Source: an uncultured Bacteroidota bacterium (GTDB lineage: Bacteria; Bacteroidota; Bacteroidia; NS11-12g; UBA9320). From it: 64,000 bases of DNA. The position numbers and the translations under genes are program-made. This document shows positions 1 to 64,000 of this stretch, piece after piece; within the stretch, counting starts at the first letter, position 1; the number at the start of each line of letters is the position of its first letter. The stretch is taken from NCBI GenBank assembly GCA_937124965.1, contig CAKZLB010000036.1, forward strand, positions 248,001 through 312,000, given 5' to 3'. The notes beneath the pieces are model-generated. The model was not told where the DNA came from. It saw only the letters and a program-made list of their open reading frames with translations, and searched no databases.

Positions 1-677
1 TTCCATTAATGATTGATGGAGAAGGAGCTTTTGTTCGAGAGATGAACGCTGATTCTAAATTATGGTTTACAAGCGATATAGACAGCAAAATCAGTGAACA
101 AATGGGTTTCAATGTTTACAAAGTTTCTAGCTCTGACATGTTAAAAAGATGCTTGAAACATTTTAGAACTCCAATGCACTTTATTACTACTTGTTACTCT
201 GAAAAAACGTATAATAGCGTAGGTGGTTATGGCGGAGGGAGACTATATAATCCAGATAAATGGTTTAGCTGGAAAGCCTTGTCAGGTACAGATTTTATTT
301 ATTTTCTAGAAAAACCTCTTTTTGAATACAGATGGCATAATTCGAATCAACAAGCTTTAGAAAAAGAAGCAGGCGTCCTCAAATATTGGTATGACGAGTA
401 TCGTAATTCATTTGAAGTAGATGCTAGTATTTTGAATAAAGCTGGATTGTCAAAAAATGAAGTTCTAGATTCATACAATGAAAGTATTATGAAAGGCATT
501 TATCGGGCATTGAAGAACAACGAAAAATTTACAGCTGTTCGATTAATGAATTGGGGAAGCGCTTGTTATCCAAATCAGTTTAAGAGAATGAAGTACTATA
601 GAATATTTAAATTGTTAATTGCTCTGATGCCTGTAAGTAGTCTTTTACTAAAATTAGTAAACCCTAAAAGCAAGTAA
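1..677 (+). CDS. Glycosyltransferase, GT2-like, 5'-truncated by the window
   Basis: C-terminal part of a probable family-2-like glycosyltransferase at the upstream edge of the polysaccharide cluster. In-frame codons (Pro-Leu) precede the first Met at base 9, so the gene almost certainly starts outside the window and that Met is internal. Visible are a GGYGGGRLYNPDKWFSW stretch and the PLFEYRWHNSNQ segment, which resemble the acceptor-side end of GT2 enzymes. The catalytic DxD region is not in view. The last 30 residues are hydrophobic and basic, fitting membrane association. The family call is by resemblance and the sugar specificity cannot be given. Confidence 0.6.
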   Translation, partial: PLMIDGEGAFVREMNADSKLWFTSDIDSKISEQMGFNVYKVSSSDMLKRCLKHFRTPMHFITTCYSEKTYNSVGGYGGGRLYNPDKWFSWKALSGTDFIYFLEKPLFEYRWHNSNQQALEKEAGVLKYWYDEYRNSFEVDASILNKAGLSKNEVLDSYNESIMKGIYRALKNNEKFTAVRLMNWGSACYPNQFKRMKYYRIFKLLIALMPVSSLLLKLVNPKSK

Positions 678-820
678 ATTTATTCAAAGGTGTTGTCAAA
701 ATGATAAACTTTGATTTAAATATTGATTAAAGATACAAGACAAAGCATAGTTACAATACTGAACCACCTGCAACAGAAAGACAGGCTTTAAAGTAATTAC
801 TATTAGATATACCATTTGAC

Positions 821-2098
821 ATGGATACTAAACAATCAAATTATAGAACCACTAAACTTGAAAATTATAATTTCAAGTATATAAACTGGATGGCTTTGTT
901 TATGGCTTTTCCAGCTATCCTAATAGCTGGACTAAATATTTCAGTTTTTGTGTTTTTTATGATTTGGTATAAGTTCTCTAAATCAACACCTCTATTCAAA
1001 TTTAAGAACAAAGCCACGCTGCTACCAATGCTATTTGGTGTTGGTGCTATTCTTTCAGTAATATTTATTGATTCATCAGGTGATGCATCGGTATTAAGAG
1101 GTTTAGTCGTACTGCCCAATTATCTTTATTGGTGTTTGCTTGTGGTTATGCTTATTGACTTACGCAAATACATCCATCTTGAAAAGGTTAGTCGGTATAC
1201 TGCTATAGGAGTTATTATAACTATTGTCTATTACTTATCCCAAGGCTTTTTACCTAACATGAGGTTCATACTCAATGTTGTTTCACCAAATAGTTTTGCC
1301 TTTATTTTAATATGTTTTGCAACGCCTTGTTTCATTTATCTCGCGAAAGTGAAGAAAAACAAGCTATTTGCGTATGTTTTCTTAATCTCAACTGTAATGA
1401 TTCTAATTACAGATGGTAGAAGAGCAGGAACAATGCTGGTACTAGTACCGTCAATTTTGGCTCTAGTATATACCAAGATTAAAGTCAAAAAGCTATTAAT
1501 TGGAATAGTCTTTTTTTCATCAGCCTTTTTTGCATTACAAACTGACATAGCTGAAAGAACTATAAAACCATTAAACCCACGGATTTACATGTTGTTATAC
1601 CAAACTTCTGACATTGCAACACAAGATTTTTCATTTTTAGTCCGTAAGTTACAAGTAGAAAAGGGCCTTATCATTTTTGACGAAAACCCTATGACAGGTA
1701 TAGGTTTAAACAATTTTAATAATTATAAAGTTGAGTATATTGGAGATTTCGAGGGGTCTGAACTTGTTATGGAAAAAGACGACATGAATAATAAAAGTGC
1801 CCACAACTCCTATGTGAGTATTCTCTCTGAAGGAGGATTGGTTCTATTAGTTCCGCTGCTTTTGTTATTTCTATATAATATATACCATTTTATAGCTAAG
1901 TATAATTACAGAAAGCAAATAGAAAACGCATATTACTGGTCATTTTTAGGAATGTGTATACACCTTTATTTCATTACGGCTATTGTGAATGTATACGCTT
2001 GGTTTTTAATAGGTGTAGTTACAATGTTAAGTGTCAAGTATTCCGAAAAGATGATTAAAAGAACCAACATTAAAAGAAAAAGAACAATTGTTACATAA
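821..2098 (+). CDS. O-antigen polymerase/ligase-like membrane protein (Wzy/WaaL superfamily)
   Basis: 425-residue polytopic inner-membrane protein with about ten hydrophobic segments. The signature is a large non-membrane loop (about residues 240-325) ending in HNSYVSILSEGG from residue 328, followed by a membrane segment; this His-containing motif is typical of the Wzy_C/O-antigen ligase superfamily. Expected role: polymerising lipid-linked repeat units, or ligating them to lipid A core. Its place inside a glycosyltransferase cluster favours Wzy polymerase, but sequence alone does not separate polymerase from ligase. It is preceded by a 143-base gap and followed by a 202-base gap, so it may have its own promoter. 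Confidence 0.8.
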   Translation: MDTKQSNYRTTKLENYNFKYINWMALFMAFPAILIAGLNISVFVFFMIWYKFSKSTPLFKFKNKATLLPMLFGVGAILSVIFIDSSGDASVLRGLVVLPNYLYWCLLVVMLIDLRKYIHLEKVSRYTAIGVIITIVYYLSQGFLPNMRFILNVVSPNSFAFILICFATPCFIYLAKVKKNKLFAYVFLISTVMILITDGRRAGTMLVLVPSILALVYTKIKVKKLLIGIVFFSSAFFALQTDIAERTIKPLNPRIYMLLYQTSDIATQDFSFLVRKLQVEKGLIIFDENPMTGIGLNNFNNYKVEYIGDFEGSELVMEKDDMNNKSAHNSYVSILSEGGLVLLVPLLLLFLYNIYHFIAKYNYRKQIENAYYWSFLGMCIHLYFITAIVNVYAWFLIGVVTMLSVKYSEKMIKRTNIKRKRTIVT

Positions 2099-2300
2099 TT
2101 ACTCAACTAATGTTAATCATGATAATAATGGTCTAAAGCGCTATCGACCCAATAAACATATTTAACACAAACGCATACATTATTGGTTAAATTTATTCTT
2201 AGTTTATTGATGCACGTTATATACTTTTTCCCTTCAGTAAAAAAGACATTTAGGATACAAAACCCCTTTAAGAGTACCTACTTTTTCTAAAAACAGACAC

Positions 2301-3473
2301 ATGAATCTTGGATTTTATTACCATACCGCCATTATGCGCAATGGAGACAATGGGCTTATGATACCATCGTACTTAGGCGTTTTTATAGACTCCTTAGCAA
2401 GTTATGTTGATCATCTGTATTTAGTAATGCATGAGAGTAAAAGTGACAACCCTGAGGCCGATTATACGTTAACTGCTAAGAACATAACATGGGTAAATTT
2501 AGGGTTTAAAACACCTGCTTGGCATCGTGCAATAAACCATAAAAGTATCCTGAAAAAGAAACTAGGTGACTTAAAAAATTGCGACACAATTTTAGTTAGG
2601 TCTCCCTCTCCCCTAGCACCTTATTTTGGAAAGTATTTAAATGGGAAAAAATTAGTTTACATGATTGTTGGAGATTATGGAGAAAGTATCCAAAACATGA
2701 AAAACCTTAATTTTAGGGAAAAACTAATAAAATACTTTTTAAAATATAATACATGGCTTTTTGAAAAATGCATTGAAAAAACAGATGTCATCGTAAACTC
2801 TACGATGTTATATGAAAAGTATAAAACTAAAGCTAAGTCTATCCATCAAATAAGAACAACAACGCTGTCTAAGAGTGACTTTTTTGAGAGGGAGAACACG
2901 TGTCAAGAAGCCGTAATTCGATTAGTGTATACGGGACGTGTAGATCCTCAAAAAGGGCTTTTTGAATTAGTTGAGGCTACATCAGCTTTGAAACAAAATG
3001 GATACAATGTAGAATGTAACATCGTAGGTTGGGAGTCTTCTTTACAAGAACCTGTAAAACAATCTCTGCAAGCCTTAGCCAGTGAATTAGGAATTTCTGA
3101 AAATGTAATTTTTCATGGTAGAAAGAAAGTAGGTCCCGAATTAAATGCAATGTATAGAATGGGTGACATTTATGTCATTCCATCCTACCATGAGGGATTT
3201 CCAAGGACCATATGGGAAGCCATGGCCAACAGTTTGCCAGTAGTCGCTACAACAGTAGGTTCTATACCCAGCTATCTAAGTAACGAAATAAATGCTTTAT
3301 TAATTGCACCTAAAAGTACTCAAGCAATTTCAGATGCGGTTGTACAGTTAATCGAAAACGCCGCACTACGAAAAAGTCTTATTATAGAAGGTCAGAAATT
3401 AGCGAAAGAAAACACATTGGAATATCAAACTCAACATTTAGTTAATACTATTAAACATGTGGCGATTACTTAG
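2301..3473 (+). CDS. Glycosyltransferase family 4
   Basis: 390-residue GT-B fold glycosyltransferase. The C-terminal domain shows the GT4 hallmarks: a GRVDPQKG segment near residue 212 and an EX7E motif in HEGFPRTIWEAM near residue 296, followed by a PVVAT segment and a G(S)IP loop that bind the nucleotide sugar. It should transfer one sugar in repeat-unit assembly on the cytoplasmic face of the membrane. Its stop codon lies inside the next gene (17-base overlap), so the two are probably translationally coupled. Donor and acceptor sugars are unknown. Confidence 0.88.
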   Translation: MNLGFYYHTAIMRNGDNGLMIPSYLGVFIDSLASYVDHLYLVMHESKSDNPEADYTLTAKNITWVNLGFKTPAWHRAINHKSILKKKLGDLKNCDTILVRSPSPLAPYFGKYLNGKKLVYMIVGDYGESIQNMKNLNFREKLIKYFLKYNTWLFEKCIEKTDVIVNSTMLYEKYKTKAKSIHQIRTTTLSKSDFFERENTCQEAVIRLVYTGRVDPQKGLFELVEATSALKQNGYNVECNIVGWESSLQEPVKQSLQALASELGISENVIFHGRKKVGPELNAMYRMGDIYVIPSYHEGFPRTIWEAMANSLPVVATTVGSIPSYLSNEINALLIAPKSTQAISDAVVQLIENAALRKSLIIEGQKLAKENTLEYQTQHLVNTIKHVAIT

Positions 3474-3960
3474 GTATGATTTACCATTACATTTCGTGTT
3501 GCGACTAACTAATTGGTTGCCAGATAATGTAAAGTTTATTCGATTAAGAGGCAGGCTTGCTCGGCCGTTTTTTAAATCATGTGGCAAACGACTAGGTTTA
3601 GGACGAAACATTACTTTTTACAACCCGTCGAACATTGAAATTGGAGACGATGTATACATCGCTTACGGTTGTTGGTTTAACGGTTCTGGAGGTATCAAAA
3701 TTGATAGTGAAGTATTATTCGGCCCATACGGTGTGATAGTGACTTCAAATCATACCTTATCTGATAAATCATATAGATTTGGTGTTCCGGTTAAAGCACC
3801 AATTTCAATTGGAAAAGGTGCCTGGATTGCAGCACATGTTACCATACTAGCTGGCACAAAAATAGGTGAAGGTGCTTTAATCGCTGCTAATTCAGTTGTT
3901 AGTAAAGAGGTTGATGATCTTACAATAATGGGTGGTGTGCCAGCCAAAAAGATAAAATAA
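3457..3960 (+). CDS. Hexapeptide-repeat acyltransferase (LbH/NodL-like)
   Basis: 167-residue left-handed beta-helix acyltransferase. Repeats of the I/V-G-x-x-x-x hexapeptide run from about residue 60 to the end, with a catalytic-type His in TSNHTLSD near residue 98 and the usual terminal GGVPAKKI motif. Members O-acetylate sugars using acetyl-CoA. The gene overlaps the preceding GT4 by 17 bases and the next gene starts immediately after its stop codon, so it belongs to the same transcript. It likely decorates a sugar of the repeat unit; the exact acceptor is not inferable. Confidence 0.85.
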   Translation: MWRLLRYDLPLHFVLRLTNWLPDNVKFIRLRGRLARPFFKSCGKRLGLGRNITFYNPSNIEIGDDVYIAYGCWFNGSGGIKIDSEVLFGPYGVIVTSNHTLSDKSYRFGVPVKAPISIGKGAWIAAHVTILAGTKIGEGALIAANSVVSKEVDDLTIMGGVPAKKIK

Positions 3961-4992
3961 ATGAAACCAAGAACTCAATTTCTTTTTGTAGGTAATTTTT
4001 TGCAAAAGCATCGAGGCTCTATCGGGATTGCACAAAAAATGACCACCTGGCTACGCGAAGAAGATGGAATCACTATTCCGGTTGTTTCAGAGCATGAAAA
4101 TATCTATTCAAGGTTTATTGATATAGTTAAAACTATACTAGTTCTAAGGCCTAAAAGAATATTTGTAGACACCTACAGTGGCAAAGCATTCATAATCACT
4201 TTAGCCACTTTTTGTACATCTTGGTTCACACGATCACGAGTTAATTGTGTCCTTCGAGGAGGTAAACTTTTTGAATTTTTTCAAGAATATCCACGCATCG
4301 TGAAATTCGTTTTGAAAAAATGTACGTGTTATTCTCCTTCATTGTTTTTAATTGATAAGTTTAAGAATCAGAATTTCAATATTAAGTACCTTCCTAATCC
4401 AGTAAGATTAGAAAAATTCGAGTTTGTAAGAGAGAATGTTAATCTATTTTCTTTACTTTGGGTAAGAGGTTTTGATCCCATATATAATCCAGAAGTACCA
4501 ATTAAGCTTCTAGCTTCTTTAAAAACTAAATATCCAAGCATCACATTGACGATGATAGGTCCTGATCGTGGATTGCTAAATAATTGTAAAAAGTTAGCAA
4601 CAGAGTTGGGTGTAATCGATGACGTATCTTTTGTTGGCAGTGTCCCAAATGAAAAACTCTACACCTACTATCAGACTCATGGTATTTACTTAAACACCAC
4701 GTCCTATGAGAGTTTTGGTCAAGCAGTTATCGAAGCTGCGTCATGTGGAATTCCAATCATATCAAACAACGTAGGAGAAATCCCATATTTATGGGAAGAT
4801 AAGGTTAATATTTTAACTGTTGAAGGCAATGATTTAGACAGTTATGTTACTAGCGTAGAGTTTTTATTAGAGAATAATGATAAGGCAAAACGTATGGCCT
4901 TGAGTGCAAGAACTGTTGCAGAACAATTTCAATGGGGTACGATAAAAAGCGACTGGATGAAGATCATATCGAACTCGAATGATCATAAATAA
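3961..4992 (+). CDS. Glycosyltransferase family 4
   Basis: 343-residue GT4-like enzyme, short for the family. An N-terminal Rossmann half contains VLRGGKLFEFF, and the C-terminal half carries the EX7E motif in YESFGQAVIEAA (about residues 253-264) followed by CGIPII and GEIPYL. The ATG directly follows the TAA of the acyltransferase gene, which indicates tight coupling. Probable role: adding one sugar to the lipid-linked repeat unit. It is followed by a 116-base gap before the formyltransferase fusion gene. Confidence 0.85.
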   Translation: MKPRTQFLFVGNFLQKHRGSIGIAQKMTTWLREEDGITIPVVSEHENIYSRFIDIVKTILVLRPKRIFVDTYSGKAFIITLATFCTSWFTRSRVNCVLRGGKLFEFFQEYPRIVKFVLKKCTCYSPSLFLIDKFKNQNFNIKYLPNPVRLEKFEFVRENVNLFSLLWVRGFDPIYNPEVPIKLLASLKTKYPSITLTMIGPDRGLLNNCKKLATELGVIDDVSFVGSVPNEKLYTYYQTHGIYLNTTSYESFGQAVIEAASCGIPIISNNVGEIPYLWEDKVNILTVEGNDLDSYVTSVEFLLENNDKAKRMALSARTVAEQFQWGTIKSDWMKIISNSNDHK

Positions 4993-5108
4993 ATTCACAA
5001 CTTTACGACAGAAAACCGTTAACATCGACTAAGAATATACTTATATCAACAACATATAAAAGTGCAGTTACTTACTATCATAGCTGGGTAACTAACTAAA
5101 ATTTCAAA

Positions 5109-6701
5109 ATGACAATTAGCGAAAACAAGATAAAAATTGGTTTTTTAATTAGCAACAAAAATCATATCAGTTTTTTTTATTCTAAACTAATTGAAAAAAT
5201 ACTCGTGGATGATAGATATATCGTTGAATTTGTGTTTTTAGAGAGTGATCAAGTAGCGAAAAAGCCTACTAATAGCTCAATAATTTTGTCATTAATTGTT
5301 AAACTAGAAAAAAAACTATTTAAAGTAAAAAACTACCCGAATTCATACGTATCTATTGCAAACTTGCTTAAAGATAAGGCAGTTACTAGTGTAAGAAACA
5401 TATCAAAATCGCCTTATGTTAGATTGAATGATGAAGATTTAAACACCTTACGAAGTAAAAACTTCGACCTTCTTTATAGAATAGGTTGGGGAATAATTAA
5501 AGGTGATGTTTTAAATATTGCCAAACATGGGATATGGTCATTACATCATGGAGACTATCAACACTTCAGAGGTAAACCTGCTGTTTTCTGGGAAGTTTAT
5601 AAAGGTTTATCTCATGCAGGATGTGTTCTACAGAAACTTACAAATAAATTAGACGACGGACAGGTAATCGATAGTTTAAACACAAGTATTAATGTATTCT
5701 CATACTCAACAAGCTTAAGTATTTTATACTACAAGAGTTTGGAAATGCTTCTTGACAATTTAGAAAAACTTCACACGAATAAGAAGCTAGACTTTAAGCC
5801 TAAAGGTTTGAAAGTTTACACAAATGAATTGTTTAAGACCCCAAACTTGCGTATTCAATTTGTATTTTTTCTCAAATTACTATCAAGAAATTTCTTAAGG
5901 AAAATAGAACTAAAAAACTATAGCTGGCATATTGCTATCGCCAAAAAGGAAAAAAGTAAAGAAATAAAAAACTACAAAATTGTTCCTAATAGAAAAGGAC
6001 ATTTTTCTGCAGATCCATTTATCATCAATCACCAAGGGGAAGAATATGTATTCTTTGAAGAGGCTCCAATTAAAAGTTCCTTGGGACATATTTCGTACAT
6101 TAAGTGCAGTGACTTTTCGGATAGAGGTATTGCTTTAAAGGAATCCTTTCATTTGTCATTTCCAAACGTGTTTTATCATGAAAATGAAATGTATATGCTG
6201 CCTGAAACAAGAAAGTCAAACTCAATTAGGCTTTACAAATGTTTAAGTTTTCCAGACAAATGGGAACTCGCGTCAGTGTTGATTGATAATATATCGGCTT
6301 GCGACTCAGAAATATTTAAGTATGAAAACAAATACTACTTATTTTCCAATGTGAGTAAAAGTGATTATTTGTCCAATGCAGATAATCTTTGCATATTCAT
6401 TTCAGAAAACCTATTCGGTCCTTATGAACCACATGAGATGAATCCGTTATCTAGAGACTGCAGAAACTCTAGAATGGCTGGTAAAATTGTACAAGAAGGC
6501 GATGATATTTATCGACTAGCTCAAAGTGGTGAGTATGGATATGGATCAGCCATTGTCATTAATAAATTAGAACATTTGAGCAGCAGTGCCTATAAGGAAA
6601 CAAAAACTCAGACTATCTATAATACGATGCTTAAAGAAAAAGGTATTCACACCTTTAATTTTGGAGAAAAATTTGCGGTTTTAGACGCATTAATAAAGTG
6701 A
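5109..6701 (+). CDS. Formyltransferase-like domain fused to a GINT1_N-like (GH43-like propeller) domain
   Basis: 530-residue two-domain protein. Residues about 115-200 resemble the formyl-tetrahydrofolate-dependent formyltransferase core: WSLHHGDY near residue 142, then FRGKPAVFWEV, then LDDGQVID near residue 181. The classical catalytic triad is Asn-His-Asp; here the His and Asp are present but the Asn position reads Ser (W-S-L-H). From about residue 285 a second domain has FSADPFI, EYVFFEE and DSEIFKYENKYYLF blade motifs, resembling the N-terminal domain named after plant glucosamine inositolphosphorylceramide transferase 1. The context suggests modification of an amino sugar in the surface glycan. 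Activity is inferred, not demonstrated. Confidence 0.65.
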   Translation: MTISENKIKIGFLISNKNHISFFYSKLIEKILVDDRYIVEFVFLESDQVAKKPTNSSIILSLIVKLEKKLFKVKNYPNSYVSIANLLKDKAVTSVRNISKSPYVRLNDEDLNTLRSKNFDLLYRIGWGIIKGDVLNIAKHGIWSLHHGDYQHFRGKPAVFWEVYKGLSHAGCVLQKLTNKLDDGQVIDSLNTSINVFSYSTSLSILYYKSLEMLLDNLEKLHTNKKLDFKPKGLKVYTNELFKTPNLRIQFVFFLKLLSRNFLRKIELKNYSWHIAIAKKEKSKEIKNYKIVPNRKGHFSADPFIINHQGEEYVFFEEAPIKSSLGHISYIKCSDFSDRGIALKESFHLSFPNVFYHENEMYMLPETRKSNSIRLYKCLSFPDKWELASVLIDNISACDSEIFKYENKYYLFSNVSKSDYLSNADNLCIFISENLFGPYEPHEMNPLSRDCRNSRMAGKIVQEGDDIYRLAQSGEYGYGSAIVINKLEHLSSSAYKETKTQTIYNTMLKEKGIHTFNFGEKFAVLDALIK

Positions 6702-6841
6702 AGATTTCGTTAGAAGAAGCGAAAATGATATGTTACAAAGTAAAAAATAGTTCGGAATTTTTAATCCGACAACTAACAACTTAAACCAAATGCCAGTTAC
6801 TTGTGAAATAACAATGCTTTCATCGTTAGACATGCTTAATA

Positions 6842-8230
6842 ATGAGTAAAATAGTAGATAAAGTCTATTCCTTCTTACCGGTCTGGCTGCAAAATGTTGG
6901 TATATCTGCGTATGGTTATTATTGGTATAAAAGACGTTTTGGTGGAGTATTTAAAGCGGAATTGAAAGCCTATAATGAACGTGAATTTTACACAAAGCAT
7001 CAATGGGACTCATATCAAACAGAAGAATTACGAAAACTTTTGGTTCATGCTTTTGACCACGTGCCATTTTATACAGAGAAATATACTAATCATGGTATAA
7101 CACGAGAGTTCTTGCAAAACATTCAATTGGCAGAAATCAATAAGTTACCATTTCTGGAAAAAGAAGAATTAAGAAAATACGGAACAACAACTCTTTTGAG
7201 TAAGATAAAAGATTCGTCTGGTGAATTTTATGGTAGTAGTGGAACGACCGGAACACCTACACAAATCTATTTTTCAAAACCTTTTCATCAAAAATGGAGT
7301 GCCGCCTTTGAAAGCCGTATTCGTAAATGGGCTGGTATCGATTACAAAACTCCAAGAGGGATGATCGGTGGCCGACGTGTACTACCAGGATCATCTAACA
7401 AAAAGCCATTTTATAGGTACAATTGGTTTGAAAAACAGGTTTATTTTTCTGCTTACCACATTTCGCCTTCAACAGTAGAAAACTACTTACATGGTATAAA
7501 AAAATATAAACTAGAGTATATGAATGGTTACGCGGTTAGCAACTATTCATTAGCTAAATTTCTGGTTGATGGAAAATATGATGTTCCAAAACTAAAAGCC
7601 GTAATAACTTCTAGTGAAAAATTAAATCCAGAAATGCGAGAAGTTTTTCAACAAGCATATGGTTGTAAGACTTTTGATTCATACAGCGGTGTGGAAGCAT
7701 GTGGGTTGATTTCTGAAACAGAAAAAGGAGAACTGCTAGTTAGCCCTGATGTTGGTATTATGGAGTTTCTTGATAGTAACGGAAACGAAGTAAAGCCTGG
7801 CGAGGCAGGTGAAATAATCTCTACAGGACTAATTAATTACGATCAGCCGTTAATTCGATATCGTATTGGTGACACAGCTATTTTAAGCAAAACGCAAGAG
7901 ACCGCTACTGGACACGCTATGATTAAAATAGATGAAATTCAAGGACGAATTGAAGATAAAGTAGTTGCCAAAGATGGAAGGGAAATGGTTCGTTTTCATG
8001 GACTTTACATCAATATACCGCATTTGATCACGGCACAGATTATCCAAAACGACTACGACGTTTTCACATTCAACCTAGTTGTAGAAGAAGACTTCGATCC
8101 AGCATATGAAGAGATAATCATAAAACGTTTGGAGTCACAAGTAGGTAAAGTAAAAACAACGTTTAACCATGTTTCCGAAATACCCAAAAGCGCAAATGGA
8201 AAGTTTCGCGCTGTAATTTCAGAGTTATAA
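6842..8230 (+). CDS. CapK/PaaK-like adenylate-forming enzyme
   Basis: 462-residue member of the ANL adenylate-forming superfamily, closest in look to phenylacetate-CoA ligase and the CapK proteins of capsule clusters. Motifs: SSGTTGTPT phosphate-binding loop near residue 131, YSGVEACG near 277, YRIGDTA near 339, and a C-terminal KSANGKFR segment near residue 452 that positions the catalytic Lys. No acyl-carrier protein gene lies nearby. In polysaccharide clusters such proteins are suspected of activating an acid for attachment to a sugar, but the substrate is unknown. It lies 140 bases after the formyltransferase fusion and 26 bases before wecB. Confidence 0.75.
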   Translation: MSKIVDKVYSFLPVWLQNVGISAYGYYWYKRRFGGVFKAELKAYNEREFYTKHQWDSYQTEELRKLLVHAFDHVPFYTEKYTNHGITREFLQNIQLAEINKLPFLEKEELRKYGTTTLLSKIKDSSGEFYGSSGTTGTPTQIYFSKPFHQKWSAAFESRIRKWAGIDYKTPRGMIGGRRVLPGSSNKKPFYRYNWFEKQVYFSAYHISPSTVENYLHGIKKYKLEYMNGYAVSNYSLAKFLVDGKYDVPKLKAVITSSEKLNPEMREVFQQAYGCKTFDSYSGVEACGLISETEKGELLVSPDVGIMEFLDSNGNEVKPGEAGEIISTGLINYDQPLIRYRIGDTAILSKTQETATGHAMIKIDEIQGRIEDKVVAKDGREMVRFHGLYINIPHLITAQIIQNDYDVFTFNLVVEEDFDPAYEEIIIKRLESQVGKVKTTFNHVSEIPKSANGKFRAVISEL

Positions 8231-8256
8231 AAAAAAACTAAAATGAACAAAAAATT

Positions 8257-9333
8257 ATGAAGGTAGTAACCATACTCGGAGCACGTCCTCAATTTGTTAA
8301 AGCAGCTGCAGTATCGCGTGCATTTAACGAATATCCCAATATCAAAGAAGTAATTGTTCATACAGGACAACATTTTGATGCGAATATGTCTGAGGTGTTT
8401 TTTACGGAAATGGGAATTCCTAAGCCTGATTATAACCTACAAATCAATAGTTTGGGTCATGGCGCTATGACTGGAAGAATGTTAGAAGAAATTGAAAAAA
8501 TTCTCATAGACGAAAAACCCAAATACGTTGTTGTTTATGGTGATACTAACTCAACTATTGCCGGTGCATTGGCTGCAAAAAAACTTCACATCTCATTGGT
8601 TCACATTGAAGCAGGTCTCCGGAGTTTTAACATGGAAATGCCAGAAGAAATAAATCGAATTCTTACAGATAGAATTAGCGACATACTTTTCTGTCCAACC
8701 GAAACAGCCATCAATAATTTAGAGGCCGAAGGTTATGCTAACATAGATACAGAAATTGTTCAATGTGGTGATGTGATGGAAGACGTTGCGTTGCACTATA
8801 ACAAATTAGTAGGCAATGACGATGTCCTTTTAAATGCATTAAAAATCGAATCCGGAAAATTCGTTTTATGTACAATGCACAGGCAGGAGAATACAGATGA
8901 CCCAGCAACACTTAAGCGTATTTTAACGTCGTTGCATGCTATTAATGAGATTTATCCTGTTGTAATGCCTATCCACCCTCGAACAGCAAAAAAGATTGCG
9001 GACTTGGGCCTAGAAATTCATTTCAAAACAGTTGAACCTCTTGGATATTTTGATATGATTCGATTAATAAGAAACAGTAAAATTGTTCTTACTGATAGTG
9101 GTGGATTACAGAAAGAAGCATATTTCTTTGAAAAATTCTGTATTACCCTTCGTGAACAAACAGAATGGGTCGAGCTAGTGAACAATGGATTTAATAAAAT
9201 TGTAGGTTCAAACCAAGATGCATTGATGGAAGCCTTCGATCACTTTAAAAACAAATCATTTGAAAAAGGCACTTCGTTATATGGAGACGGTAAAGCTTCA
9301 AGCGTAATAGCCAAAAGAATTTCGCAAGAATGA
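8257..9333 (+). CDS. wecB: UDP-N-acetylglucosamine 2-epimerase, non-hydrolysing
   Basis: 358 residues, the normal length for the family. It interconverts UDP-GlcNAc and UDP-ManNAc in the cytoplasm. Seen: an N-terminal GARPQFVKAAAVSRAF nucleotide-binding segment, YGDTNSTIAGALAA, HIEAGLRS near residue 116, HRQEN near residue 208, and TDSGGLQKEA near residue 279. The start gives the MKVVTILGARPQ beginning typical of the family. It overlaps the next glycosyltransferase by 4 bases (ATGA), so the pair is translationally coupled. Its presence implies ManNAc or a derived N-acetylated sugar in the repeat unit. Confidence 0.92.
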   Translation: MKVVTILGARPQFVKAAAVSRAFNEYPNIKEVIVHTGQHFDANMSEVFFTEMGIPKPDYNLQINSLGHGAMTGRMLEEIEKILIDEKPKYVVVYGDTNSTIAGALAAKKLHISLVHIEAGLRSFNMEMPEEINRILTDRISDILFCPTETAINNLEAEGYANIDTEIVQCGDVMEDVALHYNKLVGNDDVLLNALKIESGKFVLCTMHRQENTDDPATLKRILTSLHAINEIYPVVMPIHPRTAKKIADLGLEIHFKTVEPLGYFDMIRLIRNSKIVLTDSGGLQKEAYFFEKFCITLREQTEWVELVNNGFNKIVGSNQDALMEAFDHFKNKSFEKGTSLYGDGKASSVIAKRISQE

Positions 9334-10562
9334 AAATATTAATTCTGACACAATACTTCTACCCGGAAACTGGCGCTCCGCAAAACAGACTGTTTTCGCT
9401 CGCTAGTAATTTGAAGAAATACACACAGGATATTGAGGTACTAACGGCAATGCCAAACTATCCTAAAATGGAAATCTTTAAAGGTTATAAAGGTAAATGG
9501 TATTGTAAGGAAGAGATGGAAAATATCACTATCCATCGAGCACCAATTTACGTCTCCAAAAGTAAAAAAATCTTTAGTCGGCTACTTAACTACTTTTCAT
9601 TCGTATTTTCTTCACTTTGGATTGGCTTAAGAAAAGTTAAATCCACAGATGTTATTATATGCGAGTCTCCTCCCCTTTTTCTTGGAATATCTGCCTACAT
9701 ACTATCACGGGTAAAGGGAGCAAAATTAGTATTCAATGTATCCGACTTATGGCCAGAAAGTGCCGAAAAACTAGATTTAATAAGTAACAAAACCGCACTA
9801 AAACTAACCTATGGTCTCGAAAAATGGCTGTATAAAGTTAGCCACCTTGTAACTGGTCAAACGCAAGGTATTGTTAAGAATATCAATGCCCGATTCCCTG
9901 AAATGGATGCCTATTGGTTTAGAAATGGCATTGATTTAAATCAATTTAACACAGATGCTAAACGAGATATTTTTTCTGAAAAATATAGCCTAACAGAAAA
10001 CGATTTCGTTTTACTCTATGCTGGAATCTTAGGTTATGCTCAAGGCTTGGAAATTATTATTCATGCTGCAGACAATTTAAAACGTAAACCTACTATAAAG
10101 TTTGTCATTATTGGCGACGGGCCTGAACATGGTAAACTCGTAAAGCTGCAACAAGATCTAAAACTCACTAACGTGATTTTTACAGGCAATATTGATCGCA
10201 AGGAAATTCCATCTGCAATTGCTTCTTCTAGTGCTTATATCGTTCCACTTAAAAAAAGTGATTTGTTTTTAGGTGCAATTCCTTCCAAATTATTCGAACC
10301 ATTAATCATGAAAGTTCCTATCATTTTGGGAGTAGATGGAGAAGCAAGGGAGTTGTTTATTAATCAAGGTAATGCTGGTTTGTATTATGAACCTGAGAAT
10401 TGCGAGGAATTGATAAAATGCATCAATGACCTCTATGACAATAATGAACTACGACAACGACTTGGTTCAAACGGACACAATTACGTTAAGCAAAAATTCG
10501 ATCGAGATGAGATTTCTAAAGAATTTTGGGATATACTAAACAAAAGATTAACGCAACAATAG
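9330..10562 (+). CDS. WbuB-like glycosyltransferase family 4 (cassette copy 1)
   Basis: 410-residue GT4. The N-terminus MKILILTQYFYPETGAPQNR and the PNYPKMEIFKGY and NVSDLWPESA segments are characteristic of the WbuB-like group that transfers N-acetylated (often L-fucosamine-type) sugars. The C-terminal donor site has LLYAGILGYAQGLE and KSDLFLGAIPSKLFEPL. It overlaps wecB by 4 bases and is followed after one base by a GNAT gene. The GT4+GNAT pair is repeated immediately downstream with a related GT4. The specificity is inferred only from family resemblance. Confidence 0.88.
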   Translation: MKILILTQYFYPETGAPQNRLFSLASNLKKYTQDIEVLTAMPNYPKMEIFKGYKGKWYCKEEMENITIHRAPIYVSKSKKIFSRLLNYFSFVFSSLWIGLRKVKSTDVIICESPPLFLGISAYILSRVKGAKLVFNVSDLWPESAEKLDLISNKTALKLTYGLEKWLYKVSHLVTGQTQGIVKNINARFPEMDAYWFRNGIDLNQFNTDAKRDIFSEKYSLTENDFVLLYAGILGYAQGLEIIIHAADNLKRKPTIKFVIIGDGPEHGKLVKLQQDLKLTNVIFTGNIDRKEIPSAIASSSAYIVPLKKSDLFLGAIPSKLFEPLIMKVPIILGVDGEARELFINQGNAGLYYEPENCEELIKCINDLYDNNELRQRLGSNGHNYVKQKFDRDEISKEFWDILNKRLTQQ

Positions 10563-10563
10563 C

Positions 10564-11202
10564 ATGAAGAGCCACATATCTGAACTAACTGATTTGACGG
10601 GTATTGCTAAAGTACATCGCTCTGCATTTCCAAAATCTCTATCAACGAGCATGGGGCTTAAATATTGTACGAAAATGCTTTCCTGGTTTATTGAAACTGA
10701 AAGTGCGTTTATGCTACATATAGAAGAAAATGGCACCATTATAGGTTATTGTGGAGGTATAGTATCTGATGGAACATTACCAACAGGAGCAGCGAGTGGT
10801 ATGCTCCAACATAGCATGAACGCTGCAATCAAAGCGTTTGTTTTAAATCCAACTTTACTGTTCCACCCTGAACTCAGAAAAAAGTATAAGTTGACACTAA
10901 GGAATATATTTTCAAAATTAGGGTTGAAAAAAAATAAAATCTCTGATAACGTTCGACAGGAGAGAAAAAAAGAACCGGTTACAGGTTTAGTTGTTATTGG
11001 TGTTCATTCAGATCATCGTCAAAAAGGACTTGGACAGTTATTGTTAAAAATGTTTGAAGATCACTCCAGCAGTATCGGAATTAATCATTTACGCTTAACA
11101 GTTTTAACCGATAACACCATCGCCATAAAGGCATACAAAAAATCAGGTTGGACAACTGATTCCGTTGCTGGAACCAGTACAACAATGTCTAAGGTACTTT
11201 AA
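10564..11202 (+). CDS. GNAT-family N-acetyltransferase (cassette copy 1)
   Basis: 212-residue GNAT acetyltransferase. The acetyl-CoA-binding motif is HRQKGLGQLLL near residue 154, followed by LRLTVLTDNTIAIKAYKKSGW, the usual motif B. An insert around residues 75-130 (with LLFHPELRKK) separates the N-terminal strand from the core and is matched by a similar insert in the second GNAT of the cluster. It starts one base after the upstream GT4 stop codon. It probably acetylates an amino group of a nucleotide sugar made by the DegT aminotransferase encoded downstream; that link is inferred. Confidence 0.82.
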   Translation: MKSHISELTDLTGIAKVHRSAFPKSLSTSMGLKYCTKMLSWFIETESAFMLHIEENGTIIGYCGGIVSDGTLPTGAASGMLQHSMNAAIKAFVLNPTLLFHPELRKKYKLTLRNIFSKLGLKKNKISDNVRQERKKEPVTGLVVIGVHSDHRQKGLGQLLLKMFEDHSSSIGINHLRLTVLTDNTIAIKAYKKSGWTTDSVAGTSTTMSKVL

Positions 11203-11220
11203 CAAACTGAAGGTACAAAA

Positions 11221-12432
11221 TTGAAAGTTTTATTAGTTAGTCAATTCTTTTACCCAGAAAGCGGCGCTTCTCAAATTCGACTATTAGAAATGAGTAAGTA
11301 CCTTACAACTGTAGGGCATGACGTTGAAGTAATTACTGCCTTACCTAATTACCCTAAAGGAAAGGTCTATGAAGGATTTAAAAAAAAAATATTTGCAAAT
11401 TCTTATATAGAAAAAATCAAAATAAACCACCTTTTCATTTTTCCTTCTTCAAGCAAAAATATTATAATTCGGTTTTTTGCTAGCTTAAGTTTTTCAGTAA
11501 GCTTAGTATTGTTTAGTGCTTTCAAAAAAGAGAAAAAATATGATATTGTTATATCCGAGACCCCTCCACTAAACATTGCTTACTTAACGTATTTTTTAAA
11601 TCGTTTTTTTTACAAATCATCGTTTATTCTTAATGTATCCGACTCGTGGCCGTTAGCTTTATTCGATTTAAATATTCTTAAAAGTGATTCGTTCATTGGC
11701 AAATTATTAATCAAAATTGAAAAACAACTATATAAATCCAGTGCAGGATGTATCGGTCAGTCTGAAGAAATAATTAATAGGATTAAAGAAGTCAATCCAA
11801 ACTCTAAAATATTAACGTATAGCAACTCTGTAAATTCGAAAGATTTTATTGAGTTCCCAAAAAATTATGAACCTACGAATAAAGATAAACCATACAGATT
11901 GGTCTATGCCGGTTTATTGGGATTAGCCCAAGAAGTATCGAAGTATATCGAAAATATTCCTTTTGAGGAGTTAGGTTATGAACTTCACATTTATGGGGAA
12001 GGTCCTGATGTAGAAAACATTAATAATAAACTAAAATCACATAAAGGAGTTTTTTATCACGGTTACAGTAACTATGAAACAATTGCTTCTAACTTGGGCA
12101 GCTTCGACTTTTCGTTTATCCCTATGATTCAATATGTGAGAGGAACCGTACCTGCTAAAACATATGAATCTATGGCTGCTGGCTTACCAATAATTATGGC
12201 TGCTTCAGGTGAAGCAAGCCGCCTAATAACCACAAATAAAATTGGATGGGTAAGCTCTCCAAGTGACTACGAAAGTTTAATTGAAAACTTAAAACAAATT
12301 AAGAATGTTGATCGTGACGAATTATTAGAAATGTCTCGACGGTGCAGAAAACTAGCAGTAGAAACCTATGATCGTTCGTATCAAAATGAAAAACTTGGAG
12401 CATTTATCTCGAGTTTAAAAAATGACCATTAG
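11221..12432 (+). CDS. WbuB-like glycosyltransferase family 4 (cassette copy 2), TTG start
   Basis: 403-residue GT4, paralogous to the gene at 9330: it shares the N-terminal pattern (MKVLLVSQFFYPESGASQIR), PNYPKGKVYEGF, SETPPLN and NVSDSWPLALF. The start is TTG. The family-conserved N-terminus begins exactly at this codon, no ATG exists upstream in frame, and GAAGGT lies about 8 bases before it. The C-terminal donor site has YAGLLGLAQE and RGTVPAKTYESMAAGLP. It overlaps the following GNAT by 11 bases. It likely transfers a second N-acetylated sugar of the same repeat unit. Confidence 0.87.
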   Translation: MKVLLVSQFFYPESGASQIRLLEMSKYLTTVGHDVEVITALPNYPKGKVYEGFKKKIFANSYIEKIKINHLFIFPSSSKNIIIRFFASLSFSVSLVLFSAFKKEKKYDIVISETPPLNIAYLTYFLNRFFYKSSFILNVSDSWPLALFDLNILKSDSFIGKLLIKIEKQLYKSSAGCIGQSEEIINRIKEVNPNSKILTYSNSVNSKDFIEFPKNYEPTNKDKPYRLVYAGLLGLAQEVSKYIENIPFEELGYELHIYGEGPDVENINNKLKSHKGVFYHGYSNYETIASNLGSFDFSFIPMIQYVRGTVPAKTYESMAAGLPIIMAASGEASRLITTNKIGWVSSPSDYESLIENLKQIKNVDRDELLEMSRRCRKLAVETYDRSYQNEKLGAFISSLKNDH

Positions 12433-13042
12433 ACCTCTTCAAAAAGTCGATTTTCCTGATGTAATTCAACTTTATAAAAATTGCTTCCCAAAAACCTTAA
12501 TGGCAATCATTGGCCCTCAAGTAATTCAAAAGTTTTTGGAATGGTGTCTTCAAAAAAACCACTACTTTTTTGTCGCATATATTAAGAATCAACCTGTAGG
12601 TTTTGTGAGTGGGTATTATTATATGAAAGGAGAACCATTTATTCACTCCACTTCAGAACTGGCACTTTTTCTTAGAAAAGACCTCATCAACTCATTACTC
12701 AAACAACCATGGAAAGTTTTTCATCCAACTGTTGTAAAAAAAATATTGAAGCATGTTAAACACCAAAACAGTAATGTTGTTGGTGAAAATGACATTGCGG
12801 TCTCTAGTGAATTATCAATACTATCGATAGGTGTTTCTCCAAATTTTCAACGACAAGGAATTGCTGAAAAATTGACCCAATTCGTCACTAGTTTTGCACT
12901 AGAAAAAAGTATTACTCATCTCAAGCTAACAGTAGAAACCAACAATAAGGCTGGACTTAATTTTTATTCGAAAAACGGCTGGTCAAACCTATTAATTACA
13001 AAGGATTACATAGTAAAGCATAAATATTTAACCAATGAATAA
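12422..13042 (+). CDS. GNAT-family N-acetyltransferase (cassette copy 2)
   Basis: 206-residue GNAT enzyme related to the one at 10564: both have FPKSL or FPKTL near residue 20, an insert containing a FHP segment, and a canonical acetyl-CoA loop (here FQRQGIAEKL near residue 142) followed by LKLTVETNNKAGLNFYSKNGW. It overlaps both neighbours (11 bases upstream, 8 bases downstream), indicating one polycistronic unit. It should acetylate an amino-sugar precursor. Whether the two GNATs act on different sugars or at different positions cannot be read from the sequence. Confidence 0.82.
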   Translation: MTIRPLQKVDFPDVIQLYKNCFPKTLMAIIGPQVIQKFLEWCLQKNHYFFVAYIKNQPVGFVSGYYYMKGEPFIHSTSELALFLRKDLINSLLKQPWKVFHPTVVKKILKHVKHQNSNVVGENDIAVSSELSILSIGVSPNFQRQGIAEKLTQFVTSFALEKSITHLKLTVETNNKAGLNFYSKNGWSNLLITKDYIVKHKYLTNE

Positions 13043-14243
13043 AATTCCATTTTCTCCTCCACTTATAAATGAAGATATTGAAAATCAAGTGTTGGACAGC
13101 CTAAGATCAGGTTGGATAACCAGTGGACCAAAAGTTCAACGACTTGAAAACGATATTAAAAAATACCTAAACGTTGAAAACTGTATTTGTGTCAATTCAT
13201 GGACTTCAGGAGCTATGGTCGTCTTAAAATGGTTTGGAATTGGCCCTGGTGACGAAGTAATTATTCCAGCGTACACCTATGCCGCAACGGCTCTAGCTGC
13301 AATGAACCTTGGGGCGACCGTTGTTATGGTAGATGTTGACGACAATTGTTTAATGGATGTTAACAAACTGGCAGCCGCAATTACACCTAAAACTAAAGCA
13401 ATCATGCCGGTCGATATTGCTGGCCTTCCTGTTAATTATCAAAAAATAAAAGCAGTTGTTGATGCAAATTCACAAGAATTTACTGCATCCTCAAAAGCAC
13501 AACAATTGTTCAATAGACCATTAATTATTGCAGATGCCGCACACTCTTTTGGGGCAAAAAACAACGGTAAACTTGGTAATCACGATGCTGATATAACAAT
13601 CTACTCATTTCATGCAGTAAAAAACTTAACTACTGCAGAAGGTGGTGCAATCTGTTTTAATGAATCCTTATTCAGTGAACCTATTGATCGTCAAATTAGA
13701 CTACACTGTTTAAATGGACAGACCAAAGATGCAATGAGTAAAACCAATTCAGGGAATTGGAAATACGACATCGTCTTACAAGGGTTGAAAGCCAATATGC
13801 CAGACATCTGTGCTGCAATAGGCATTGAACAGCTGAAAATCTATAACAAAACTCTTGAAAGACGTAAAGAGGTCTTTCAACAATATTTCGACTTTTTCAG
13901 TAAATGTGATTGGGCGACGCCTCCTGCATCTGTCGTTGATCATTTAGAATCTTCATACCACTTATATATGCTCCGAATTAAAAATGCGACAGAAGAGGAA
14001 AGAGATGCAATAATGACCAAGGTAATTGCCAATGGAGTGTCCGTGAATGTCCATTTCACACCGCTTCCATTACTTACTTTTTTCAAAGAAAGTGGGTATT
14101 CAATAGAGCATTATCCAAATGCCCATGCTAACTTTTTAAATGAAATTTCATTGCCAATATATCCTCAATTAACGGATGAAGATGTTGATCAAGTTTGTGC
14201 AACCATTGCCGCTGCTGTAAAAGAAGTACTAAATTTAGACTAA
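13035..14243 (+). CDS. DegT/DnrJ/EryC1-family PLP sugar aminotransferase
   Basis: 402-residue nucleotide-sugar aminotransferase of the DegT/DnrJ/EryC1 (PglE/ArnB/WbpE-like) family. The PLP lysine is K196 in FHAVKNLTTAEGG; ADAAHSFGAK carries the cofactor-contacting Asp. The N-terminal SGWITSGPKVQRLE and PAYTYAATALAA segments are typical. It converts a keto nucleotide sugar to the amino sugar with glutamate as donor. Adjacent GNATs and the PglC-like transferase fit a pathway to an N-acetylated amino sugar that may be the first sugar of the repeat unit. The 4,6-dehydratase normally needed is not in this window. Confidence 0.9.
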   Translation: MNKIPFSPPLINEDIENQVLDSLRSGWITSGPKVQRLENDIKKYLNVENCICVNSWTSGAMVVLKWFGIGPGDEVIIPAYTYAATALAAMNLGATVVMVDVDDNCLMDVNKLAAAITPKTKAIMPVDIAGLPVNYQKIKAVVDANSQEFTASSKAQQLFNRPLIIADAAHSFGAKNNGKLGNHDADITIYSFHAVKNLTTAEGGAICFNESLFSEPIDRQIRLHCLNGQTKDAMSKTNSGNWKYDIVLQGLKANMPDICAAIGIEQLKIYNKTLERRKEVFQQYFDFFSKCDWATPPASVVDHLESSYHLYMLRIKNATEEERDAIMTKVIANGVSVNVHFTPLPLLTFFKESGYSIEHYPNAHANFLNEISLPIYPQLTDEDVDQVCATIAAAVKEVLNLD

Positions 14244-14244
14244 A

Positions 14245-14847
14245 ATGTATCGCCATTTCTTTAAAAGAGTTATTGATATAATCATTTCGCTGGTTGCGAT
14301 TATCATTACATCACCGATCTTACTTATTCTTGTCATTCTGGTAAATGCCGAGTCTAAAGGTGGTTTTCTATTCAAACAAAAAAGAATGGGTAGAAATGCG
14401 AAACCTTTTGAAATTTTCAAAATCCGAAGTATGTATGTAAACCAGGGAAATACCAACCAATTGGTAACGGTTAACAACGATTCGAGAATTACTAAAACGG
14501 GGAAGTGGATCAGAAAATACAAACTAGACGAACTACCTCAGTTTTATAATGTTCTGTTTGGTGATATCAGTATCGTGGGACCACGACCAGAAGTCTTTAA
14601 ATATGAGTCATATTATTCAGGTGAGTACGCTAAAGTACTATCCGTAAAACCTGGAATCACTGATCTTGCCTCATTAAAATTTATTGATGAGAGCTCTCTG
14701 CTTTCTGCTTCCGACGATGTCGAAAAAACATACACAGAGCAAATTCTACCGGAAAAGTTGCGTATTAATTTAGAGTATGTAGAAAATGTCGGCTTTATAC
14801 AAGATGTTAGTATTATCATTAAAACGTTTATTGCGATTATTCGGTAG
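14245..14847 (+). CDS. Initiating phosphoglycosyl transferase (PglC/WcaJ C-terminal type)
   Basis: 200-residue monotopic phosphoglycosyl transferase that moves a sugar-1-phosphate from UDP-sugar to undecaprenyl phosphate, starting repeat-unit synthesis. Seen: an N-terminal re-entrant hydrophobic segment (residues about 8-32), FKQKRMGRNAKPFEIFKIRS, the catalytic Asp-Glu dyad in DELPQFYNVL (residues 95-96), and VGPRPE. It is the short form without the WcaJ N-terminal membrane domain. It starts one base after the aminotransferase stop codon and shares a base with the next gene's start (TAGTG). With GNAT and DegT next door it most resembles a PglC-like enzyme. Confidence 0.9.
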   Translation: MYRHFFKRVIDIIISLVAIIITSPILLILVILVNAESKGGFLFKQKRMGRNAKPFEIFKIRSMYVNQGNTNQLVTVNNDSRITKTGKWIRKYKLDELPQFYNVLFGDISIVGPRPEVFKYESYYSGEYAKVLSVKPGITDLASLKFIDESSLLSASDDVEKTYTEQILPEKLRINLEYVENVGFIQDVSIIIKTFIAIIR

Positions 14848-16004
14848 TGCATTACGTTTATTTTCTTAGTAGGTTTCCGCATTATTCTGAAACATTTATC
14901 CAAGAAGAAATTGATTCACTAATCAAAAGTGGAAATTCGGTACAAATAATTGCACTCAATTTCAAAAATCCTAAAACTGAAAAATATACTGTCACAAAAT
15001 CAACAATAAATCCGTTTGCCTTATTAGCTGCTATTCTAAAAAAAGAAGTTAATAGCGAATCAATTGTTTTATCTACTCATGCTGTAAAAACTATTCTATC
15101 AGCCATCTGGCACGATAAAGCTTCAATTCACAAATACATATTACTTTGGTTAAACCTTGATTATTTGGCATTAACGATTCATCAGACTAAACAACTAACT
15201 GTTGTAAATCATTTTCTATTTCGATCTAGTGTTGCCGGATATTTGGTAGCTCACAAACTTGCTTATCCTCTGTCATTGAAGTTACATACAAAGTCATCTA
15301 CATTAGGTGATTCTGTGCTCAAACGAATGTTTGAGTTCGCTTCTGAAATTTCAGCAATTTCTAGTAATTGTGCTAGTCACTTTTCTTCGCGTTTTGGAAA
15401 TAATAAAAAAATACAGATTGCTCGTCAATACATTAATAAAAACGCACTTGTTAATCTGCAACATCTAAAGAAAACTTCTGGAAAATTTGTCATCATTTGT
15501 ATTGGGCGATTAGTCCCTAAAAAAGGTTTCGAACAATTCATTCAAGCATACGTCGATCTAAGTACAGAACTGAAGCAAAATGTTTGTATTTCCTTTATTG
15601 GTGAAGGAAAAGAGTTAAACAATCTAAAAAGTATAGTTGAGAATAAAGGTTTAGAAGACGTAGTTAAATTTCATGGAAGGCTAAATCATCTCAATACGAT
15701 AAAACATTTGCGTAAAGCATCGTTGTTAGTAGTTCCAAGTGTCGTTACTGAATTTGACCAAGACGGAATTCCTACAGTCATTCCTGAGGCAATGATGTTA
15801 AAAACGTTAATTTTAGCCTCGGACGTTGGAGGTATATCTGAATTAATTTCAGATAACCAAACTGGTTTCTTGTACAATTCAACCTCTAAGATTGAACTAA
15901 CAGAAAAGCTCGCGAATATTATTAAAAACTATAATACATTTGAGGCGATTACCGAATCAGCCTACAGTAAGGTATTGAACGAATATCAACCTATTACTTC
16001 ATAA
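14847..16004 (+). CDS. Glycosyltransferase family 4 (colanic-acid-type), GTG start
   Basis: 385-residue GT4. The start is GTG, overlapping the TAG of the upstream gene by one base; the resulting MHYVYFLSRFPHYSETFIQEE is the usual beginning of WcaL/AmsK-like enzymes. CIGRLVPKKGFEQF begins the donor-binding domain, and the DQDGIPTVIPEAM segment with DVGGISELI completes it; the EX7E motif is degenerate, reading D for the first Glu, with DGIPTVIPE retained. It probably adds a later sugar of the repeat unit. It is followed by a 9-base gap and the oxidoreductase gene. Confidence 0.87.
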   Translation: MHYVYFLSRFPHYSETFIQEEIDSLIKSGNSVQIIALNFKNPKTEKYTVTKSTINPFALLAAILKKEVNSESIVLSTHAVKTILSAIWHDKASIHKYILLWLNLDYLALTIHQTKQLTVVNHFLFRSSVAGYLVAHKLAYPLSLKLHTKSSTLGDSVLKRMFEFASEISAISSNCASHFSSRFGNNKKIQIARQYINKNALVNLQHLKKTSGKFVIICIGRLVPKKGFEQFIQAYVDLSTELKQNVCISFIGEGKELNNLKSIVENKGLEDVVKFHGRLNHLNTIKHLRKASLLVVPSVVTEFDQDGIPTVIPEAMMLKTLILASDVGGISELISDNQTGFLYNSTSKIELTEKLANIIKNYNTFEAITESAYSKVLNEYQPITS

Positions 16005-16013
16005 GTTAAATAA

Positions 16014-17039
16014 ATGAAAATCAATTTTGTAATATCAGGTTTTGGACACATCGGAAGGCGACATGCCACTATAGCAAATGGTCATCCAGAAACAAAAGTT
16101 GTGGCAATTATAGATATTAACGAGGATGTTGTTAATCATGAATTGTACCCTAAAGGAACTCCACACTTCAAGTCTTTAGAAGATTTTATTAAAGCTGATG
16201 TTAAAGCTGACGTTCTGACCGTTGCAACCCCAAATGGCCTTCATTCTTCCCAGGCTATTCAAGCAATCGAGGCTGGAATGCATGTGGTTATAGAAAAGCC
16301 AATGGGTCTTTCAAGATCCGAAACTGAAAAAGTAATCTTTAAAGGATTGCATCACGGCAAACATGTTTTTGTTGTCAAGCAAAATCGATATAGTCCACCT
16401 AGTCAATGGCTTAAGGAAGTGGTTGATAATGGTAATTTAGGCCGAATATTCATGGTACAGATCAATTGTTACTGGAATAGAGATGATCGATACTACAAAC
16501 CATTAAACTTGCCAAAAGTATGGAAAGGTAGTAATGCACTAGATGGAGGAACCTTATACACCCAATTTTCGCACTTTATTGATATAATGTATTGGGTCTT
16601 TGGTGACATTAAAAACATTCAGACAAAGGTCACTGACTTCAATCACGACAAATTAACTGAATTTGAAGATTCTGGTTCTTCACACTTCGAGTTTGAAAAC
16701 GGGGGGCTAGGTATTTTAAACTTCTCGACATCGGTTTGGGATACCAATATGGAAAGTAGTATTACGGTAATTGCTGAAAATGGTAGTTTGAAAGTAGGAG
16801 GACAATACATGAATGAGATTGAGTATTGTCACATCAAAGATTACGAGATGCCAAAATTAAAACCTACAAATCCCCCAAATGATTATGGCCCTTTTAAAGG
16901 AAGCGCTGCAAATCACCATTACGTTATTGAAAATGTGGTGAATGTATTAAACGGAAATGCTACGATTACGGCTAATGCATTAGAAGGAATGAAGGTTGTT
17001 GATATTATAGAGCGTATTTACGATGCTGCAAAAGAATAA
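16014..17039 (+). CDS. Gfo/Idh/MocA-family oxidoreductase (WlbA/WbpB-like)
   Basis: 341-residue NAD(P)-dependent sugar oxidoreductase. The N-terminal Rossmann fold has SGFGHIGRRHA; the catalytic-type Lys is in EKPMG (about residue 95); the C-terminal domain has NRDDRYYKP, then a WKG(S) segment, then DGGTLYTQFSHFID with the active-site His. The NRDDRYY and DGG...QFSHFID spacing resembles WlbA/WbpB, which oxidise UDP-N-acetylglucosaminuronate at C3 ahead of a WbpE-like aminotransferase and a GNAT. All three activity types occur in this cluster. The UDP-GlcNAc 6-dehydrogenase is not seen, so this pathway is a hypothesis. Confidence 0.82.
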   Translation: MKINFVISGFGHIGRRHATIANGHPETKVVAIIDINEDVVNHELYPKGTPHFKSLEDFIKADVKADVLTVATPNGLHSSQAIQAIEAGMHVVIEKPMGLSRSETEKVIFKGLHHGKHVFVVKQNRYSPPSQWLKEVVDNGNLGRIFMVQINCYWNRDDRYYKPLNLPKVWKGSNALDGGTLYTQFSHFIDIMYWVFGDIKNIQTKVTDFNHDKLTEFEDSGSSHFEFENGGLGILNFSTSVWDTNMESSITVIAENGSLKVGGQYMNEIEYCHIKDYEMPKLKPTNPPNDYGPFKGSAANHHYVIENVVNVLNGNATITANALEGMKVVDIIERIYDAAKE

Positions 17040-17046
17040 TGAGGTG
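17040..17046 (+). promoter_or_regulatory. Unusually good Shine-Dalgarno sequence
   Basis: TGAGGTG directly after the preceding stop codon, ending 8 bases before the ATG of the glycosyltransferase at 17055. It matches the classical anti-Shine-Dalgarno over GAGGTG with ideal spacing. Most genes in this window lack such a motif, as usual in Bacteroidota, so this one stands out. Confidence 0.5.
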
Positions 17047-17054
17047 GACTTTTC

Positions 17055-18215
17055 ATGAAAATCCTTCTCATTTTTTACGGGGACTTTCCAGATGGAAATG
17101 CATCGATTGCCCGGATCAAATCTCTTGCCAAAGGATGTAAAAGAAATGAAATTGACCCTTTTCTTTTAAATGTTTTACCAACGTACTTCGATAAAAATTC
17201 CAGCACTAATGACACGTTAGATGGTAAATGGGAAGATATCCCTTTCAAAAATTTAATCCTAGCTAAGGATTACTATAAAAGTAAAATGCATAAAGTATTT
17301 TACTTTTTTTTTGTGAAACTACTGTCTGCGATTTGGTTAGTTAAACATCGAAAAGATTTTGACATTGTATATTTTCATTTGCCTTCAATTTATAATAGTT
17401 TTCACCTGTTTATGCTCTGTAAGTTACTTGGCATCAAGACTATAGTAGACCAAACCGAGGTACAAAGCTTTTCTGGGAACAAACTACGTAGAAAAATTCA
17501 TTTGATTGAAGAGAAACTTGTTGCTAAATACAGCAATCATATAATTGCAATTTCGAATCTCGGGTACAAGTACTTCAACTCTCTTAGTGTTCAATCTATT
17601 TCACGTCTGGCTACCGTTGTAGATTTGGAAAGGTTTTCTCCTTTCTTACGAACAGACAAAACTCACACCATCGGTTATATTGGCTCGTACTATGACAAAG
17701 ATGGAATCGACACCATTATCAAAGGCTTTGAAATAGCAATTGAAAGCAACCCAAAACTAACTTTAAAACTAATTGGTGCTCCTTCAAACCCGGAAAAAAC
17801 GAATTCTCTAATTACCAACTCTAGAGCCTTCAGCAATATTCATGTTGTTGGAAAAGTTACGTACGAAGACATTCCCGCTCACTTAAATGAATGTGATGCA
17901 TTAATAATGAATCGTACTAAATCAAATTTTGCACAAGCTGGCTATCCTATAAAATTAGGTGAGTACTTCGCAACTGGAAGAACCGTACTCATGAGCGATT
18001 CCGGTGGGTTCTCCAATGATTTTACCCATTTAAATGAAGCGATAATTTATAATGCAGAGTCAAGTCAAGCCTTTGCCGAAGCAATTTGCTGGAGGTACGA
18101 AAATTACGAACAAGCTTCTAAAATAGGTTTAAATGGACTTTACTACGCACAAAAACACTTTGACCACATTGCAGTAGTAGACGAGTTTACCAATGTTATT
18201 AAGACTATAAAGTAG
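17055..18215 (+). CDS. Glycosyltransferase family 4, last gene of the polysaccharide cluster
   Basis: 386-residue GT4-like enzyme. The donor domain contains GYIGSYYDKDGIDTIIKGF near residue 210, GKVTYEDIPAHL and a KLGEYFATGRTVLMSDSGGF segment. The EX7E motif is altered: the region reads NFAQAGYPIKLGEYFATG, keeping the second Glu but not the first, as in several fungal-like GT4 subgroups. It lies 15 bases after the oxidoreductase and has a clear Shine-Dalgarno. It is the last plus-strand gene before the convergent cpsB-like gene. Sugar specificity is unknown. Confidence 0.82.
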   Translation: MKILLIFYGDFPDGNASIARIKSLAKGCKRNEIDPFLLNVLPTYFDKNSSTNDTLDGKWEDIPFKNLILAKDYYKSKMHKVFYFFFVKLLSAIWLVKHRKDFDIVYFHLPSIYNSFHLFMLCKLLGIKTIVDQTEVQSFSGNKLRRKIHLIEEKLVAKYSNHIIAISNLGYKYFNSLSVQSISRLATVVDLERFSPFLRTDKTHTIGYIGSYYDKDGIDTIIKGFEIAIESNPKLTLKLIGAPSNPEKTNSLITNSRAFSNIHVVGKVTYEDIPAHLNECDALIMNRTKSNFAQAGYPIKLGEYFATGRTVLMSDSGGFSNDFTHLNEAIIYNAESSQAFAEAICWRYENYEQASKIGLNGLYYAQKHFDHIAVVDEFTNVIKTIK

Positions 18216-18233
18216 GTAATCTCAGCTACTGTA

Positions 18234-18274
18234 GTTTTGATGGTTAGAGTAAGAACAATACCCTAAATCAAAAC
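18234..18274. terminator. Possible hairpin between convergent genes
   Basis: Outer arms GTTTTGAT (18234-18241) and ATCAAAAC (18267-18274) pair perfectly, and an inner TTAG can pair with CTAA just inside. It lies between the convergent glycosyltransferase and phosphatase genes and overlaps the stop codon of the latter. There is no GC-rich stem, so it is at best a weak bidirectional terminator. Confidence 0.3.
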
Positions 18275-19017
18275 ATCGCATTGTTTTGAATATCTAATTC
18301 TAATATTTTCTGATATTTATCTGTTCGTTTAAAATGCGAAATAAGCTTTGCATGACGGATGTGATGAATATCGCTACCTATATAAGAAATCATTTTTTGC
18401 TCGAGAAGAAAGTCTGCTGTCATTTTTATTTCTTTAGAATATTGTCCAGTAAATGAAATTAAATTCGTCTGAAACTTTACTCCAGTGTCAAAGAGTCTTT
18501 CTATTGCTTTTTCATTCCGAATTAGGAAATGATAGCGTTCAGGGTGGGCTAGAATAACTTCATAACCGTCTACCCTCATCTCAAAAATTACTTTTTCTAA
18601 GTAATTTGGCTTCTCTACATAATTTGTCTCAATAAGGATTGACTTGTCCTTAAAAGTCAATAACTCTTCCTGCTTTTCCAGTAACTCTAAAAAGTACTCA
18701 TCTACATAATATTCTGCTGAGGCAACAACCTCCAAATCAATAGCTTCCTTTTTTAAACGCGCTACCAAATCGTCCCGTTTCCCTCTAATAATCTCAGGTG
18801 TATTTGGATATAAATCACGTATAATATGTGGCGTGGTTATTATTTTTTCAATCCCTTGAGTTTTTAATTCTTGTATTAACTCAATACTGTCATCCAACGT
18901 CTTAGCTCCATCATCAATACCAGGTAAAATATGTGAATGAAAGTCGATCTTAATTGAGGTATCTGGGTTCTCTCGTAATTTCCCTTTTGACTTTCTAAAC
19001 AGATTTAATAACTTCAT
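18268..19017 (-). CDS. CpsB/CapC-type PHP tyrosine-protein phosphatase
   Basis: 249-residue PHP-fold metal-dependent phosphatase resembling CpsB/YwqE. Metal ligands are visible in DFHSHILPGIDDGA (HxH), in the TTPH segment, in LAHPERY and in SDIHH near the C-terminus. Relatives dephosphorylate the BY-kinase that controls polysaccharide chain export. It lies directly beside, but convergent to, the polysaccharide cluster, so a role in regulating that cluster is reasonable. No Wzc-like BY-kinase is visible in the window; it may lie upstream. The 34-base gap to smpB suggests cotranscription with the housekeeping genes. Confidence 0.87.
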   Translation of the reverse strand: MKLLNLFRKSKGKLRENPDTSIKIDFHSHILPGIDDGAKTLDDSIELIQELKTQGIEKIITTPHIIRDLYPNTPEIIRGKRDDLVARLKKEAIDLEVVASAEYYVDEYFLELLEKQEELLTFKDKSILIETNYVEKPNYLEKVIFEMRVDGYEVILAHPERYHFLIRNEKAIERLFDTGVKFQTNLISFTGQYSKEIKMTADFLLEQKMISYIGSDIHHIRHAKLISHFKRTDKYQKILELDIQNNAMF

Positions 19018-19051
19018 GATTTAATAATTTTAAGCGTTGCAGTTTAGACAA

Positions 19052-19504
19052 TTAACTATACCGGTCAATTTCTCTCTGCACATCTTTTGATTTAATGTCC
19101 TGTCGCTTGTCATAGTTCTTCTTTCCCCTCCCCAATCCAATTTTCAATTTAGCGTAACCACTGTCTGCAAAAAATAATTCCATTGGTACAATTGTATACC
19201 CTTGGTCTTTCATTTTGTTAGATAGCTTTTTTAGCTCTCCTTTGTTTAACAACAAACTGCGCTCGCGTGTTGGAATTTGCTCCACATAACCTGCGTTTTT
19301 AAATTCAGCGATGTGCATTCCTTTTATCTTAATGCCGTTGTCAGTCAAAAAACAATATGCTTCAGAAATAGATGCTTTGCCATCTCGTAAAGATTTAACC
19401 TCTGGTCCAGTTAAAACTAAACCTGCATCAAATTCCATCTCTATCGCATATTCAAAAGTTGCTTTTCTATTTTTTATACGTATTTCTTTAACCTTCTTAC
19501 TCAT
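19052..19504 (-). CDS. smpB: SsrA-binding protein SmpB
   Basis: 150-residue SmpB, which binds tmRNA and delivers it to stalled ribosomes for trans-translation. Diagnostic segments: NRKATFEYAIE at the N-terminus, GPEVKSLRDGKASISEAY near residue 34, GLGRGKKNYDKRQDIKSKD near residue 123. The positively charged C-terminal tail is short. The start codon overlaps the stop codon of the upstream thioesterase gene by 4 bases (ATGA), implying translational coupling. Confidence 0.97.
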   Translation of the reverse strand: MSKKVKEIRIKNRKATFEYAIEMEFDAGLVLTGPEVKSLRDGKASISEAYCFLTDNGIKIKGMHIAEFKNAGYVEQIPTRERSLLLNKGELKKLSNKMKDQGYTIVPMELFFADSGYAKLKIGLGRGKKNYDKRQDIKSKDVQREIDRYS

Positions 19505-19893
19505 TTCGCCCGTTCTCGTATCTTCTCAATTTCTGATTTCTTCAGAATCATCTGTCCTGTCGTTCCATTTGCGACTACTCTTGCCCCGACTTTCGCAACA
19601 TACGAACAGTTTATTTTATTTTCAAATAACTCCTCGATAGTCGCAGTGATTTCAACTCTCTGACCAACAAGAGCTGGTGATTTATGTTTAACGGTCAAAT
19701 ACGTCCCAATTCCTTCTTCGTCGTCTTCAAGCATTTCTAAAACAAAAAGTCTACTCGCCCACTCTGCATCCTGACCAAGAGCAAATGTACCGTAAAAGTC
19801 ATGAACTTTGCCCGATTCAAATTGAGCAATATGGGCTTGTTCTACCTTTCTAACAAAGGTTTGTGTATCGCCAATTTTAAACTTAGATATCAT
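19501..19893 (-). CDS. Hotdog-fold thioesterase (FlK-like)
   Basis: 130-residue single hotdog domain. YGTFALGQDAEWASRLFVLEM and TVKHKSPALVGQ match the pattern of fluoroacetyl-CoA-thioesterase-like proteins, in which Thr, Glu and His residues around these segments are catalytic. The substrate in this organism is unknown; fluoroacetate resistance should not be assumed. It overlaps mutS2 upstream and smpB downstream by 4 bases each, so the three are probably made from one message with coupled translation. Confidence 0.75.
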   Translation of the reverse strand: MISKFKIGDTQTFVRKVEQAHIAQFESGKVHDFYGTFALGQDAEWASRLFVLEMLEDDEEGIGTYLTVKHKSPALVGQRVEITATIEELFENKINCSYVAKVGARVVANGTTGQMILKKSEIEKIRERAK

Positions 19894-22256
19894 GCTAGCT
19901 CAATTAAACTTACTCCTTCCCCTCCCATTCTCACATCTTCATAGGTTATTCGCTTAACAAAAGGTGCGCTGTGGTAATAATCACGAATCAATTGCTTTAA
20001 TATTCCGTCACCTTTGCCATGAATCAACCGCAATTTTGTCATTCCGATCACAATTGCGTCGTCAATCCAACGATCAATCTCTTTAATAGCTTCTTCTGCT
20101 CTTAGTCCCCGAACATCTTTCTCCATTGAAAACTGTTCTTGCCTATTTACAAACCCAACAGACACTTTACCGGCTTTTTTACGCTCTGATTTTTGATTTA
20201 TTAGTTTAAGGTCTGAAATAGGGTATGTTGACTTCATTATTCCAGCGAGTACCACTGCCTTATCTTTTCGTAGTTGAATAACCTCTCCTGTGCTTGAAGA
20301 ATTTGGAATTCTAACTTGAGAACCAACTGTGATTGGTCTCATTTCTACTTCTGGTGTTCCTTTTCCTTCGGTTTGACCAGATTTACTTAAACGAACTTTT
20401 GCATTCGATAGTGACTTTCTAGCATTACTCGTAACCTTTTTATCCGCTTTGCTCTCTTTGATTGATTTAATGGTTCGTTCAATTTCCGCATTTGCCCCCT
20501 CAATCAATTCACTTGCTTTCTTTCGCGCGGATATTAAAATCTCGTTTCTATTCGTTTCTAACTCCTTTTTTAACGTCGTGTAATCAGACTTTAGACTTGT
20601 TAGGTGTTTATTAGACGCCTCCAATTCTGCAGCGGATTCCTTAAGTTTTAAACGTTCAGATTCAAGTGTAGCTAACAACTCATCTGTTTTTTGCTGTTTG
20701 ATATTTGATCGCTTTCTCGCCCCTTTAATAATATGACTCGGCAACCCTATATTTTGAGCCACTTCCAGAGCAAATGAGCTTCCAGGTTTACCAATACGAA
20801 ACTCATATTTTGGTTGTAACTTATCCGTATCGTACAACATAGAAGCATTAATAAACCCACTTTCAGTTTTGGCTAAACTTTTAACATTTCCAAAATGGGT
20901 TGTAACGGCTCCACGTGGCTTAAGTTTATTCAATTGTAATAATATAGCCTCGGCCATTGCTCCACCAAAATTTGGATCGGTGCCACTTCCAATTTCATCA
21001 ATTATTAGTAAGGTTTTATCATTCGCCTTTGCCAAAAACTGCTTCATGGCAGTTAAGTGGCTACTATATGAACTTAAGTCATTTTCAATTGATTGATTAT
21101 CACCAATGTCTACGAAAATTTGTTTATAAAACCCAAATGATGATTCAGGGCTTGCACATGGTAAAACACCACACTGAAGCATATATTGATTTAAGGCTAG
21201 CGTCTTTATGGTTACAGACTTTCCGCCAGCATTAGGACCACTTATTACAACAAGCCGCTGATCGTCACTCAATTCAATATTCATTGGAATTGTAGGCTTC
21301 TTTCGCTGCTTATTGGTTAAATACAAAAGAGGATGATACATTTCCTTTATCGAGCAATTCGGAATGTTTGTAATCACTGGAAAAGATGCATCTAAGTCAA
21401 TAGCCAACCTAGCTTTAGCTCTTACGAAATCTAGGATACTCATGCGCAATGAGTATGTTTTTATATCTGTTAAATGAAGCTTAACAAATTGAGTCAACTC
21501 GGTAAGAATTCTATGAATTTCTCGATCTCGATCTAGTTCTAACTCCTTTTGTTTGTTAGCAGCCTCAAGAACTTCAATAGGCTCTATGTACAGAATTTTT
21601 CCTCCTCCCGATTCATCATGCATTATGCCGCGAACCTTTTTTTTGTGTTCTGCATAAATTGGTATAACCAAACGTCCATCTTTTATGGATACATCTGTTT
21701 CAGCAGTCCACTTGTTGCTAGCAGCAGAGTTATAAATACGTTTAATAATACTGTATGCTTCCTTTTCGTTAGCATCAATTAGGTCTAAAATCTTACGTAA
21801 AAGTGGACTTGCATCTCGTTTCCAATCACCAAAATCATCAAAAACTGATGATATTCGTTCAATAACCTCAGCAGGACTTTCAAGATCTTGAATTAACGCA
21901 TACAAGCTGGGTGTCTTTTCTTCCTTTTCGGAAAAAAACTCAATCGTACCAACAATATCTTGACACAAAACTCTTAGATCTACAAAATCGTGCTGGGCTA
22001 AAACGCTGTGTTTTTCCTGAAGTTTTTCAACTCCCTCTGAGATGTCAATCTCAGTAATTGGAGGCACCGACCCACTGGTCAACAACTGCTGAAACTCGTG
22101 AGTTTGTTGTAGCCACATTTTTACAACGTTAATATTCGTTGAAAACGCAAGCTTCTTACCTAGCTTTTTACCTCCAGTGCTTCTGCACTTATCCAATACA
22201 AAAGATCGTATTTCATCAAAGCCTAGCTTTTCTTCTATGTCACTGGGGATATTCAT
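19890..22256 (-). CDS. mutS2: Endonuclease MutS2
   Basis: 788-residue MutS2, normal length. Domain order: N-terminal clamp/lever helices, ATPase with Walker A SGPNAGGKSVT (about residue 338) and Walker B LLIIDEIGSGTDP (about residue 416), a long Lys/Glu-rich coiled region (about 510-610), and a C-terminal Smr nuclease domain with DVRGLRAEEAIKEID (about residue 710) and LRLIHGKGDGILK. The mismatch-recognition domain of MutS1 is absent, as expected. MutS2 acts on branched DNA and, in Bacillus, on collided ribosomes; the neighbouring smpB makes a ribosome-rescue link attractive but unproven. Confidence 0.96.
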   Translation of the reverse strand: MNIPSDIEEKLGFDEIRSFVLDKCRSTGGKKLGKKLAFSTNINVVKMWLQQTHEFQQLLTSGSVPPITEIDISEGVEKLQEKHSVLAQHDFVDLRVLCQDIVGTIEFFSEKEEKTPSLYALIQDLESPAEVIERISSVFDDFGDWKRDASPLLRKILDLIDANEKEAYSIIKRIYNSAASNKWTAETDVSIKDGRLVIPIYAEHKKKVRGIMHDESGGGKILYIEPIEVLEAANKQKELELDRDREIHRILTELTQFVKLHLTDIKTYSLRMSILDFVRAKARLAIDLDASFPVITNIPNCSIKEMYHPLLYLTNKQRKKPTIPMNIELSDDQRLVVISGPNAGGKSVTIKTLALNQYMLQCGVLPCASPESSFGFYKQIFVDIGDNQSIENDLSSYSSHLTAMKQFLAKANDKTLLIIDEIGSGTDPNFGGAMAEAILLQLNKLKPRGAVTTHFGNVKSLAKTESGFINASMLYDTDKLQPKYEFRIGKPGSSFALEVAQNIGLPSHIIKGARKRSNIKQQKTDELLATLESERLKLKESAAELEASNKHLTSLKSDYTTLKKELETNRNEILISARKKASELIEGANAEIERTIKSIKESKADKKVTSNARKSLSNAKVRLSKSGQTEGKGTPEVEMRPITVGSQVRIPNSSSTGEVIQLRKDKAVVLAGIMKSTYPISDLKLINQKSERKKAGKVSVGFVNRQEQFSMEKDVRGLRAEEAIKEIDRWIDDAIVIGMTKLRLIHGKGDGILKQLIRDYYHSAPFVKRITYEDVRMGGEGVSLIELA

Positions 22257-22606
22257 TTTTCCATTCTGTTCAATTTTTCAATAGCTTCTGCAGATAGCTT
22301 TTCCATCCAATTGGGATGATTTAGATACCAATTATAACTTCGTTCAAATTCTGAAGGAGTCACTCCGCGCAACGCATAAATCATTTGATAGCTACTATCC
22401 AACAATTCCTTGTTGTAAATACCTTTCTGTCGGTACACCTTTTCCTGTGCCTCTGCAAGCCTTATGTCTACTATTAATTCTGTAAAAACTTCTGGCTCTA
22501 TTACATCATTGGGCACGTGGGCAAATTGTGGTGTGCAACCTAATGAACTTATCATAATCAATAAAGCGATTATTGATTGTACATTTATCCAATAATTCTG
22601 ATTCAT
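22253..22606 (-). CDS. DUF4296 lipoprotein
   Basis: 117-residue lipoprotein: the signal peptide ends in SLGC, giving lipidation at Cys 24 or so. The mature part contains ELIVDIRLAEAQEKVYRQKG and FERSYNWYLNHPNWMEKL, which match the DUF4296 family restricted to Bacteroidota. Function is unknown. The stop overlaps the mutS2 start by 4 bases. It is the first gene of the minus-strand operon and is divergent from yggS with a 47-base gap. Confidence 0.8.
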   Translation of the reverse strand: MNQNYWINVQSIIALLIMISSLGCTPQFAHVPNDVIEPEVFTELIVDIRLAEAQEKVYRQKGIYNKELLDSSYQMIYALRGVTPSEFERSYNWYLNHPNWMEKLSAEAIEKLNRMEK

Positions 22607-22612
22607 CTACAC

Positions 22613-22620
22613 TAATTTTG
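22613..22620 (+). promoter_or_regulatory. Candidate -7 promoter element for yggS
   Basis: TAATTTTG matches the Bacteroidota TAnnTTTG consensus and ends 33 bases before the yggS ATG, inside the 47-base divergent gap. No convincing -33 TTG is found at the usual spacing, so confidence is moderate. Confidence 0.4.
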
Positions 22621-22653
22621 AAACCGTTTAACTTCGATTAATTTACAAGTGCA

Positions 22654-23313
22654 ATGATACAACAGAATATTCAGCGAATTAAGAAGGAACTCGGTACTAC
22701 ACGTTTAGTTGCAGTCTCAAAATTCCGAACTATCGATGAATTGCAGCGATTGTACAACACAGGTCAAAGGGTCTTTGCAGAGAACAGAGTTCAAGAAATT
22801 CTTAAGAAAAAGCCAGAACTGCCAAATGACGTAGAATGGCATTTAATTGGTCATTTACAAACGAACAAAGTTAAGCAAATAGTTAACGAGGTTAGTTTAA
22901 TACACTCGGTAGATAGTATTAAGCTGCTTAAGGAACTTCAAAAAAACTGCGAAAAACTAGATATTGATATTAACATCTTGTTACAAATTCATGTCGCCGA
23001 AGAGGATTCGAAATATGGTTTTAAGCCAGAGGAATTACTGCAGCAAGCTAAAGACGGTTTGTTAAATTCTTTCTCACGAATACATATAGTAGGAGTTATG
23101 TCGATGGCAACACTTACTAATGATAAGGATCAAGTACGAAATGAATTTGAAAAAACTGTCTCAATATTTAATCAACTTAAAGAATTATTAGAAGACTCAA
23201 AATCGTTTACTGAAATAAGTATGGGAATGAGTAATGACTATCTAATAGCTATTCAAGAAGGTGCAACAATGGTTCGAATTGGTAGCAAAATTTTCGAAAG
23301 CGCCGAATCTTGA
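22654..23313 (+). CDS. yggS: YggS-family PLP homeostasis protein
   Basis: 219-residue fold-type III PLP-binding protein. The PLP lysine is in VAVSKFRT near residue 24; AENRVQEIL and WHLIGHLQTNKVK follow, then SMGMSNDY and VRIGSKIFE near the C-terminus, all family signatures. It buffers free pyridoxal phosphate and affects amino-acid balance; no catalytic reaction is known. It stands alone between a divergent operon and a 253-base gap. Confidence 0.95.
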   Translation: MIQQNIQRIKKELGTTRLVAVSKFRTIDELQRLYNTGQRVFAENRVQEILKKKPELPNDVEWHLIGHLQTNKVKQIVNEVSLIHSVDSIKLLKELQKNCEKLDIDINILLQIHVAEEDSKYGFKPEELLQQAKDGLLNSFSRIHIVGVMSMATLTNDKDQVRNEFEKTVSIFNQLKELLEDSKSFTEISMGMSNDYLIAIQEGATMVRIGSKIFESAES

Positions 23314-23317
23314 CGTT

Positions 23318-23385
23318 TTTCTATAGAAACATTTCAACTTTTTATCAGTTTTAGCCAGGATTTACCCTAAAATTTAGGGGTAAAT
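23318..23385. repeat. Two inverted repeats in the gap after yggS
   Basis: A perfect 12-bp palindrome TTTCTATAGAAA (23318-23329) and a near-perfect inverted repeat at 23360-23385 with arms ATTTACCCTAAA and TTTAGGGGTAAAT (one extra G in the right arm). Neither is followed by a T-run, so they are not standard terminators. They lie in the 253-base gap 23314-23566, which otherwise shows no gene. Confidence 0.5.
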
Positions 23386-23566
23386 TCGCCAAAAACACAA
23401 AGTAAAAACAGCCTAAAGTCTAGTAACTACAACGGTTTCAAGCATTGTGTTGATAATAATTACATTAATCAAACGTTTAAAATTTGCCAAACAGATTTAA
23501 AGCACGACCTTCGCACTTTATTTCGAGAGAGAGAACCTAATTAAATTTAACATTAAAAAGGGACCT

Positions 23567-24064
23567 ATGAAGAAGTATTTATTTTTTGTTGGAGTTGTAG
23601 CTTTATTTGCTTTCGCTCCTTACGGTGGTAAAAATAATACGACCACAATCAAAAACAAAAATTTTTCTGAAAAAATTTTAAAAGAAAAGACAATTCTTGA
23701 AATTTCAGATTCAATTTGTAATTCGATTGGGGTACCACCAGAACTTGTACGTGAAATTGGAGAGAACGAAAGTGGTTGGAGATGCATTCGCTCTCAATCA
23801 GGAGGAACTGATTTTGGTGACTTGCAAGTAATTGACAAGACGTTTAAATATTGGTATGACGAACTTAACTTAAAAGGCGGCAAAACAAGATACAATTATC
23901 TTGTTGTTGGAATTCATTACCTTAAGTACAATTACGACCGATACCACAGCTGGGAGAAAGCCCGTTTTTCATATGCACGTGGTAGCTGGAGAAGCAAATC
24001 TACATGGACTTGTCTTGAGGAAAAATTCATGGGCAAGATTAACTGGTCTCGATACGATTCTTAA
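23567..24064 (+). CDS. Lysozyme-like (transglycosylase SLT fold) secreted protein
   Basis: 165-residue secreted or periplasmic protein. Residues 1-18 form a signal peptide (KYLFFVGVVALFAFAPYGG). GENESGW near residue 65 supplies a catalytic-type Glu of the SLT/lysozyme fold, followed by GGTDFGDLQVIDKTF, YLVVGIHYLKYNYDRY and ARFSYARGSW, which match the invariant Gly-Leu-Gln and Tyr features of the fold. It likely cleaves peptidoglycan glycan strands. It is monocistronic by spacing: a 253-base gap upstream and about 86 bases before the next start codon. Confidence 0.72.
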   Translation: MKKYLFFVGVVALFAFAPYGGKNNTTTIKNKNFSEKILKEKTILEISDSICNSIGVPPELVREIGENESGWRCIRSQSGGTDFGDLQVIDKTFKYWYDELNLKGGKTRYNYLVVGIHYLKYNYDRYHSWEKARFSYARGSWRSKSTWTCLEEKFMGKINWSRYDS

Positions 24065-24150
24065 TAATAGGTTGGGAATCATCCAACCTGACAGATTAAA
24101 TTTCCTGTGAAACTCTTTTTGTTGTAAACTTGCGGAAGAATTCCAAGTTT

Positions 24151-25095
24151 ATGGCTGAAGAAACATACGAAGCAGGAGATACCAAAAGAAACTCGAGGAT
24201 TTCGATTCCTCTTCTTATTCTTTTTTTATTGTCTTTAGGACTAAATGCTTATTTATTTTATGACTGGTATAACAATAATTACCAGGATGGAAGAAGTTTA
24301 AAAGAGATAAATGCCGAATTGGAAGAAGTGTTATCTCAAACTGAATTTTCGCGTGACTCCTTGCAAAGTGAGTACGACTTGCTAAGTCAACAATACCAAA
24401 ATATTTATAACGAGTCTGAGCAGTTAAAGATTGAAAGAACAGAAGCGCTGCAAGAATTGGGTCAGAAGAAAGTTCGAATAAGACAATTACTTGCGCGTAC
24501 AGCCAACCCTAAAGATTTAATAAAAGCAAAGTCTGAAATTGAGCAACTGAAACAACAGTTGGATGATTATCAAGTAAAACTCAGACAAACTGCAGAAGCG
24601 AGAGATAAGTATGCGAAAGTTGCCGAGGTCGAAAAGGCAAATGCTGAAACACTGAAAAATCAGAAAGATCGAGCTTACAAAGAAAAACAGGTTTTAGAAG
24701 AAAAAGTTAGTAACGCTACATTACGTATTTCTGATTTACGCATTACTCCACTGAGAAAGCGTCGAAAAGGTATGGAGCCAACTACAAAAAGTTCTAAAGT
24801 TGAAGAGGTCGAAATTTCTTTCATTATTTTAGAATCACCACTTATTAAAGAAGGTGAAAAAGAACTTAAGTTGAGAATAATTGGAACAAATCAAGAAGTA
24901 TTAGGTGCCAATAATGGATTGTTAGCGGATTCAGATGAATTGTTTTCTATGAAGAAAGACTTTACATACGATGGGTCTTCAGAAAAGTTTAAACTTACTT
25001 TTAAGCAAGAGGAAGCCTACAAATCAGGAAGTCACTTCGTTGAATTATGGAGTGAAGGTAAAATGATTACACGATCACCGTTTAATCTAGATTAG
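24151..25095 (+). CDS. Membrane-anchored coiled-coil protein, function unknown
   Basis: 314 residues from the ATG at 24151; an in-frame TTG at 24130 is possible but lies in a promoter-like TAAACTTGC stretch. Domain order: short cytoplasmic N-terminus, one membrane helix (about residues 18-38), a long Glu/Lys/Gln-rich coiled coil (about 50-190), then a beta-rich C-terminal domain (about 205-314) with EEVEISFIILESPLIKEGEK and HFVELWSEGKMI. I do not recognise a named family beyond similar Bacteroidota proteins of this layout. The last 14 bases overlap the convergent mazG gene. Confidence 0.7.
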   Translation: MAEETYEAGDTKRNSRISIPLLILFLLSLGLNAYLFYDWYNNNYQDGRSLKEINAELEEVLSQTEFSRDSLQSEYDLLSQQYQNIYNESEQLKIERTEALQELGQKKVRIRQLLARTANPKDLIKAKSEIEQLKQQLDDYQVKLRQTAEARDKYAKVAEVEKANAETLKNQKDRAYKEKQVLEEKVSNATLRISDLRITPLRKRRKGMEPTTKSSKVEEVEISFIILESPLIKEGEKELKLRIIGTNQEVLGANNGLLADSDELFSMKKDFTYDGSSEKFKLTFKQEEAYKSGSHFVELWSEGKMITRSPFNLD

Positions 25096-25846
25096 ATTTA
25101 GCACGTTGCCATATCACTTCCATTTCTGAAAGGCTTAGTTCCTTCAGTGGTTTTTCTATCCGCTTAGCTTCTTCCTCAATCGCCTCAAAACGATACTTGA
25201 ATTTTTTATTAGTACGTTCTAATGCATCATCTGGATTTATGTTATTCCAGCGAGCGTAATTAATTAACGAAAAAAGTAAATCTCCAAACTCGGACGTTTT
25301 TTCATCACCTTGTGCGACTTTAAATTCATCCAACTCTTCTTCAACCTTGTCCCATACGTCATTTTTATTGGGCCAATCAAAACCTACTTGAGCAGCTTTC
25401 TCTTGCATTCTCATGGCTTTTACAATGGATGGCATGGATTTAGGAACGCCGCTTAAGACGGATTTAACACCATTAGATTCCGCTTGTTTAATTTGTTCCC
25501 AGTTTCGCTTAACGGTTTCAGTATCTTTAGCTGTAACGTCACTGTAAATGTGCGGGTGTCTTCGAATAAGCTTTTCACAAATGCCATTTAGCACCGATGT
25601 AATATCGAAGGTGTTGGTTTCACTTGCAATTTTTGAATAAAAGACTAGATGCAATGCTAAATCACCTAGTTCTTTTTCTACTTCAACCATGTCGTTGTCA
25701 AGAATTGCGTCAGAAAGTTCGTACGTTTCTTCAATGGTAAGATGCCGGATACTTTCTATTGTTTGCTCTCTGTCCCATGGACACTGCTCTCGCAATTCGT
25801 CCATTATCGTCAATAAACGTTGAAATGCTTCAAGTCTTTTATCCAT
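25082..25846 (-). CDS. mazG: Nucleoside triphosphate pyrophosphohydrolase MazG
   Basis: 254-residue protein with two MazG domains. The N-terminal domain has QCPWDREQTIESIRHLTIEE and EKELGDLALHLVFYS; the second has EEELDEFKVA and EFGDLLFSLINYARW. The ExxE and ExxD metal ligands are visible in both. It hydrolyses non-canonical NTPs, and in E. coli it modulates the response to nutrient stress. Its start codon shares a base with the stop of the upstream response regulator, so it is coupled to a two-component system, an arrangement whose logic is unclear. Confidence 0.95.
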   Translation of the reverse strand: MDKRLEAFQRLLTIMDELREQCPWDREQTIESIRHLTIEETYELSDAILDNDMVEVEKELGDLALHLVFYSKIASETNTFDITSVLNGICEKLIRRHPHIYSDVTAKDTETVKRNWEQIKQAESNGVKSVLSGVPKSMPSIVKAMRMQEKAAQVGFDWPNKNDVWDKVEEELDEFKVAQGDEKTSEFGDLLFSLINYARWNNINPDDALERTNKKFKYRFEAIEEEAKRIEKPLKELSLSEMEVIWQRAKSNLD

Positions 25847-26556
25847 TACAAAATGTTATTGGATTTCATTAAATCCATGAATTTGTCTTTAAAGTTTTTG
25901 CCAATTGGTAGGCGTTTCCCCCCTACTCCAACTTCACTTGTATTGTAAGATTCTATATGCTTTAAACCAACAATAAACGATCTATGAATTCTACAGAATT
26001 TATCGGCTGGTAATTTGTTCTCCATCTTTTTCATGGTTTGAAGTGTTACGATGCGCTTTTCTGGTATGTAAATCTTTACATAATCAGCAAAGGCTTCAAC
26101 ATATAAAATATCATCATAACTAATTTTAATTAGCTTTTGATTCGCCTTAACGAATATGAATTCGTCTTCAAGTTCTGTGTTGTCAACTTCGTTACCATTC
26201 TTCAAATTGTAGTACTCTTTCGCCTTAACAATCGCTTTGTCAAATCGGTCTTTTGATATTGGCTTTAGGAGGTAGTCAATAGCATCAAGTTCAAACCCTT
26301 CTACTGCAAATTCTGCATATGCGGTTGTAAAAACAATCAATGGTGGATTTTCTAAAGACCTAACGAATTCTATTCCAGTAACTTCGGGCATTTGGATGTC
26401 CAGAAATACCAAATCAACATCTTTTGACTTTAATACCTCTGCAGCCTGTATGGCATTCGAACAGGTACCTACTAATTCAAAATCCTTATAAGAACTGAGG
26501 TGGCTCTTTATAACATCGATAGCCAATGGCTCGTCATCTACGATTAAACATTTCAT
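25846..26556 (-). CDS. LytTR-family response regulator
   Basis: 236 residues. Receiver domain: IVDDEPLAIDVI at the N-terminus, phospho-acceptor Asp in FLDIQMPEVTG near residue 53, TTAYAEFAVEGFELDAIDYLLKP for the switch and Lys. A LytTR DNA-binding domain follows from about residue 130 (FIFVKANQKLIKISYDDILYVEAFADYVKIY, FCRIHRSFIVGLKHI). It is the cognate regulator of the LytS-type kinase 12 bases upstream. Such pairs are common in Bacteroidota; the targets are unknown. Confidence 0.93.
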   Translation of the reverse strand: MKCLIVDDEPLAIDVIKSHLSSYKDFELVGTCSNAIQAAEVLKSKDVDLVFLDIQMPEVTGIEFVRSLENPPLIVFTTAYAEFAVEGFELDAIDYLLKPISKDRFDKAIVKAKEYYNLKNGNEVDNTELEDEFIFVKANQKLIKISYDDILYVEAFADYVKIYIPEKRIVTLQTMKKMENKLPADKFCRIHRSFIVGLKHIESYNTSEVGVGGKRLPIGKNFKDKFMDLMKSNNIL

Positions 26557-26568
26557 ATGGTTCTACTT

Positions 26569-27612
26569 TTAAAATCTTAAAATTAATTTAACAATATATT
26601 GCTCTCCATCATCCGTCATATGCAAAGTATGCTTATCTGGGTATAACAATGCTAGCCTTTTTTTTATATTTTCTAATCCTATACCACCCGATTTTCCGTT
26701 TAATCGCTTCTCTTTTTCTTTAGGTTTAGAATTCCGAATACTAAAATTCAAGTGATCGTCAAAAATTTCCATATCAATTTCGACATATCCACCATCTGCC
26801 TTCTGACTAATACCATGCTTAAAACTATTTTCTAAAAATGTAAGAAAAAGCATTGGTGCAATTTGCTTAGAACCTGGGTTTCCGTTTACATTAAATATAA
26901 ATTTTAGTCTATCGCCATTCCTGATTTTTTCTAAGTCTAAATAGCTTCTTAAATAATTTATCTCTTTATCCAGCGCTACCCACTTCTCACTTCCATCGTA
27001 CAAAACATATCTTAATATCTCTGAAAGTTTAAGCACCAACTCTGGTGCTTTATCAGACTTCTGAAGCGTTAAGGCATATAAACTATTCAAACTATTAAAG
27101 AGGAAATGAGGGTTGATTTGCATTTTTAAATACTTCAACTCTGTTTCCATATTTATACGTTCCAAGTTTTCAGTGACACGCTCACGCTCGTACCATTGGC
27201 GCACCATCTTTAGAGACATGGTAATTCCCAATGTAAACGAGATACTTGCAAAACCACCAGCAAAAAATTGTAATGTCCAAATATCAAGAGCAACATGATT
27301 GGTCATAATACTTGCAGAATTAAGGGCTAAAGCCCAAATTAATGAAGCAAGTGAAATTGATAAGATTAAGCTGATTACATATGATAAGTAAAGTTTCTGT
27401 TTGAACAATTTGTTGAACAGGAAGTACATATTAAAGTACACAACTAGGCCTTGAACAGAAACAGTTACGAAGGCATTTGCGAAAGCAGACCCAGGACTTA
27501 GTTTTTCGTTATAAAAAAAATACCAGAAAGAAAAGAATGAAATCCAAAAAGCGAAATGATGTAGCTTGTAACGAGTGAAGCGACTATAACTCTCCGAATT
27601 GGCTAATGACAT
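26569..27612 (-). CDS. LytS/YehU-type sensor histidine kinase
   Basis: 347-residue membrane kinase. Four hydrophobic helices span roughly residues 17-145, followed by a coiled linker and the His_kinase domain with the phospho-acceptor His in QINPHFLFNSLNSLYAL near residue 168. The ATPase domain has FLENSFKHGIS (N box) and GGIGLENIKKRL (G box). No extracytoplasmic sensor domain is visible, so it likely senses membrane or intramembrane signals. It is preceded by a small membrane-peptide gene 9 bases upstream and followed by its LytTR partner. Confidence 0.92.
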   Translation of the reverse strand: MSLANSESYSRFTRYKLHHFAFWISFFSFWYFFYNEKLSPGSAFANAFVTVSVQGLVVYFNMYFLFNKLFKQKLYLSYVISLILSISLASLIWALALNSASIMTNHVALDIWTLQFFAGGFASISFTLGITMSLKMVRQWYERERVTENLERINMETELKYLKMQINPHFLFNSLNSLYALTLQKSDKAPELVLKLSEILRYVLYDGSEKWVALDKEINYLRSYLDLEKIRNGDRLKFIFNVNGNPGSKQIAPMLFLTFLENSFKHGISQKADGGYVEIDMEIFDDHLNFSIRNSKPKEKEKRLNGKSGGIGLENIKKRLALLYPDKHTLHMTDDGEQYIVKLILRF

Positions 27613-27621
27613 ATTGGGTGA

Positions 27622-27849
27622 TTATCCCTGAGGCGTTATCCTTACAGCCTCTAATAGTGAGTATCCCCAACCTAATACTTGCCAACCCGCTTCAATTACT
27701 TGCTCTTTATTTGGATTTTGGACGTTAGAAATAGTTTGGTGACTAAGCTTATTATACGCAACTCCGAATACAAAAAGATTGGCTAATAATAATAAACCAA
27801 TAATTAAAATTGAGCTTCTTTTTTTTGTGGTAAGTATTAAGCGTTTCAT
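27622..27849 (-). CDS. Small single-helix membrane protein upstream of the LytS kinase
   Basis: 75 residues from the ATG at 27849 (an in-frame TTG two codons earlier is less likely). A basic N-terminus (KRLILTTKKR) is followed by one hydrophobic helix (about residues 12-30) and a polar tail containing EQVIEAGWQVLGWGYSLLEA. No named family is recognised. It sits 9 bases before the kinase gene on the same strand, so it may be cotranscribed and could be an accessory of the kinase; this is inference from position only. Confidence 0.55.
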   Translation of the reverse strand: MKRLILTTKKRSSILIIGLLLLANLFVFGVAYNKLSHQTISNVQNPNKEQVIEAGWQVLGWGYSLLEAVRITPQG

Positions 27850-28101
27850 AGGCAAATAAGTTTAAGACACTTCTATTAAATCAACATCCGTGCCTTTTTA
27901 TTTGTTTTACGAAGGTAAACGAAAAAAGTTACACAAATACTTTTATAGATAAGCGTAATTATCTCTTAGACCAACAAAGCCGCATAAAGTTGCTTGATCC
28001 TGAAAAAAAAATCAGTTGGCAGCTTCATGTAAAAATGTCAGTATTCAACGAAAAACCTAATGATATGATTACCTCTATAATGTGTTTAACGTTTCAAACA
28101 T

Positions 28102-28109
28102 TAAATTTG
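28102..28109 (+). promoter_or_regulatory. Candidate -7 promoter element
   Basis: TAAATTTG, a perfect TAnnTTTG, ends 18 bases before the ATG at 28128. This places transcription start within the short leader of the four-cysteine membrane protein. It argues that the real start is 28128 and not the in-frame ATG at 27990, which would put the promoter inside the coding region. Confidence 0.5.
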
Positions 28110-28127
28110 CAAACTTGTTTTAAAGAT

Positions 28128-28328
28128 ATGACTCAATTCATTTTAATTGTCGGAATCCTTATTATTGCTTTGTTAGGAATGGGTGTACGCATGCTGCTTG
28201 TCAAAAATGGAGAAATGCGCGCAGGGTGTGCTGGTAAAAATCCAATGTTACAAGAAGAAGGGGTTGCTTGTGGAATGTGTGGAGCAAAACCGGGCGAGGT
28301 GTGTAAATCTGACGAGTCGGAAAAATAG
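28128..28328 (+). CDS. Small membrane protein with a four-cysteine motif (NqrM-like candidate)
   Basis: 66 residues from the ATG at 28128; the longer in-frame start at 27990 is rejected because a TAAATTTG promoter element lies between and the extra residues look non-coding. One N-terminal membrane helix (residues 4-22) is followed by a cytoplasmic or periplasmic tail with four Cys in the pattern GCAGKNP...VACGMCGAKPGEVC. NqrM, the maturation factor of Na+-NQR, is also a small one-helix protein with four conserved Cys. The nqr operon lies 6 kb away. The identification is a hypothesis based on architecture. Confidence 0.6.
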   Translation: MTQFILIVGILIIALLGMGVRMLLVKNGEMRAGCAGKNPMLQEEGVACGMCGAKPGEVCKSDESEK

Positions 28329-28364
28329 GCCAAACACCTTACTAAGGCTTCAATTCACACTGTT

Positions 28365-29612
28365 TTAGGCGTTTTCCTCATAAACTTGAACAAGCTCGAT
28401 AAGCGTATTTAACGCTGCTTCCATATCTTGAACACTTACGTATTCTTGTTTGCTATGAATTCCCATTTCACCAGTAAATATATTTGGGCAGGGTAAATTC
28501 ATAAACGACAACCGTGAACCATCGGTTCCCCCTCTAACTAAATCTTGTTTTGGCACTACCCCAGCTCGTTTCATTGCTGTAACAGCGTTGGCCTCTATAT
28601 GTGGAAATTGATCTAAAATCTCACGCATATTTCTGTATTGCTCTTTGACTTCTGTTTCAAATCGAGCACCTGGAAAACAATCTACGGCTTCTTGGGCTAA
28701 TTGAATTACCATATTTTGATGCTCCTCCAATTTTGCCGTATCAAAATCTCGAATAATAAAACTGCAACGCGAAACTTCAAGCTCACCTTCAATATTCATT
28801 GGGTGAACAAAACCTTGATCTCCAGAAGTACTCTCAGGACTCATTTTGTCTGACGGTAATAAAGTTATAAAATGGGCTAAAACTTTCATAGAATTAACCA
28901 TTTTACCTTTAGCATATCCAGGATGAGCACTAACTCCATGAAACGTAACAGTCATTGAATTTGCAGAAAACGTATCACCTTCCAATGAGCCTCGAACTCC
29001 TCCGTCCAACGTATATCCTACATCTGCGTTTAAACGCTTGATGTCTAATTTGTCTACTCCACGTCCTACCTCTTCGTCTGGTGTAAACAAAATTCGAATA
29101 TCTCCATGAACTACATCGTCTCGCTGCAACAATTGATTGGCAAGTTCCATAATGATTGCCACTCCAGCTTTATCATCAGCACCAAGAAGCGTTGTGCCAG
29201 ATGCAGTAATTATATCATCACCAATACGTTCCAATAAATATGGATGGTTCTTAGTAGTAATAACTTGATTCTCATCGTCAGGCAACACGATATCTTGTCC
29301 TTGATAGTTTTCGTGGCAAATTGGTTTCACTCCTTTACCGCTGCAATCAGGCGCCGTATCTACATGAGAACAGAAACAAACGGTTTCAACACCTTCTTTG
29401 TCTGTGTTTCCTGGAATTGTTGCGAATACATATCCATTTTCATCCAAAATAGCATCATCAATTCCAATCTCCCGTAACTCTTCGACTAGCAACATGCTCA
29501 AATCAAGTTGTTTCGAAGTTGAAGGAAACTCGTTTGAGTATGGATCGCTCTGTGTATCTATTTGAACGTATCGCATGAAACGTTCAGCTATATTATTTTG
29601 GATTGTATTCAT
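28365..29612 (-). CDS. pepT: Peptidase T (tripeptide aminopeptidase)
   Basis: 415 residues, the usual PepT length. It removes the N-terminal residue of tripeptides in the cytoplasm. M20-family zinc ligands and catalytic residues are seen: CSHVDTAPD (His, Asp), LLGADDKAGVA (bridging Asp), FTPDEEVGRG (catalytic Glu pair), YTLDGG (Asp) and GIHSKQEY (His). It is monocistronic, with a 36-base gap from the convergent small membrane protein and divergent from the 1211-residue secreted protein. Confidence 0.96.
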   Translation of the reverse strand: MNTIQNNIAERFMRYVQIDTQSDPYSNEFPSTSKQLDLSMLLVEELREIGIDDAILDENGYVFATIPGNTDKEGVETVCFCSHVDTAPDCSGKGVKPICHENYQGQDIVLPDDENQVITTKNHPYLLERIGDDIITASGTTLLGADDKAGVAIIMELANQLLQRDDVVHGDIRILFTPDEEVGRGVDKLDIKRLNADVGYTLDGGVRGSLEGDTFSANSMTVTFHGVSAHPGYAKGKMVNSMKVLAHFITLLPSDKMSPESTSGDQGFVHPMNIEGELEVSRCSFIIRDFDTAKLEEHQNMVIQLAQEAVDCFPGARFETEVKEQYRNMREILDQFPHIEANAVTAMKRAGVVPKQDLVRGGTDGSRLSFMNLPCPNIFTGEMGIHSKQEYVSVQDMEAALNTLIELVQVYEENA

Positions 29613-29847
29613 CGTAAATTTTGCCGCAAGTTAAAAGGATAGATGAAATTTCTCAAGCCATTCGTTGGAATCTACTCGATGTAATTTTTGCAATTACTAA
29701 ATTTTGAAATATCATGTGTGAAATGCATATCAGGAATCATTCAAAAACAAGCACTTATCCAAAGTCATCACGTTGTTAGTCGAGCAATGCTTTTATGACA
29801 AGTTAAAGATAAATAGAAGATTATCTTCGTGGTTAAACACATAAATT

Positions 29848-32800
29848 ATGATAAAGAAAATTACGCTTGTCATCCTAAGTAGTATCTTGTTTACGGCTGC
29901 ATTCAGCCAATCATACAATCCAACACTGATTAAAGACATGATGGATGAGAACCGTTCTGGAGATGTGGTAATTCATTATCTAAAAGGAGACTTGCTTTAT
30001 GTTTCAAGTTTGAATTCTGATAATAGACACGAGTTGTACGTAATTAACCTAAAAGACTCAACTATAAATTCTTTAGATATAAATAATAGTAAAGACAACT
30101 ATAGTCATACTAACACAACCTTTTTTGAGTACAAGTCTTCTACATATTTCTTATCAAAAAAGTTTTCGAGCACGCTTTGGAAAACAGACGGTAGTTTAAA
30201 AAATACCACCGAAATCGTTTCAGGAGCTATTTCAAAAGTTTTAGCTACTTCAAAAGCTATATTTCTTGAAGTAACGACAGACTCGACTGGAAGAGAATTA
30301 TATGCTTCGGATGGAACTAAGGGAGATTTACGATTGGTAAAAGACGTTTACAAAGGGACTAAAACCTCTTCCATAGATAAGATGACCGCACATAATGATT
30401 TGCTTTATTTCGTAGCTGACGATTCAACACATGGACGTGAACTATGGAAATCTGATGGCACAACTGCAGGAACTGTGTTGGTTAAGGATTTTTATACTGG
30501 TGTTGGGGCCTCTGTCATTAACAGTTTGATATCATTTAACGCTGAACTTTATTTCACTGCTCGTGATATTAATGATAACAATAGATCCTATGTATTCCAT
30601 ACCAATGGTTCTGATACAAATTTTGTAAAGCTCATTGATACACAAGGAGATTCATTTTATACCTTGAACAATGCAGTTGTTTGGGATACTGTCTTGTATT
30701 TTGGTGGAAATCAAGCAGGTAAAGGAACAGAACTGTGCAGAACCAATGGAACAACGTCTGGAACGTATATGATAACTGATTTGGATCAAGGTACCTATTC
30801 TTCTGACCCCGAACAAATTACATATATGAACGGGTTGGTATATTTTGTTGCCAATGTAGACAAAGGCAAAGAGCTCTATTATACTGACGGAACAGCTTCT
30901 GGCACCAGACTTACACAAGACCTCTACCCTATTCAAACCGATGCTTTGATTACACATCTTACAGCCGGAGATTCAGTGTTATATTTCTCGGCCCATAGCT
31001 CCAACAATTACCGTGATTTTGAGTTGTACTCAAGACGTCATGGTTCATTTATTAGAAAAGTTAAAGACATTTACCCAGGTTCAACTGCTAGCAGTCCTAG
31101 TGATTTTTTTATGTATAATGACAAACTCATTTTCACTGCGTTAGATGATGAAATTGGTAGAGAAATATGGATTTCAGACGGATCTTCAAGTGGTACAAAT
31201 GTTTTATGGGATGTTATGAATGCAACGCCAGACAATGTGATTGCTTCAATCGCGTCCACTCCTAAAGGTGTATTTTTTAACGCAAGTAACAAGGATACAG
31301 CGGATGAACTATGGTCGTATGATGTGTCTACAAACACAATAACAAACATTATCGATTATAACGGAACAACTCGTGGTCAGCCTCGTGAACTAATGTCGAC
31401 GGAGAATGGCGTGTATTATTCAATTCTTCCAGGCTCGTTTGATATGGAAATCAACTATTATGATTTCAAGACGAAAGAAATAACAGAAATACTTGACAAT
31501 GGTAAGAAAAATTATGTTGGAAGTTTTAGAAGAACTAATGGCAAGTTTTTTTATACGCTGCGACAAACACTGTATAACAACATATGGGTTTATGACGAAA
31601 AAGCTAAGTCAACTCGTGTTGTTACCTCAAGCATTCAGCCAAATGGATTCGGAGCTTCTGCTGCCAATTTAACAGTTGTAGGAGATAGAGTGTATTTCAC
31701 TGCTGATAATTATACAGAAGGAATAGAGCTTTATTATACGGATGGCTCCACGAGTACACTTGTCAAAGACATATATAACGACTATTACGATTCAAGACCG
31801 TCTTTTTTATGCTCTTTCAAAGACAGTTTTATCGTATTCTCGGCAACAACACCAAAAACTGGTAGAGAGCTTTATATCTCAGACGGTAGTTCTTCAGGTA
31901 CGGAATTAATTGAAATTGTATCTGGAAGTGGTTCTAGCAACCCTTCAAATATGACGGAAGGAAATGGCGTTATTTTCTTTACAGCAGATGACGGCACTAA
32001 TGGCGCAGAGTTATGGTCGACTGATGGAACATCAGCAGGAACAAAAATGATAAAAGATTTGGTATCTGGAAGTACTTCAGGCAACCCTCAAAATTTTGAA
32101 TACCACGATGATCTTGGGTTATTGTTTTTTACTACTTCTGACTCTAATAGTGTTGAAACGCTGTGGTCGTCAGACGGGACATCGGCAGGAACAAAAAGTA
32201 TCTATACGTTTACTGACACTAGCTTTACTACGAGTTACTCAATGGAATATGCAAAGTCGTCTGACAAATTATTCTTCACAGCAAGAACGGATACAACAGG
32301 TGTCGAATTGTGGTCGACTGACGGTAAAACAGTCTCTATTGTTTCTGATATAATTCAAGGTTCTGTTGGCTCTGATCCTCAAACATTAACTATGTCAAAT
32401 GGATATTTATATTTTACTGTGAAGGATGATTTTCATGGAAGAGAATTATGGTACATGAACGCATCTTGTTTGACTGGATATTTGACGGTAGAATCGTCGC
32501 TATGCGAAGGTGGTAGCGTTAACCCATCAGTGTCTATTGTTAGTTTATTCGATACTAAATCAGTTACCTACAATTGGTATATTGATGACAGTCTTAAATC
32601 AACATCTGCTGATTACAAACCAAGCTTTGATTCTTCCGGGTCTTATGATTTAAAACTCGTTTTAGAAAATTCTGAAGGATGTAATAGCACTAATGAACAT
32701 ACAATAACAGTATATGGGTACCCAAAGGCCGATTTTACAATCAGCCAAGATTCTCAGTGCTTCAAAAATCATAGCATCGTATTTACAAATACTACCATTG

Positions 32801-33483
32801 GTGACGAATTGACGTATGTTTGGAGTTTTGGTGATAATACGACTTTATCAACAACCAATCCCTCAAAAAAATATTCTAAAGCAGGCTCGTACAATGTTGA
32901 ACTTATTGCAACAACAAACGGCGCATGCTCCGATACATCAAGCCAAAAGGTAGTAGTGCTAGCGGAACCTGTTACATCGGCTATTAATGGTCCGAATACT
33001 AGCGACAACGATAAAGAAACGTTTACTGCAAACGCGAGTACTCAAAACAGCAATACGTTTGAATGGGCAGTTACAAATGGAACTATAGTTTCAGGTCAAG
33101 GCACAAAGTCAATTGTGGTTAAATGGAATACTAGACCTACTACTGGAATAATAAAGTTAACAGAAACCAGCCCAGAAGGTTGTGTTGGAAACCAAGTGAG
33201 TAAAACGTGTAAAGTGAATAGAAATGCTGGCATATCATCATTTGAAAACGCAGGTATTACTATTTACCCAAACCCTTCAAATGGAGCGTTTACAATTCAA
33301 TTGGACGATGCTTCTCAATTTAATCAATTGAAAGTTATCTCTACTCTTGGAAAAGTAATTTATACATCAGACAAATTGCTTTCAGAAAACATAATTGCGC
33401 TTAACTTAACTGATGGTATTTACTTTTTAGAACTTACAGGTGAAACTGTTAGTATTTCAAAAAGGATTGTAATAACTAAATAG
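29848..33483 (+). CDS. Secreted ELWxxDGT-repeat protein with PKD domain and T9SS sorting domain
   Basis: 1211 residues. Order: signal peptide (residues 1-20, ending AAFSQS), about fourteen repeats of roughly 45-65 residues with the core ELWxSDGTxxGT...VKD (about residues 130-870), a Cys-containing immunoglobulin-like segment (about 872-950), a PKD domain with VWSFGDNTT (about 955-1035), another beta domain, and a type A T9SS C-terminal sorting domain (from about 1135: YPNPSNGAFTIQL through SISKRIVITK). The repeats match the ELWxxDGT family and probably form beta-propeller-like blades. The protein should be exported through T9SS and anchored or released. Its ligand is unknown. Confidence 0.9.
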   Translation: MIKKITLVILSSILFTAAFSQSYNPTLIKDMMDENRSGDVVIHYLKGDLLYVSSLNSDNRHELYVINLKDSTINSLDINNSKDNYSHTNTTFFEYKSSTYFLSKKFSSTLWKTDGSLKNTTEIVSGAISKVLATSKAIFLEVTTDSTGRELYASDGTKGDLRLVKDVYKGTKTSSIDKMTAHNDLLYFVADDSTHGRELWKSDGTTAGTVLVKDFYTGVGASVINSLISFNAELYFTARDINDNNRSYVFHTNGSDTNFVKLIDTQGDSFYTLNNAVVWDTVLYFGGNQAGKGTELCRTNGTTSGTYMITDLDQGTYSSDPEQITYMNGLVYFVANVDKGKELYYTDGTASGTRLTQDLYPIQTDALITHLTAGDSVLYFSAHSSNNYRDFELYSRRHGSFIRKVKDIYPGSTASSPSDFFMYNDKLIFTALDDEIGREIWISDGSSSGTNVLWDVMNATPDNVIASIASTPKGVFFNASNKDTADELWSYDVSTNTITNIIDYNGTTRGQPRELMSTENGVYYSILPGSFDMEINYYDFKTKEITEILDNGKKNYVGSFRRTNGKFFYTLRQTLYNNIWVYDEKAKSTRVVTSSIQPNGFGASAANLTVVGDRVYFTADNYTEGIELYYTDGSTSTLVKDIYNDYYDSRPSFLCSFKDSFIVFSATTPKTGRELYISDGSSSGTELIEIVSGSGSSNPSNMTEGNGVIFFTADDGTNGAELWSTDGTSAGTKMIKDLVSGSTSGNPQNFEYHDDLGLLFFTTSDSNSVETLWSSDGTSAGTKSIYTFTDTSFTTSYSMEYAKSSDKLFFTARTDTTGVELWSTDGKTVSIVSDIIQGSVGSDPQTLTMSNGYLYFTVKDDFHGRELWYMNASCLTGYLTVESSLCEGGSVNPSVSIVSLFDTKSVTYNWYIDDSLKSTSADYKPSFDSSGSYDLKLVLENSEGCNSTNEHTITVYGYPKADFTISQDSQCFKNHSIVFTNTTIGDELTYVWSFGDNTTLSTTNPSKKYSKAGSYNVELIATTNGACSDTSSQKVVVLAEPVTSAINGPNTSDNDKETFTANASTQNSNTFEWAVTNGTIVSGQGTKSIVVKWNTRPTTGIIKLTETSPEGCVGNQVSKTCKVNRNAGISSFENAGITIYPNPSNGAFTIQLDDASQFNQLKVISTLGKVIYTSDKLLSENIIALNLTDGIYFLELTGETVSISKRIVITK

Positions 33484-33487
33484 TTTA

Positions 33488-34501
33488 TTACTTAACGTGC
33501 TTTCCTTTTAGTTGACCGTTTTCTTCATAGATAAAGAAAGCGGTCAAAGAGGAATCAGCTTCAATTAATTTGGTGGACTCTTTTAACCCTAAAACCATAC
33601 AAGCCGTTGCGTAAGCATCAGCAATTGCACAATCAACATGCATTATGGTGGCACTTTTTAAGTCAGAAATAACCGGAACTCCTGTTCTTGGATCTAAGGT
33701 GTGTCCGATTATAGTATCGTTTACAACATAGAAGTTCTGATAGTTTCCACTTGTAGCCATTGATTTGTCTGATAAGGAAATGACTTCAAAAAAATTCGTT
33801 TGGTTCTCACCCGCTTCAGGTCTATTTATACCAATATTCCACGGCTCGCCTTTGATATTTTTCCCTCGACAATTAACCTCTCCTCCTACTTCGACCATAT
33901 GGTTTTCATAGCCCTTTTCTCTGAGCATATGAGACAATAAATCAACAAAATACCCCTTCGCTATAGCATTAAAGTTATAGCTTTTAAATCGATCCTTAAT
34001 TAAGTTTCCACTAGCATCGAATTTTATATCTTCAAATCCCTTAAACGCTTTCGCAATTTGAATCGAAGAAGTATCCATCATCCGTTTTTGCTTTTTGAAT
34101 GCATCATACAATTTAAATAATTGTGCTGCACTCGGGTCGAACGCCCCATTAGTGGTTACAACAATTGGTTTTGATTTCTCCACCATAACCTCAAAGTGTT
34201 CAAAACCGGGTTTTAAATCATCTTTATTGATTTGCTTGTTGCCGTTAAATTGCGAAATAAATGAGTTCGGGTCGTATGTGGAAAGACCATAATTAAATGC
34301 TACCAATAGTGAATCTACTGAATCCTCAAGTCCTACAAATGGTTGTCCGATATATGTTATGTGGTATGTTGTTCCCAACGCATTCCCAGCTACCTTATTT
34401 GCTTGTATTTGCTTGTTTGGTGTAGAACAGTTTGCAAAAAAAACAATAAAAAAAAGGCAGAATAATCTGCCTTTTTTGTTATTTAATATATTTAAAATCA
34501 T
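33488..34501 (-). CDS. apbE: FAD:protein FMN transferase ApbE (lipoprotein)
   Basis: 337 residues from the ATG at 34501; an ATG at 34558 lies inside nqrF and is rejected. The signal peptide ends FFANC, giving a lipidated, periplasm-facing enzyme. ApbE features: GTTYHITYIG, GAFDPSAAQLFKLY, FNAIAKGYFVDLL, EVGGEVNCRGKN, and HTLDPRTGVPV near the C-terminus. It attaches FMN by phosphoester to the Thr of SGAT motifs, present in the adjacent NqrB (T215) and NqrC (T226). The start codon is 4 bases after the nqrF stop, and an intrinsic-terminator hairpin lies within codons 9-18. Confidence 0.95.
   Translation of the reverse strand: MILNILNNKKGRLFCLFFIVFFANCSTPNKQIQANKVAGNALGTTYHITYIGQPFVGLEDSVDSLLVAFNYGLSTYDPNSFISQFNGNKQINKDDLKPGFEHFEVMVEKSKPIVVTTNGAFDPSAAQLFKLYDAFKKQKRMMDTSSIQIAKAFKGFEDIKFDASGNLIKDRFKSYNFNAIAKGYFVDLLSHMLREKGYENHMVEVGGEVNCRGKNIKGEPWNIGINRPEAGENQTNFFEVISLSDKSMATSGNYQNFYVVNDTIIGHTLDPRTGVPVISDLKSATIMHVDCAIADAYATACMVLGLKESTKLIEADSSLTAFFIYEENGQLKGKHVK
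34448..34477 (-). terminator. Intrinsic terminator inside the 5' end of apbE
   Basis: On the minus strand GGCAGA, a 4-base loop and TCTGCC form a perfect stem, preceded by an A-run and followed by eight T residues; A/T runs extend the stem. It lies 24-53 bases inside apbE and encodes KKGRLFCLFF of the signal peptide. It can end nqr transcripts or act as an attenuator that limits apbE. A and T runs flank both sides, so it could also work on the plus strand. Confidence 0.75.
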
Positions 34502-34505
34502 ATGA

Positions 34506-35831
34506 TTATCCTCCGAAATCGTCAAAAGCAACATTTTCTGGTGGTACTCCCCAATCATCTACCATTTTAAGAACAGCTTGGTTCATCAATGGAGGTCCGC
34601 AGAAGTAAAATTCGATATCTTCAGGAGCATCGTGCTTTGACAAATATTGATCAATTACTGCTTGGTGAACAAATCCTGTGAAACCATCACCTGACTCATC
34701 GTGAATGTCTGATTTTACTTTCCAGTTATCCTCTTCCATTGGTTCAGATAGAACAATGAAGAATTTAAAGTTAGGGAAATCTTTCTCAATTTTTTTGAAG
34801 TGATCTAGATAAAACAATTCACGTTTAGACCTACCACCGTACCAGTATGTTACTTTTCTACCAGTTTTTAATGTGTGAAACAAATGGAATAAATGCGATC
34901 GCATTGGAGCCATTCCTGCACCACCACCGATGTATAACATTTCAGCATCTGTCTCTTTGATAAAGAATTCACCGTAAGGACCTGAGATTGTTACTTTGTC
35001 ACCAGGCTTACAACCAAAAACAAACGAAGAACAAATACCAGGATTTACATCCATCCACTTATTGTTCTTTCTATCCCAAGGAGGTGTTGCGATACGAATA
35101 TTCAGCATTACAATGTTTCCTTCCGCTGGGTGATTTGCCATTGAGTATGCTCTAAAGATTGGCTCATCATTAACCATTTTCAGATCCCATAAACCAAATT
35201 TATCCCACTCTGATTTAAAATCCATTGGATCTCTACCGTCTGCCACCAATTCTGGATGAGCGGTAATATCGATGTCTTTGAAGTCCACTGTTATTTTTGG
35301 AACATCAATTTGAATGTAACCACCAGCTTCAAAATCAAGGTTCTCACCTTCTGGAAGTTTTACAACGAATTCTTTAATGAATGAAGCAACGTTATAGTTT
35401 TTAACAACTTCACACTCCCATTTTTTAATTCCAAAAATCTCTTCTGGAATTCCGATTTTCATATCGTTTTTAACTTTTACTTGACAAGCAAGTCTCCAGT
35501 TCTCTTTTTGCTCACTTCGTTTGATGTGGCCAGTTTCCGTAGGTAAGATGTCTCCTCCCCCTTCAAATACTTGACATTTACACATGGCACAAGTTCCCCC
35601 TCCACCACATGCCGACGGCAAGAAAATCGACTGGTCTGTTAGTGTACTTAATAACGTAGTACCTGCAGACACTTCAACCTCTTTTTCGCCATTTATTGTA
35701 AGCTTTACATCACCTTGGTTTACCAACCTTTTAGCCGCTACTTGCAGCATCAGAACTAGAAGCAAAATGATTGCTGCTAATGCAATAGCAGAAGTGATTA
35801 TAATAGCACCGTTTATTTCTAAAAATACCAT
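34506..35831 (-). CDS. nqrF: Na+-NQR subunit F, NADH dehydrogenase
   Basis: 441 residues from the ATG at 35831, which clears the nqrE stop codon; the ATG five codons upstream would overlap nqrE by 11 bases. NqrF takes electrons from NADH. Order: N-terminal membrane helix, plant-type 2Fe-2S domain with [10 protein letters not shown] plus a later Cys in [11 protein letters not shown]-binding RAYSMANHP, and NADH-binding [13 protein letters not shown] with [10 protein letters not shown] near the end. It is followed after 4 bases by apbE. Confidence 0.97.
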
Positions 35832-35835
35832 AATT

Positions 35836-36495
35836 TTATTCTCCAAATGGAAGTTTAAATCCTATAAAACTTAAAAATGCAAAAGCCATCAATCCAACAG
35901 TGATGAACGTTATTCCTAACCCTCTTAGTCCTTTTGGTACATTCGAATAGCTTAGTTTTTCACGAATAGCCGCAAGTGCTACAACCGCTAAAAACCATCC
36001 AATTCCAGACCCTAAGCCGTAAACAACGCTTTCTCCGAAAGCAAATTCTTTTCCAGGTAAGAAAAGAGCTGCTCCTAAGATTGAACAGTTAACCGCAATA
36101 AGTGGTAAGAAAATACCCAGTGCATTATATAATGCTGGTGAGAGCTTCTCTACAACCATTTCAGTCAGCTGAACAAATGCTGCAACTACTGCAATAAATA
36201 TGATGAATTTTAAAACTTCTAAATTAACCGTTGAGAAGTCAGCAAACGAAGTCGAAACACCTAGACCATTTAACCATGTTAAAGCGCCTTCTTTAATAAT
36301 AAAGTTGTACGCTAACCAGTTCAATGGAACAGTTATCAGTAATACAAAAGTTACTGCCATTCCCAAACCTACTGCAGTGCCAATTTTCTTAGAAACTGCT
36401 AAGTACGAACACATACCTAAAAAGTAGGCAAAAATCATATTGTCGACAAAAATCGACTTGATTCCAATATTTAAATAATTTTCTACTATACCCAT
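35836..36495 (-). CDS. nqrE: Na+-NQR subunit E
   Basis: 219-residue membrane subunit with six helices. [18 protein letters not shown] carries one, and [12 protein letters not shown] the other, of the Cys residues that with NqrD hold the intramembrane iron-sulfur centre. It forms part of the Na+ path and shares ancestry with NqrD and RnfA/E. It starts 11 bases after nqrD. The sequence is close to full-length, with no anomalies. Confidence 0.97.
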
Positions 36496-36506
36496 GATTT
36501 TACTTT

Positions 36507-37166
36507 TTAAGCTTCTTCAGTATAACCATTTCTGGAACGTTGGAACCAGATTAATAATCCTAATACGATACATGCACCAACTGGACTCATCATTACACCA
36601 TTTCCAGGGTAACCTTCTCCTAAGATATTGAATCCGAATAGTGAACCACTTCCAAGAAGCTCTCTGAAGAAAGCCACCGGAATAAGAATTGCGGCATAAC
36701 CTAATCCGTTTCCAATTGCGTCCATTAAAGCAGGACCTGGTTTATTCGCTAATGCAAATGCCTCTAATCGACCCATAATGATACAGTTTGTTATAATCAA
36801 ACCAACAAATACAGAAAGTTGTTTGGATACATCGTAAGCATATGCTTGTAATACTTGATCAACTACAGCAACCAATGACGCTACCACTAACAATTGTACG
36901 ATAATTCTAATTCGGCCAGGTATTACATTTCTAAGTAACGAAATAGCTACGTTCGAAAATACTAATACAAATAATACCGAAATACACATGTATAATGTCG
37001 GAATTAACTTAACTGTAACCGCCAGTGCTGAACAAACGCCAAGCACTTGAACAGTAATCGGATTATCAGCATCTAATGGGTTTGTTATAAGTTTTCTATT
37101 TTTCTTAGAGAATAAAGGCTCTCGCTCTTTAACCACCTCTTCTACCGCTTGTGTTTCAGTGCTCAT
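36507..37166 (-). CDS. nqrD: Na+-NQR subunit D
   Basis: 219-residue membrane subunit, homologous to NqrE in inverted topology. Seen: [19 protein letters not shown] and [15 protein letters not shown], each providing a Cys for the iron-sulfur site shared with NqrE, and [13 protein letters not shown]. An N-terminal cytoplasmic extension (residues 1-30, basic and acidic) precedes the first helix. It follows nqrC after a single base, typical of a tightly packed operon. Confidence 0.97.
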
Positions 37167-37167
37167 G

Positions 37168-37926
37168 TTATTTCTTATTAGCGTTGATAAATGATAGATA
37201 CAAGTTCATATAATTGTCAATCATATTGTTCACACCATCAGCAGTTAATGTCGCTCCCGACATACCATCCACAGCGTGAGGATTGTCAGAGTAATCGTTT
37301 CCTTCACCTTTTTTCATGGTTACTGAAACTAATTTATCTCCATCAAATATTTTCTTGTCATTTCGATACCTATCTTGAACTTTGTCCTCAGTAATACGGG
37401 CTCCTAATCCTGGAGTTTCTCCTTTATGGTCAAGGACTAACCCTTGAATAGTATTTAGGTCTTTAGCCAAAGCTACGTACCCCCATATATTGTCCCATAA
37501 ACCAAAACCGTAGGTTGGCATAACGTAATAATCTACACTCGAGCCATCTTCGCTCATGATTTGATACATTGGAAGTTGAATAGTTTCACCTTCTTTTAAA
37601 CTTCCGTTTTTCTCCAACTTCTTGTATTCATTTTTAAGATTTACAGAATTCGCTGCTACTCCATCAATGGTTTCACCACTAGAATTAACAACAGACTCTT
37701 TCACTAGGTTTGAATACATCTCAGATATTTTATCTTTTTCTACATCAGATATTTTATCTCCTAACGCAGCTTTTAAGATGAATTTCTTTCGCTCTAATTC
37801 TCTTTCTTCGTATTGTCTCTCAGCTAACGCACCTGAAACTACAGAAAGTAGAACTCCACATACAAGGATTATCAATAATGCAAATCCGAATATATATCCG
37901 CTTGAATTTTTATTAAGCTTTGACAC
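37168..37926 (-). CDS. nqrC: Na+-NQR subunit C (covalent FMN)
   Basis: 252 residues: one N-terminal membrane helix (about 10-32) and a periplasmic FMN_bind domain. The covalent FMN is expected on T226 in DGMSGATLTADG (SGAT at 223-226), the ApbE target motif. The GETPGLGARI segment near residue 169 is typical of the family. NqrC relays electrons between the 2Fe-2S centres and NqrB. It overlaps the end of nqrB by 14 bases. Confidence 0.97.
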   Translation of the reverse strand: MSKLNKNSSGYIFGFALLIILVCGVLLSVVSGALAERQYEERELERKKFILKAALGDKISDVEKDKISEMYSNLVKESVVNSSGETIDGVAANSVNLKNEYKKLEKNGSLKEGETIQLPMYQIMSEDGSSVDYYVMPTYGFGLWDNIWGYVALAKDLNTIQGLVLDHKGETPGLGARITEDKVQDRYRNDKKIFDGDKLVSVTMKKGEGNDYSDNPHAVDGMSGATLTADGVNNMIDNYMNLYLSFINANKK

Positions 37927-39061
37927 GACTCAATCTTCTTTTAATGTTAGACTTAACTACATAATTATCTACCAAAGGAGCCATTACGTTCATAAACAAA
38001 ATTGCGAACATAATTCCTTCTGGATATGCAGGGTTGAATACTCTAATCAACACTGTTAAAACACCTATTAAAGCTCCATAAATCCATTTACCCATCGTTG
38101 TATGAGCAGCTGAAACTGGATCTGTTGCCATAAAAACAGCTCCGAAAGCAAAACCGCCAATAATTAAATGTTGGTAGGCTGGCAATTCATAATATGGATT
38201 TCCTCCAATCATATTTAGGATTAGTCCCATTCCCAATGCACCTAGAACAGTCGACAGCATTATTCGCCAACTTCCGATACCAGTTACAATTAAGAATGCA
38301 GCTCCTATCAAACACATCAGAGCCGATGTTTCTCCAACACTACCAGGAATCAACCCGATAAATGAATCCATCGCACTTACTGTGTATTCGTTACCTGCAC
38401 CTAATTCACCAAGAGCAGTTGCTCCTGATGACGCATCAACCAAACCTTCTTTAATTCCTGAAACCCAAATATCTCCAGCCATTTCAACTGGGTATGCGAT
38501 ATAAAGGAATACTCGTGACGTCAGTGCTGGGTTTAAGATATTCATCCCTGTACCGCCAAACACCTCTTTACCAATAATTACTGCAAATGCCGTAGAAACC
38601 GCGACCATCCACAATGGGATGTCGGCAGGTACAATTAATGGAATTAACATACCAGAAACTAAGAATCCTTCGTTTACTGGATGACCATTTACTTGACAAA
38701 ATGCAAACTCAATTCCCAGACCAACGATATACGAAACCGCAATAATTGGTAAAACCTTCAATGCACCAAACAGGAAACAATCAATGAAAGTATGCGCTTC
38801 AGGCGTAACCAAGTTTGAATAATGTTGATATCCAACATTATAAATCCCAAAAAGCAACGCTGGAATTAAGGCGATAATGACAAAGAACATTGTTCTTTTC
38901 AAATCAATTCCATCTCGTATGTGTGAACCTGACTTTGTAGTGTGGTTCGGCACAAACATAAATGTCTCTATCGCATCAAAACTAGAATGCAAGAAGTAAA
39001 GTTTGCCTCCTTTCTCAAAGTTTGGCTTAACTTTATCTAAAGTATCTCTTAAAAACTTCAT
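37913..39061 (-). CDS. nqrB: Na+-NQR subunit B (covalent FMN, riboflavin)
   Basis: 382-residue membrane subunit with about ten helices, central to Na+ transport and quinone reduction. The covalent FMN site is T215 in DASSGATALGELG (SGAT at 212-215), which ApbE modifies. Other family segments: RDGIDLKRTMFFVIIALIPA, NILNPALTSRVFLYIAYP, FMATDPVSAAHT, and RVFNPAYPEGIMFAILFMN. It follows nqrA after 17 bases and overlaps nqrC by 14 bases. Confidence 0.97.
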   Translation of the reverse strand: MKFLRDTLDKVKPNFEKGGKLYFLHSSFDAIETFMFVPNHTTKSGSHIRDGIDLKRTMFFVIIALIPALLFGIYNVGYQHYSNLVTPEAHTFIDCFLFGALKVLPIIAVSYIVGLGIEFAFCQVNGHPVNEGFLVSGMLIPLIVPADIPLWMVAVSTAFAVIIGKEVFGGTGMNILNPALTSRVFLYIAYPVEMAGDIWVSGIKEGLVDASSGATALGELGAGNEYTVSAMDSFIGLIPGSVGETSALMCLIGAAFLIVTGIGSWRIMLSTVLGALGMGLILNMIGGNPYYELPAYQHLIIGGFAFGAVFMATDPVSAAHTTMGKWIYGALIGVLTVLIRVFNPAYPEGIMFAILFMNVMAPLVDNYVVKSNIKRRLSRVKA

Positions 39062-39078
39062 TTTCTAATGCTCAATTA

Positions 39079-40422
39079 TTAACTCTCTAGTGCCATTAAC
39101 TCTAAACCACCTTTTAAAATCTTTTGTACATCGATTTTTGACGTACAAACAAACTCACATAGTGCTAAGTCTTCTTCAATAACTTCATAGATACCAAGAT
39201 TCTCCATAGCCTCTAAATCCTCAGCCAAAATTGACTTAAGCAATTGAACAGGCATAACGTCCATTGGTAAAACTTTCTCATACTGACCCGTCATTACAAA
39301 TGCTCTTTCTTCACCATGAGGATTTGTATTTGCAACAAATGTCTTTTTCAAAAACTTTGAAATAGGCAGTGAGTTACTTACCGTTGGTCTAGCATATGAC
39401 GGGAATAACCATCCCATAAACTCATAGTGATTACCTTCAGGTATTGCAGATATCATATGATCAAAATGGCCAAGATAACCGTTAGAACCAATGTTGGAAC
39501 CTGTTAACACGTTTCCACTTATCACTCGTGGGTTTTCACCTTTCAAATTATCGGCAAACAATGATTCAACATTTACCCCTACAATAGTTTGAATATATTG
39601 TGGATTACTTAACTCAGACCCTACTAAGGCAACCTTTTGAGTCAAATCCACTTTACCAGATGACAACAGTCTTCCAATAAAAACGACGTGTTGCGGATTA
39701 ATAGTCCAAACAACATCACCTTTATTTATAGGGTCAATGTGGTGAATTTGAACACCAACCAAACCAGCTGGATGAGCACCGCTAAAGGATGTGACTTCAA
39801 CACCACCTACGTTGGTAAACATAGAAGCGTTTGAGTCATTTGCTCTCACATTAAGATGCACCTTACCAGTGGTTAAGACTCTTAGAGCCTCTATACCCTG
39901 TTTAAATGCAGCCTCGTCTTCGCTTAAGCTAAAGTTGTAATCAACACCTAGAGGCGCTGAGTCAAAACACGATATGTGAATTGCTTTTGGCTCTGCGCTA
40001 GGATCGGCGATAACACCATATGGACGCTGAACTAGATATGTCCACAACCCTGACTCGAGTAGCAATGACTTAACATTCTCTTTATCCAATGATGAAGGGA
40101 TGTTAAAAGATTTGTACTGGATTTCAGAATCTGCTAAGATTCGAATCTCTTGAATAGCTCTTCTCTCACCTCTCACGACTTCAGCAACTTCACCACTCAC
40201 TGGAGCAGTAAACTTGATGTCAGAGTTTGTTTTATCGAAAAATAAAACATCTCCCGCCTTAACCTCCTCGCCCGCTTTCACAGCAAGTTTTGGAACAAGG
40301 GTTTTAAAATCGGTAGGTTTAATGGCAAATGAGCTTGATAACGTTCTAGCGGCCACAGTTTTTTCTGCTGCACCAACCAAACTAATATCCTTGCCTTTTC
40401 TAATCTTTATAACTTTACTCAT
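39079..40422 (-). CDS. nqrA: Na+-NQR subunit A
   Basis: 447 residues from the ATG at 40422 (an ATG seven codons upstream is possible; the family begins with a variant of IKIRKGKDISL). NqrA is the peripheral quinone-binding subunit on the cytoplasmic side. Seen: KPTDFKTLVPKLAVKAGEEV, the CFDSAPLGVDYNF region, GAHPAGLVGVQIHHIDPI and HGEERAFVMTGQYEKVLPMD. It is the first gene of nqrABCDEF-apbE and carries the promoter region upstream. Confidence 0.97.
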   Translation of the reverse strand: MSKVIKIRKGKDISLVGAAEKTVAARTLSSSFAIKPTDFKTLVPKLAVKAGEEVKAGDVLFFDKTNSDIKFTAPVSGEVAEVVRGERRAIQEIRILADSEIQYKSFNIPSSLDKENVKSLLLESGLWTYLVQRPYGVIADPSAEPKAIHISCFDSAPLGVDYNFSLSEDEAAFKQGIEALRVLTTGKVHLNVRANDSNASMFTNVGGVEVTSFSGAHPAGLVGVQIHHIDPINKGDVVWTINPQHVVFIGRLLSSGKVDLTQKVALVGSELSNPQYIQTIVGVNVESLFADNLKGENPRVISGNVLTGSNIGSNGYLGHFDHMISAIPEGNHYEFMGWLFPSYARPTVSNSLPISKFLKKTFVANTNPHGEERAFVMTGQYEKVLPMDVMPVQLLKSILAEDLEAMENLGIYEVIEEDLALCEFVCTSKIDVQKILKGGLELMALES

Positions 40423-40450
40423 TGCAATAAATGCGTTTTGCAAACGGCTG

Positions 40451-40458
40451 CAAAATTA
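40451..40458 (-). promoter_or_regulatory. Candidate -7 element of the nqr operon
   Basis: On the minus strand TAATTTTG matches TAnnTTTG and lies 28 bases upstream of the nqrA ATG. The expected -33 position falls within the palindrome at 40472-40485 and shows no clear TTG, so activation or repression through that palindrome is conceivable. Confidence 0.45.
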
Positions 40459-40471
40459 GTGTTTTGACGGT

Positions 40472-40485
40472 ATGATTATAATCAT
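40472..40485. promoter_or_regulatory. 14-bp palindrome, candidate operator of the nqr operon
   Basis: ATGATTATAATCAT is a perfect 14-bp palindrome, centred about 20 bases upstream of the -7 element of nqrA, over the -33 region of the promoter. A dimeric regulator bound here would affect transcription of the whole operon. The binding protein is unknown. Confidence 0.4.
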
Positions 40486-40569
40486 TAAACCATTTTTTAA
40501 TCACATTTAATTAAGCTGCGTTGTGCTAAACACCTTGTACATGCCAACTTATTCAAAGTTTCAGGCTAT

Positions 40570-41763
40570 TTAGAATGATTCTACTCTCTTTTTTTGCTTG
40601 AGAAAGGCTCGAATTATAACTACTAGCGCTAAAACAGAACAACTCAGAGTAAAGAGAAATGCATTGTGAATTTGATCTGCATGGTTATCGTATATTTTAG
40701 CCGGAACAACTGCACCGATAATTATACCGATTTCTAAGAAAATAAATAATGTAGATATTCCTCGTCCAATAAACTTCTGATTGCCGTTGTCTATCGTCCA
40801 CGCAAATAACGTTGGTGAATTTATACCCGTGGAAATACCAAAAATAGCAGCTGACGCAAACAGCATTGTTACGGATTGTGCGGAAATCAACATGATGTTT
40901 GCACTAACTAAAAAGGCTATTCCAACAAGAAGTACTATTTCTCGTCCAAATTTATCACTCAACTTCCCACTTAACACTCGAATAAATAAAGAGGTTACAG
41001 TTACTACAGTGAAGTAATAGCCATTTTTAACAACACCGAACTGTTTACAATAATCAGGTATGAGTGTTAGTAATGCACCGAAAGTGACAACACTAAGCGT
41101 CATTATTACCCCTTGAGTGAGAACCCGAGGTTCGATGATTTCGGCTTGCTTCAATTTAAGCATTGACCAAGAAAACGACTGAACATTTTTAACCGTCTCT
41201 GTTAGTTTTATGGTTGGAATTAATGCTAGAAATGCCATAAACCCACCAACAATAAACATTGTTTGATTGCCATAGGTAACACCAACTTCACTTCCCAATG
41301 CTGGGCCCATACTCATTCCAAGATTACCTGCCATTCCTACAACGCCCATCGCTTCACCTCGTTTGTGAATCGGGACTATGTCTGAAACCATAGCCGTTGT
41401 TGCCGTAGGTGTGAAGCCTGCGCAAATACCGTGTAAAAATCTAAGTGCTAAAAAAGACGTCACCCCATGAACTAGTGGATATCCAAAAGAAACGACAATA
41501 GAAACGCCTATGCCAAACAACATGATGGGTTTACGTCCAACATGATCAATTAGTTTTCCGCTAAATGGACGAGATACAAGAGCACTCAGAGCAAAAGCTC
41601 CTATTATTAGTCCTTTGTAATCTTCCCCACCTAAACTGGTTATAAACTCTGGTAACTGTGGAATTATTAAATTAAAGCTAAAAAAGAAACTAAATACGAC
41701 TGCATTTAATATCCAAAAATCTTTAGAAAACCCTAACCAGCTATTCTCTTCACTCGCAACCAT
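40570..41763 (-). CDS. Major facilitator superfamily transporter
   Basis: 397 residues, twelve hydrophobic segments. The MFS loop 2-3 motif appears as LIDHVGRKPIMLFG near residue 72 and again in the second half as GKLSDKFGREIVLLVG; LHGICAGFTPTATTAMVSDIVP follows helix 4. It resembles sugar- or drug-efflux MFS (DHA1-like) proteins, but the substrate is unknown. The ATG lies only five bases downstream of the T-run of an intrinsic terminator, so transcription may depend on read-through. It is followed by 147 bases before nqrA. Confidence 0.88.
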   Translation of the reverse strand: MVASEENSWLGFSKDFWILNAVVFSFFFSFNLIIPQLPEFITSLGGEDYKGLIIGAFALSALVSRPFSGKLIDHVGRKPIMLFGIGVSIVVSFGYPLVHGVTSFLALRFLHGICAGFTPTATTAMVSDIVPIHKRGEAMGVVGMAGNLGMSMGPALGSEVGVTYGNQTMFIVGGFMAFLALIPTIKLTETVKNVQSFSWSMLKLKQAEIIEPRVLTQGVIMTLSVVTFGALLTLIPDYCKQFGVVKNGYYFTVVTVTSLFIRVLSGKLSDKFGREIVLLVGIAFLVSANIMLISAQSVTMLFASAAIFGISTGINSPTLFAWTIDNGNQKFIGRGISTLFIFLEIGIIIGAVVPAKIYDNHADQIHNAFLFTLSCSVLALVVIIRAFLKQKKRVESF

Positions 41764-41768
41764 AAAAT

Positions 41769-41794
41769 AAAAAAGGGCACTCGAAGAAGTGCCC
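41769..41794 (-). terminator. Intrinsic terminator abutting the MFS start codon
   Basis: On the minus strand GGGCACT, a 6-base loop and AGTGCCC form a 7-bp perfect stem, followed by TTTTTT. It lies 25 bases after the small basic gene and its T-run ends five bases before the MFS ATG. It should terminate the small-gene transcript and may attenuate the transporter. The plus strand also carries TTTT after the stem. Confidence 0.75.
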
Positions 41795-41818
41795 TTTTAG
41801 GAATATCTTTCGTTTTGA

Positions 41819-42052
41819 TTAATTGAGACTAACCTTCTCATATTTTTTTCCATCCCAATATCCTAAAAACTCTACGTGCTGCTTTGAATGTTTCAATAAC
41901 AACTTAATTTCAGGTATTGTATCACGACTTATTAATACATTATTGTTCGTATTATTCATAGAGTTATGAACTTTAACTAATACATAATATGCCTTCCTTT
42001 TTTCTACCGGTTTGGTAGCCGGTCTACCCTGTTTCTTTTTCTTATCCGTCAT
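41819..42052 (-). CDS. Small basic protein, function unknown
   Basis: 77 residues from the ATG at 42052; an in-frame TTG two codons upstream is less likely. The N-terminus is Lys-rich with KKKKQGRPATKPVEKRK, whose GRP core flanked by basic residues resembles an AT-hook. The rest (YYVLVKVHNSMNN, ISRDTIPEIKLLL, HVEFLGYWDGKKYEKVSL) looks like a small alpha/beta domain. No family is recognised. It has its own promoter-like element upstream and a strong terminator downstream, which supports it as a real monocistronic gene. Confidence 0.65.
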   Translation of the reverse strand: MTDKKKKQGRPATKPVEKRKAYYVLVKVHNSMNNTNNNVLISRDTIPEIKLLLKHSKQHVEFLGYWDGKKYEKVSLN

Positions 42053-42114
42053 AGCCAATTATTGTTGAGGTGTATAACAACTCTTCAACACAAGTTAATT
42101 TTTTAAAATCCTTG

Positions 42115-42122
42115 CAAACATA
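42115..42122 (-). promoter_or_regulatory. Candidate -7 element within overlapping inverted repeats
   Basis: On the minus strand TATGTTTG is a perfect TAnnTTTG, 63 bases before the ATG at 42052. It sits inside GGCAAACTTGCATATG and TTTGCAAGG, where GCAAAC/GTTTGC and CTTGC/GCAAG form overlapping inverted repeats that could be an operator. Confidence 0.4.
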
Positions 42123-42173
42123 TGCAAGTTTGCCAAAAATAAAAGTTAATGTAAATTTATCTGAGTTATAACA

Positions 42174-42644
42174 TCAATCGTTGTGATAAGGTTCACCATT
42201 CAGAATGCTAAATCCTCGATAAATTTGTTCAACAAGTAACAAACGAACCATTTGATGGTTTAGTGTCATTTTCGACAAAGAAACCATTGTGTTCATCCGA
42301 CTGTATAGTAGTTGATTAAAACCAAAGGCACCGCCAACTACAAAAGCGATGTCCGCATTATCAATAGTCCAAGTATTTATCTTTTTTGAAAAATCTCTAC
42401 TTGAAAATTCTTTTCCTTTTTCATCTAGTCCAATTACAAATGTATTTGGTTTCAATTCCGCCAAGAAAGCTTCAGCCTCCAAACGTTTTAAATCGTCCAC
42501 TGATTTAAAACTCTTTTTTCGAACATCATTCAATTCAATCCACTGAATTCTTGCGTACTTTGAAATTCTTTGGAGGTATTTATCTATTTCACCAAGAAGG
42601 TACTTCTCTTTGGTTTTACCAATACTAAGAACTTTAATCGCCAC
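42174..42644 (-). CDS. rlmH: 23S rRNA pseudouridine(1915)-N3-methyltransferase RlmH
   Basis: 156-residue SPOUT methyltransferase, normal length. It methylates pseudouridine 1915 of 23S rRNA in the 70S ribosome. The AdoMet-binding knot is FVVGGAFGFN (about residue 99-108), followed by LSKMTLNHQMVRLLLVEQIY, and the C-terminus GEPYHND replaces the more usual HPYHK/R ending but keeps the Tyr-His. It starts 11 bases after the rng stop codon. Confidence 0.96.
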   Translation of the reverse strand: MAIKVLSIGKTKEKYLLGEIDKYLQRISKYARIQWIELNDVRKKSFKSVDDLKRLEAEAFLAELKPNTFVIGLDEKGKEFSSRDFSKKINTWTIDNADIAFVVGGAFGFNQLLYSRMNTMVSLSKMTLNHQMVRLLLVEQIYRGFSILNGEPYHND

Positions 42645-42655
42645 AGAATTGGATA

Positions 42656-44206
42656 TTAAACCTGAATTTCTTCATCGTTTGCATCAAAAAAATGATACTC
42701 GCCATAATGGTAGTTGGCGTCTGCCGTCACTTTCACTTTTATTTTATGCTTTAGAAACCATTTCCATGGTTTCCCAATAATTCCTTTAGTTAAATAAGCC
42801 TCAACAAATGGATGTGCAACTAATTCTAACTTCTTTGGTTTAGAAAAACTCAATATTTGATCAAGTTTGTGTTCAATTTCATCAGTTAGCAGAATTGAAG
42901 CTTCTACAGTCCCTTCACCTTTACACATTGGACACGTTTCTGCCGTGGTGATGTTTGTCTCTGGCCGCACTCTTTGTCGAGTAATCTGAACTAGTCCAAA
43001 CTTACTCATTGGAAGAATTGTATGTTTGGCTGGATCATCATCCATAGCCTTTTTCAATTCTGAAAGCAATGTTTTTTTGTGAGCAGGATTTCTTAAATCG
43101 ATAAAATCAATAACAATAATACCGCCCATATCACGCAAACGTAACTGACGCGCTATTTCCTTTGCCGATTCAACGTTTACATTTAACGCGTAGTCTGCAA
43201 CATCGTTATTTCTATTTTGTCGGTTCCCACTGTTTACGTCAATAACGTGAAGAGCTTCTGTATGCTCGATAATCAGATACGGTCCACCTTGCATGGCCAC
43301 TGATTTTCCGAATGACATTTTAATCTGCTTGTCGACTCCAAACTGCGAGAATATTGGCTCTTTACCTTTGTAAAGTTTCAACACTTTTACCAACTCAGGA
43401 GATATTGTTTCCAAGAATTGTTTTAACTCTCCATGAAACTTAGCATCGTTTGTCACGATGGCAGTAAACTCTTTACTAAGCATGTCACGCAGCACCATAT
43501 GACTGCGACTATCCTCACCTAATATTAATTCTCCTGGCTTGGCCGACTTTAAGTTGGTGATGACTAAATCCCACTTTTCTTGTAATTGGATTAAGTCACG
43601 ATGAAGTTCTTGAACTGTTTTCCCTTCAGCAGCAGTTCTACAAATAAGACCGTAGTTCGTGCCTTTGAGGCTTTGTGTTAGATTTTTGAGGCGATTTCTC
43701 TCCTCTGCACTTTCAATTTTTTTTGAAACTGTTATGGAATTAATAAACGGGACAAGTATAAAATACTTACCAGCAATTGAGATTTCCGTACTCAATTTGG
43801 GCCCCTTAGATGAGATAGGTTCTTTTGCAACCTGAACAAGAATTTTCTGACCCTTTCTTAAGACGTCCGTTATTTTACCTGTTTTTAAGGTATCCGGTTC
43901 AATCTTAAATTTTGTCAAATCACCAGACTTGATGCCACCCTGGACCGCTCCATTGGTTAGCTTTACTAGTGATCTGATTTTTGGCCCGAGATCCTGATAA
44001 TGTAGGAATGCATCTCGATGATACCCAACATCTACAAATGTAGCGTTAAGCTCTTGTTTAAATTTTTTTATTACACCAAGGTATAGGTCACCAACTGAAA
44101 ATCGTGAAGCAAAATCTTCTTCGTGAAGTTCAACTAGTCGTTTGTCTTGAAGTAATGCAATTCTCTCACCCGCAGAGCTGAAATCAATAATCAACTCATT
44201 TGACAC
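42656..44206 (-). CDS. rng: Ribonuclease E/G family protein
   Basis: 516 residues, the size of RNase G, without the long RNase E scaffold. Order: S1 domain with GDLYLGVIKKF and NATFVDVGYHRDAFLHYQD, 5' sensor and RNase H-like parts, DNase I-like catalytic part with VIDVNSGN (metal ligand Asp) and IVIDFIDLR, then a Zn-link CPMCKGEG near residue 425. It cleaves single-stranded RNA, including rRNA precursors. It lies between a 29-residue ribosomal-type gene and rlmH, fitting ribosome biogenesis. Confidence 0.95.
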   Translation of the reverse strand: MSNELIIDFSSAGERIALLQDKRLVELHEEDFASRFSVGDLYLGVIKKFKQELNATFVDVGYHRDAFLHYQDLGPKIRSLVKLTNGAVQGGIKSGDLTKFKIEPDTLKTGKITDVLRKGQKILVQVAKEPISSKGPKLSTEISIAGKYFILVPFINSITVSKKIESAEERNRLKNLTQSLKGTNYGLICRTAAEGKTVQELHRDLIQLQEKWDLVITNLKSAKPGELILGEDSRSHMVLRDMLSKEFTAIVTNDAKFHGELKQFLETISPELVKVLKLYKGKEPIFSQFGVDKQIKMSFGKSVAMQGGPYLIIEHTEALHVIDVNSGNRQNRNNDVADYALNVNVESAKEIARQLRLRDMGGIIVIDFIDLRNPAHKKTLLSELKKAMDDDPAKHTILPMSKFGLVQITRQRVRPETNITTAETCPMCKGEGTVEASILLTDEIEHKLDQILSFSKPKKLELVAHPFVEAYLTKGIIGKPWKWFLKHKIKVKVTADANYHYGEYHFFDANDEEIQV

Positions 44207-44216
44207 AGGCTAGATA

Positions 44217-44306
44217 TTATTTTTTCTTATGACGATTTTTTCTAAGTCGTTTTTTCCGCTTGTGCGTCGCAATCTTATGACGCTTTCTTTTTTTACCGCT
44301 AGGCAT
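44217..44306 (-). CDS. 29-residue AURKAIP1/COX24-domain ribosome-associated protein
   Basis: 29 codons plus stop, reading MPSGKKRKRHKIATHKRKKR and then LRKNRHKKK: nearly all Lys, Arg and His. This is the tiny AURKAIP1/COX24-type protein found throughout Bacteroidota, named for the mitochondrial small-subunit ribosomal protein mS38. It is shorter than typical gene-finder limits. It lies 10 bases before rng and 44 bases after the TPR gene on the same strand. The reading frame was checked codon by codon; association with the ribosome is known of the family, not shown here. Confidence 0.85.
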   Translation of the reverse strand: MPSGKKRKRHKIATHKRKKRLRKNRHKKK

Positions 44307-44350
44307 AATTTATATATTAATTTTTTTAAAACTCTTTGATAATCTGCTCA

Positions 44351-44878
44351 TTACAAGCAATCCGACAAACCAAGCTTCTCACAAATCATCATTAATTGAC
44401 GTTGATAGTCCTCGTTTTCGGGCTGCAAAGATAATAATTTTTGATATCTTTCCTTAGCTTTCTCGAATTGTCCGCTTCGAATTGACATTTCACCCAATGT
44501 TTCAATGGTGGCAATATGGTTTGAGTCCTTTGCTAAGATTTCACGTAAAATAAAAATACCCTCCATTGGTGCTGGTGAGGTTTCAATTTTAAGTGTCCCA
44601 TATTTTAATTTTTGATCAAGAGTTAGCCAACCTTTTTCATTAGCAATGGCTGAATACTCCAAAACTTTGTCTAAATCCGCATCAGAAGGAGATGCGTGAC
44701 TCAAATGTTCTTGTAGATATGATGTCACCTCAGCTTCACCAAGGTTTTCAGTCGATTGTTTTTTTTCCTTTTCATCTGAAACAACCATGGTGTCTGTTTG
44801 ACGACCATTCATATAAAGGTATGTTCCTAAACCAATGCTTAAGACCAACGCAAGCAATAGTGCTTTGTTTATATTCAT
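44351..44878 (-). CDS. Membrane-anchored TPR protein
   Basis: 175 residues. One N-terminal helix (about 5-22) anchors the protein, a charged linker follows (KEKKQSTENLGEAEV), and the C-terminal half holds at least two tetratricopeptide-like helical pairs (GIFILREILAKDSNHIATIE, GQFEKAKERYQKLLSLQPEN). Proteins of this type often follow HU and precede rng in Bacteroidota. It has no enzymatic motif and probably acts as a scaffold. It starts 8 bases after the HU-family stop codon. Confidence 0.78.
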   Translation of the reverse strand: MNINKALLLALVLSIGLGTYLYMNGRQTDTMVVSDEKEKKQSTENLGEAEVTSYLQEHLSHASPSDADLDKVLEYSAIANEKGWLTLDQKLKYGTLKIETSPAPMEGIFILREILAKDSNHIATIETLGEMSIRSGQFEKAKERYQKLLSLQPENEDYQRQLMMICEKLGLSDCL

Positions 44879-44886
44879 TCTGTTGA

Positions 44887-45186
44887 TTAGAGTAACTTCG
44901 TTACCTCTTCACTTTTCTTCACCTTGTCGACAAACGTTTTAGCAGGCTTGAACTTCGGAATAAAGTGTTCAGGAATAGTGATTTGTGTGTTCTTACTGAT
45001 GTTTCTGGCAACTTTCTCAGCCCTCTTCTTTAACGTAAAGCTTCCGAATCCTCTAAAATAAACATTGTCTCCTTGAGCTAGAGATCCCTTTACTACCTTA
45101 AAAAAGGTCTCAACCGTTTCTTGAACATCATTTCTTTCAATACCTGTCCGCTCGGCTATTTCGTTAATTACTTCTGCTTTAGTCAT
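44887..45186 (-). CDS. HU/IHF-family DNA-binding protein
   Basis: 99 residues with the HU/IHF fold: MTKAEVINEIAERTGIERND at the start, VYFRGFGSFTLKKR in the body (the DNA-contacting beta arm begins after this), PEHFIPKFKPAKTF near the end. The arm holds KNTQITIPEHF, with the Pro that intercalates into DNA. It bends DNA as a dimer. It is the first gene of the HU-TPR-AURKAIP1-rng-rlmH group and is divergent from mutY across 106 bases. Confidence 0.93.
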   Translation of the reverse strand: MTKAEVINEIAERTGIERNDVQETVETFFKVVKGSLAQGDNVYFRGFGSFTLKKRAEKVARNISKNTQITIPEHFIPKFKPAKTFVDKVKKSEEVTKLL

Positions 45187-45292
45187 TTTATTTAGTGCGT
45201 TTTAAACAATCTTTGCCAGATAATTGTCTTGCAATTATAGATAATAATTTAATACGGTTGGCTAGTATTCAATCTTTTACATAAAAAATAAC

Positions 45293-46360
45293 ATGATTTT
45301 TTCCTTTTCAGAGACTATTCAAACGTGGTATAATCTACATAAACGGCAATTACCTTGGCGTGACACAAAAAATCCTTATAACATTTGGCTAAGCGAAATT
45401 ATTCTACAACAAACTCGTGTAAATCAGGGACTTCCGTATTATCGCAAGTTTTTCGAGGCGTTTCCAACAATTCAAGATTTTGCTAATGCAGAGGAAAATC
45501 ACATATTAAATCTTTGGCAGGGACTCGGTTATTATTCTCGGGGAAGAAATATGTTAAAATGCGCAAAAAAAATAGTTTCCGACTACGGTGGTGTTTTTCC
45601 GATAAGTAAAGAATCGTTGACCAAACTACCTGGAATTGGCGATTATACGGCTAGTGCAATTGCCTCCTTTGCATTTGACCAACCGAACGCCGTATTAGAT
45701 GGGAATGTCTACCGAGTTTTATCTCGCTACTTTGGCATAGATTCTCCGATTAACGTTTCTTCAAGTCAAAAACTGTTTAAATCGTTGGCTCAGGATCAAT
45801 TAGATTTGAAAAATCCAGCAAACTACAATCAAGCCATAATGGAGTTTGGAGCGCTTCAATGCACACCCTCAAATCCCGACTGTAAAAGCTGCCCATTAGC
45901 TGAAGGTTGTGTGGCATTGCGAGAAAATAAAGTTAACCAACTTCCAGTAAAAATCAAATCCAAACCTAAACGTATAAGGCATTTTAACTATTTTGTCTTT
46001 GTAAACAAATCAAAGGTTTTAATATCCCAGCGCAGTAAAAAAGGTATTTGGCAAGGTTTATATCAATTTCCGCTTATTGAAACAGAAAAGAGTTATTCAC
46101 GTGAAGAAATAAAACCATTGTTAAAAACCACTTATTGCCTCGATGAAACATCTGTAAATAAGCGCTTTACCTTTAAACATTTACTATCACATCAAACTAT
46201 TTATGCCGATTTTTGGATTGTTCCCGTTTCTGACTTCGGATTTAACTTAAATTCAGATATTTTTGAAGTAGAATTAAAAGCTCTCGGGGCTGACTATGCG
46301 ATGCCAGTTTTAATACACAAGTTTTTAGGTTCTGGGGTAATGGAAGAAATATGTCTATAA
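45293..46360 (+). CDS. mutY: A/G-specific adenine glycosylase MutY
   Basis: 355 residues. It removes adenine mispaired with 8-oxoguanine. Seen: PWRDTKNPYNIWLSEIILQQ, helix-hairpin-helix LPGIGDYTASAIASFAF, the catalytic Asp in VLDGNVYRVLSR, and the 4Fe-4S ligands C-x6-C-x2-C-x5-C in QCTPSNPDCKSCPLAEGC. A C-terminal NUDIX-like domain (from about residue 225) has QRSKKGIWQGLYQFP for 8-oxoguanine recognition. The gene overlaps ssb by 10 bases. Confidence 0.96.
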   Translation: MIFSFSETIQTWYNLHKRQLPWRDTKNPYNIWLSEIILQQTRVNQGLPYYRKFFEAFPTIQDFANAEENHILNLWQGLGYYSRGRNMLKCAKKIVSDYGGVFPISKESLTKLPGIGDYTASAIASFAFDQPNAVLDGNVYRVLSRYFGIDSPINVSSSQKLFKSLAQDQLDLKNPANYNQAIMEFGALQCTPSNPDCKSCPLAEGCVALRENKVNQLPVKIKSKPKRIRHFNYFVFVNKSKVLISQRSKKGIWQGLYQFPLIETEKSYSREEIKPLLKTTYCLDETSVNKRFTFKHLLSHQTIYADFWIVPVSDFGFNLNSDIFEVELKALGADYAMPVLIHKFLGSGVMEEICL

Positions 46361-46797
46361 ACAAAGTAATATTAATTGGAAATCTTGGATCTGATCCTGA
46401 GGTTAAATATTTGGATGGAAATAGAACCGTTGCAAACTTCTCATTAGCGACCAACGAGTCATATACAGACAAACAGGGCAACCGCATTACTCAAACGGAA
46501 TGGCACCGCATAGAAATGTGGGATTCGTTGGCAAAAGTTGCTGAAAAGTACCTTGTCAAAGGGAAACAAGTTTATATAGAAGGAAAGATCAAAACCGAAA
46601 AATGGACGGATCAAAATGGTGTAGATAAGTACACAACTAGGATTCGTGCAAACGTTTTACAAATGTTAGGGAGTAGAGAAGATAGTTCTTCGAACAATAC
46701 TACTAATGATACGAACCAATCTAACCAACAAACATCTTCTAAACCACCAGAAAAGAGTGTTCCAGCGGAAGACTCAGAAGATGATTTGCCATTTTAA
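46351..46797 (+). CDS. ssb: Single-stranded DNA-binding protein
   Basis: 148 residues: an OB-fold (residues 1-108) with INKVILIGNLGSDPEVKYLD and EWHRIEMWDSLAKVAEKYL, then a Ser/Asn/Gln-rich flexible linker and the acidic tip DSEDDLPF that recruits partner proteins. It coats single-stranded DNA in replication and repair. It overlaps mutY by 10 bases, and gldE follows after 10 bases; the mutY-ssb-gldE-gldD order is shared with Flavobacterium. Confidence 0.97.
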   Translation: MSINKVILIGNLGSDPEVKYLDGNRTVANFSLATNESYTDKQGNRITQTEWHRIEMWDSLAKVAEKYLVKGKQVYIEGKIKTEKWTDQNGVDKYTTRIRANVLQMLGSREDSSSNNTTNDTNQSNQQTSSKPPEKSVPAEDSEDDLPF

Positions 46798-46807
46798 TTT
46801 CTAAACT

Positions 46808-48175
46808 TTGGAAGGAGAACCTGAACAACAGATAGGCGCATTTCTTAACCTCTTAGAATTTTCATTCTCAGTAGGTGATTTGTCACAAACAATTGGTTTG
46901 TTGATTGTCGTTCTGCTACTCGTTTTTTTATCTGGATTAATTTCTGGTAGTGAAAATGCGTTTTTTAGCTTAGGCTTAGACGACCTCAACATTATTAAAG
47001 ATTCAAATACAACATCTTCGAATCTTGCCTTAAAACTGTTAGATATTCCAGATAGGTCGCGTGCAACGCAAAACCTATTGGCTACTATTCTAATCTTAAA
47101 TAATTTTATCAATATCTCTATAATCGTTTTGTCTACCTCGTTACTGAGTGATTTATGGGAGGTCTTAACTATTGCTAATTGGATAAAAGTGACCATAGAG
47201 ATTGGGTTGATAACATTTATACTGGTTTTATTTGGAGAGATAATTCCAAAAATTTATGCAACACAGAATAATTTAAGACTAGTATTCGTAACATCGCCAT
47301 TGCTATTTTATTCTCAAAAAGTATTGAAACCATTTGTTTGGATATTAACCCAAAGCACCACATTCATTGATAGGAGAATTGATCGAACACAAAAAACAGT
47401 TTCACTTGAAGAATTAAATCAAGCAATTGAAATTGCATCTGAAGACGACAATATTGAAGAAAAAAATATTCTCAAGGGATTAGTCAATTATGGAAACATT
47501 AGTGTTAAGCAAATAATGCGACCACGAATGGATGTTTCAGCAGTTGATGTCAACACTGCACAACAAGTTCTAATTAATCAAGTAAAAGATATGGGGTATT
47601 CCCGCGTTCCAGTCTTTGAAGATAACTTCGACAAAATAGTTGGTATATTATACATAAAGGATCTATTGCCTGTTCTGACAAATAAGAGTGATAAGAAATG
47701 GCAAACATTTATGCGTGACCCTTTCTTTGTTCCGGAGAATAAAAAAATAGATGACCTTTTGAACGAATTCCAAGAAAAACGAATTCACATGGCAATCGTG
47801 GTTGATGAATATGGAGGTTCTGAGGGTATTGTTACAATGGAAGATATTTTAGAAGAAATATTTGGCGACCTAGTTGACGAATTTGATGAAGATGAGTTAG
47901 TGTATTCTAAGCTGAATGACACTACATATATCTTTGAAGGCAAGGCGTTGTTAACTGACATGTGTAAAATCTTTGAACTAAATTCAGATTACTTTGAAGA
48001 AGCTAAAGGAGAAGCAGATACGTTAGGTGGCTTTTTAATGGAAATTCATCAGGAAATACCCACTCGAGGTGTAATACTAAATTACAATAATTTTGAGTTT
48101 AAAATCGAAAGTGCCGACAAGCGTCGGGTAAAACGCGTAAAAGTTAGTTACCATGAAGAGGAAGTTTCTGAATAA
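46808..48175 (+). CDS. gldE: Gliding-motility-associated protein GldE (CNNM/CorC family), TTG start
   Basis: 455 residues beginning with TTG at 46808; no ATG is available in frame before the first helix. Order: CNNM/DUF21 membrane domain (about 30-210) with SGLISGSENAFFSLG, a CBS pair (about 225-350) with IMRPRMDVSAV and YIKDLLPVL, then a CorC_HlyC domain with VVDEYGGSEGIVTMEDILEE. GldE overexpression suppresses gldB defects in F. johnsoniae; its own loss is not known to be essential. It overlaps gldD by 23 bases, so the two are coupled. Confidence 0.92.
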   Translation: MEGEPEQQIGAFLNLLEFSFSVGDLSQTIGLLIVVLLLVFLSGLISGSENAFFSLGLDDLNIIKDSNTTSSNLALKLLDIPDRSRATQNLLATILILNNFINISIIVLSTSLLSDLWEVLTIANWIKVTIEIGLITFILVLFGEIIPKIYATQNNLRLVFVTSPLLFYSQKVLKPFVWILTQSTTFIDRRIDRTQKTVSLEELNQAIEIASEDDNIEEKNILKGLVNYGNISVKQIMRPRMDVSAVDVNTAQQVLINQVKDMGYSRVPVFEDNFDKIVGILYIKDLLPVLTNKSDKKWQTFMRDPFFVPENKKIDDLLNEFQEKRIHMAIVVDEYGGSEGIVTMEDILEEIFGDLVDEFDEDELVYSKLNDTTYIFEGKALLTDMCKIFELNSDYFEEAKGEADTLGGFLMEIHQEIPTRGVILNYNNFEFKIESADKRRVKRVKVSYHEEEVSE

Positions 48176-48755
48176 TTATAACATCTCAATCGTCCTAGTT
48201 TTACTAGTTCTGGTGTTTGGATCTACAGGTTGTCAGGAGTACACTCCTAAACCACATGGTTACCCCAAAATTGAGTTTCCTGAAAGAAACTACGTCACCT
48301 TTGATGATGATTGTTCTTACACCTTCGAAGTTCCTTCGTACAGTACGGTTGAACGCGATACGCATTTTATGGCAGAACCGTGTTGGTATAATATTAAATT
48401 TCCTTCTTTTAACGCAACCGTTTACGTAAGCTATAAAACGTTTTCAACCATTGAACAATTGGATACTTTTTCGGAAGACGCATTTAGGCTCGCTGGTGAG
48501 CATCGCAAAATAGCTGATCAAATTGAGGAAACAGAAATTCACGTAGCTAAAACTAACAGTCACGGTTTAATTTTTGAACTTTTAGGGCCTTCTGCAACCC
48601 CATTTAATTTTTATATTTCAGACGAAAAGAAACACTTTGTTAGAGGCTCCTTTTATTTTGACAATCACACAAAAGTTGATTCAGTTGCACCTGTGTATGA
48701 ATTTCTTAAGAAAGACATGATTCATATGATTAATTCTATAGAATGGAAGAACTAA
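48153..48755 (+). CDS. gldD: Gliding motility lipoprotein GldD
   Basis: 200-residue lipoprotein with signal peptide ending FGSTGC (lipidated Cys 27 or so). The mature start CQEYTPKPHGYPKIEFPER matches the GldD family. It is required for gliding in F. johnsoniae and is thought to act with the T9SS. The 23-base overlap with gldE implies translational coupling. It is convergent with the LysM/M23 gene across 8 bases, with no clear terminator in between. Confidence 0.92.
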   Translation: MKRKFLNNYNISIVLVLLVLVFGSTGCQEYTPKPHGYPKIEFPERNYVTFDDDCSYTFEVPSYSTVERDTHFMAEPCWYNIKFPSFNATVYVSYKTFSTIEQLDTFSEDAFRLAGEHRKIADQIEETEIHVAKTNSHGLIFELLGPSATPFNFYISDEKKHFVRGSFYFDNHTKVDSVAPVYEFLKKDMIHMINSIEWKN

Positions 48756-48763
48756 AATTGGTC

Positions 48764-49669
48764 TTACCGGATTCGTAAAGACTTTCCAATTCGCAGCGTC
48801 GCATTTTTATTGATTCCGTTTAATCTACAAATACGATCTACAGTTGTGCCATATCGACGACTAATCTTCCATAAATTATCGCCAGATCGCACTCTGTAAT
48901 ATATTACCCCATTTGGGTTTGGAGCTCCAGAGGCAGATTTCGCAGTATATTTAAAGTCATCTATACACAAGTATACTGAGTCCATTTTTAACACATTGTC
49001 TGAAAACGAAATTATCTTGTTTGGATTAATCTGGCACCCTCGATACAAAACTTCAAAATGTAAATGACTGCCTGTTGAACGCCCGGTATTACCGCCAAGA
49101 CCAATGATTTGTCCTGCCGAAATTGTTTGATTTGGAACCACAAACCGATCGCTTAAGTGTCCATATAAGGTTTCTAATCCGTTATAATGACGTATTACAA
49201 TGTAGTTACCAAATCCACCATAGTTATACTTGGCAATTCGCACAACACCATCAAATGCTGCATATACTGGATCTCCAGTTTCAAGATCAATATCTACACC
49301 TTTGTGCATGCGATATCTTCGCCAACCGAAATCACTTGTGATCCTACCTTCGCATGGGTGGTGATAGTTGCAACTGGACTCTATTAGCGGCAGTGTTACT
49401 GCAATGGATGAGTCGCCTGGCTCTACTTTTGGTTGGTCTAAATTCAACGAATCCCAACTATAATCATATAAGTCTGAACACGGAATTAGGGCAGTATCAA
49501 AAGCCAAATAATCAACATAACGAATCATTTCAGTTGATTCATTAACAGAGTCGCTAGAATCTACAGATATACTATTTGGTTTTTCGACTTGTATATCCGC
49601 GTCAGCTAATTGCTGTGCGCTGACTCCAATAGAAGACCCCATCATCAGCAATATCCAAATTCTTTTCAT
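48764..49669 (-). CDS. LysM and M23-family peptidoglycan hydrolase
   Basis: 301 residues: signal peptide (1-18, ending VSAQQ), a linker, M23 endopeptidase domain (about 100-210) with SDFGWRRYRMHKGVDIDL, YGHLSDR and GSHLHFEV carrying the zinc ligands His, Asp and His, then a C-terminal LysM repeat (about 255-301) with YRVRSGDNLWKISRRYGTTV. It binds and probably cleaves peptide cross-links. It overlaps ribF by 4 bases, so it is coupled to that gene, a pairing with no obvious functional link. Confidence 0.92.
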   Translation of the reverse strand: MKRIWILLMMGSSIGVSAQQLADADIQVEKPNSISVDSSDSVNESTEMIRYVDYLAFDTALIPCSDLYDYSWDSLNLDQPKVEPGDSSIAVTLPLIESSCNYHHPCEGRITSDFGWRRYRMHKGVDIDLETGDPVYAAFDGVVRIAKYNYGGFGNYIVIRHYNGLETLYGHLSDRFVVPNQTISAGQIIGLGGNTGRSTGSHLHFEVLYRGCQINPNKIISFSDNVLKMDSVYLCIDDFKYTAKSASGAPNPNGVIYYRVRSGDNLWKISRRYGTTVDRICRLNGINKNATLRIGKSLRIR

Positions 49670-50604
49670 AAACTACTTTTCAAAAAAAATGCTCTAATCT
49701 CGTGCTCGTCAGTATTTAATTGCTCAACTAAATCTTGACGATTAACAAATTTACGCTCATCTCTCCAACGTTTAACGAACAAAATTTCTATTTCTTGTCC
49801 ATAAATATCATCACTAAAGTCAAATATGTGCGCTTCAATAGAAAGTTGTTTCAAGTTAAACGTAGGTCTGGTGCCAATATTAAGCATTGCATCGTAGCTC
49901 TTGTTTTTAATTTTAACCTGAACTGCGTAAACTCCTTTCTTAGGAATTAGTTTAAACGCATCTAGTTCGCCGATGTTAGCTGTCGGGTACCCAAGCGATG
50001 CTCCTAACTGGTTTCCTTTTATAACGTTTCCTTTAATGCTGAATTTTCGACCTAAAAAACTAGTTGCCTCTTCAATGTCTCCTGCTAGCAGTGACTTTCG
50101 AATTAATGATGAACTTACAATGCAGTCGTTAATGTCTTGTTCTGAAATTTGTTCAACATTATAATTAAACTCTGAGGCATGTTTTTGAATGTCTTCAAAT
50201 GACCCTTCACGATTTTTACCAAAACGGTGGTCATAGCCAATGATAATGGTTGATATTTTTAGTTTTTCAACAAGAATATCCCGGATAAATGTATACGCAG
50301 GAATACGGCTAAGTTTTTTATTAAAAGGAAGAATTACTAAATAATCTAGTCCAAAAGAGTCGAGCATTTCTGCCTTTTCATCTATTGACGTGATAAGTTT
50401 CAGGTCATTATCTTCAGGGTATAAAACCAATCTTGGGTGTGGGTAGAACGTAAGTAATACTGATTTTCCACCCATTTCCTTCGCATGTGATACAAGTCTT
50501 GTCAGTATTTTTTGATGTCCGAGATGGACACCATCAAAGGTTCCTTGCGTTAAAACAACGGGAACTTTTACTTTAAAATCGTCAAGATTGCGAATAATCT
50601 CCAT
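49666..50604 (-). CDS. ribF: Bifunctional riboflavin kinase/FAD synthetase RibF
   Basis: 312 residues, normal length. The N-terminal FMN adenylyltransferase domain has LTQGTFDGVHLGHQKIL and IGYDHRFGKNREGSFED; the C-terminal riboflavin kinase domain has GNQLGASLGYPTANIGE, KKGVYAVQV and LNIGTRPTF. It makes FMN and FAD, including the flavins used by the nqr operon in this window. It is encoded between truB (31 bases upstream) and the M23 gene. Confidence 0.96.
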   Translation of the reverse strand: MEIIRNLDDFKVKVPVVLTQGTFDGVHLGHQKILTRLVSHAKEMGGKSVLLTFYPHPRLVLYPEDNDLKLITSIDEKAEMLDSFGLDYLVILPFNKKLSRIPAYTFIRDILVEKLKISTIIIGYDHRFGKNREGSFEDIQKHASEFNYNVEQISEQDINDCIVSSSLIRKSLLAGDIEEATSFLGRKFSIKGNVIKGNQLGASLGYPTANIGELDAFKLIPKKGVYAVQVKIKNKSYDAMLNIGTRPTFNLKQLSIEAHIFDFSDDIYGQEIEILFVKRWRDERKFVNRQDLVEQLNTDEHEIRAFFLKSSL

Positions 50605-50635
50605 TCAGTCTTTTTTGAAAACGGGCGAATATACG

Positions 50636-51316
50636 TTAGCTCGGATTTAGAGCCTTAATCATTTCCTCAAAACGTTCAACTGTCATAGCATCATCAACAT
50701 GAAACTCTCCAATTCTTGTACGCCGAAGTTCAGTCATATACGCTCCGCAATCCAACAATTCTCCCAAATCTCGGGCAATACTTCTAATGTACGTGCCTTT
50801 GCCACAAACGATCCGAAAACGAATAATCGGTGCTTCATATTTAACTACTTCAAATTCAGAAATCTGAACTTGTTTTGGTTCAATTTTAACCTCTTTCCCT
50901 TCCCTAGCTAAACTATAGGCACGTTTTCCATTAACTTTAACTGCAGAAAAAATGGGTGGTCGTTGAGCAATTTCTCCAATAAAATTATCCCGTATTACCT
51001 TTTCAATCTTTTCTAAATCAATCTCATCAATTGGCTTAGGATTTTCTTCCTCAGTTTCCGAATCGAAAGAGGATGTAGTGACACCAAGTTTGAAGCAACC
51101 TGTATATTCTTTTTCTTGCCCTTGATAAGTATTAATTATTTTGGTGTGCTTACCTGTACAGATAATTAACAGCCCAGTGGCTAAAGGATCTAAAGTGCCG
51201 GCATGTCCAACTTTTTTAGCTTTTGTTAAAAACCGAATTTTCTTTACAACGTGAAATGAAGACCATGTCAATGGTTTGTCAATGCAAAGCGTTCTGCCTT
51301 CGTTAAAATCAATCAT
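50636..51316 (-). CDS. truB: tRNA pseudouridine(55) synthase TruB
   Basis: 226 residues, short because the C-terminal PUA domain is missing or reduced, as usual in Bacteroidota. It makes pseudouridine 55 in tRNA. Seen: DKPLTWSSFHVVKKIRFL, the catalytic Asp in GHAGTLDPLATGLL near residue 43, QRPPIFSAVKVNGKRAYSLA, and CGKGTYIRSIARDLGE. It begins a three-gene minus-strand unit with ribF and the M23 gene; upstream is a 192-base divergent gap. Confidence 0.95.
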   Translation of the reverse strand: MIDFNEGRTLCIDKPLTWSSFHVVKKIRFLTKAKKVGHAGTLDPLATGLLIICTGKHTKIINTYQGQEKEYTGCFKLGVTTSSFDSETEEENPKPIDEIDLEKIEKVIRDNFIGEIAQRPPIFSAVKVNGKRAYSLAREGKEVKIEPKQVQISEFEVVKYEAPIIRFRIVCGKGTYIRSIARDLGELLDCGAYMTELRRTRIGEFHVDDAMTVERFEEMIKALNPS

Positions 51317-51508
51317 AGATATTTGCGCAAATTAATGATTTGTGGTTTTAACACGACATTACTGGTAAAATATTGAAGATATCAGGTCGAATTATATTTC
51401 TAAAAGACAATTAAACGTTACGTTCAGAAACAATTTAAGTAACTCTCTGTTAGTTTAATCTGTTATTGAAGGATAAATTAAAGCCTTATTTTTGACCAGA
51501 ACAATAGT

Positions 51509-52513
51509 ATGGAGGATTTAACATCAGAAAGAAAAGCAAATCATATTGATTTAGCCTTTAAATCACAAGTTACAGATTTGGATACCCGGTTCTCTTATGA
51601 ACCACTGCTATCTGGTCATCCTCAAAAACCATCAAATTCCTTTGACTTTCTTGGCAAAATCATGCGCAACCCACTTTGGATTTCAAGCATGACTGGAGGT
51701 ACGTCAAAAGCTGGATTTATTAATCAAAATTTAGCCAAAGCAGCTGGAAAGTACGGACTAGGAATGGGACTAGGGTCGTGTCGCATCATACTGAACGATT
51801 CAGAATTTTTAAAAGACTTCCAACTGCGAAGTTTCATTGGCGATGACTATCCTTTTTACTGTAATTTAGGAATTGCCCAACTTGAGGAGTTAATTGAGGC
51901 CAATCAATTATCTTTAGTAGATGACTTAATCGATAAAACAGAGACCGATGGTTTAATCATTCATGTAAATCCCTTTCAAGAATGGCTGCAACCTGAAGGA
52001 GATCGATTTACGAAATCACCCTTGGACACGATTAAAACGGTTATCGATCAAATTAGCACGTCAATAATTATAAAAGAAGTTGGTCAAGGTTTTGGACCAG
52101 CTAGTTTACAAGCATTATTTGAACTACCAATTGATGCAATTGACTTCGGATCTCATGGTGGGACAAATTTCTCTGCTTTGGAGTTGTTTCGAGCTAGTGA
52201 ACAAAATCAAAATCATTTTGAAGGGTTGACAATGGTTGGACATTCAGCTTCTCAAATGGTTCATTTTTGTAATGACATCACTCAGAATCATCCCGAGTAT
52301 TTAAATAAAGAGATTATTATCTCTGGAGGAATTAAAGGTTTCTTGGATGGTTACTACCTCCGAGAAACACTCAGAAATCCATCAGTTTACGCACAAGCCT
52401 CTGCCCTACTCCGGCACGCGGAAAAAGGTTTTGACGCCTTAGATGAATACATAGAAAAAGAAATGGCAGGTTATCAACTTGCAACTAGTTACCTAACGGT
52501 GAACCCAATATGA
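51509..52513 (+). CDS. fni: Isopentenyl-diphosphate delta-isomerase, type 2 (FMN-dependent)
   Basis: 334 residues. Interconverts IPP and DMAPP. Type 2 features: SERKANHIDLAF at the N-terminus, LWISSMTGGTSKAG, LGSCR near residue 91, KEVGQGFGP near residue 190, IDFGSHGGTNFS near 211, and a glycine-rich SGGIKG segment for FMN phosphate. It overlaps the HMG-CoA reductase gene by 4 bases (ATGA). The pairing indicates that IPP comes from mevalonate in this organism. Confidence 0.93.
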   Translation: MEDLTSERKANHIDLAFKSQVTDLDTRFSYEPLLSGHPQKPSNSFDFLGKIMRNPLWISSMTGGTSKAGFINQNLAKAAGKYGLGMGLGSCRIILNDSEFLKDFQLRSFIGDDYPFYCNLGIAQLEELIEANQLSLVDDLIDKTETDGLIIHVNPFQEWLQPEGDRFTKSPLDTIKTVIDQISTSIIIKEVGQGFGPASLQALFELPIDAIDFGSHGGTNFSALELFRASEQNQNHFEGLTMVGHSASQMVHFCNDITQNHPEYLNKEIIISGGIKGFLDGYYLRETLRNPSVYAQASALLRHAEKGFDALDEYIEKEMAGYQLATSYLTVNPI

Positions 52514-53868
52514 ACAATGTAAAACCTATTAAAGGATTCAGCAAGCTTTCGAAAGAAGCAAAAACAGAATGGCTGATTTCAAATTATTTTGAGAATCCAG
52601 AAAAAGCCCTTTCAATTTTAAAAAGCTACTGGCACAACAATGAAGATATTCAAAAGCTTCATGATGAGTTTATTGAGAATACATTAACAAACTACTACAT
52701 GCCATTTGGTGTTGCACCAAACTTTTTGATAAATGGTAAAAATTACTGTCTACCAATGGCTATTGAAGAAAGTTCAGTAGTAGCTGCCATGGCAAAAGCA
52801 GGGTCATTTTGGTCAGAAAGAGGTGGATTTAAAGCTAAAGTGTTGTCAACTACCAAAGTAGGTCATGTTCATTTTGTTTGGAGAGGTGACGATGTTGTTC
52901 AATTGCATAAATATTTTAACCGAATTAAAAGTCTCTTAATTTCGGAAACAGACAGCATTACAGCGAACATGCGTGCTAGAGGTGGTGGAATACTAGATAT
53001 TGAGTTAATTGATAAGTCTAACTTAGAACCTAACTATTATCAGATCAAAGGAAGTTTTGACACACGAGATTCAATGGGTGCAAACTTCATAAATACCATA
53101 CTTGAAAAGTGGTCGGAAGTATTTGAAAATCATATTGGAGATGCTGAAGAAATTGATAAAGACTTTCGAAAAGTGGAAGTCATCATGTGCATCCTCAGCA
53201 ATTTCACCCCAGACTGTTTAGTTAGGGCTGAAGTAAGTTGTCCTGTAAGTGATCTAACTGAAGGTACCGATTTAGATGCTCAGAAGTTCGTTGACAACTT
53301 TGTTCGAGCTGTCCATGTGGCAGAAATCGAGCCCTATAGAGCCGTTACGCACAATAAAGGTATCATGAATGGTATAGACTCAATGATTATTGCGACTGGT
53401 AATGATTTTAGAGCAATAGAAGCGTGTGTTCATGCATATGCAGCACGAGACGGCCAATATAAAAGTTTAACCCATGTAGAAGTAAAGGATGGTATATTTA
53501 CATTTTACATTGAAATTCCATTATCGTTAGGTACTGTTGGAGGAATAACCTCTTTACATCCGATGGTAAAATTCTCAAATGAGTTGTTGGGTAAACCCAA
53601 TTCTCGGGAACTCATGGAAATTGTTGCAGTAGCTGGTTTGGCACAAAACTTTTCAGCACTTCGTTCACTTACTACCACAGGGATTCAGAAAGGTCATATG
53701 AAAATGCATTTACTGAATATTTTAAACCAGTTTGAAGCGAATACAGAAGAAAAAGCCCAGATTATAGCGAGTTTCAACAACCGTGTTCCTAGCTACCAAT
53801 TGGCATTAGAAGAATTTTGTAGACTAAGAGGTATTACCCCAGAAGCATATGCAAAAAGTAAAAGCTAA
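52510..53868 (+). CDS. Hydroxymethylglutaryl-CoA reductase, class II
   Basis: 452 residues. Makes mevalonate from HMG-CoA (the reverse reaction is known in class II enzymes). Seen: the catalytic Glu in PMAIEESSVVAAMAKAGSFW, the Asp-containing DTRDSMGANFINTI near residue 180, GIMNGIDSMIIATGNDFRA, and a C-terminal His in QKGHMKMHL. It is sometimes annotated degradative, but next to IPP isomerase a biosynthetic role is likelier. It overlaps the isomerase gene by 4 bases. The remaining mevalonate genes are not in the window. Confidence 0.92.
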   Translation: MNNVKPIKGFSKLSKEAKTEWLISNYFENPEKALSILKSYWHNNEDIQKLHDEFIENTLTNYYMPFGVAPNFLINGKNYCLPMAIEESSVVAAMAKAGSFWSERGGFKAKVLSTTKVGHVHFVWRGDDVVQLHKYFNRIKSLLISETDSITANMRARGGGILDIELIDKSNLEPNYYQIKGSFDTRDSMGANFINTILEKWSEVFENHIGDAEEIDKDFRKVEVIMCILSNFTPDCLVRAEVSCPVSDLTEGTDLDAQKFVDNFVRAVHVAEIEPYRAVTHNKGIMNGIDSMIIATGNDFRAIEACVHAYAARDGQYKSLTHVEVKDGIFTFYIEIPLSLGTVGGITSLHPMVKFSNELLGKPNSRELMEIVAVAGLAQNFSALRSLTTTGIQKGHMKMHLLNILNQFEANTEEKAQIIASFNNRVPSYQLALEEFCRLRGITPEAYAKSKS

Positions 53869-53899
53869 ACTGCTAGACTTCTAGTTTAATAAGTAAAGT

Positions 53900-55588
53900 T
53901 TAAAAAGCAAGTGCTTCAAAGACCAACTTTGTTAAACGATCACATTCTCGCGAAGAATTTTGAATTAATTCTTGAGCTTTATCTCTATACTTGATTGCCA
54001 CGTCTTTATTAGAAAGATCCTTTGCGTTAACCAATACATTCATACCAGCTCCCTGAATTGCAGTGTGCATACAAAGTGCACCTACACCAGCGTCTGTTAT
54101 TGAATTTTTATTCCCGGTAGTAATCATTGCCTCAATGCATTCGTATCCAGCGTAAGCAGTTTGCATAACTTTAAACGGCACTTCCGTTGCATATTCAGAT
54201 GCTGCATTTATAGCTTTTGTTCGTGCGTCTTTTTCTTCTTGGGTGTCTTTAGGCATTCGGATTGCATCGATTATGGCGTTAAACGAACGTGTATCCTCAT
54301 CGACATAAACAAGTAGTTGTTGTTTCAATTCTTGCGCCATCTCCGCCCATTTTGAGAATTCTTCAACACGGTCTTCCCATCCTCTTTTGTTAGCGCCTAA
54401 ATTAGCAACCATTGCAGATAACGAAATTCCAAGACTACCAACATAAGCAGAAATACTGCCTCCTCCTGGAGCCATACTTTCAGACGCAGTTTCGTTGGCG
54501 AAGTCAACACACGTCATGTCTACAAGCGCAGTATCCTCTTTTTTCTTTAAAGCGTACTCTATAATTTTTTTATTAGGGTCAAATTCTGATAGTTCGTCTA
54601 ACCCTAAAGATTTTATTGCTATTTGAATAATCTCAGCTTCACTAACACCAAGCGAACGACCTTGTTTTTTTAGGTAATGCTTACCTGCGTCTAAGATTGA
54701 CTTTAGAGGTATTAGTCCGACTAACTCGCTTCCTGTAATTCGCACCCCTCGCGACGTTGCACTCTTTTCAACCTCATCAAAAAATACGTGCAATGGGGTT
54801 ACATGATAATTTGTAAGATTTGCTGAAATCTGAGCAATTCCATACTCTTCAATGTACCATCCAACAGCCTTTACCTCTTTACACGCACCAGGAATACGTA
54901 TAGTTTCTCCATTTTCATCCGTTGCAATTTTTCCTGTAAACTCGTTACCAATACGTTTTACTCTACCTGCTTCACGCACATCAAATGCGATTCTATTGGC
55001 GATACGAGTTGATTTTGTATTTAAATTGACATTATACGCAATCAAGAAATCACGAGCTCCTATCACAGTAGCTCCGCTGAAGGCATTCATTTCCGCCTTA
55101 CCAAAATCTGGTGTCCATTTTTCTTCTTTAATCTTTGTGAAAAATCCTTCATATTCTCCCGATCTTATCACACTGAGATCTTTTCTATAGTCTCGCTTTT
55201 GAGATGCTCCATATAAATACGTAGGAACATTTGTTTCACTCCCGACTTTTTTTGCAAGTTCAATTGCATGCTCAGCAGTTTCTTCTAAACTAATGTTTGC
55301 CACAGGAATAAAAGGACACACGTCGGTTGCACCCATGCGTGCATGCTCGCCACTGTGCTTAGACATATCTATAAGCTCAGAAGCCTTTACAATCCCTCTA
55401 AACGCTGCTTCAATTACATCCTTTGGTTCACCTACGAATGTAACTACCGTCCGATTGGTTGCATTTCCTGGATCAACATCCAATAAAGTTACACCTTCTA
55501 CAGAATCTATTGAATCAGTAATCTGTTTGATTATTGATAAGTCTCGTCCTTCACTAAAATTAGGAACACATTCTATTAGTTTTTTCAT
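53900..55588 (-). CDS. Bifunctional glutamate formimidoyltransferase / formimidoyl-THF cyclodeaminase
   Basis: 562 residues, the length of fused FTCD. The N-terminal transferase (about 1-320) begins KLIECVPNFSEGRD, with SGEHARMGATDVCPFIPV; the C-terminal cyclodeaminase (about 350-562) has ESMAPGGGSISAYVGSLG. It ends histidine degradation, moving the formimino group to tetrahydrofolate and releasing ammonia. No other hut gene is nearby. It stands alone: a terminator lies 46 bases upstream and the HMG-CoA reductase converges on it. Confidence 0.94.
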   Translation of the reverse strand: MKKLIECVPNFSEGRDLSIIKQITDSIDSVEGVTLLDVDPGNATNRTVVTFVGEPKDVIEAAFRGIVKASELIDMSKHSGEHARMGATDVCPFIPVANISLEETAEHAIELAKKVGSETNVPTYLYGASQKRDYRKDLSVIRSGEYEGFFTKIKEEKWTPDFGKAEMNAFSGATVIGARDFLIAYNVNLNTKSTRIANRIAFDVREAGRVKRIGNEFTGKIATDENGETIRIPGACKEVKAVGWYIEEYGIAQISANLTNYHVTPLHVFFDEVEKSATSRGVRITGSELVGLIPLKSILDAGKHYLKKQGRSLGVSEAEIIQIAIKSLGLDELSEFDPNKKIIEYALKKKEDTALVDMTCVDFANETASESMAPGGGSISAYVGSLGISLSAMVANLGANKRGWEDRVEEFSKWAEMAQELKQQLLVYVDEDTRSFNAIIDAIRMPKDTQEEKDARTKAINAASEYATEVPFKVMQTAYAGYECIEAMITTGNKNSITDAGVGALCMHTAIQGAGMNVLVNAKDLSNKDVAIKYRDKAQELIQNSSRECDRLTKLVFEALAF

Positions 55589-55633
55589 TGCAATATAATT
55601 GGTCGCGAAAATAACACTAATGGAAACTTAAGG

Positions 55634-55668
55634 ATAAAAAAAAGCCTGTTGATTCCTCAACAAGCTTT
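55634..55668 (-). terminator. Intrinsic terminator after the second gldN-type gene
   Basis: On the minus strand AAAGC, a G-U wobble, TGTTGA, a 4-base loop and the complement form a 12-bp stem followed by seven T residues. It ends the gldKLMN-region transcript before the FTCD gene. Confidence 0.75.
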
Positions 55669-55688
55669 ACTATACAATTTTGATTTAT

Positions 55689-56522
55689 CTAGTACTCCCA
55701 AAGATCGTGTTCAACAACAAACAAGTTTTGTTTTACCGCCTCGCTGTGTAAAAGAGCCGAAAAAGGGTTGCCTTCATTCTCTTCATAATCCTTTATGTCA
55801 TCATTCCAAACATTTGACTCCCTGACGATATAACTTGAAAACATCCTCATTTCAAACCAATCATCGAACGATAATCTCGCAGCATCATTATACGGGTTAA
55901 ATACTTCACGATTTACCAAAATTGGGCGCAGATCATCCATTTTCATCCAGAACAGTGAAGCTTCTCCTAAGTCAACTCCATTTCCAACCTTTAACATAAA
56001 CTGTGGAGCAATGGCAACGATGGTTACTCGAAAATCAGAGTAATTGTTATCAAAAATCCAATCCTCCATTATACGGTACTTCTTAATATTTTCTGGTTCG
56101 AACTGAATGGTGATTGTTGTGTCCTTAGGATCACCATTTTCATCCATAATTGTCATTACATATTCATAGCTTCCTCTATCTGCTATTTGTGCTCTGGAGT
56201 ATTTGCCACCATTCTCTAGTGAGTCACTCGTATAAAAGTTAATGTCTATTGGGTTCTTTGTTAAATCATAGATGATATTGTACAATGGACTTGTTGGCCA
56301 ATGCATTGGCAAGTTTTGCTTCTCCCTAACGTCAATGATGCGATGAATTCGTTTGTGGTACTTTGCGCTAGCTTCTCTAGTGTATCTATGAGGAACAACA
56401 TGACGCTCATCAATCGCAGGCTTTTTATAAGGCCATACTTCTAAATTTTGTTGTGCAGATGCAGTAATTGTGAAGACTACTAATGACGCACAGACTAGTT
56501 TGACTCTCTTTTTCATAATCAT
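55689..56522 (-). CDS. GldN-family T9SS component, second copy (GldO-like)
   Basis: 277 residues with a signal peptide ending TASAQQ. Paralogue of the gldN gene just upstream: VPHRYTREASAKYHKRIHRI, EKQNLPMHWP, DPKDTTI, KKYRIMEDWIFD and the last 100 residues (NPYNDAARLSFDDWFEMRMF) are nearly the same. F. johnsoniae also has a gldN/gldO pair with overlapping function. A terminator lies between the two copies, so this one may be expressed separately. A second in-frame ATG two codons in (56516) may be the true start. Confidence 0.9.
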   Translation of the reverse strand: MIMKKRVKLVCASLVVFTITASAQQNLEVWPYKKPAIDERHVVPHRYTREASAKYHKRIHRIIDVREKQNLPMHWPTSPLYNIIYDLTKNPIDINFYTSDSLENGGKYSRAQIADRGSYEYVMTIMDENGDPKDTTITIQFEPENIKKYRIMEDWIFDNNYSDFRVTIVAIAPQFMLKVGNGVDLGEASLFWMKMDDLRPILVNREVFNPYNDAARLSFDDWFEMRMFSSYIVRESNVWNDDIKDYEENEGNPFSALLHSEAVKQNLFVVEHDLWEY

Positions 56523-56604
56523 TTCTTTAGAGAGTAAACGCTTGTGTTTTGCAGATATTTCAATTCTGTGACATAAATTTATTGTGTCAAAATCAGAATT
56601 TTAA

Positions 56605-56638
56605 ACAAAAAAAAGCCCCGACAAAAATGTCGAGGCTT
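56605..56638 (-). terminator. Intrinsic terminator between the two gldN-type genes
   Basis: On the minus strand GCC, a G-U wobble, CGACA, a short T-rich loop and TGTCG with GGC form a 9-bp stem, followed by eight T residues. It lies 19 bases after the first gldN-type stop codon and should end most gldKLMN transcripts there. Confidence 0.75.
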
Positions 56639-56656
56639 CTAAATTTTATTGAAATA

Positions 56657-57496
56657 TTAATATTCCCACAAATCATGTTCAAAGATGAAGAGGTCATTCT
56701 TAATCGCCTCGCTTTTTAAAAGTGATGCAAATGGATTATCTTCATTCTCTTCATAATATTTGATGTCGTCATCCCAAACATTGGATTCTTTCACAATATA
56801 ACTTGAGAACATTCTCATTTCGAACCAATCATCAAACGAAAGTCTAGCGGCATCGTTGTAAGGATTAAAGATTTCTTGATTGACCAAAATTGGCCTTAAA
56901 TCATCCATTTTAACCCAGAACAATGAAGCTTCTCCCAATTCGACACCTTCACCTGCAATTTGCATAAATTGTGGAGCGATAGCAATAATTGTAGCTCTGA
57001 AGTCTGAATAATTGTAATCAAAGATCCAATCTTCCATGATTCGATACTTCTTCAACTGATAAGGCTCAAATGGAATTGGAATAGTCGTATCCTTTGGATC
57101 ACCATACTCGTCTTCAACTGTAGTAATCATTTCATAACCACCACGCCCTAATATTTCAGTCGGAGAAAATATACCTCCATTTTCTAAAGAGTCACTTGTG
57201 TAGGCTACTACCGTTCCATTTGGATTATCAGGCTTAGTCGCCGCTTCATAAATGATATTATAAAACGGATTCTTAGGCCAATGCATTGGTAGGTTCTGTT
57301 TTTCACGCGTATCAATAATTCTATGGATACGTTTATGGTATTTCACATTCGCTTCACGAGTGTATCTATGTGGGATAACTTTACGCTCATTAACCGCTTT
57401 CTTGTCGTATGTCCAATCTTCTTGTGCACTTTGACCGTAGCTGCTAATGATACTCCCTACTATAAATACCCCTAATAATATGATTCTTTTACCCAT
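56657..57496 (-). CDS. gldN: Gliding motility / T9SS protein GldN
   Basis: 279 residues with signal peptide (1-21, ending SSYGQS). GldN (PorN) forms the periplasmic ring with the lipoprotein GldK. Family segments: VIPHRYTREANVKYHKRIHR, EKQNLPMHWPKNPFYN, KKYRIMEDWIFDYNYSDFRA, DDLRPILVNQEIFNPYNDAA. Directly downstream of gldM, so it is taken as the orthologue of gldN in the gldKLMN order. The 58-base gap to gldM holds a TATTTTTG element (57520-57527, minus), a possible internal promoter. Confidence 0.94.
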   Translation of the reverse strand: MGKRIILLGVFIVGSIISSYGQSAQEDWTYDKKAVNERKVIPHRYTREANVKYHKRIHRIIDTREKQNLPMHWPKNPFYNIIYEAATKPDNPNGTVVAYTSDSLENGGIFSPTEILGRGGYEMITTVEDEYGDPKDTTIPIPFEPYQLKKYRIMEDWIFDYNYSDFRATIIAIAPQFMQIAGEGVELGEASLFWVKMDDLRPILVNQEIFNPYNDAARLSFDDWFEMRMFSSYIVKESNVWDDDIKYYEENEDNPFASLLKSEAIKNDLFIFEHDLWEY

Positions 57497-57519
57497 AAAA
57501 GTTATTTTAGATATAAACG

Positions 57520-57527
57520 CAAAAATA
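57520..57527 (-). promoter_or_regulatory. Possible internal promoter before gldN
   Basis: On the minus strand TATTTTTG fits TAnnTTTG, 23 bases before the gldN ATG in the gldM-gldN gap. No -33 TTG is seen at the usual spacing, so this is weak. Confidence 0.3.
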
Positions 57528-57554
57528 TGAATATTATTTCGTTATGTGTGACTA

Positions 57555-59174
57555 TTATCTTAATTCAATCATAATTGGTGTTAAGTTTCGCTGTTTCCCA
57601 TCAGGTCCAACGGCACGAATCTTATCAACCAAAATACGATCACCAGGTCTTGCTTTTGCTACTCTTCCTTTGAAACTACCAGGTATTGAAGCACCATTAC
57701 CGTTTTGCATATACGCTTCCCCTTTTCGTGGAGCGAATACAAATCGACAACCTGTTACTCTAAATCTAATTCCATCAAGAACAAACCCTTCACCCATATC
57801 AGCTTTAATTGTTGAATGGATTACTGCAGCTTGCTTAGGAATAGATGATCCACTTTCTACAGATCCCCATTTAGCTTCAGGCTTTGGTAGTTGCTTTACA
57901 CGGTATTCAGCAGAACCAACTCTTCTCATTGATCCATCGTTCATTTTAGCAGAAGCAATAACTGTAGCTTTTCCTTTACTAGAAACACGTGCTACATAAC
58001 CTTTGCCACTTCTTGAAATCGAACCTCCTTGCATTGAAACTTGTACATCATTTGGTGAAACCCCAGGAACACCAACGGACATAGGATTGTCAACACCAAT
58101 ATACAATACATTCATTGCAGTAGCAGAAATTGTTGCTCCACCTTCAAATACTTGATATGAATTAGAAAATTCATATTTTTCGTCCTTTCCTTTAGCATTT
58201 TTCACAGTAACAACTCCTGCAAAATCAAATGTACCTGCAGATCCACCATCGGCTCTATAATACCATTTACCATCTACAGGGTCCTTCTCTAATTTAGATC
58301 CACCCTTAGTCAATTCGTAATCGTTGTTTTCGCTACCTTTAGTCTTGGCGGCCAAGAATATTTCAGCTTCATATTTTCCGCCACTCATAATTACCGATCC
58401 GTTAATTGGCTTAACAATGGCTTCCATACTTTCAATTTTAAAGCTAGTCTCTTGTCCTTGATTTAAAACATCCATTATGGCACTTTGAGTTGCTTTAGCA
58501 TCATTTTCCATTTTAGTCAACATTGTCATTACACCAGCTAACGGAGTATGTTCCAAATATTTTGCCGACCAAGACGGGTACTTTTTAGACTCCTCTGCAG
58601 TAAGTTTAGCACTTAACTGACAAGCGTCATCCACTTGCTTCATTTTAGATGGATCTATTTCAACACCTTTTGCAGTATCCTGTTTCAATATGTTGATCAG
58701 CTTAATACGTGTGTCGTTGACCATTTTTTCAAGTTCTTTTCCATTCTTACCTTGTTCTAGAACCATGAAATAATTCGCATGAACTTCCATGTTGTCCATA
58801 CCTACCAATTCTGCTTCATATGATTTACCTCCGACCATATCATCTTCAAGGTCTTTACGTCCACCAGATTCAGCTTCAAGATGTGATTTAATGCCGTCAA
58901 TATAGGCTATGAAGTCATTCGTTACTTTCTGAGCTTCTAGTGCTCGACCATAGTACGGTTTTAGTGAGGGATCATCACTAGACTGTTTTTCTAGTGATTT
59001 CATTTGCATTTCTATCTTGGAATCAAGATTCTCTTTTGCTTTGTTGAAAGACACTTCCATCAAATGGAATGACTTTAAGATTTCTTTCGATACGTTTAAC
59101 GCCAAGAGAGCTGTTAACACGAGATACATCATGTTAATCATCTTCTGACGTGGGCTTAATTTACCACCTGCCAT
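57555..59174 (-). CDS. gldM: Gliding motility / T9SS motor protein GldM
   Basis: 539 residues, expected length. A short cytoplasmic N-terminus (GGKLSPRQKMINMMYLVLTA) leads into one membrane helix (about 14-36) and a long helical periplasmic stalk followed by beta domains (from about 225), matching the D1-D4 layout. The GldM dimer couples the GldL proton channel to the periplasmic GldKN ring. It starts 47 bases after gldL on the same strand. Confidence 0.95.
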   Translation of the reverse strand: MAGGKLSPRQKMINMMYLVLTALLALNVSKEILKSFHLMEVSFNKAKENLDSKIEMQMKSLEKQSSDDPSLKPYYGRALEAQKVTNDFIAYIDGIKSHLEAESGGRKDLEDDMVGGKSYEAELVGMDNMEVHANYFMVLEQGKNGKELEKMVNDTRIKLINILKQDTAKGVEIDPSKMKQVDDACQLSAKLTAEESKKYPSWSAKYLEHTPLAGVMTMLTKMENDAKATQSAIMDVLNQGQETSFKIESMEAIVKPINGSVIMSGGKYEAEIFLAAKTKGSENNDYELTKGGSKLEKDPVDGKWYYRADGGSAGTFDFAGVVTVKNAKGKDEKYEFSNSYQVFEGGATISATAMNVLYIGVDNPMSVGVPGVSPNDVQVSMQGGSISRSGKGYVARVSSKGKATVIASAKMNDGSMRRVGSAEYRVKQLPKPEAKWGSVESGSSIPKQAAVIHSTIKADMGEGFVLDGIRFRVTGCRFVFAPRKGEAYMQNGNGASIPGSFKGRVAKARPGDRILVDKIRAVGPDGKQRNLTPIMIELR

Positions 59175-59221
59175 AATTTCTTTTTAATTTTTAGTGAAAC
59201 AATATATGATTTGGGTAAATC

Positions 59222-59872
59222 TTAATTTTTTGGTCTCATTGCATTCAACATTCCACCATAAATATTATTTAGGCTTTGAATGTTTTTGTCGAAGTCTGCA
59301 AGGTTGTTATTTACTGCAGTAATCGACGCTGTTGAAGATTTAAACGCTTCAGTTGAATCTGCTAGGCTATCCAATGCTTCGATAGCTCTAGAGTATGAAT
59401 TACTCATGCTTCCAAGATTTGTGCTTGCTTTAGAAATATTTTCAGCATACTCTTTAGTTGCAACAGTTGCACCAGATAAATCTGCCATATTCCCAACGTT
59501 CTCGCTTAATGATCTTAAGCCAGTTCCTAGACCTTCAATTAATTCTGGTCCAACTTTAGCTTCCGCTAACATTTTATCTAATTCTTGAGTTACAGAATCG
59601 CCACCACCACTAATTCGGTTGTTGTCGCCACCTTCCATACCAGCTAATTCTGGATATACAAGTGTCCAATCAAGCTCTTCATGCACAGGTTCGAAAGCAG
59701 ATACAGCAAAAATCAGTACCTCTGTTCCCATACCTAGAATAAGCATCGCATCAGCACCTTTCCAGTGCATGATTTTAAATAATGCACCAAGAATTACAAT
59801 AGCGGCTCCAAGACCATATGCCAATGCCAAAATTCTTTTTCCTTTTTTACTTTCAAATACACTTTTACTCAT
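59222..59872 (-). CDS. gldL: Gliding motility / T9SS motor protein GldL
   Basis: 216 residues. Two membrane helices (about 10-35 and 38-60) with FKIMHWKGADAMLILGMGTE; the Glu in this second helix corresponds to the conserved membrane Glu implicated in proton flow. EELDWTLVYPEL follows, then a helical cytoplasmic tail rich in Ala, Ser and Asn (LSENVGNMADLSGAT). It forms the five-subunit ring around the GldM helix pair. Confidence 0.95.
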   Translation of the reverse strand: MSKSVFESKKGKRILALAYGLGAAIVILGALFKIMHWKGADAMLILGMGTEVLIFAVSAFEPVHEELDWTLVYPELAGMEGGDNNRISGGGDSVTQELDKMLAEAKVGPELIEGLGTGLRSLSENVGNMADLSGATVATKEYAENISKASTNLGSMSNSYSRAIEALDSLADSTEAFKSSTASITAVNNNLADFDKNIQSLNNIYGGMLNAMRPKN

Positions 59873-59949
59873 TTTTACTACTTTTTTTTAATGTTTAACT
59901 TTAGACTTTTAAATTGTTTTAATTGTTGGTTGGTTGATTTATTGGTTCC

Positions 59950-61230
59950 TTATTTCGTATCTAATGCAGATCGTCCAATGTATGTCTGAACACATCTGAA
60001 ACCAATACTTGATTTACAAGTGTCTTGATATTCATAACTTCTTGATCCATTTTGAATAAAGTATGCTATGTCTTTCCAAGAACCACCTCTAATAACTTTT
60101 CGTGATAAACTTAAATAATCTTCACCATCTTGCTCCTCTACCGCATCATATCGATAATCAGGATTTAAATCGTGAGAAAATTGGTGTGTTGACTCAGTAT
60201 ATGAGTTAATTGTCCATTCTGCAACATTTCCTGCCATGTTATATAGACCATAGTCATTTGGAAAGTACGAATCTGCTCTTACAGGATATAATCCACCATC
60301 GTCCATGTAGTTACCTCTATTTGGTTTGAAGTTCGCTAGGAAACATCCCTTACTGTTACGAGTGTAAGGTCCACCCCATGGGTACATGTTGTTATCTCTT
60401 CCCCCTCTTGCTGCATATTCCCACTCAAACTCTGTTGGAAGTCTCCAATGCTCAGTAATTGGCATCTGAACTTCATCCCAGTGGTGTTGCATGATTCGAG
60501 TTCTCCAATCGCAAAATGCATTTGCCTGGTGCCAGTTTACACCAACAACTGGATAATCATCATATTTTGGGTGGTAGAAGTATACCCGAACCATTGGATC
60601 ATTGTACGAAAAGGCAAAATCTCTAATCCAAACCAACGTATCTGGATAAATTTTTACTTTCTTCTTTTTAATGAAGACACTTCTATCGAACCGCTCGTTA
60701 TAGTAATCTCTTGAGTTAGCCGCAGAAACGTAATCTTGCCATTGGTATTCATACGTTAATTTTCGAATATCAATTTGACGTGCGTGATTATAACGTTGGT
60801 TCACCTTGTAATACATATCAGAAAGCTCTTCAGCATCTTCCTCATAATCCACTTCTTGATCATAGTCGATTACTTCATATGTTTCTTCAGGATTTTCAAT
60901 TTCCTTAACATATTCCATAGTAACTGCTGCAATCGAATCAATTACATAATTTACAAATTGTCGATACTCATTATTTGTAATTTCTGTTTCATCCATCCAC
61001 ATTGCGTGAACAGAAACTTGCTTGTTTGGAGCAATGTAACTACGGAAAATATCTTGATCACTTTGACCAGAGTGGTACGTACCAGTTGGAATATAAACCG
61101 TTCCATATGGCTGTGGATGGAACCAAGGATTTCTCCCTTGAACTCCTGTCAGCTCCCAATCTGTATTATTCATACAGCTTGTAAGCCCTACCACTATTAG
61201 TAAAATTGATATTTTAAAAATGTTCTTCAT
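59950..61230 (-). CDS. gldK: Gliding motility / T9SS lipoprotein GldK
   Basis: 426 residues from the ATG at 61230; an ATG eight codons earlier would give an extended N-terminus before the signal peptide. The signal peptide ends LIVVGLTSC (lipidated Cys). The rest is a formylglycine-generating-enzyme-like (FGE-sulfatase) fold: MDETEITNNEYRQFVNYV, HWRLPTEFEWEYAARGGRDN, GLYNMAGNVAEW, RKVIRGGSWKD, GFRCV. The fold is structural here; the catalytic Cys pair of true FGE is not evident. It forms the outer-membrane-linked ring with GldN and is the first gene of the operon. Confidence 0.95.
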   Translation of the reverse strand: MKNIFKISILLIVVGLTSCMNNTDWELTGVQGRNPWFHPQPYGTVYIPTGTYHSGQSDQDIFRSYIAPNKQVSVHAMWMDETEITNNEYRQFVNYVIDSIAAVTMEYVKEIENPEETYEVIDYDQEVDYEEDAEELSDMYYKVNQRYNHARQIDIRKLTYEYQWQDYVSAANSRDYYNERFDRSVFIKKKKVKIYPDTLVWIRDFAFSYNDPMVRVYFYHPKYDDYPVVGVNWHQANAFCDWRTRIMQHHWDEVQMPITEHWRLPTEFEWEYAARGGRDNNMYPWGGPYTRNSKGCFLANFKPNRGNYMDDGGLYPVRADSYFPNDYGLYNMAGNVAEWTINSYTESTHQFSHDLNPDYRYDAVEEQDGEDYLSLSRKVIRGGSWKDIAYFIQNGSRSYEYQDTCKSSIGFRCVQTYIGRSALDTK

Positions 61231-61360
61231 ACCGTTACTTTTTAACGAATCCACAATAATAATTTGATAATCTCAACTAAACAAGTTATTTGTTTTTTGA
61301 AAATCAGGGTTATAACGCTGACACAAAGATGATTATTGTGTATAGTTTGATATTTGTTGA

Positions 61361-62434
61361 CTATAACTCTCTAGCAGATTTCTTATACGTTTTTGGTGGC
61401 GGGTCACTAGACTTAAATTGAAAGCAGTAACTCGCAAATATTTCATGAGAGTTGTTAGAAACAGATTGAATCTTGCTGCCAGTGATGTCCAACGAGTAAC
61501 CAAATTGCATCGGTCCACTTACGTAGCCTAGTAATAAGGTAATCGCATCAAATGTACCCCACTGTCGGTAACCTAAACCTGCTCTCCAAGTTTGATTATT
61601 TAAAATAGTTGCGTTTAAATCTATTTGAGGCTTCGAATTGTACTTAATTAAAATCGAAGGCTCTAGTTCATTTACTCCTGAACCTAAAGGTATTGTAGCT
61701 CCAGTAATGAAATACAAGTGCTGCGCTAATTGGTATTCATTTTTAGCCACAGTACTAATGTCAAACTTTGACCCATTTAAGTGAGTAAGCGACGCTCCAA
61801 AATAAAAATCTTCAATTGAACTACCTAAACGAGTTTGAGTGTAATACGCTCCAAATCCAATATCCGCTTTTGAATCAGTAATATCTCCAGACCCTGAACT
61901 TGGAATTCTTGGATCTCCTGGATCCCTTGGTCTCCATTGAGCATCCACATAACCAAACTGAGTAAATCCCACTTCTACCCCCAGAGACAAACGTGCAAAA
62001 TTTCCTTGAATAGGAATAAAATACGCCCCCTGAGCCCTAACAGAAGTAGTCTTCATAAAGCCAAGCTTATCATCATAAATAGTAAGACCTACCGCTCCCA
62101 ATGGAAACTGTCTTTTCTTACCGCCTAAAAGCTGACCCCCGATATTAAAATTATACGTTTTTGGTGCAACATTTTCTATAAGCTGTGCTCCTTCAATCGG
62201 TTCTCCAGTTTCTCGGTCGATCCAAGTTTGGTCATCATAACCCAACCACTGTCTGTGTGCTAAACCGCTGGCACAGATGTAGTCGTCTTTCTCGCCGACA
62301 CTTGCCGGATTGAAAGCTTGCTTGACAAACTTAAAGTGAGAATAATATGGATCTTGCTGAGCATGAGCTGTGTATCCCGTAAAAGCGAGAAAGCCAGCTG
62401 CCAAGGTCTTGAGTAGAATTTTACGCATATTCAT
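61361..62434 (-). CDS. PorP/SprF-family type IX secretion membrane protein (copy 1)
   Basis: 357 residues from the ATG at 62434 (a TTG five codons earlier opens a longer frame). The signal peptide ends YTAHAQQ, then the family start QDPYYSHFKFVKQAFNPASV. The remainder alternates strands typical of an outer-membrane beta-barrel (FGAYYTQTRLGSS, YFGASLTHLNGSKFD, NLTIL-type repeats, FGYSLDITGSKIQ). SprF/PorP proteins help T9SS cargo with type B sorting domains to attach. It lies 130 bases upstream of gldK, with a related gene beyond it. Confidence 0.88.
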   Translation of the reverse strand: MNMRKILLKTLAAGFLAFTGYTAHAQQDPYYSHFKFVKQAFNPASVGEKDDYICASGLAHRQWLGYDDQTWIDRETGEPIEGAQLIENVAPKTYNFNIGGQLLGGKKRQFPLGAVGLTIYDDKLGFMKTTSVRAQGAYFIPIQGNFARLSLGVEVGFTQFGYVDAQWRPRDPGDPRIPSSGSGDITDSKADIGFGAYYTQTRLGSSIEDFYFGASLTHLNGSKFDISTVAKNEYQLAQHLYFITGATIPLGSGVNELEPSILIKYNSKPQIDLNATILNNQTWRAGLGYRQWGTFDAITLLLGYVSGPMQFGYSLDITGSKIQSVSNNSHEIFASYCFQFKSSDPPPKTYKKSAREL

Positions 62435-62624
62435 TCGGTAATTGCACAAATTAAAGTGAAAGAAATCTATTAATCAACTACTTGACGAGGTTTATTCCAA
62501 AATGGTTGGTATCAAAATCAATTATTCACATGAAAAAAAACTGTTGTTCCTAAAATTTGCAACAAAACCAACGGCTAATTACTCTAAAATAAATTATTCA
62601 CAATTCAAAAAAATAATACATAAC

Positions 62625-63647
62625 CTACAATTCTCTAGGAGTTTTGAAATATCCTTTTGGACAAATACCCGCGATACACCATCGAACTGCAATTTCATGA
62701 GTTCCTGAACTAACATTTCTGATTGAGCTTATTGTTTTGTCAAACGAATATCCAACCTGAACATTGTTTTCTCTTATTCCTAGGAATATCGTCAGAGCGT
62801 CGGAGTTGCCACCTTGTCGATATCCTAAACCGTATGAAAACCTACTGTTTCTTTCTCCAATAACATTAAAGTCAGCTTGCAACTCGGAATTGTATTTCAA
62901 CAATAAAAATGGGGTAATTTTAGTCAAACCATTAGGAACTCGATAGCTTACCTCAGAGTGAAAATAATAATGTGGTACCAGATCGTATCTGAGGCTGAAG
63001 TCTTTACCAACTAAACTATGCGTTGAAGCATTTAGGTGAGTAACTGAACCTCCAATCTTAACATTTCGAATTGCTCCAAATCCATTTGGACTTAGGTAAT
63101 AAACTCCTATTCCAACATCAGGTTTTGTATCTGTAATACTTCCAGTTGGGATTCTTGGGTCATTTAACTGTCGAGCTCGAAAACTAGGATTGTTAAAACC
63201 AAAACTTTGTAAGCCCATATCTACTCCTATGCTCAGTCTTTGTGATCGCTGCATTGGGATAAAAAATGCACCTTGCATCCGAATACTGGATGATTTTGTG
63301 TAACCAAGACGATCATCCGTCATAGAAATTCCAATTCCTCCAAATGTTCTATTTATAGATCGTAATTGAGTTGTTGCAACAACATTAAACGTTTGTGGGG
63401 CAACTCCGCTGATGGCTTCAATATTTTCTCCTGTTTCTCGATTCACAAAGGTCTGATCCTGATATCCAAACCACTGTTTATGCCCAACAAGTGTAACACA
63501 GGTATAATCATCTTTTTCTCCTGCTACTGCAGGATTAAATGATTGCTTATTCCAATTGGAATGGGAATAATACGGATCTTGCTGTGCATTCGCAGAAATA
63601 TAGAAACTAAGAAGGATTAAAAGTGATACAGATTTGAGAAGTTTCAT
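62625..63647 (-). CDS. PorP/SprF-family type IX secretion membrane protein (copy 2)
   Basis: 340 residues. Signal peptide ending ISANAQQ, then QDPYYSHSNWNKQSFNPAVA, EKDDYTCVTLVGHKQWFGYQ and a beta-barrel-like remainder (GVYYLSPNGFGAI, VTHLNASTHSL, VGYSFDKTISSI). It is clearly paralogous to the gene at 61361 over its whole length, including the KYNSELQADFNVI segment. A 190-base gap separates the two, so each may have its own promoter. No SprE/SprA-type partner is visible in the window. Confidence 0.88.
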   Translation of the reverse strand: MKLLKSVSLLILLSFYISANAQQDPYYSHSNWNKQSFNPAVAGEKDDYTCVTLVGHKQWFGYQDQTFVNRETGENIEAISGVAPQTFNVVATTQLRSINRTFGGIGISMTDDRLGYTKSSSIRMQGAFFIPMQRSQRLSIGVDMGLQSFGFNNPSFRARQLNDPRIPTGSITDTKPDVGIGVYYLSPNGFGAIRNVKIGGSVTHLNASTHSLVGKDFSLRYDLVPHYYFHSEVSYRVPNGLTKITPFLLLKYNSELQADFNVIGERNSRFSYGLGYRQGGNSDALTIFLGIRENNVQVGYSFDKTISSIRNVSSGTHEIAVRWCIAGICPKGYFKTPREL

Positions 63648-63712
63648 GGTAAAGCTTATTTACCACAATGACGTAAGACTGCTATATAAGGTTGGTAATT
63701 GCGTAGTATATT

Positions 63713-64000
63713 TTAAAATCTTCCGATAACCTTAAGATTTAAACGCCTACCCGTGAGATAATTAGGAACGCCATACAAATTATTGTTTAAGTCTTCTACC
63801 CAAAAATACGATGCTACGTTATTTACCTGAAGTATATTAAACACCTCAAGACTTAACCACAGAGATTGCAAGGGGCCTCCTTTCGCTGCGTCTTTTGTAA
63901 AACGCTTTACCTCCTTACTAAATCCAATATCAACTCTTCTGTATGCTGGAAGATTGTATGTTTCTTGGTATCTAAATGGTCCATTAAAATAGTACGGCAT
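63713..64000 (-). CDS. TonB-dependent receptor, C-terminal fragment at the window edge
   Basis: At least 95 residues in frame, continuing past the window end; the Met at 64000 is likely internal. The sequence PAYRRVDIGFSKEVKRF, SLWLSLEVFNILQVNNVASY and the closing GRRLNLKVIGRF are typical of the last beta strands of CarboxypepD_reg/TonB-dependent outer-membrane receptors, with an aromatic C-terminal residue. Substrate unknown. It ends 65 bases before the PorP/SprF copy 2 start. Confidence 0.82.
   Translation of the reverse strand: MPYYFNGPFRYQETYNLPAYRRVDIGFSKEVKRFTKDAAKGGPLQSLWLSLEVFNILQVNNVASYFWVEDLNNNLYGVPNYLTGRRLNLKVIGRF

Follow-up and report, generated by a model that had tools for sequence, protein, structure and literature searches.

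The window, a 64,000-nucleotide stretch of one contig from an uncultured Bacteroidota bacterium, carries a large polysaccharide gene cluster, and within it an intact open reading frame on the forward strand encodes a protein of 530 amino acids (Table 1); on the opposite strand, stop codons are abundant in register. Around this gene the cluster includes GT4 glycosyltransferases, a hexapeptide acyltransferase, WecB, DegT, two GNATs, a sugar-phosphate transferase, a Gfo/Idh protein and Wzy_C, a setting that bears out the link to surface polysaccharide genes drawn in the initial annotation. By Pfam, AF2 modelling and fold comparison, the protein consists of an N-terminal formyltransferase-fold domain followed by a C-terminal GINT1_N five-bladed propeller, and the AF2 model of the whole chain is predicted with a pLDDT of 90.0 and a pTM of 0.90 (74 aligned sequences). 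It is the single GINT1_N copy in its own genome. A hydropathy search for a membrane-like segment found none in this protein, where the maximum is 0.87 over 19 amino acids, nor in Ghy, a standalone relative from Acinetobacter baumannii discussed below; both proteins therefore probably work in the cytoplasm. A Pfam scan of the 530 amino acids at E<=1 returned five matches with no GT64 family among them, and plant-type GT64 activity was rejected because the protein has no GT64 domain.

Table 1. The fusion gene, its neighbours and its conserved sites, in window coordinates
Feature	Position	Strand	Evidence or note
Upstream neighbour, group 1/GT4-type glycosyltransferase	3961..4992	+	context
Fusion gene	5109..6701	+	ORF; 530 aa
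N-terminal formyltransferase-fold domain, residues 1-272	5109..5924	+	AF2 pLDDT 88.6; Foldseek 4iqf_A E 6.1e-11; VIA Z 17.9 to 3q0i
Motif S144-L-H146-H147-G-D149	5538..5555	+	profile alignment to ArnA; conservation
Asp182, on ArnA Asp140 (L-D-x-G)	5652..5654	+	profile alignment; 90/90 intact domains
Propeller (GINT1_N), residues 282-530	5952..6698	+	Pfam 138.4 bits; VIA Z 21.5 to 9gph_B
Asp302, putative first-blade pocket carboxylate	6012..6014	+	D in 83/85 fused, 9/9 N-degenerate, 37/37 standalone
Glu366 (P-E motif), second blade	6204..6206	+	E in 83/85 fused, 9/9 N-degenerate, 37/37 standalone
Asp399, third blade	6303..6305	+	D in 82/85 fused, 9/9 N-degenerate, 37/37 standalone
Arg455, fourth blade	6471..6473	+	R in 83/85 fused, 9/9 N-degenerate, 37/37 standalone
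His514, fifth blade	6648..6650	+	H in 82/85 fused, 9/9 N-degenerate, 37/37 standalone
Downstream neighbour, PaaK-like AMP-forming ligase relative, next gene after the fusion, still within the polysaccharide cluster	6842..8230	+	

The fusion to a GINT1_N domain, as originally proposed, is clear: PF24793 matches residues 297-517 with E=3.4e-40, at 138.4 bits against a cut-off of 27. In the AF2 model, residues 283-529 superimpose on the oligomannan phosphorylase 9gph_B with a VIA Z of 21.5 and an rmsd of 2.8 over 231 aligned residues, and the mannoside synthase 9erg_B scores 20.5. The initial annotation had suggested a sugar-binding or sugar-processing propeller, and the fold of a five-bladed sugar-enzyme propeller agrees with this. 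GH130, GH62, GH43, GH159 and GH117 structures all lie within about 3 Z of the best match, and because GH62, GH159 and GH43 follow closely behind the GH130-type chains, the modelled domain can be assigned at the level of the clan only. At the sequence level, matches to GH43, GH68 and GH32 are weak, a Pfam search of the protein at E<=1 gave no match to GH130, and placing its residues by sequence on solved GH43, GH32 and GH68 structures yielded short blade matches only. GT108 (6Q50) is missing from the VIA list, an absence that is uninformative. A literature search for PF24793 or GINT1_N found no paper.

Across three classes of protein (85 fused, 9 with a degenerate or unrecognised N-terminal part and 37 standalone), D302, E317, P365-E366, D399, R455, G458, Q472, H514 and D526 of the propeller are essentially invariant; D302 is placed in the pocket by strand order. 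Blades 1-3 carry one conserved carboxylate each, and GH43-type enzymes likewise have one carboxylate in each of blades 1-3.

The N-terminal domain is far less obvious from its sequence. Formyl_trans_N (PF00551) matches residues 111-194 at 19.5 bits, below the Pfam cut-off of 26.1, which one relative (L063) exceeds with 37.2 bits; the NCBIfam models for ArnA, for a formyltransferase and for Fmt match at 5.7e-8 to 1.7e-6, all far under their own cut-offs. The AF2 model of the domain, by comparison with Fmt (3q0i), gives a VIA Z of 17.9 with an rmsd of 2.7 over 190 aligned residues, the best formyltransferase in Foldseek has an E value of 6e-11 at a probability of 1.00, and the nearest folds are Fmt, ArnA and WbkC. 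Judged by the predicted structure, the weak sequence signal reflects real homology, and the domain appears to have descended from N10-formyl-tetrahydrofolate formyltransferases. The formyltransferase-like core recognised at the outset is thus supported by its modelled fold.

In N10-formyl-tetrahydrofolate formyltransferases such as ArnA, the Asn and His of an N-x-H motif and a later Asp are the catalytic residues, and an SLLP loop is the folate-loop signature; a literature search linking SLLPK to formyltetrahydrofolate gave no match. The window protein reads G-I-W-S-L-H-H-G-D at this site. A profile alignment to E. coli ArnA places Ser144 on Asn102, His146 on His104 and Asp182 on Asp140, consistent with the earlier observation that W-S-L-H-H-G-D retains the His and the later Asp and has lost the Asn. 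A further change, missing from the initial annotation, is that the SLLP loop has also gone: HHGDYQHFRG stands at the position of HGSLLPKYRG in ArnA, with G-D-Y-Q after the His. In the family as a whole, the same alignment puts a His at G105, an Asp at L107 and R-G at R112-G113.

Conservation of S-L-H-H-G-D among fused homologues, suggested as a check, was found in the form S-x-H-H-x-D. S144, H146, H147, D149, R154, G155, D182 and G184 are each kept in 90/90 intact domains (the window protein, 84 other fused proteins and 5 without a visible propeller), and a recount with the pattern S.HH.D....RG again gave 90/90, a count that is partly circular in that 80 of the 90 rows came from a scan using WS[FY]HH[GAD]D as one of three patterns, and that is drawn from rows scoring at least 80 bits against the core profile, a limit under which L066, L080, L081, L065 and others fall. 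Two of the 80 scan rows, L093 and L131, depart from WS[FY]HH[GAD]D yet retain S-x-H-H-x-D. The motif is also conserved in all 10 domains gathered earlier by whole-protein or propeller searches, independently of the motif. Since these 10 agree with the scan rows, the replacement of Asn is an old, fixed trait of the family; local decay of one gene was rejected, the Ser substitution being family-wide. Replacement of this Asn is not confined to the S-x-H-H-x-D family. Among 24 ordinary formyltransferase-like open reading frames met alongside, 16 have N-x-H by a simple pattern, two (L041 and L048) have Gly in place of Asn with the LLP loop retained, and the remaining 6 rows are off target, unclear or empty.

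A search of genome contigs with the single window protein returned no relatives; a search with the N-domain alignment found at least 541 stretches encoding them, 80 of which were kept for analysis. Going by record titles, the N-domain relatives listed come mostly from uncultured Bacteroidota, and also from Omnitrophota, Geobacteraceae, Planctomycetota, Acidobacteria and Actinomycetota; relatives of the fusion also occur on Halorussus plasmids. The viral contigs searched held no relatives, and a phage search gave one unverified 9.6-kb record with a match to the propeller only. In 77 of the 80 kept loci the N domain is fused to the propeller, and the other 3 run off the end of the contig. One fused homologue (L072:5591-7242) is split over two frames, by a frameshift in the genome or a sequencing error. 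In Haladaptatus (L082), the propeller (9725-10810) and the formyltransferase-fold domain (10827-11684) are encoded by two separate, adjacent genes whose order is the reverse of that in the fusion, an arrangement that speaks for joint action of the two parts.

Within the phylum, GINT1_N itself was detected in 65 of 395 genomes sampled, mostly as short standalone proteins in one family; these are about 320-350 amino acids long and occur in most of the positive genomes of that Bacteroidota family (f19). Other proteins have a degenerate or unrecognised N-terminal part. In L080, L081 and L066 it matches the formyltransferase domain with hhalign probabilities of 87-95, the motif being lost or changed (lost in the rhizobial copies L080 and L081), and for L062, L035, L083, L085, L067 and L065 a formyltransferase derivation is unsupported, at hhalign probabilities of 0.2-7. 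Because the propeller pocket stays constant while the N domain is intact, decayed or missing, the central enzymatic part appears to be the propeller, with the N domain as a partner that can be dispensed with but is strictly conserved when present. The finding is more general than first described: the protein belongs to a large, widespread family, which probably helps to build cell-surface sugars.

The surroundings of the gene vary among relatives. A GT4 gene lies immediately upstream of the fusion in 60 of 74 relatives examined, and a MOP-flippase-like gene immediately downstream in 50 of 72; of the 67 loci in which both neighbours were examined, only 36 have the two together, all these counts resting on GT4 and flippase profiles built from the same neighbours that were then scored. 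The neighbour scan covered 113 of 135 neighbours, leaving out 10 longer than 450 amino acids and 12 on the opposite strand; 121 of the 135 lie on the same strand as the fusion, 110 of them within 50 bases. Recurrent genes further out are of a housekeeping kind (GyrB/ParE-like, NadR-kinase-like, YjeF, PnuC), and in many Bacteroidota relatives the GT4-fusion-flippase setting is away from sugar-biosynthesis clusters, other relatives of the fusion lying within polysaccharide clusters. Compact trios of this kind amid housekeeping genes can be seen among L087-L166 (for example, L129:6788-10957). The arrangement suggests a small dedicated surface-glycan pathway. The window gene lies outside this cassette, with generic GT4 scores only and no flippase match.

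On the same contig before the window (L167) lie genes for NeuB, NeuC, a formyltransferase, a deacetylase, a PseF-like cytidylyltransferase and a flippase, which together look like a pathway to an N-formylated nonulosonate. The formyltransferase (L167:4200-5165), which lies some 12.8 kb ahead of the window between the NeuB/NeuC and deacetylase/PseF-like genes, is canonical, with FNIHGTPLP...PDAG providing both N-x-H and D, and is therefore a more ordinary candidate for the maker of any formyl group in the glycan. DegT, taken as a proxy for aminotransferases and counted by blastp with one query, was found near fusion relatives in 0 of 35 loci with full flanks and in 2 of 80 overall.

A likely link to a phenotype comes from the standalone form. 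An A. baumannii protein (L084:9845-10735) is recognised as GINT1_N at 117.6 bits, and its gene lies between ilvE-like and aspS genes and is transcribed opposite to its neighbours. From this position and orientation we infer that it is orf1/ghy of the lipooligosaccharide (LOS) outer-core locus, so that a gene of the group A outer-core loci gains a family. According to the available portions of the literature, orf1/ghy occurs in all group A outer-core loci and its function is given as unknown (PMC10327509; listed likewise in PMC11494974), no role for it could be predicted from the structure (PMC3628348), and the best outside BLASTp match of Orf1/Ghy was a 'putative formyl transferase' of Ca. Nitrosoarchaeum koreensis (PMC4172580). 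Insertion of ISAba1 in ghy gave a deeply truncated LOS, slightly smaller than that of a gtrOC2 insertion mutant, and the authors noted in the same excerpt that the promoter opposes the preceding genes and that the effect may be polar (PMC4110982). As far as that excerpt goes, such shortening fits an assembly step like glycosyl transfer better than trimming.

We propose that the fusion protein works in the cytoplasm as an enzyme in the assembly of surface glycans, with a propeller that is most likely a glycosyltransferase and a formyltransferase-fold domain that is a remodelled partner, a reading to which we give a probability of roughly 0.45. The propeller would be the constant working part, most likely a GH130/GT108-like glycosyltransferase or transglycosylase, and would add or process a sugar on a growing lipid-linked glycan. 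The N domain, its site consistently remodelled (Asn to Ser, the SLLP loop replaced, a second His and a new Asp), would be expected still to be catalytic, or at least to bind a ligand, with an altered donor; rather than serving as an ordinary folate-dependent formyltransferase, it would share its sugar or nucleotide-sugar substrate with the propeller. This reading is favoured by the modelled folds, by the conserved S-x-H-H-x-D motif, by a propeller pocket that is near-invariant whatever the N-terminus, by the GT108 precedent, by the GT4/flippase context, by the ghy phenotype as excerpted and by the lack of a membrane segment. Against it, the fold neighbours of the propeller are mostly hydrolases and phosphorylases, making a glycosidase possible, and the ghy insertion, on the excerpted account, may be polar. 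More doubtful is a wider proposal, that GINT1_N is an unrecognised propeller-glycosyltransferase family for surface glycans across bacteria and archaea, that the S-x-H-H-x-D domain represents a novel class among formyltransferase-fold enzymes, differing in donor or in reaction, and that in many Bacteroidota the two, with GT4 and flippase, make up a compact pathway dedicated to a glycan.

The alternative that survives best, and one we consider rather unlikely, is a bifunctional sugar N-formyltransferase, in which the N domain would formylate a nucleotide- or glycan-linked amino sugar with 10-formyl-THF despite the Ser, and the propeller would bind or transfer the product. Ser at the Asn position is by itself insufficient to rule out formyl transfer, the triad His and Asp are kept in 90/90 domains, the fold of the window protein's N domain is closest to Fmt, ArnA and WbkC, and with DegT and two GNATs the window cluster likely produces free amino sugars. 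Yet neither Asn nor the SLLP loop has been kept, the same cluster contains a separate N-x-H formyltransferase, and the DegT proxy is absent from all 35 full-flank relatives. With many relatives also having a degenerate N domain or none, formylation of a glycan-bound amine, as initially suggested, is possible but so far not favoured, and a glycan-assembly enzyme built on the propeller fits best; the core, the fusion, the propeller and the polysaccharide link of the initial annotation have all stood.

Less probable again is that the propeller works in the cytoplasm as a glycosidase or an editing hydrolase while glycans are assembled, in line with the older name ghy, with the N domain providing substrate recognition. 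Largely glycosidase fold neighbours, the weak GH43/GH68/GH32 matches and the GH43-like presence of one conserved carboxylate per blade in blades 1-3 would suit such an enzyme; ghy disruption, in the excerpt available, shortens LOS (PMC4110982), whereas losing a trimming enzyme should have the reverse effect, and there is no membrane- or signal-like hydrophobic stretch. Least likely is a formyltransferase-fold domain that is a dead scaffold, retained to help folding or to bind a partner: 9 relatives have a degenerate or unrecognisable N part, 37 standalone proteins have none, and the rhizobial L080/L081 lack the motif, but in intact domains the polar site residues do not vary among Bacteroidota, Omnitrophota, Planctomycetota, Acidobacteria, Actinomycetota and haloarchaea, and a scaffold would have no need of them.

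Should the propeller prove to be a glycosyltransferase, bacterial glycan assembly would gain a fold class that is seldom seen, and orf1/ghy would acquire a testable function. The Ser that consistently replaces Asn is a natural experiment on the true requirements of the formyltransferase triad, and the trio of GT4, fusion and flippase suggests that uncultured Bacteroidota make a surface glycan not yet described.

Compared with known systems, the window protein shares with the ArnA N domain, WbkC, FdtF/QdtF and Fmt the fold, the His and Asp of the triad and the R-G after the motif, and with the sugar N-formyltransferases among them (ArnA N domain, WbkC, FdtF/QdtF) a setting of glycan genes. It differs from all of these in the change of Asn to Ser, the loss of the SLLP loop, the extra His and Asp, a Pfam score under the cut-off and a propeller as its extra domain. 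QdtF/FdtF bear an extra C-terminal domain as well. For a formyl transferase joined to a beta-propeller, a literature search returned one paper, whose abstract concerns another superfamily. Plant GINT1 gave its name to the Pfam family GINT1_N (PF24793), and its GT64 domain is absent here. Orf1/Ghy of the A. baumannii locus OCL1 is of the same GINT1_N family (34.5% identity over residues 297-528) but stands alone, lacking a formyltransferase-fold domain. The five-bladed propeller is shared with the GH130 phosphorylases, the mannoside synthase Uhgb_MS and GT108; GH130-type chains lead the VIA list at Z 20.5-21.5 with 11-15% identity, and GT108 enzymes, in the portions available of two reports, are five-bladed propeller glycosyltransferase-phosphorylases (PMC8476585, PMC8950772).
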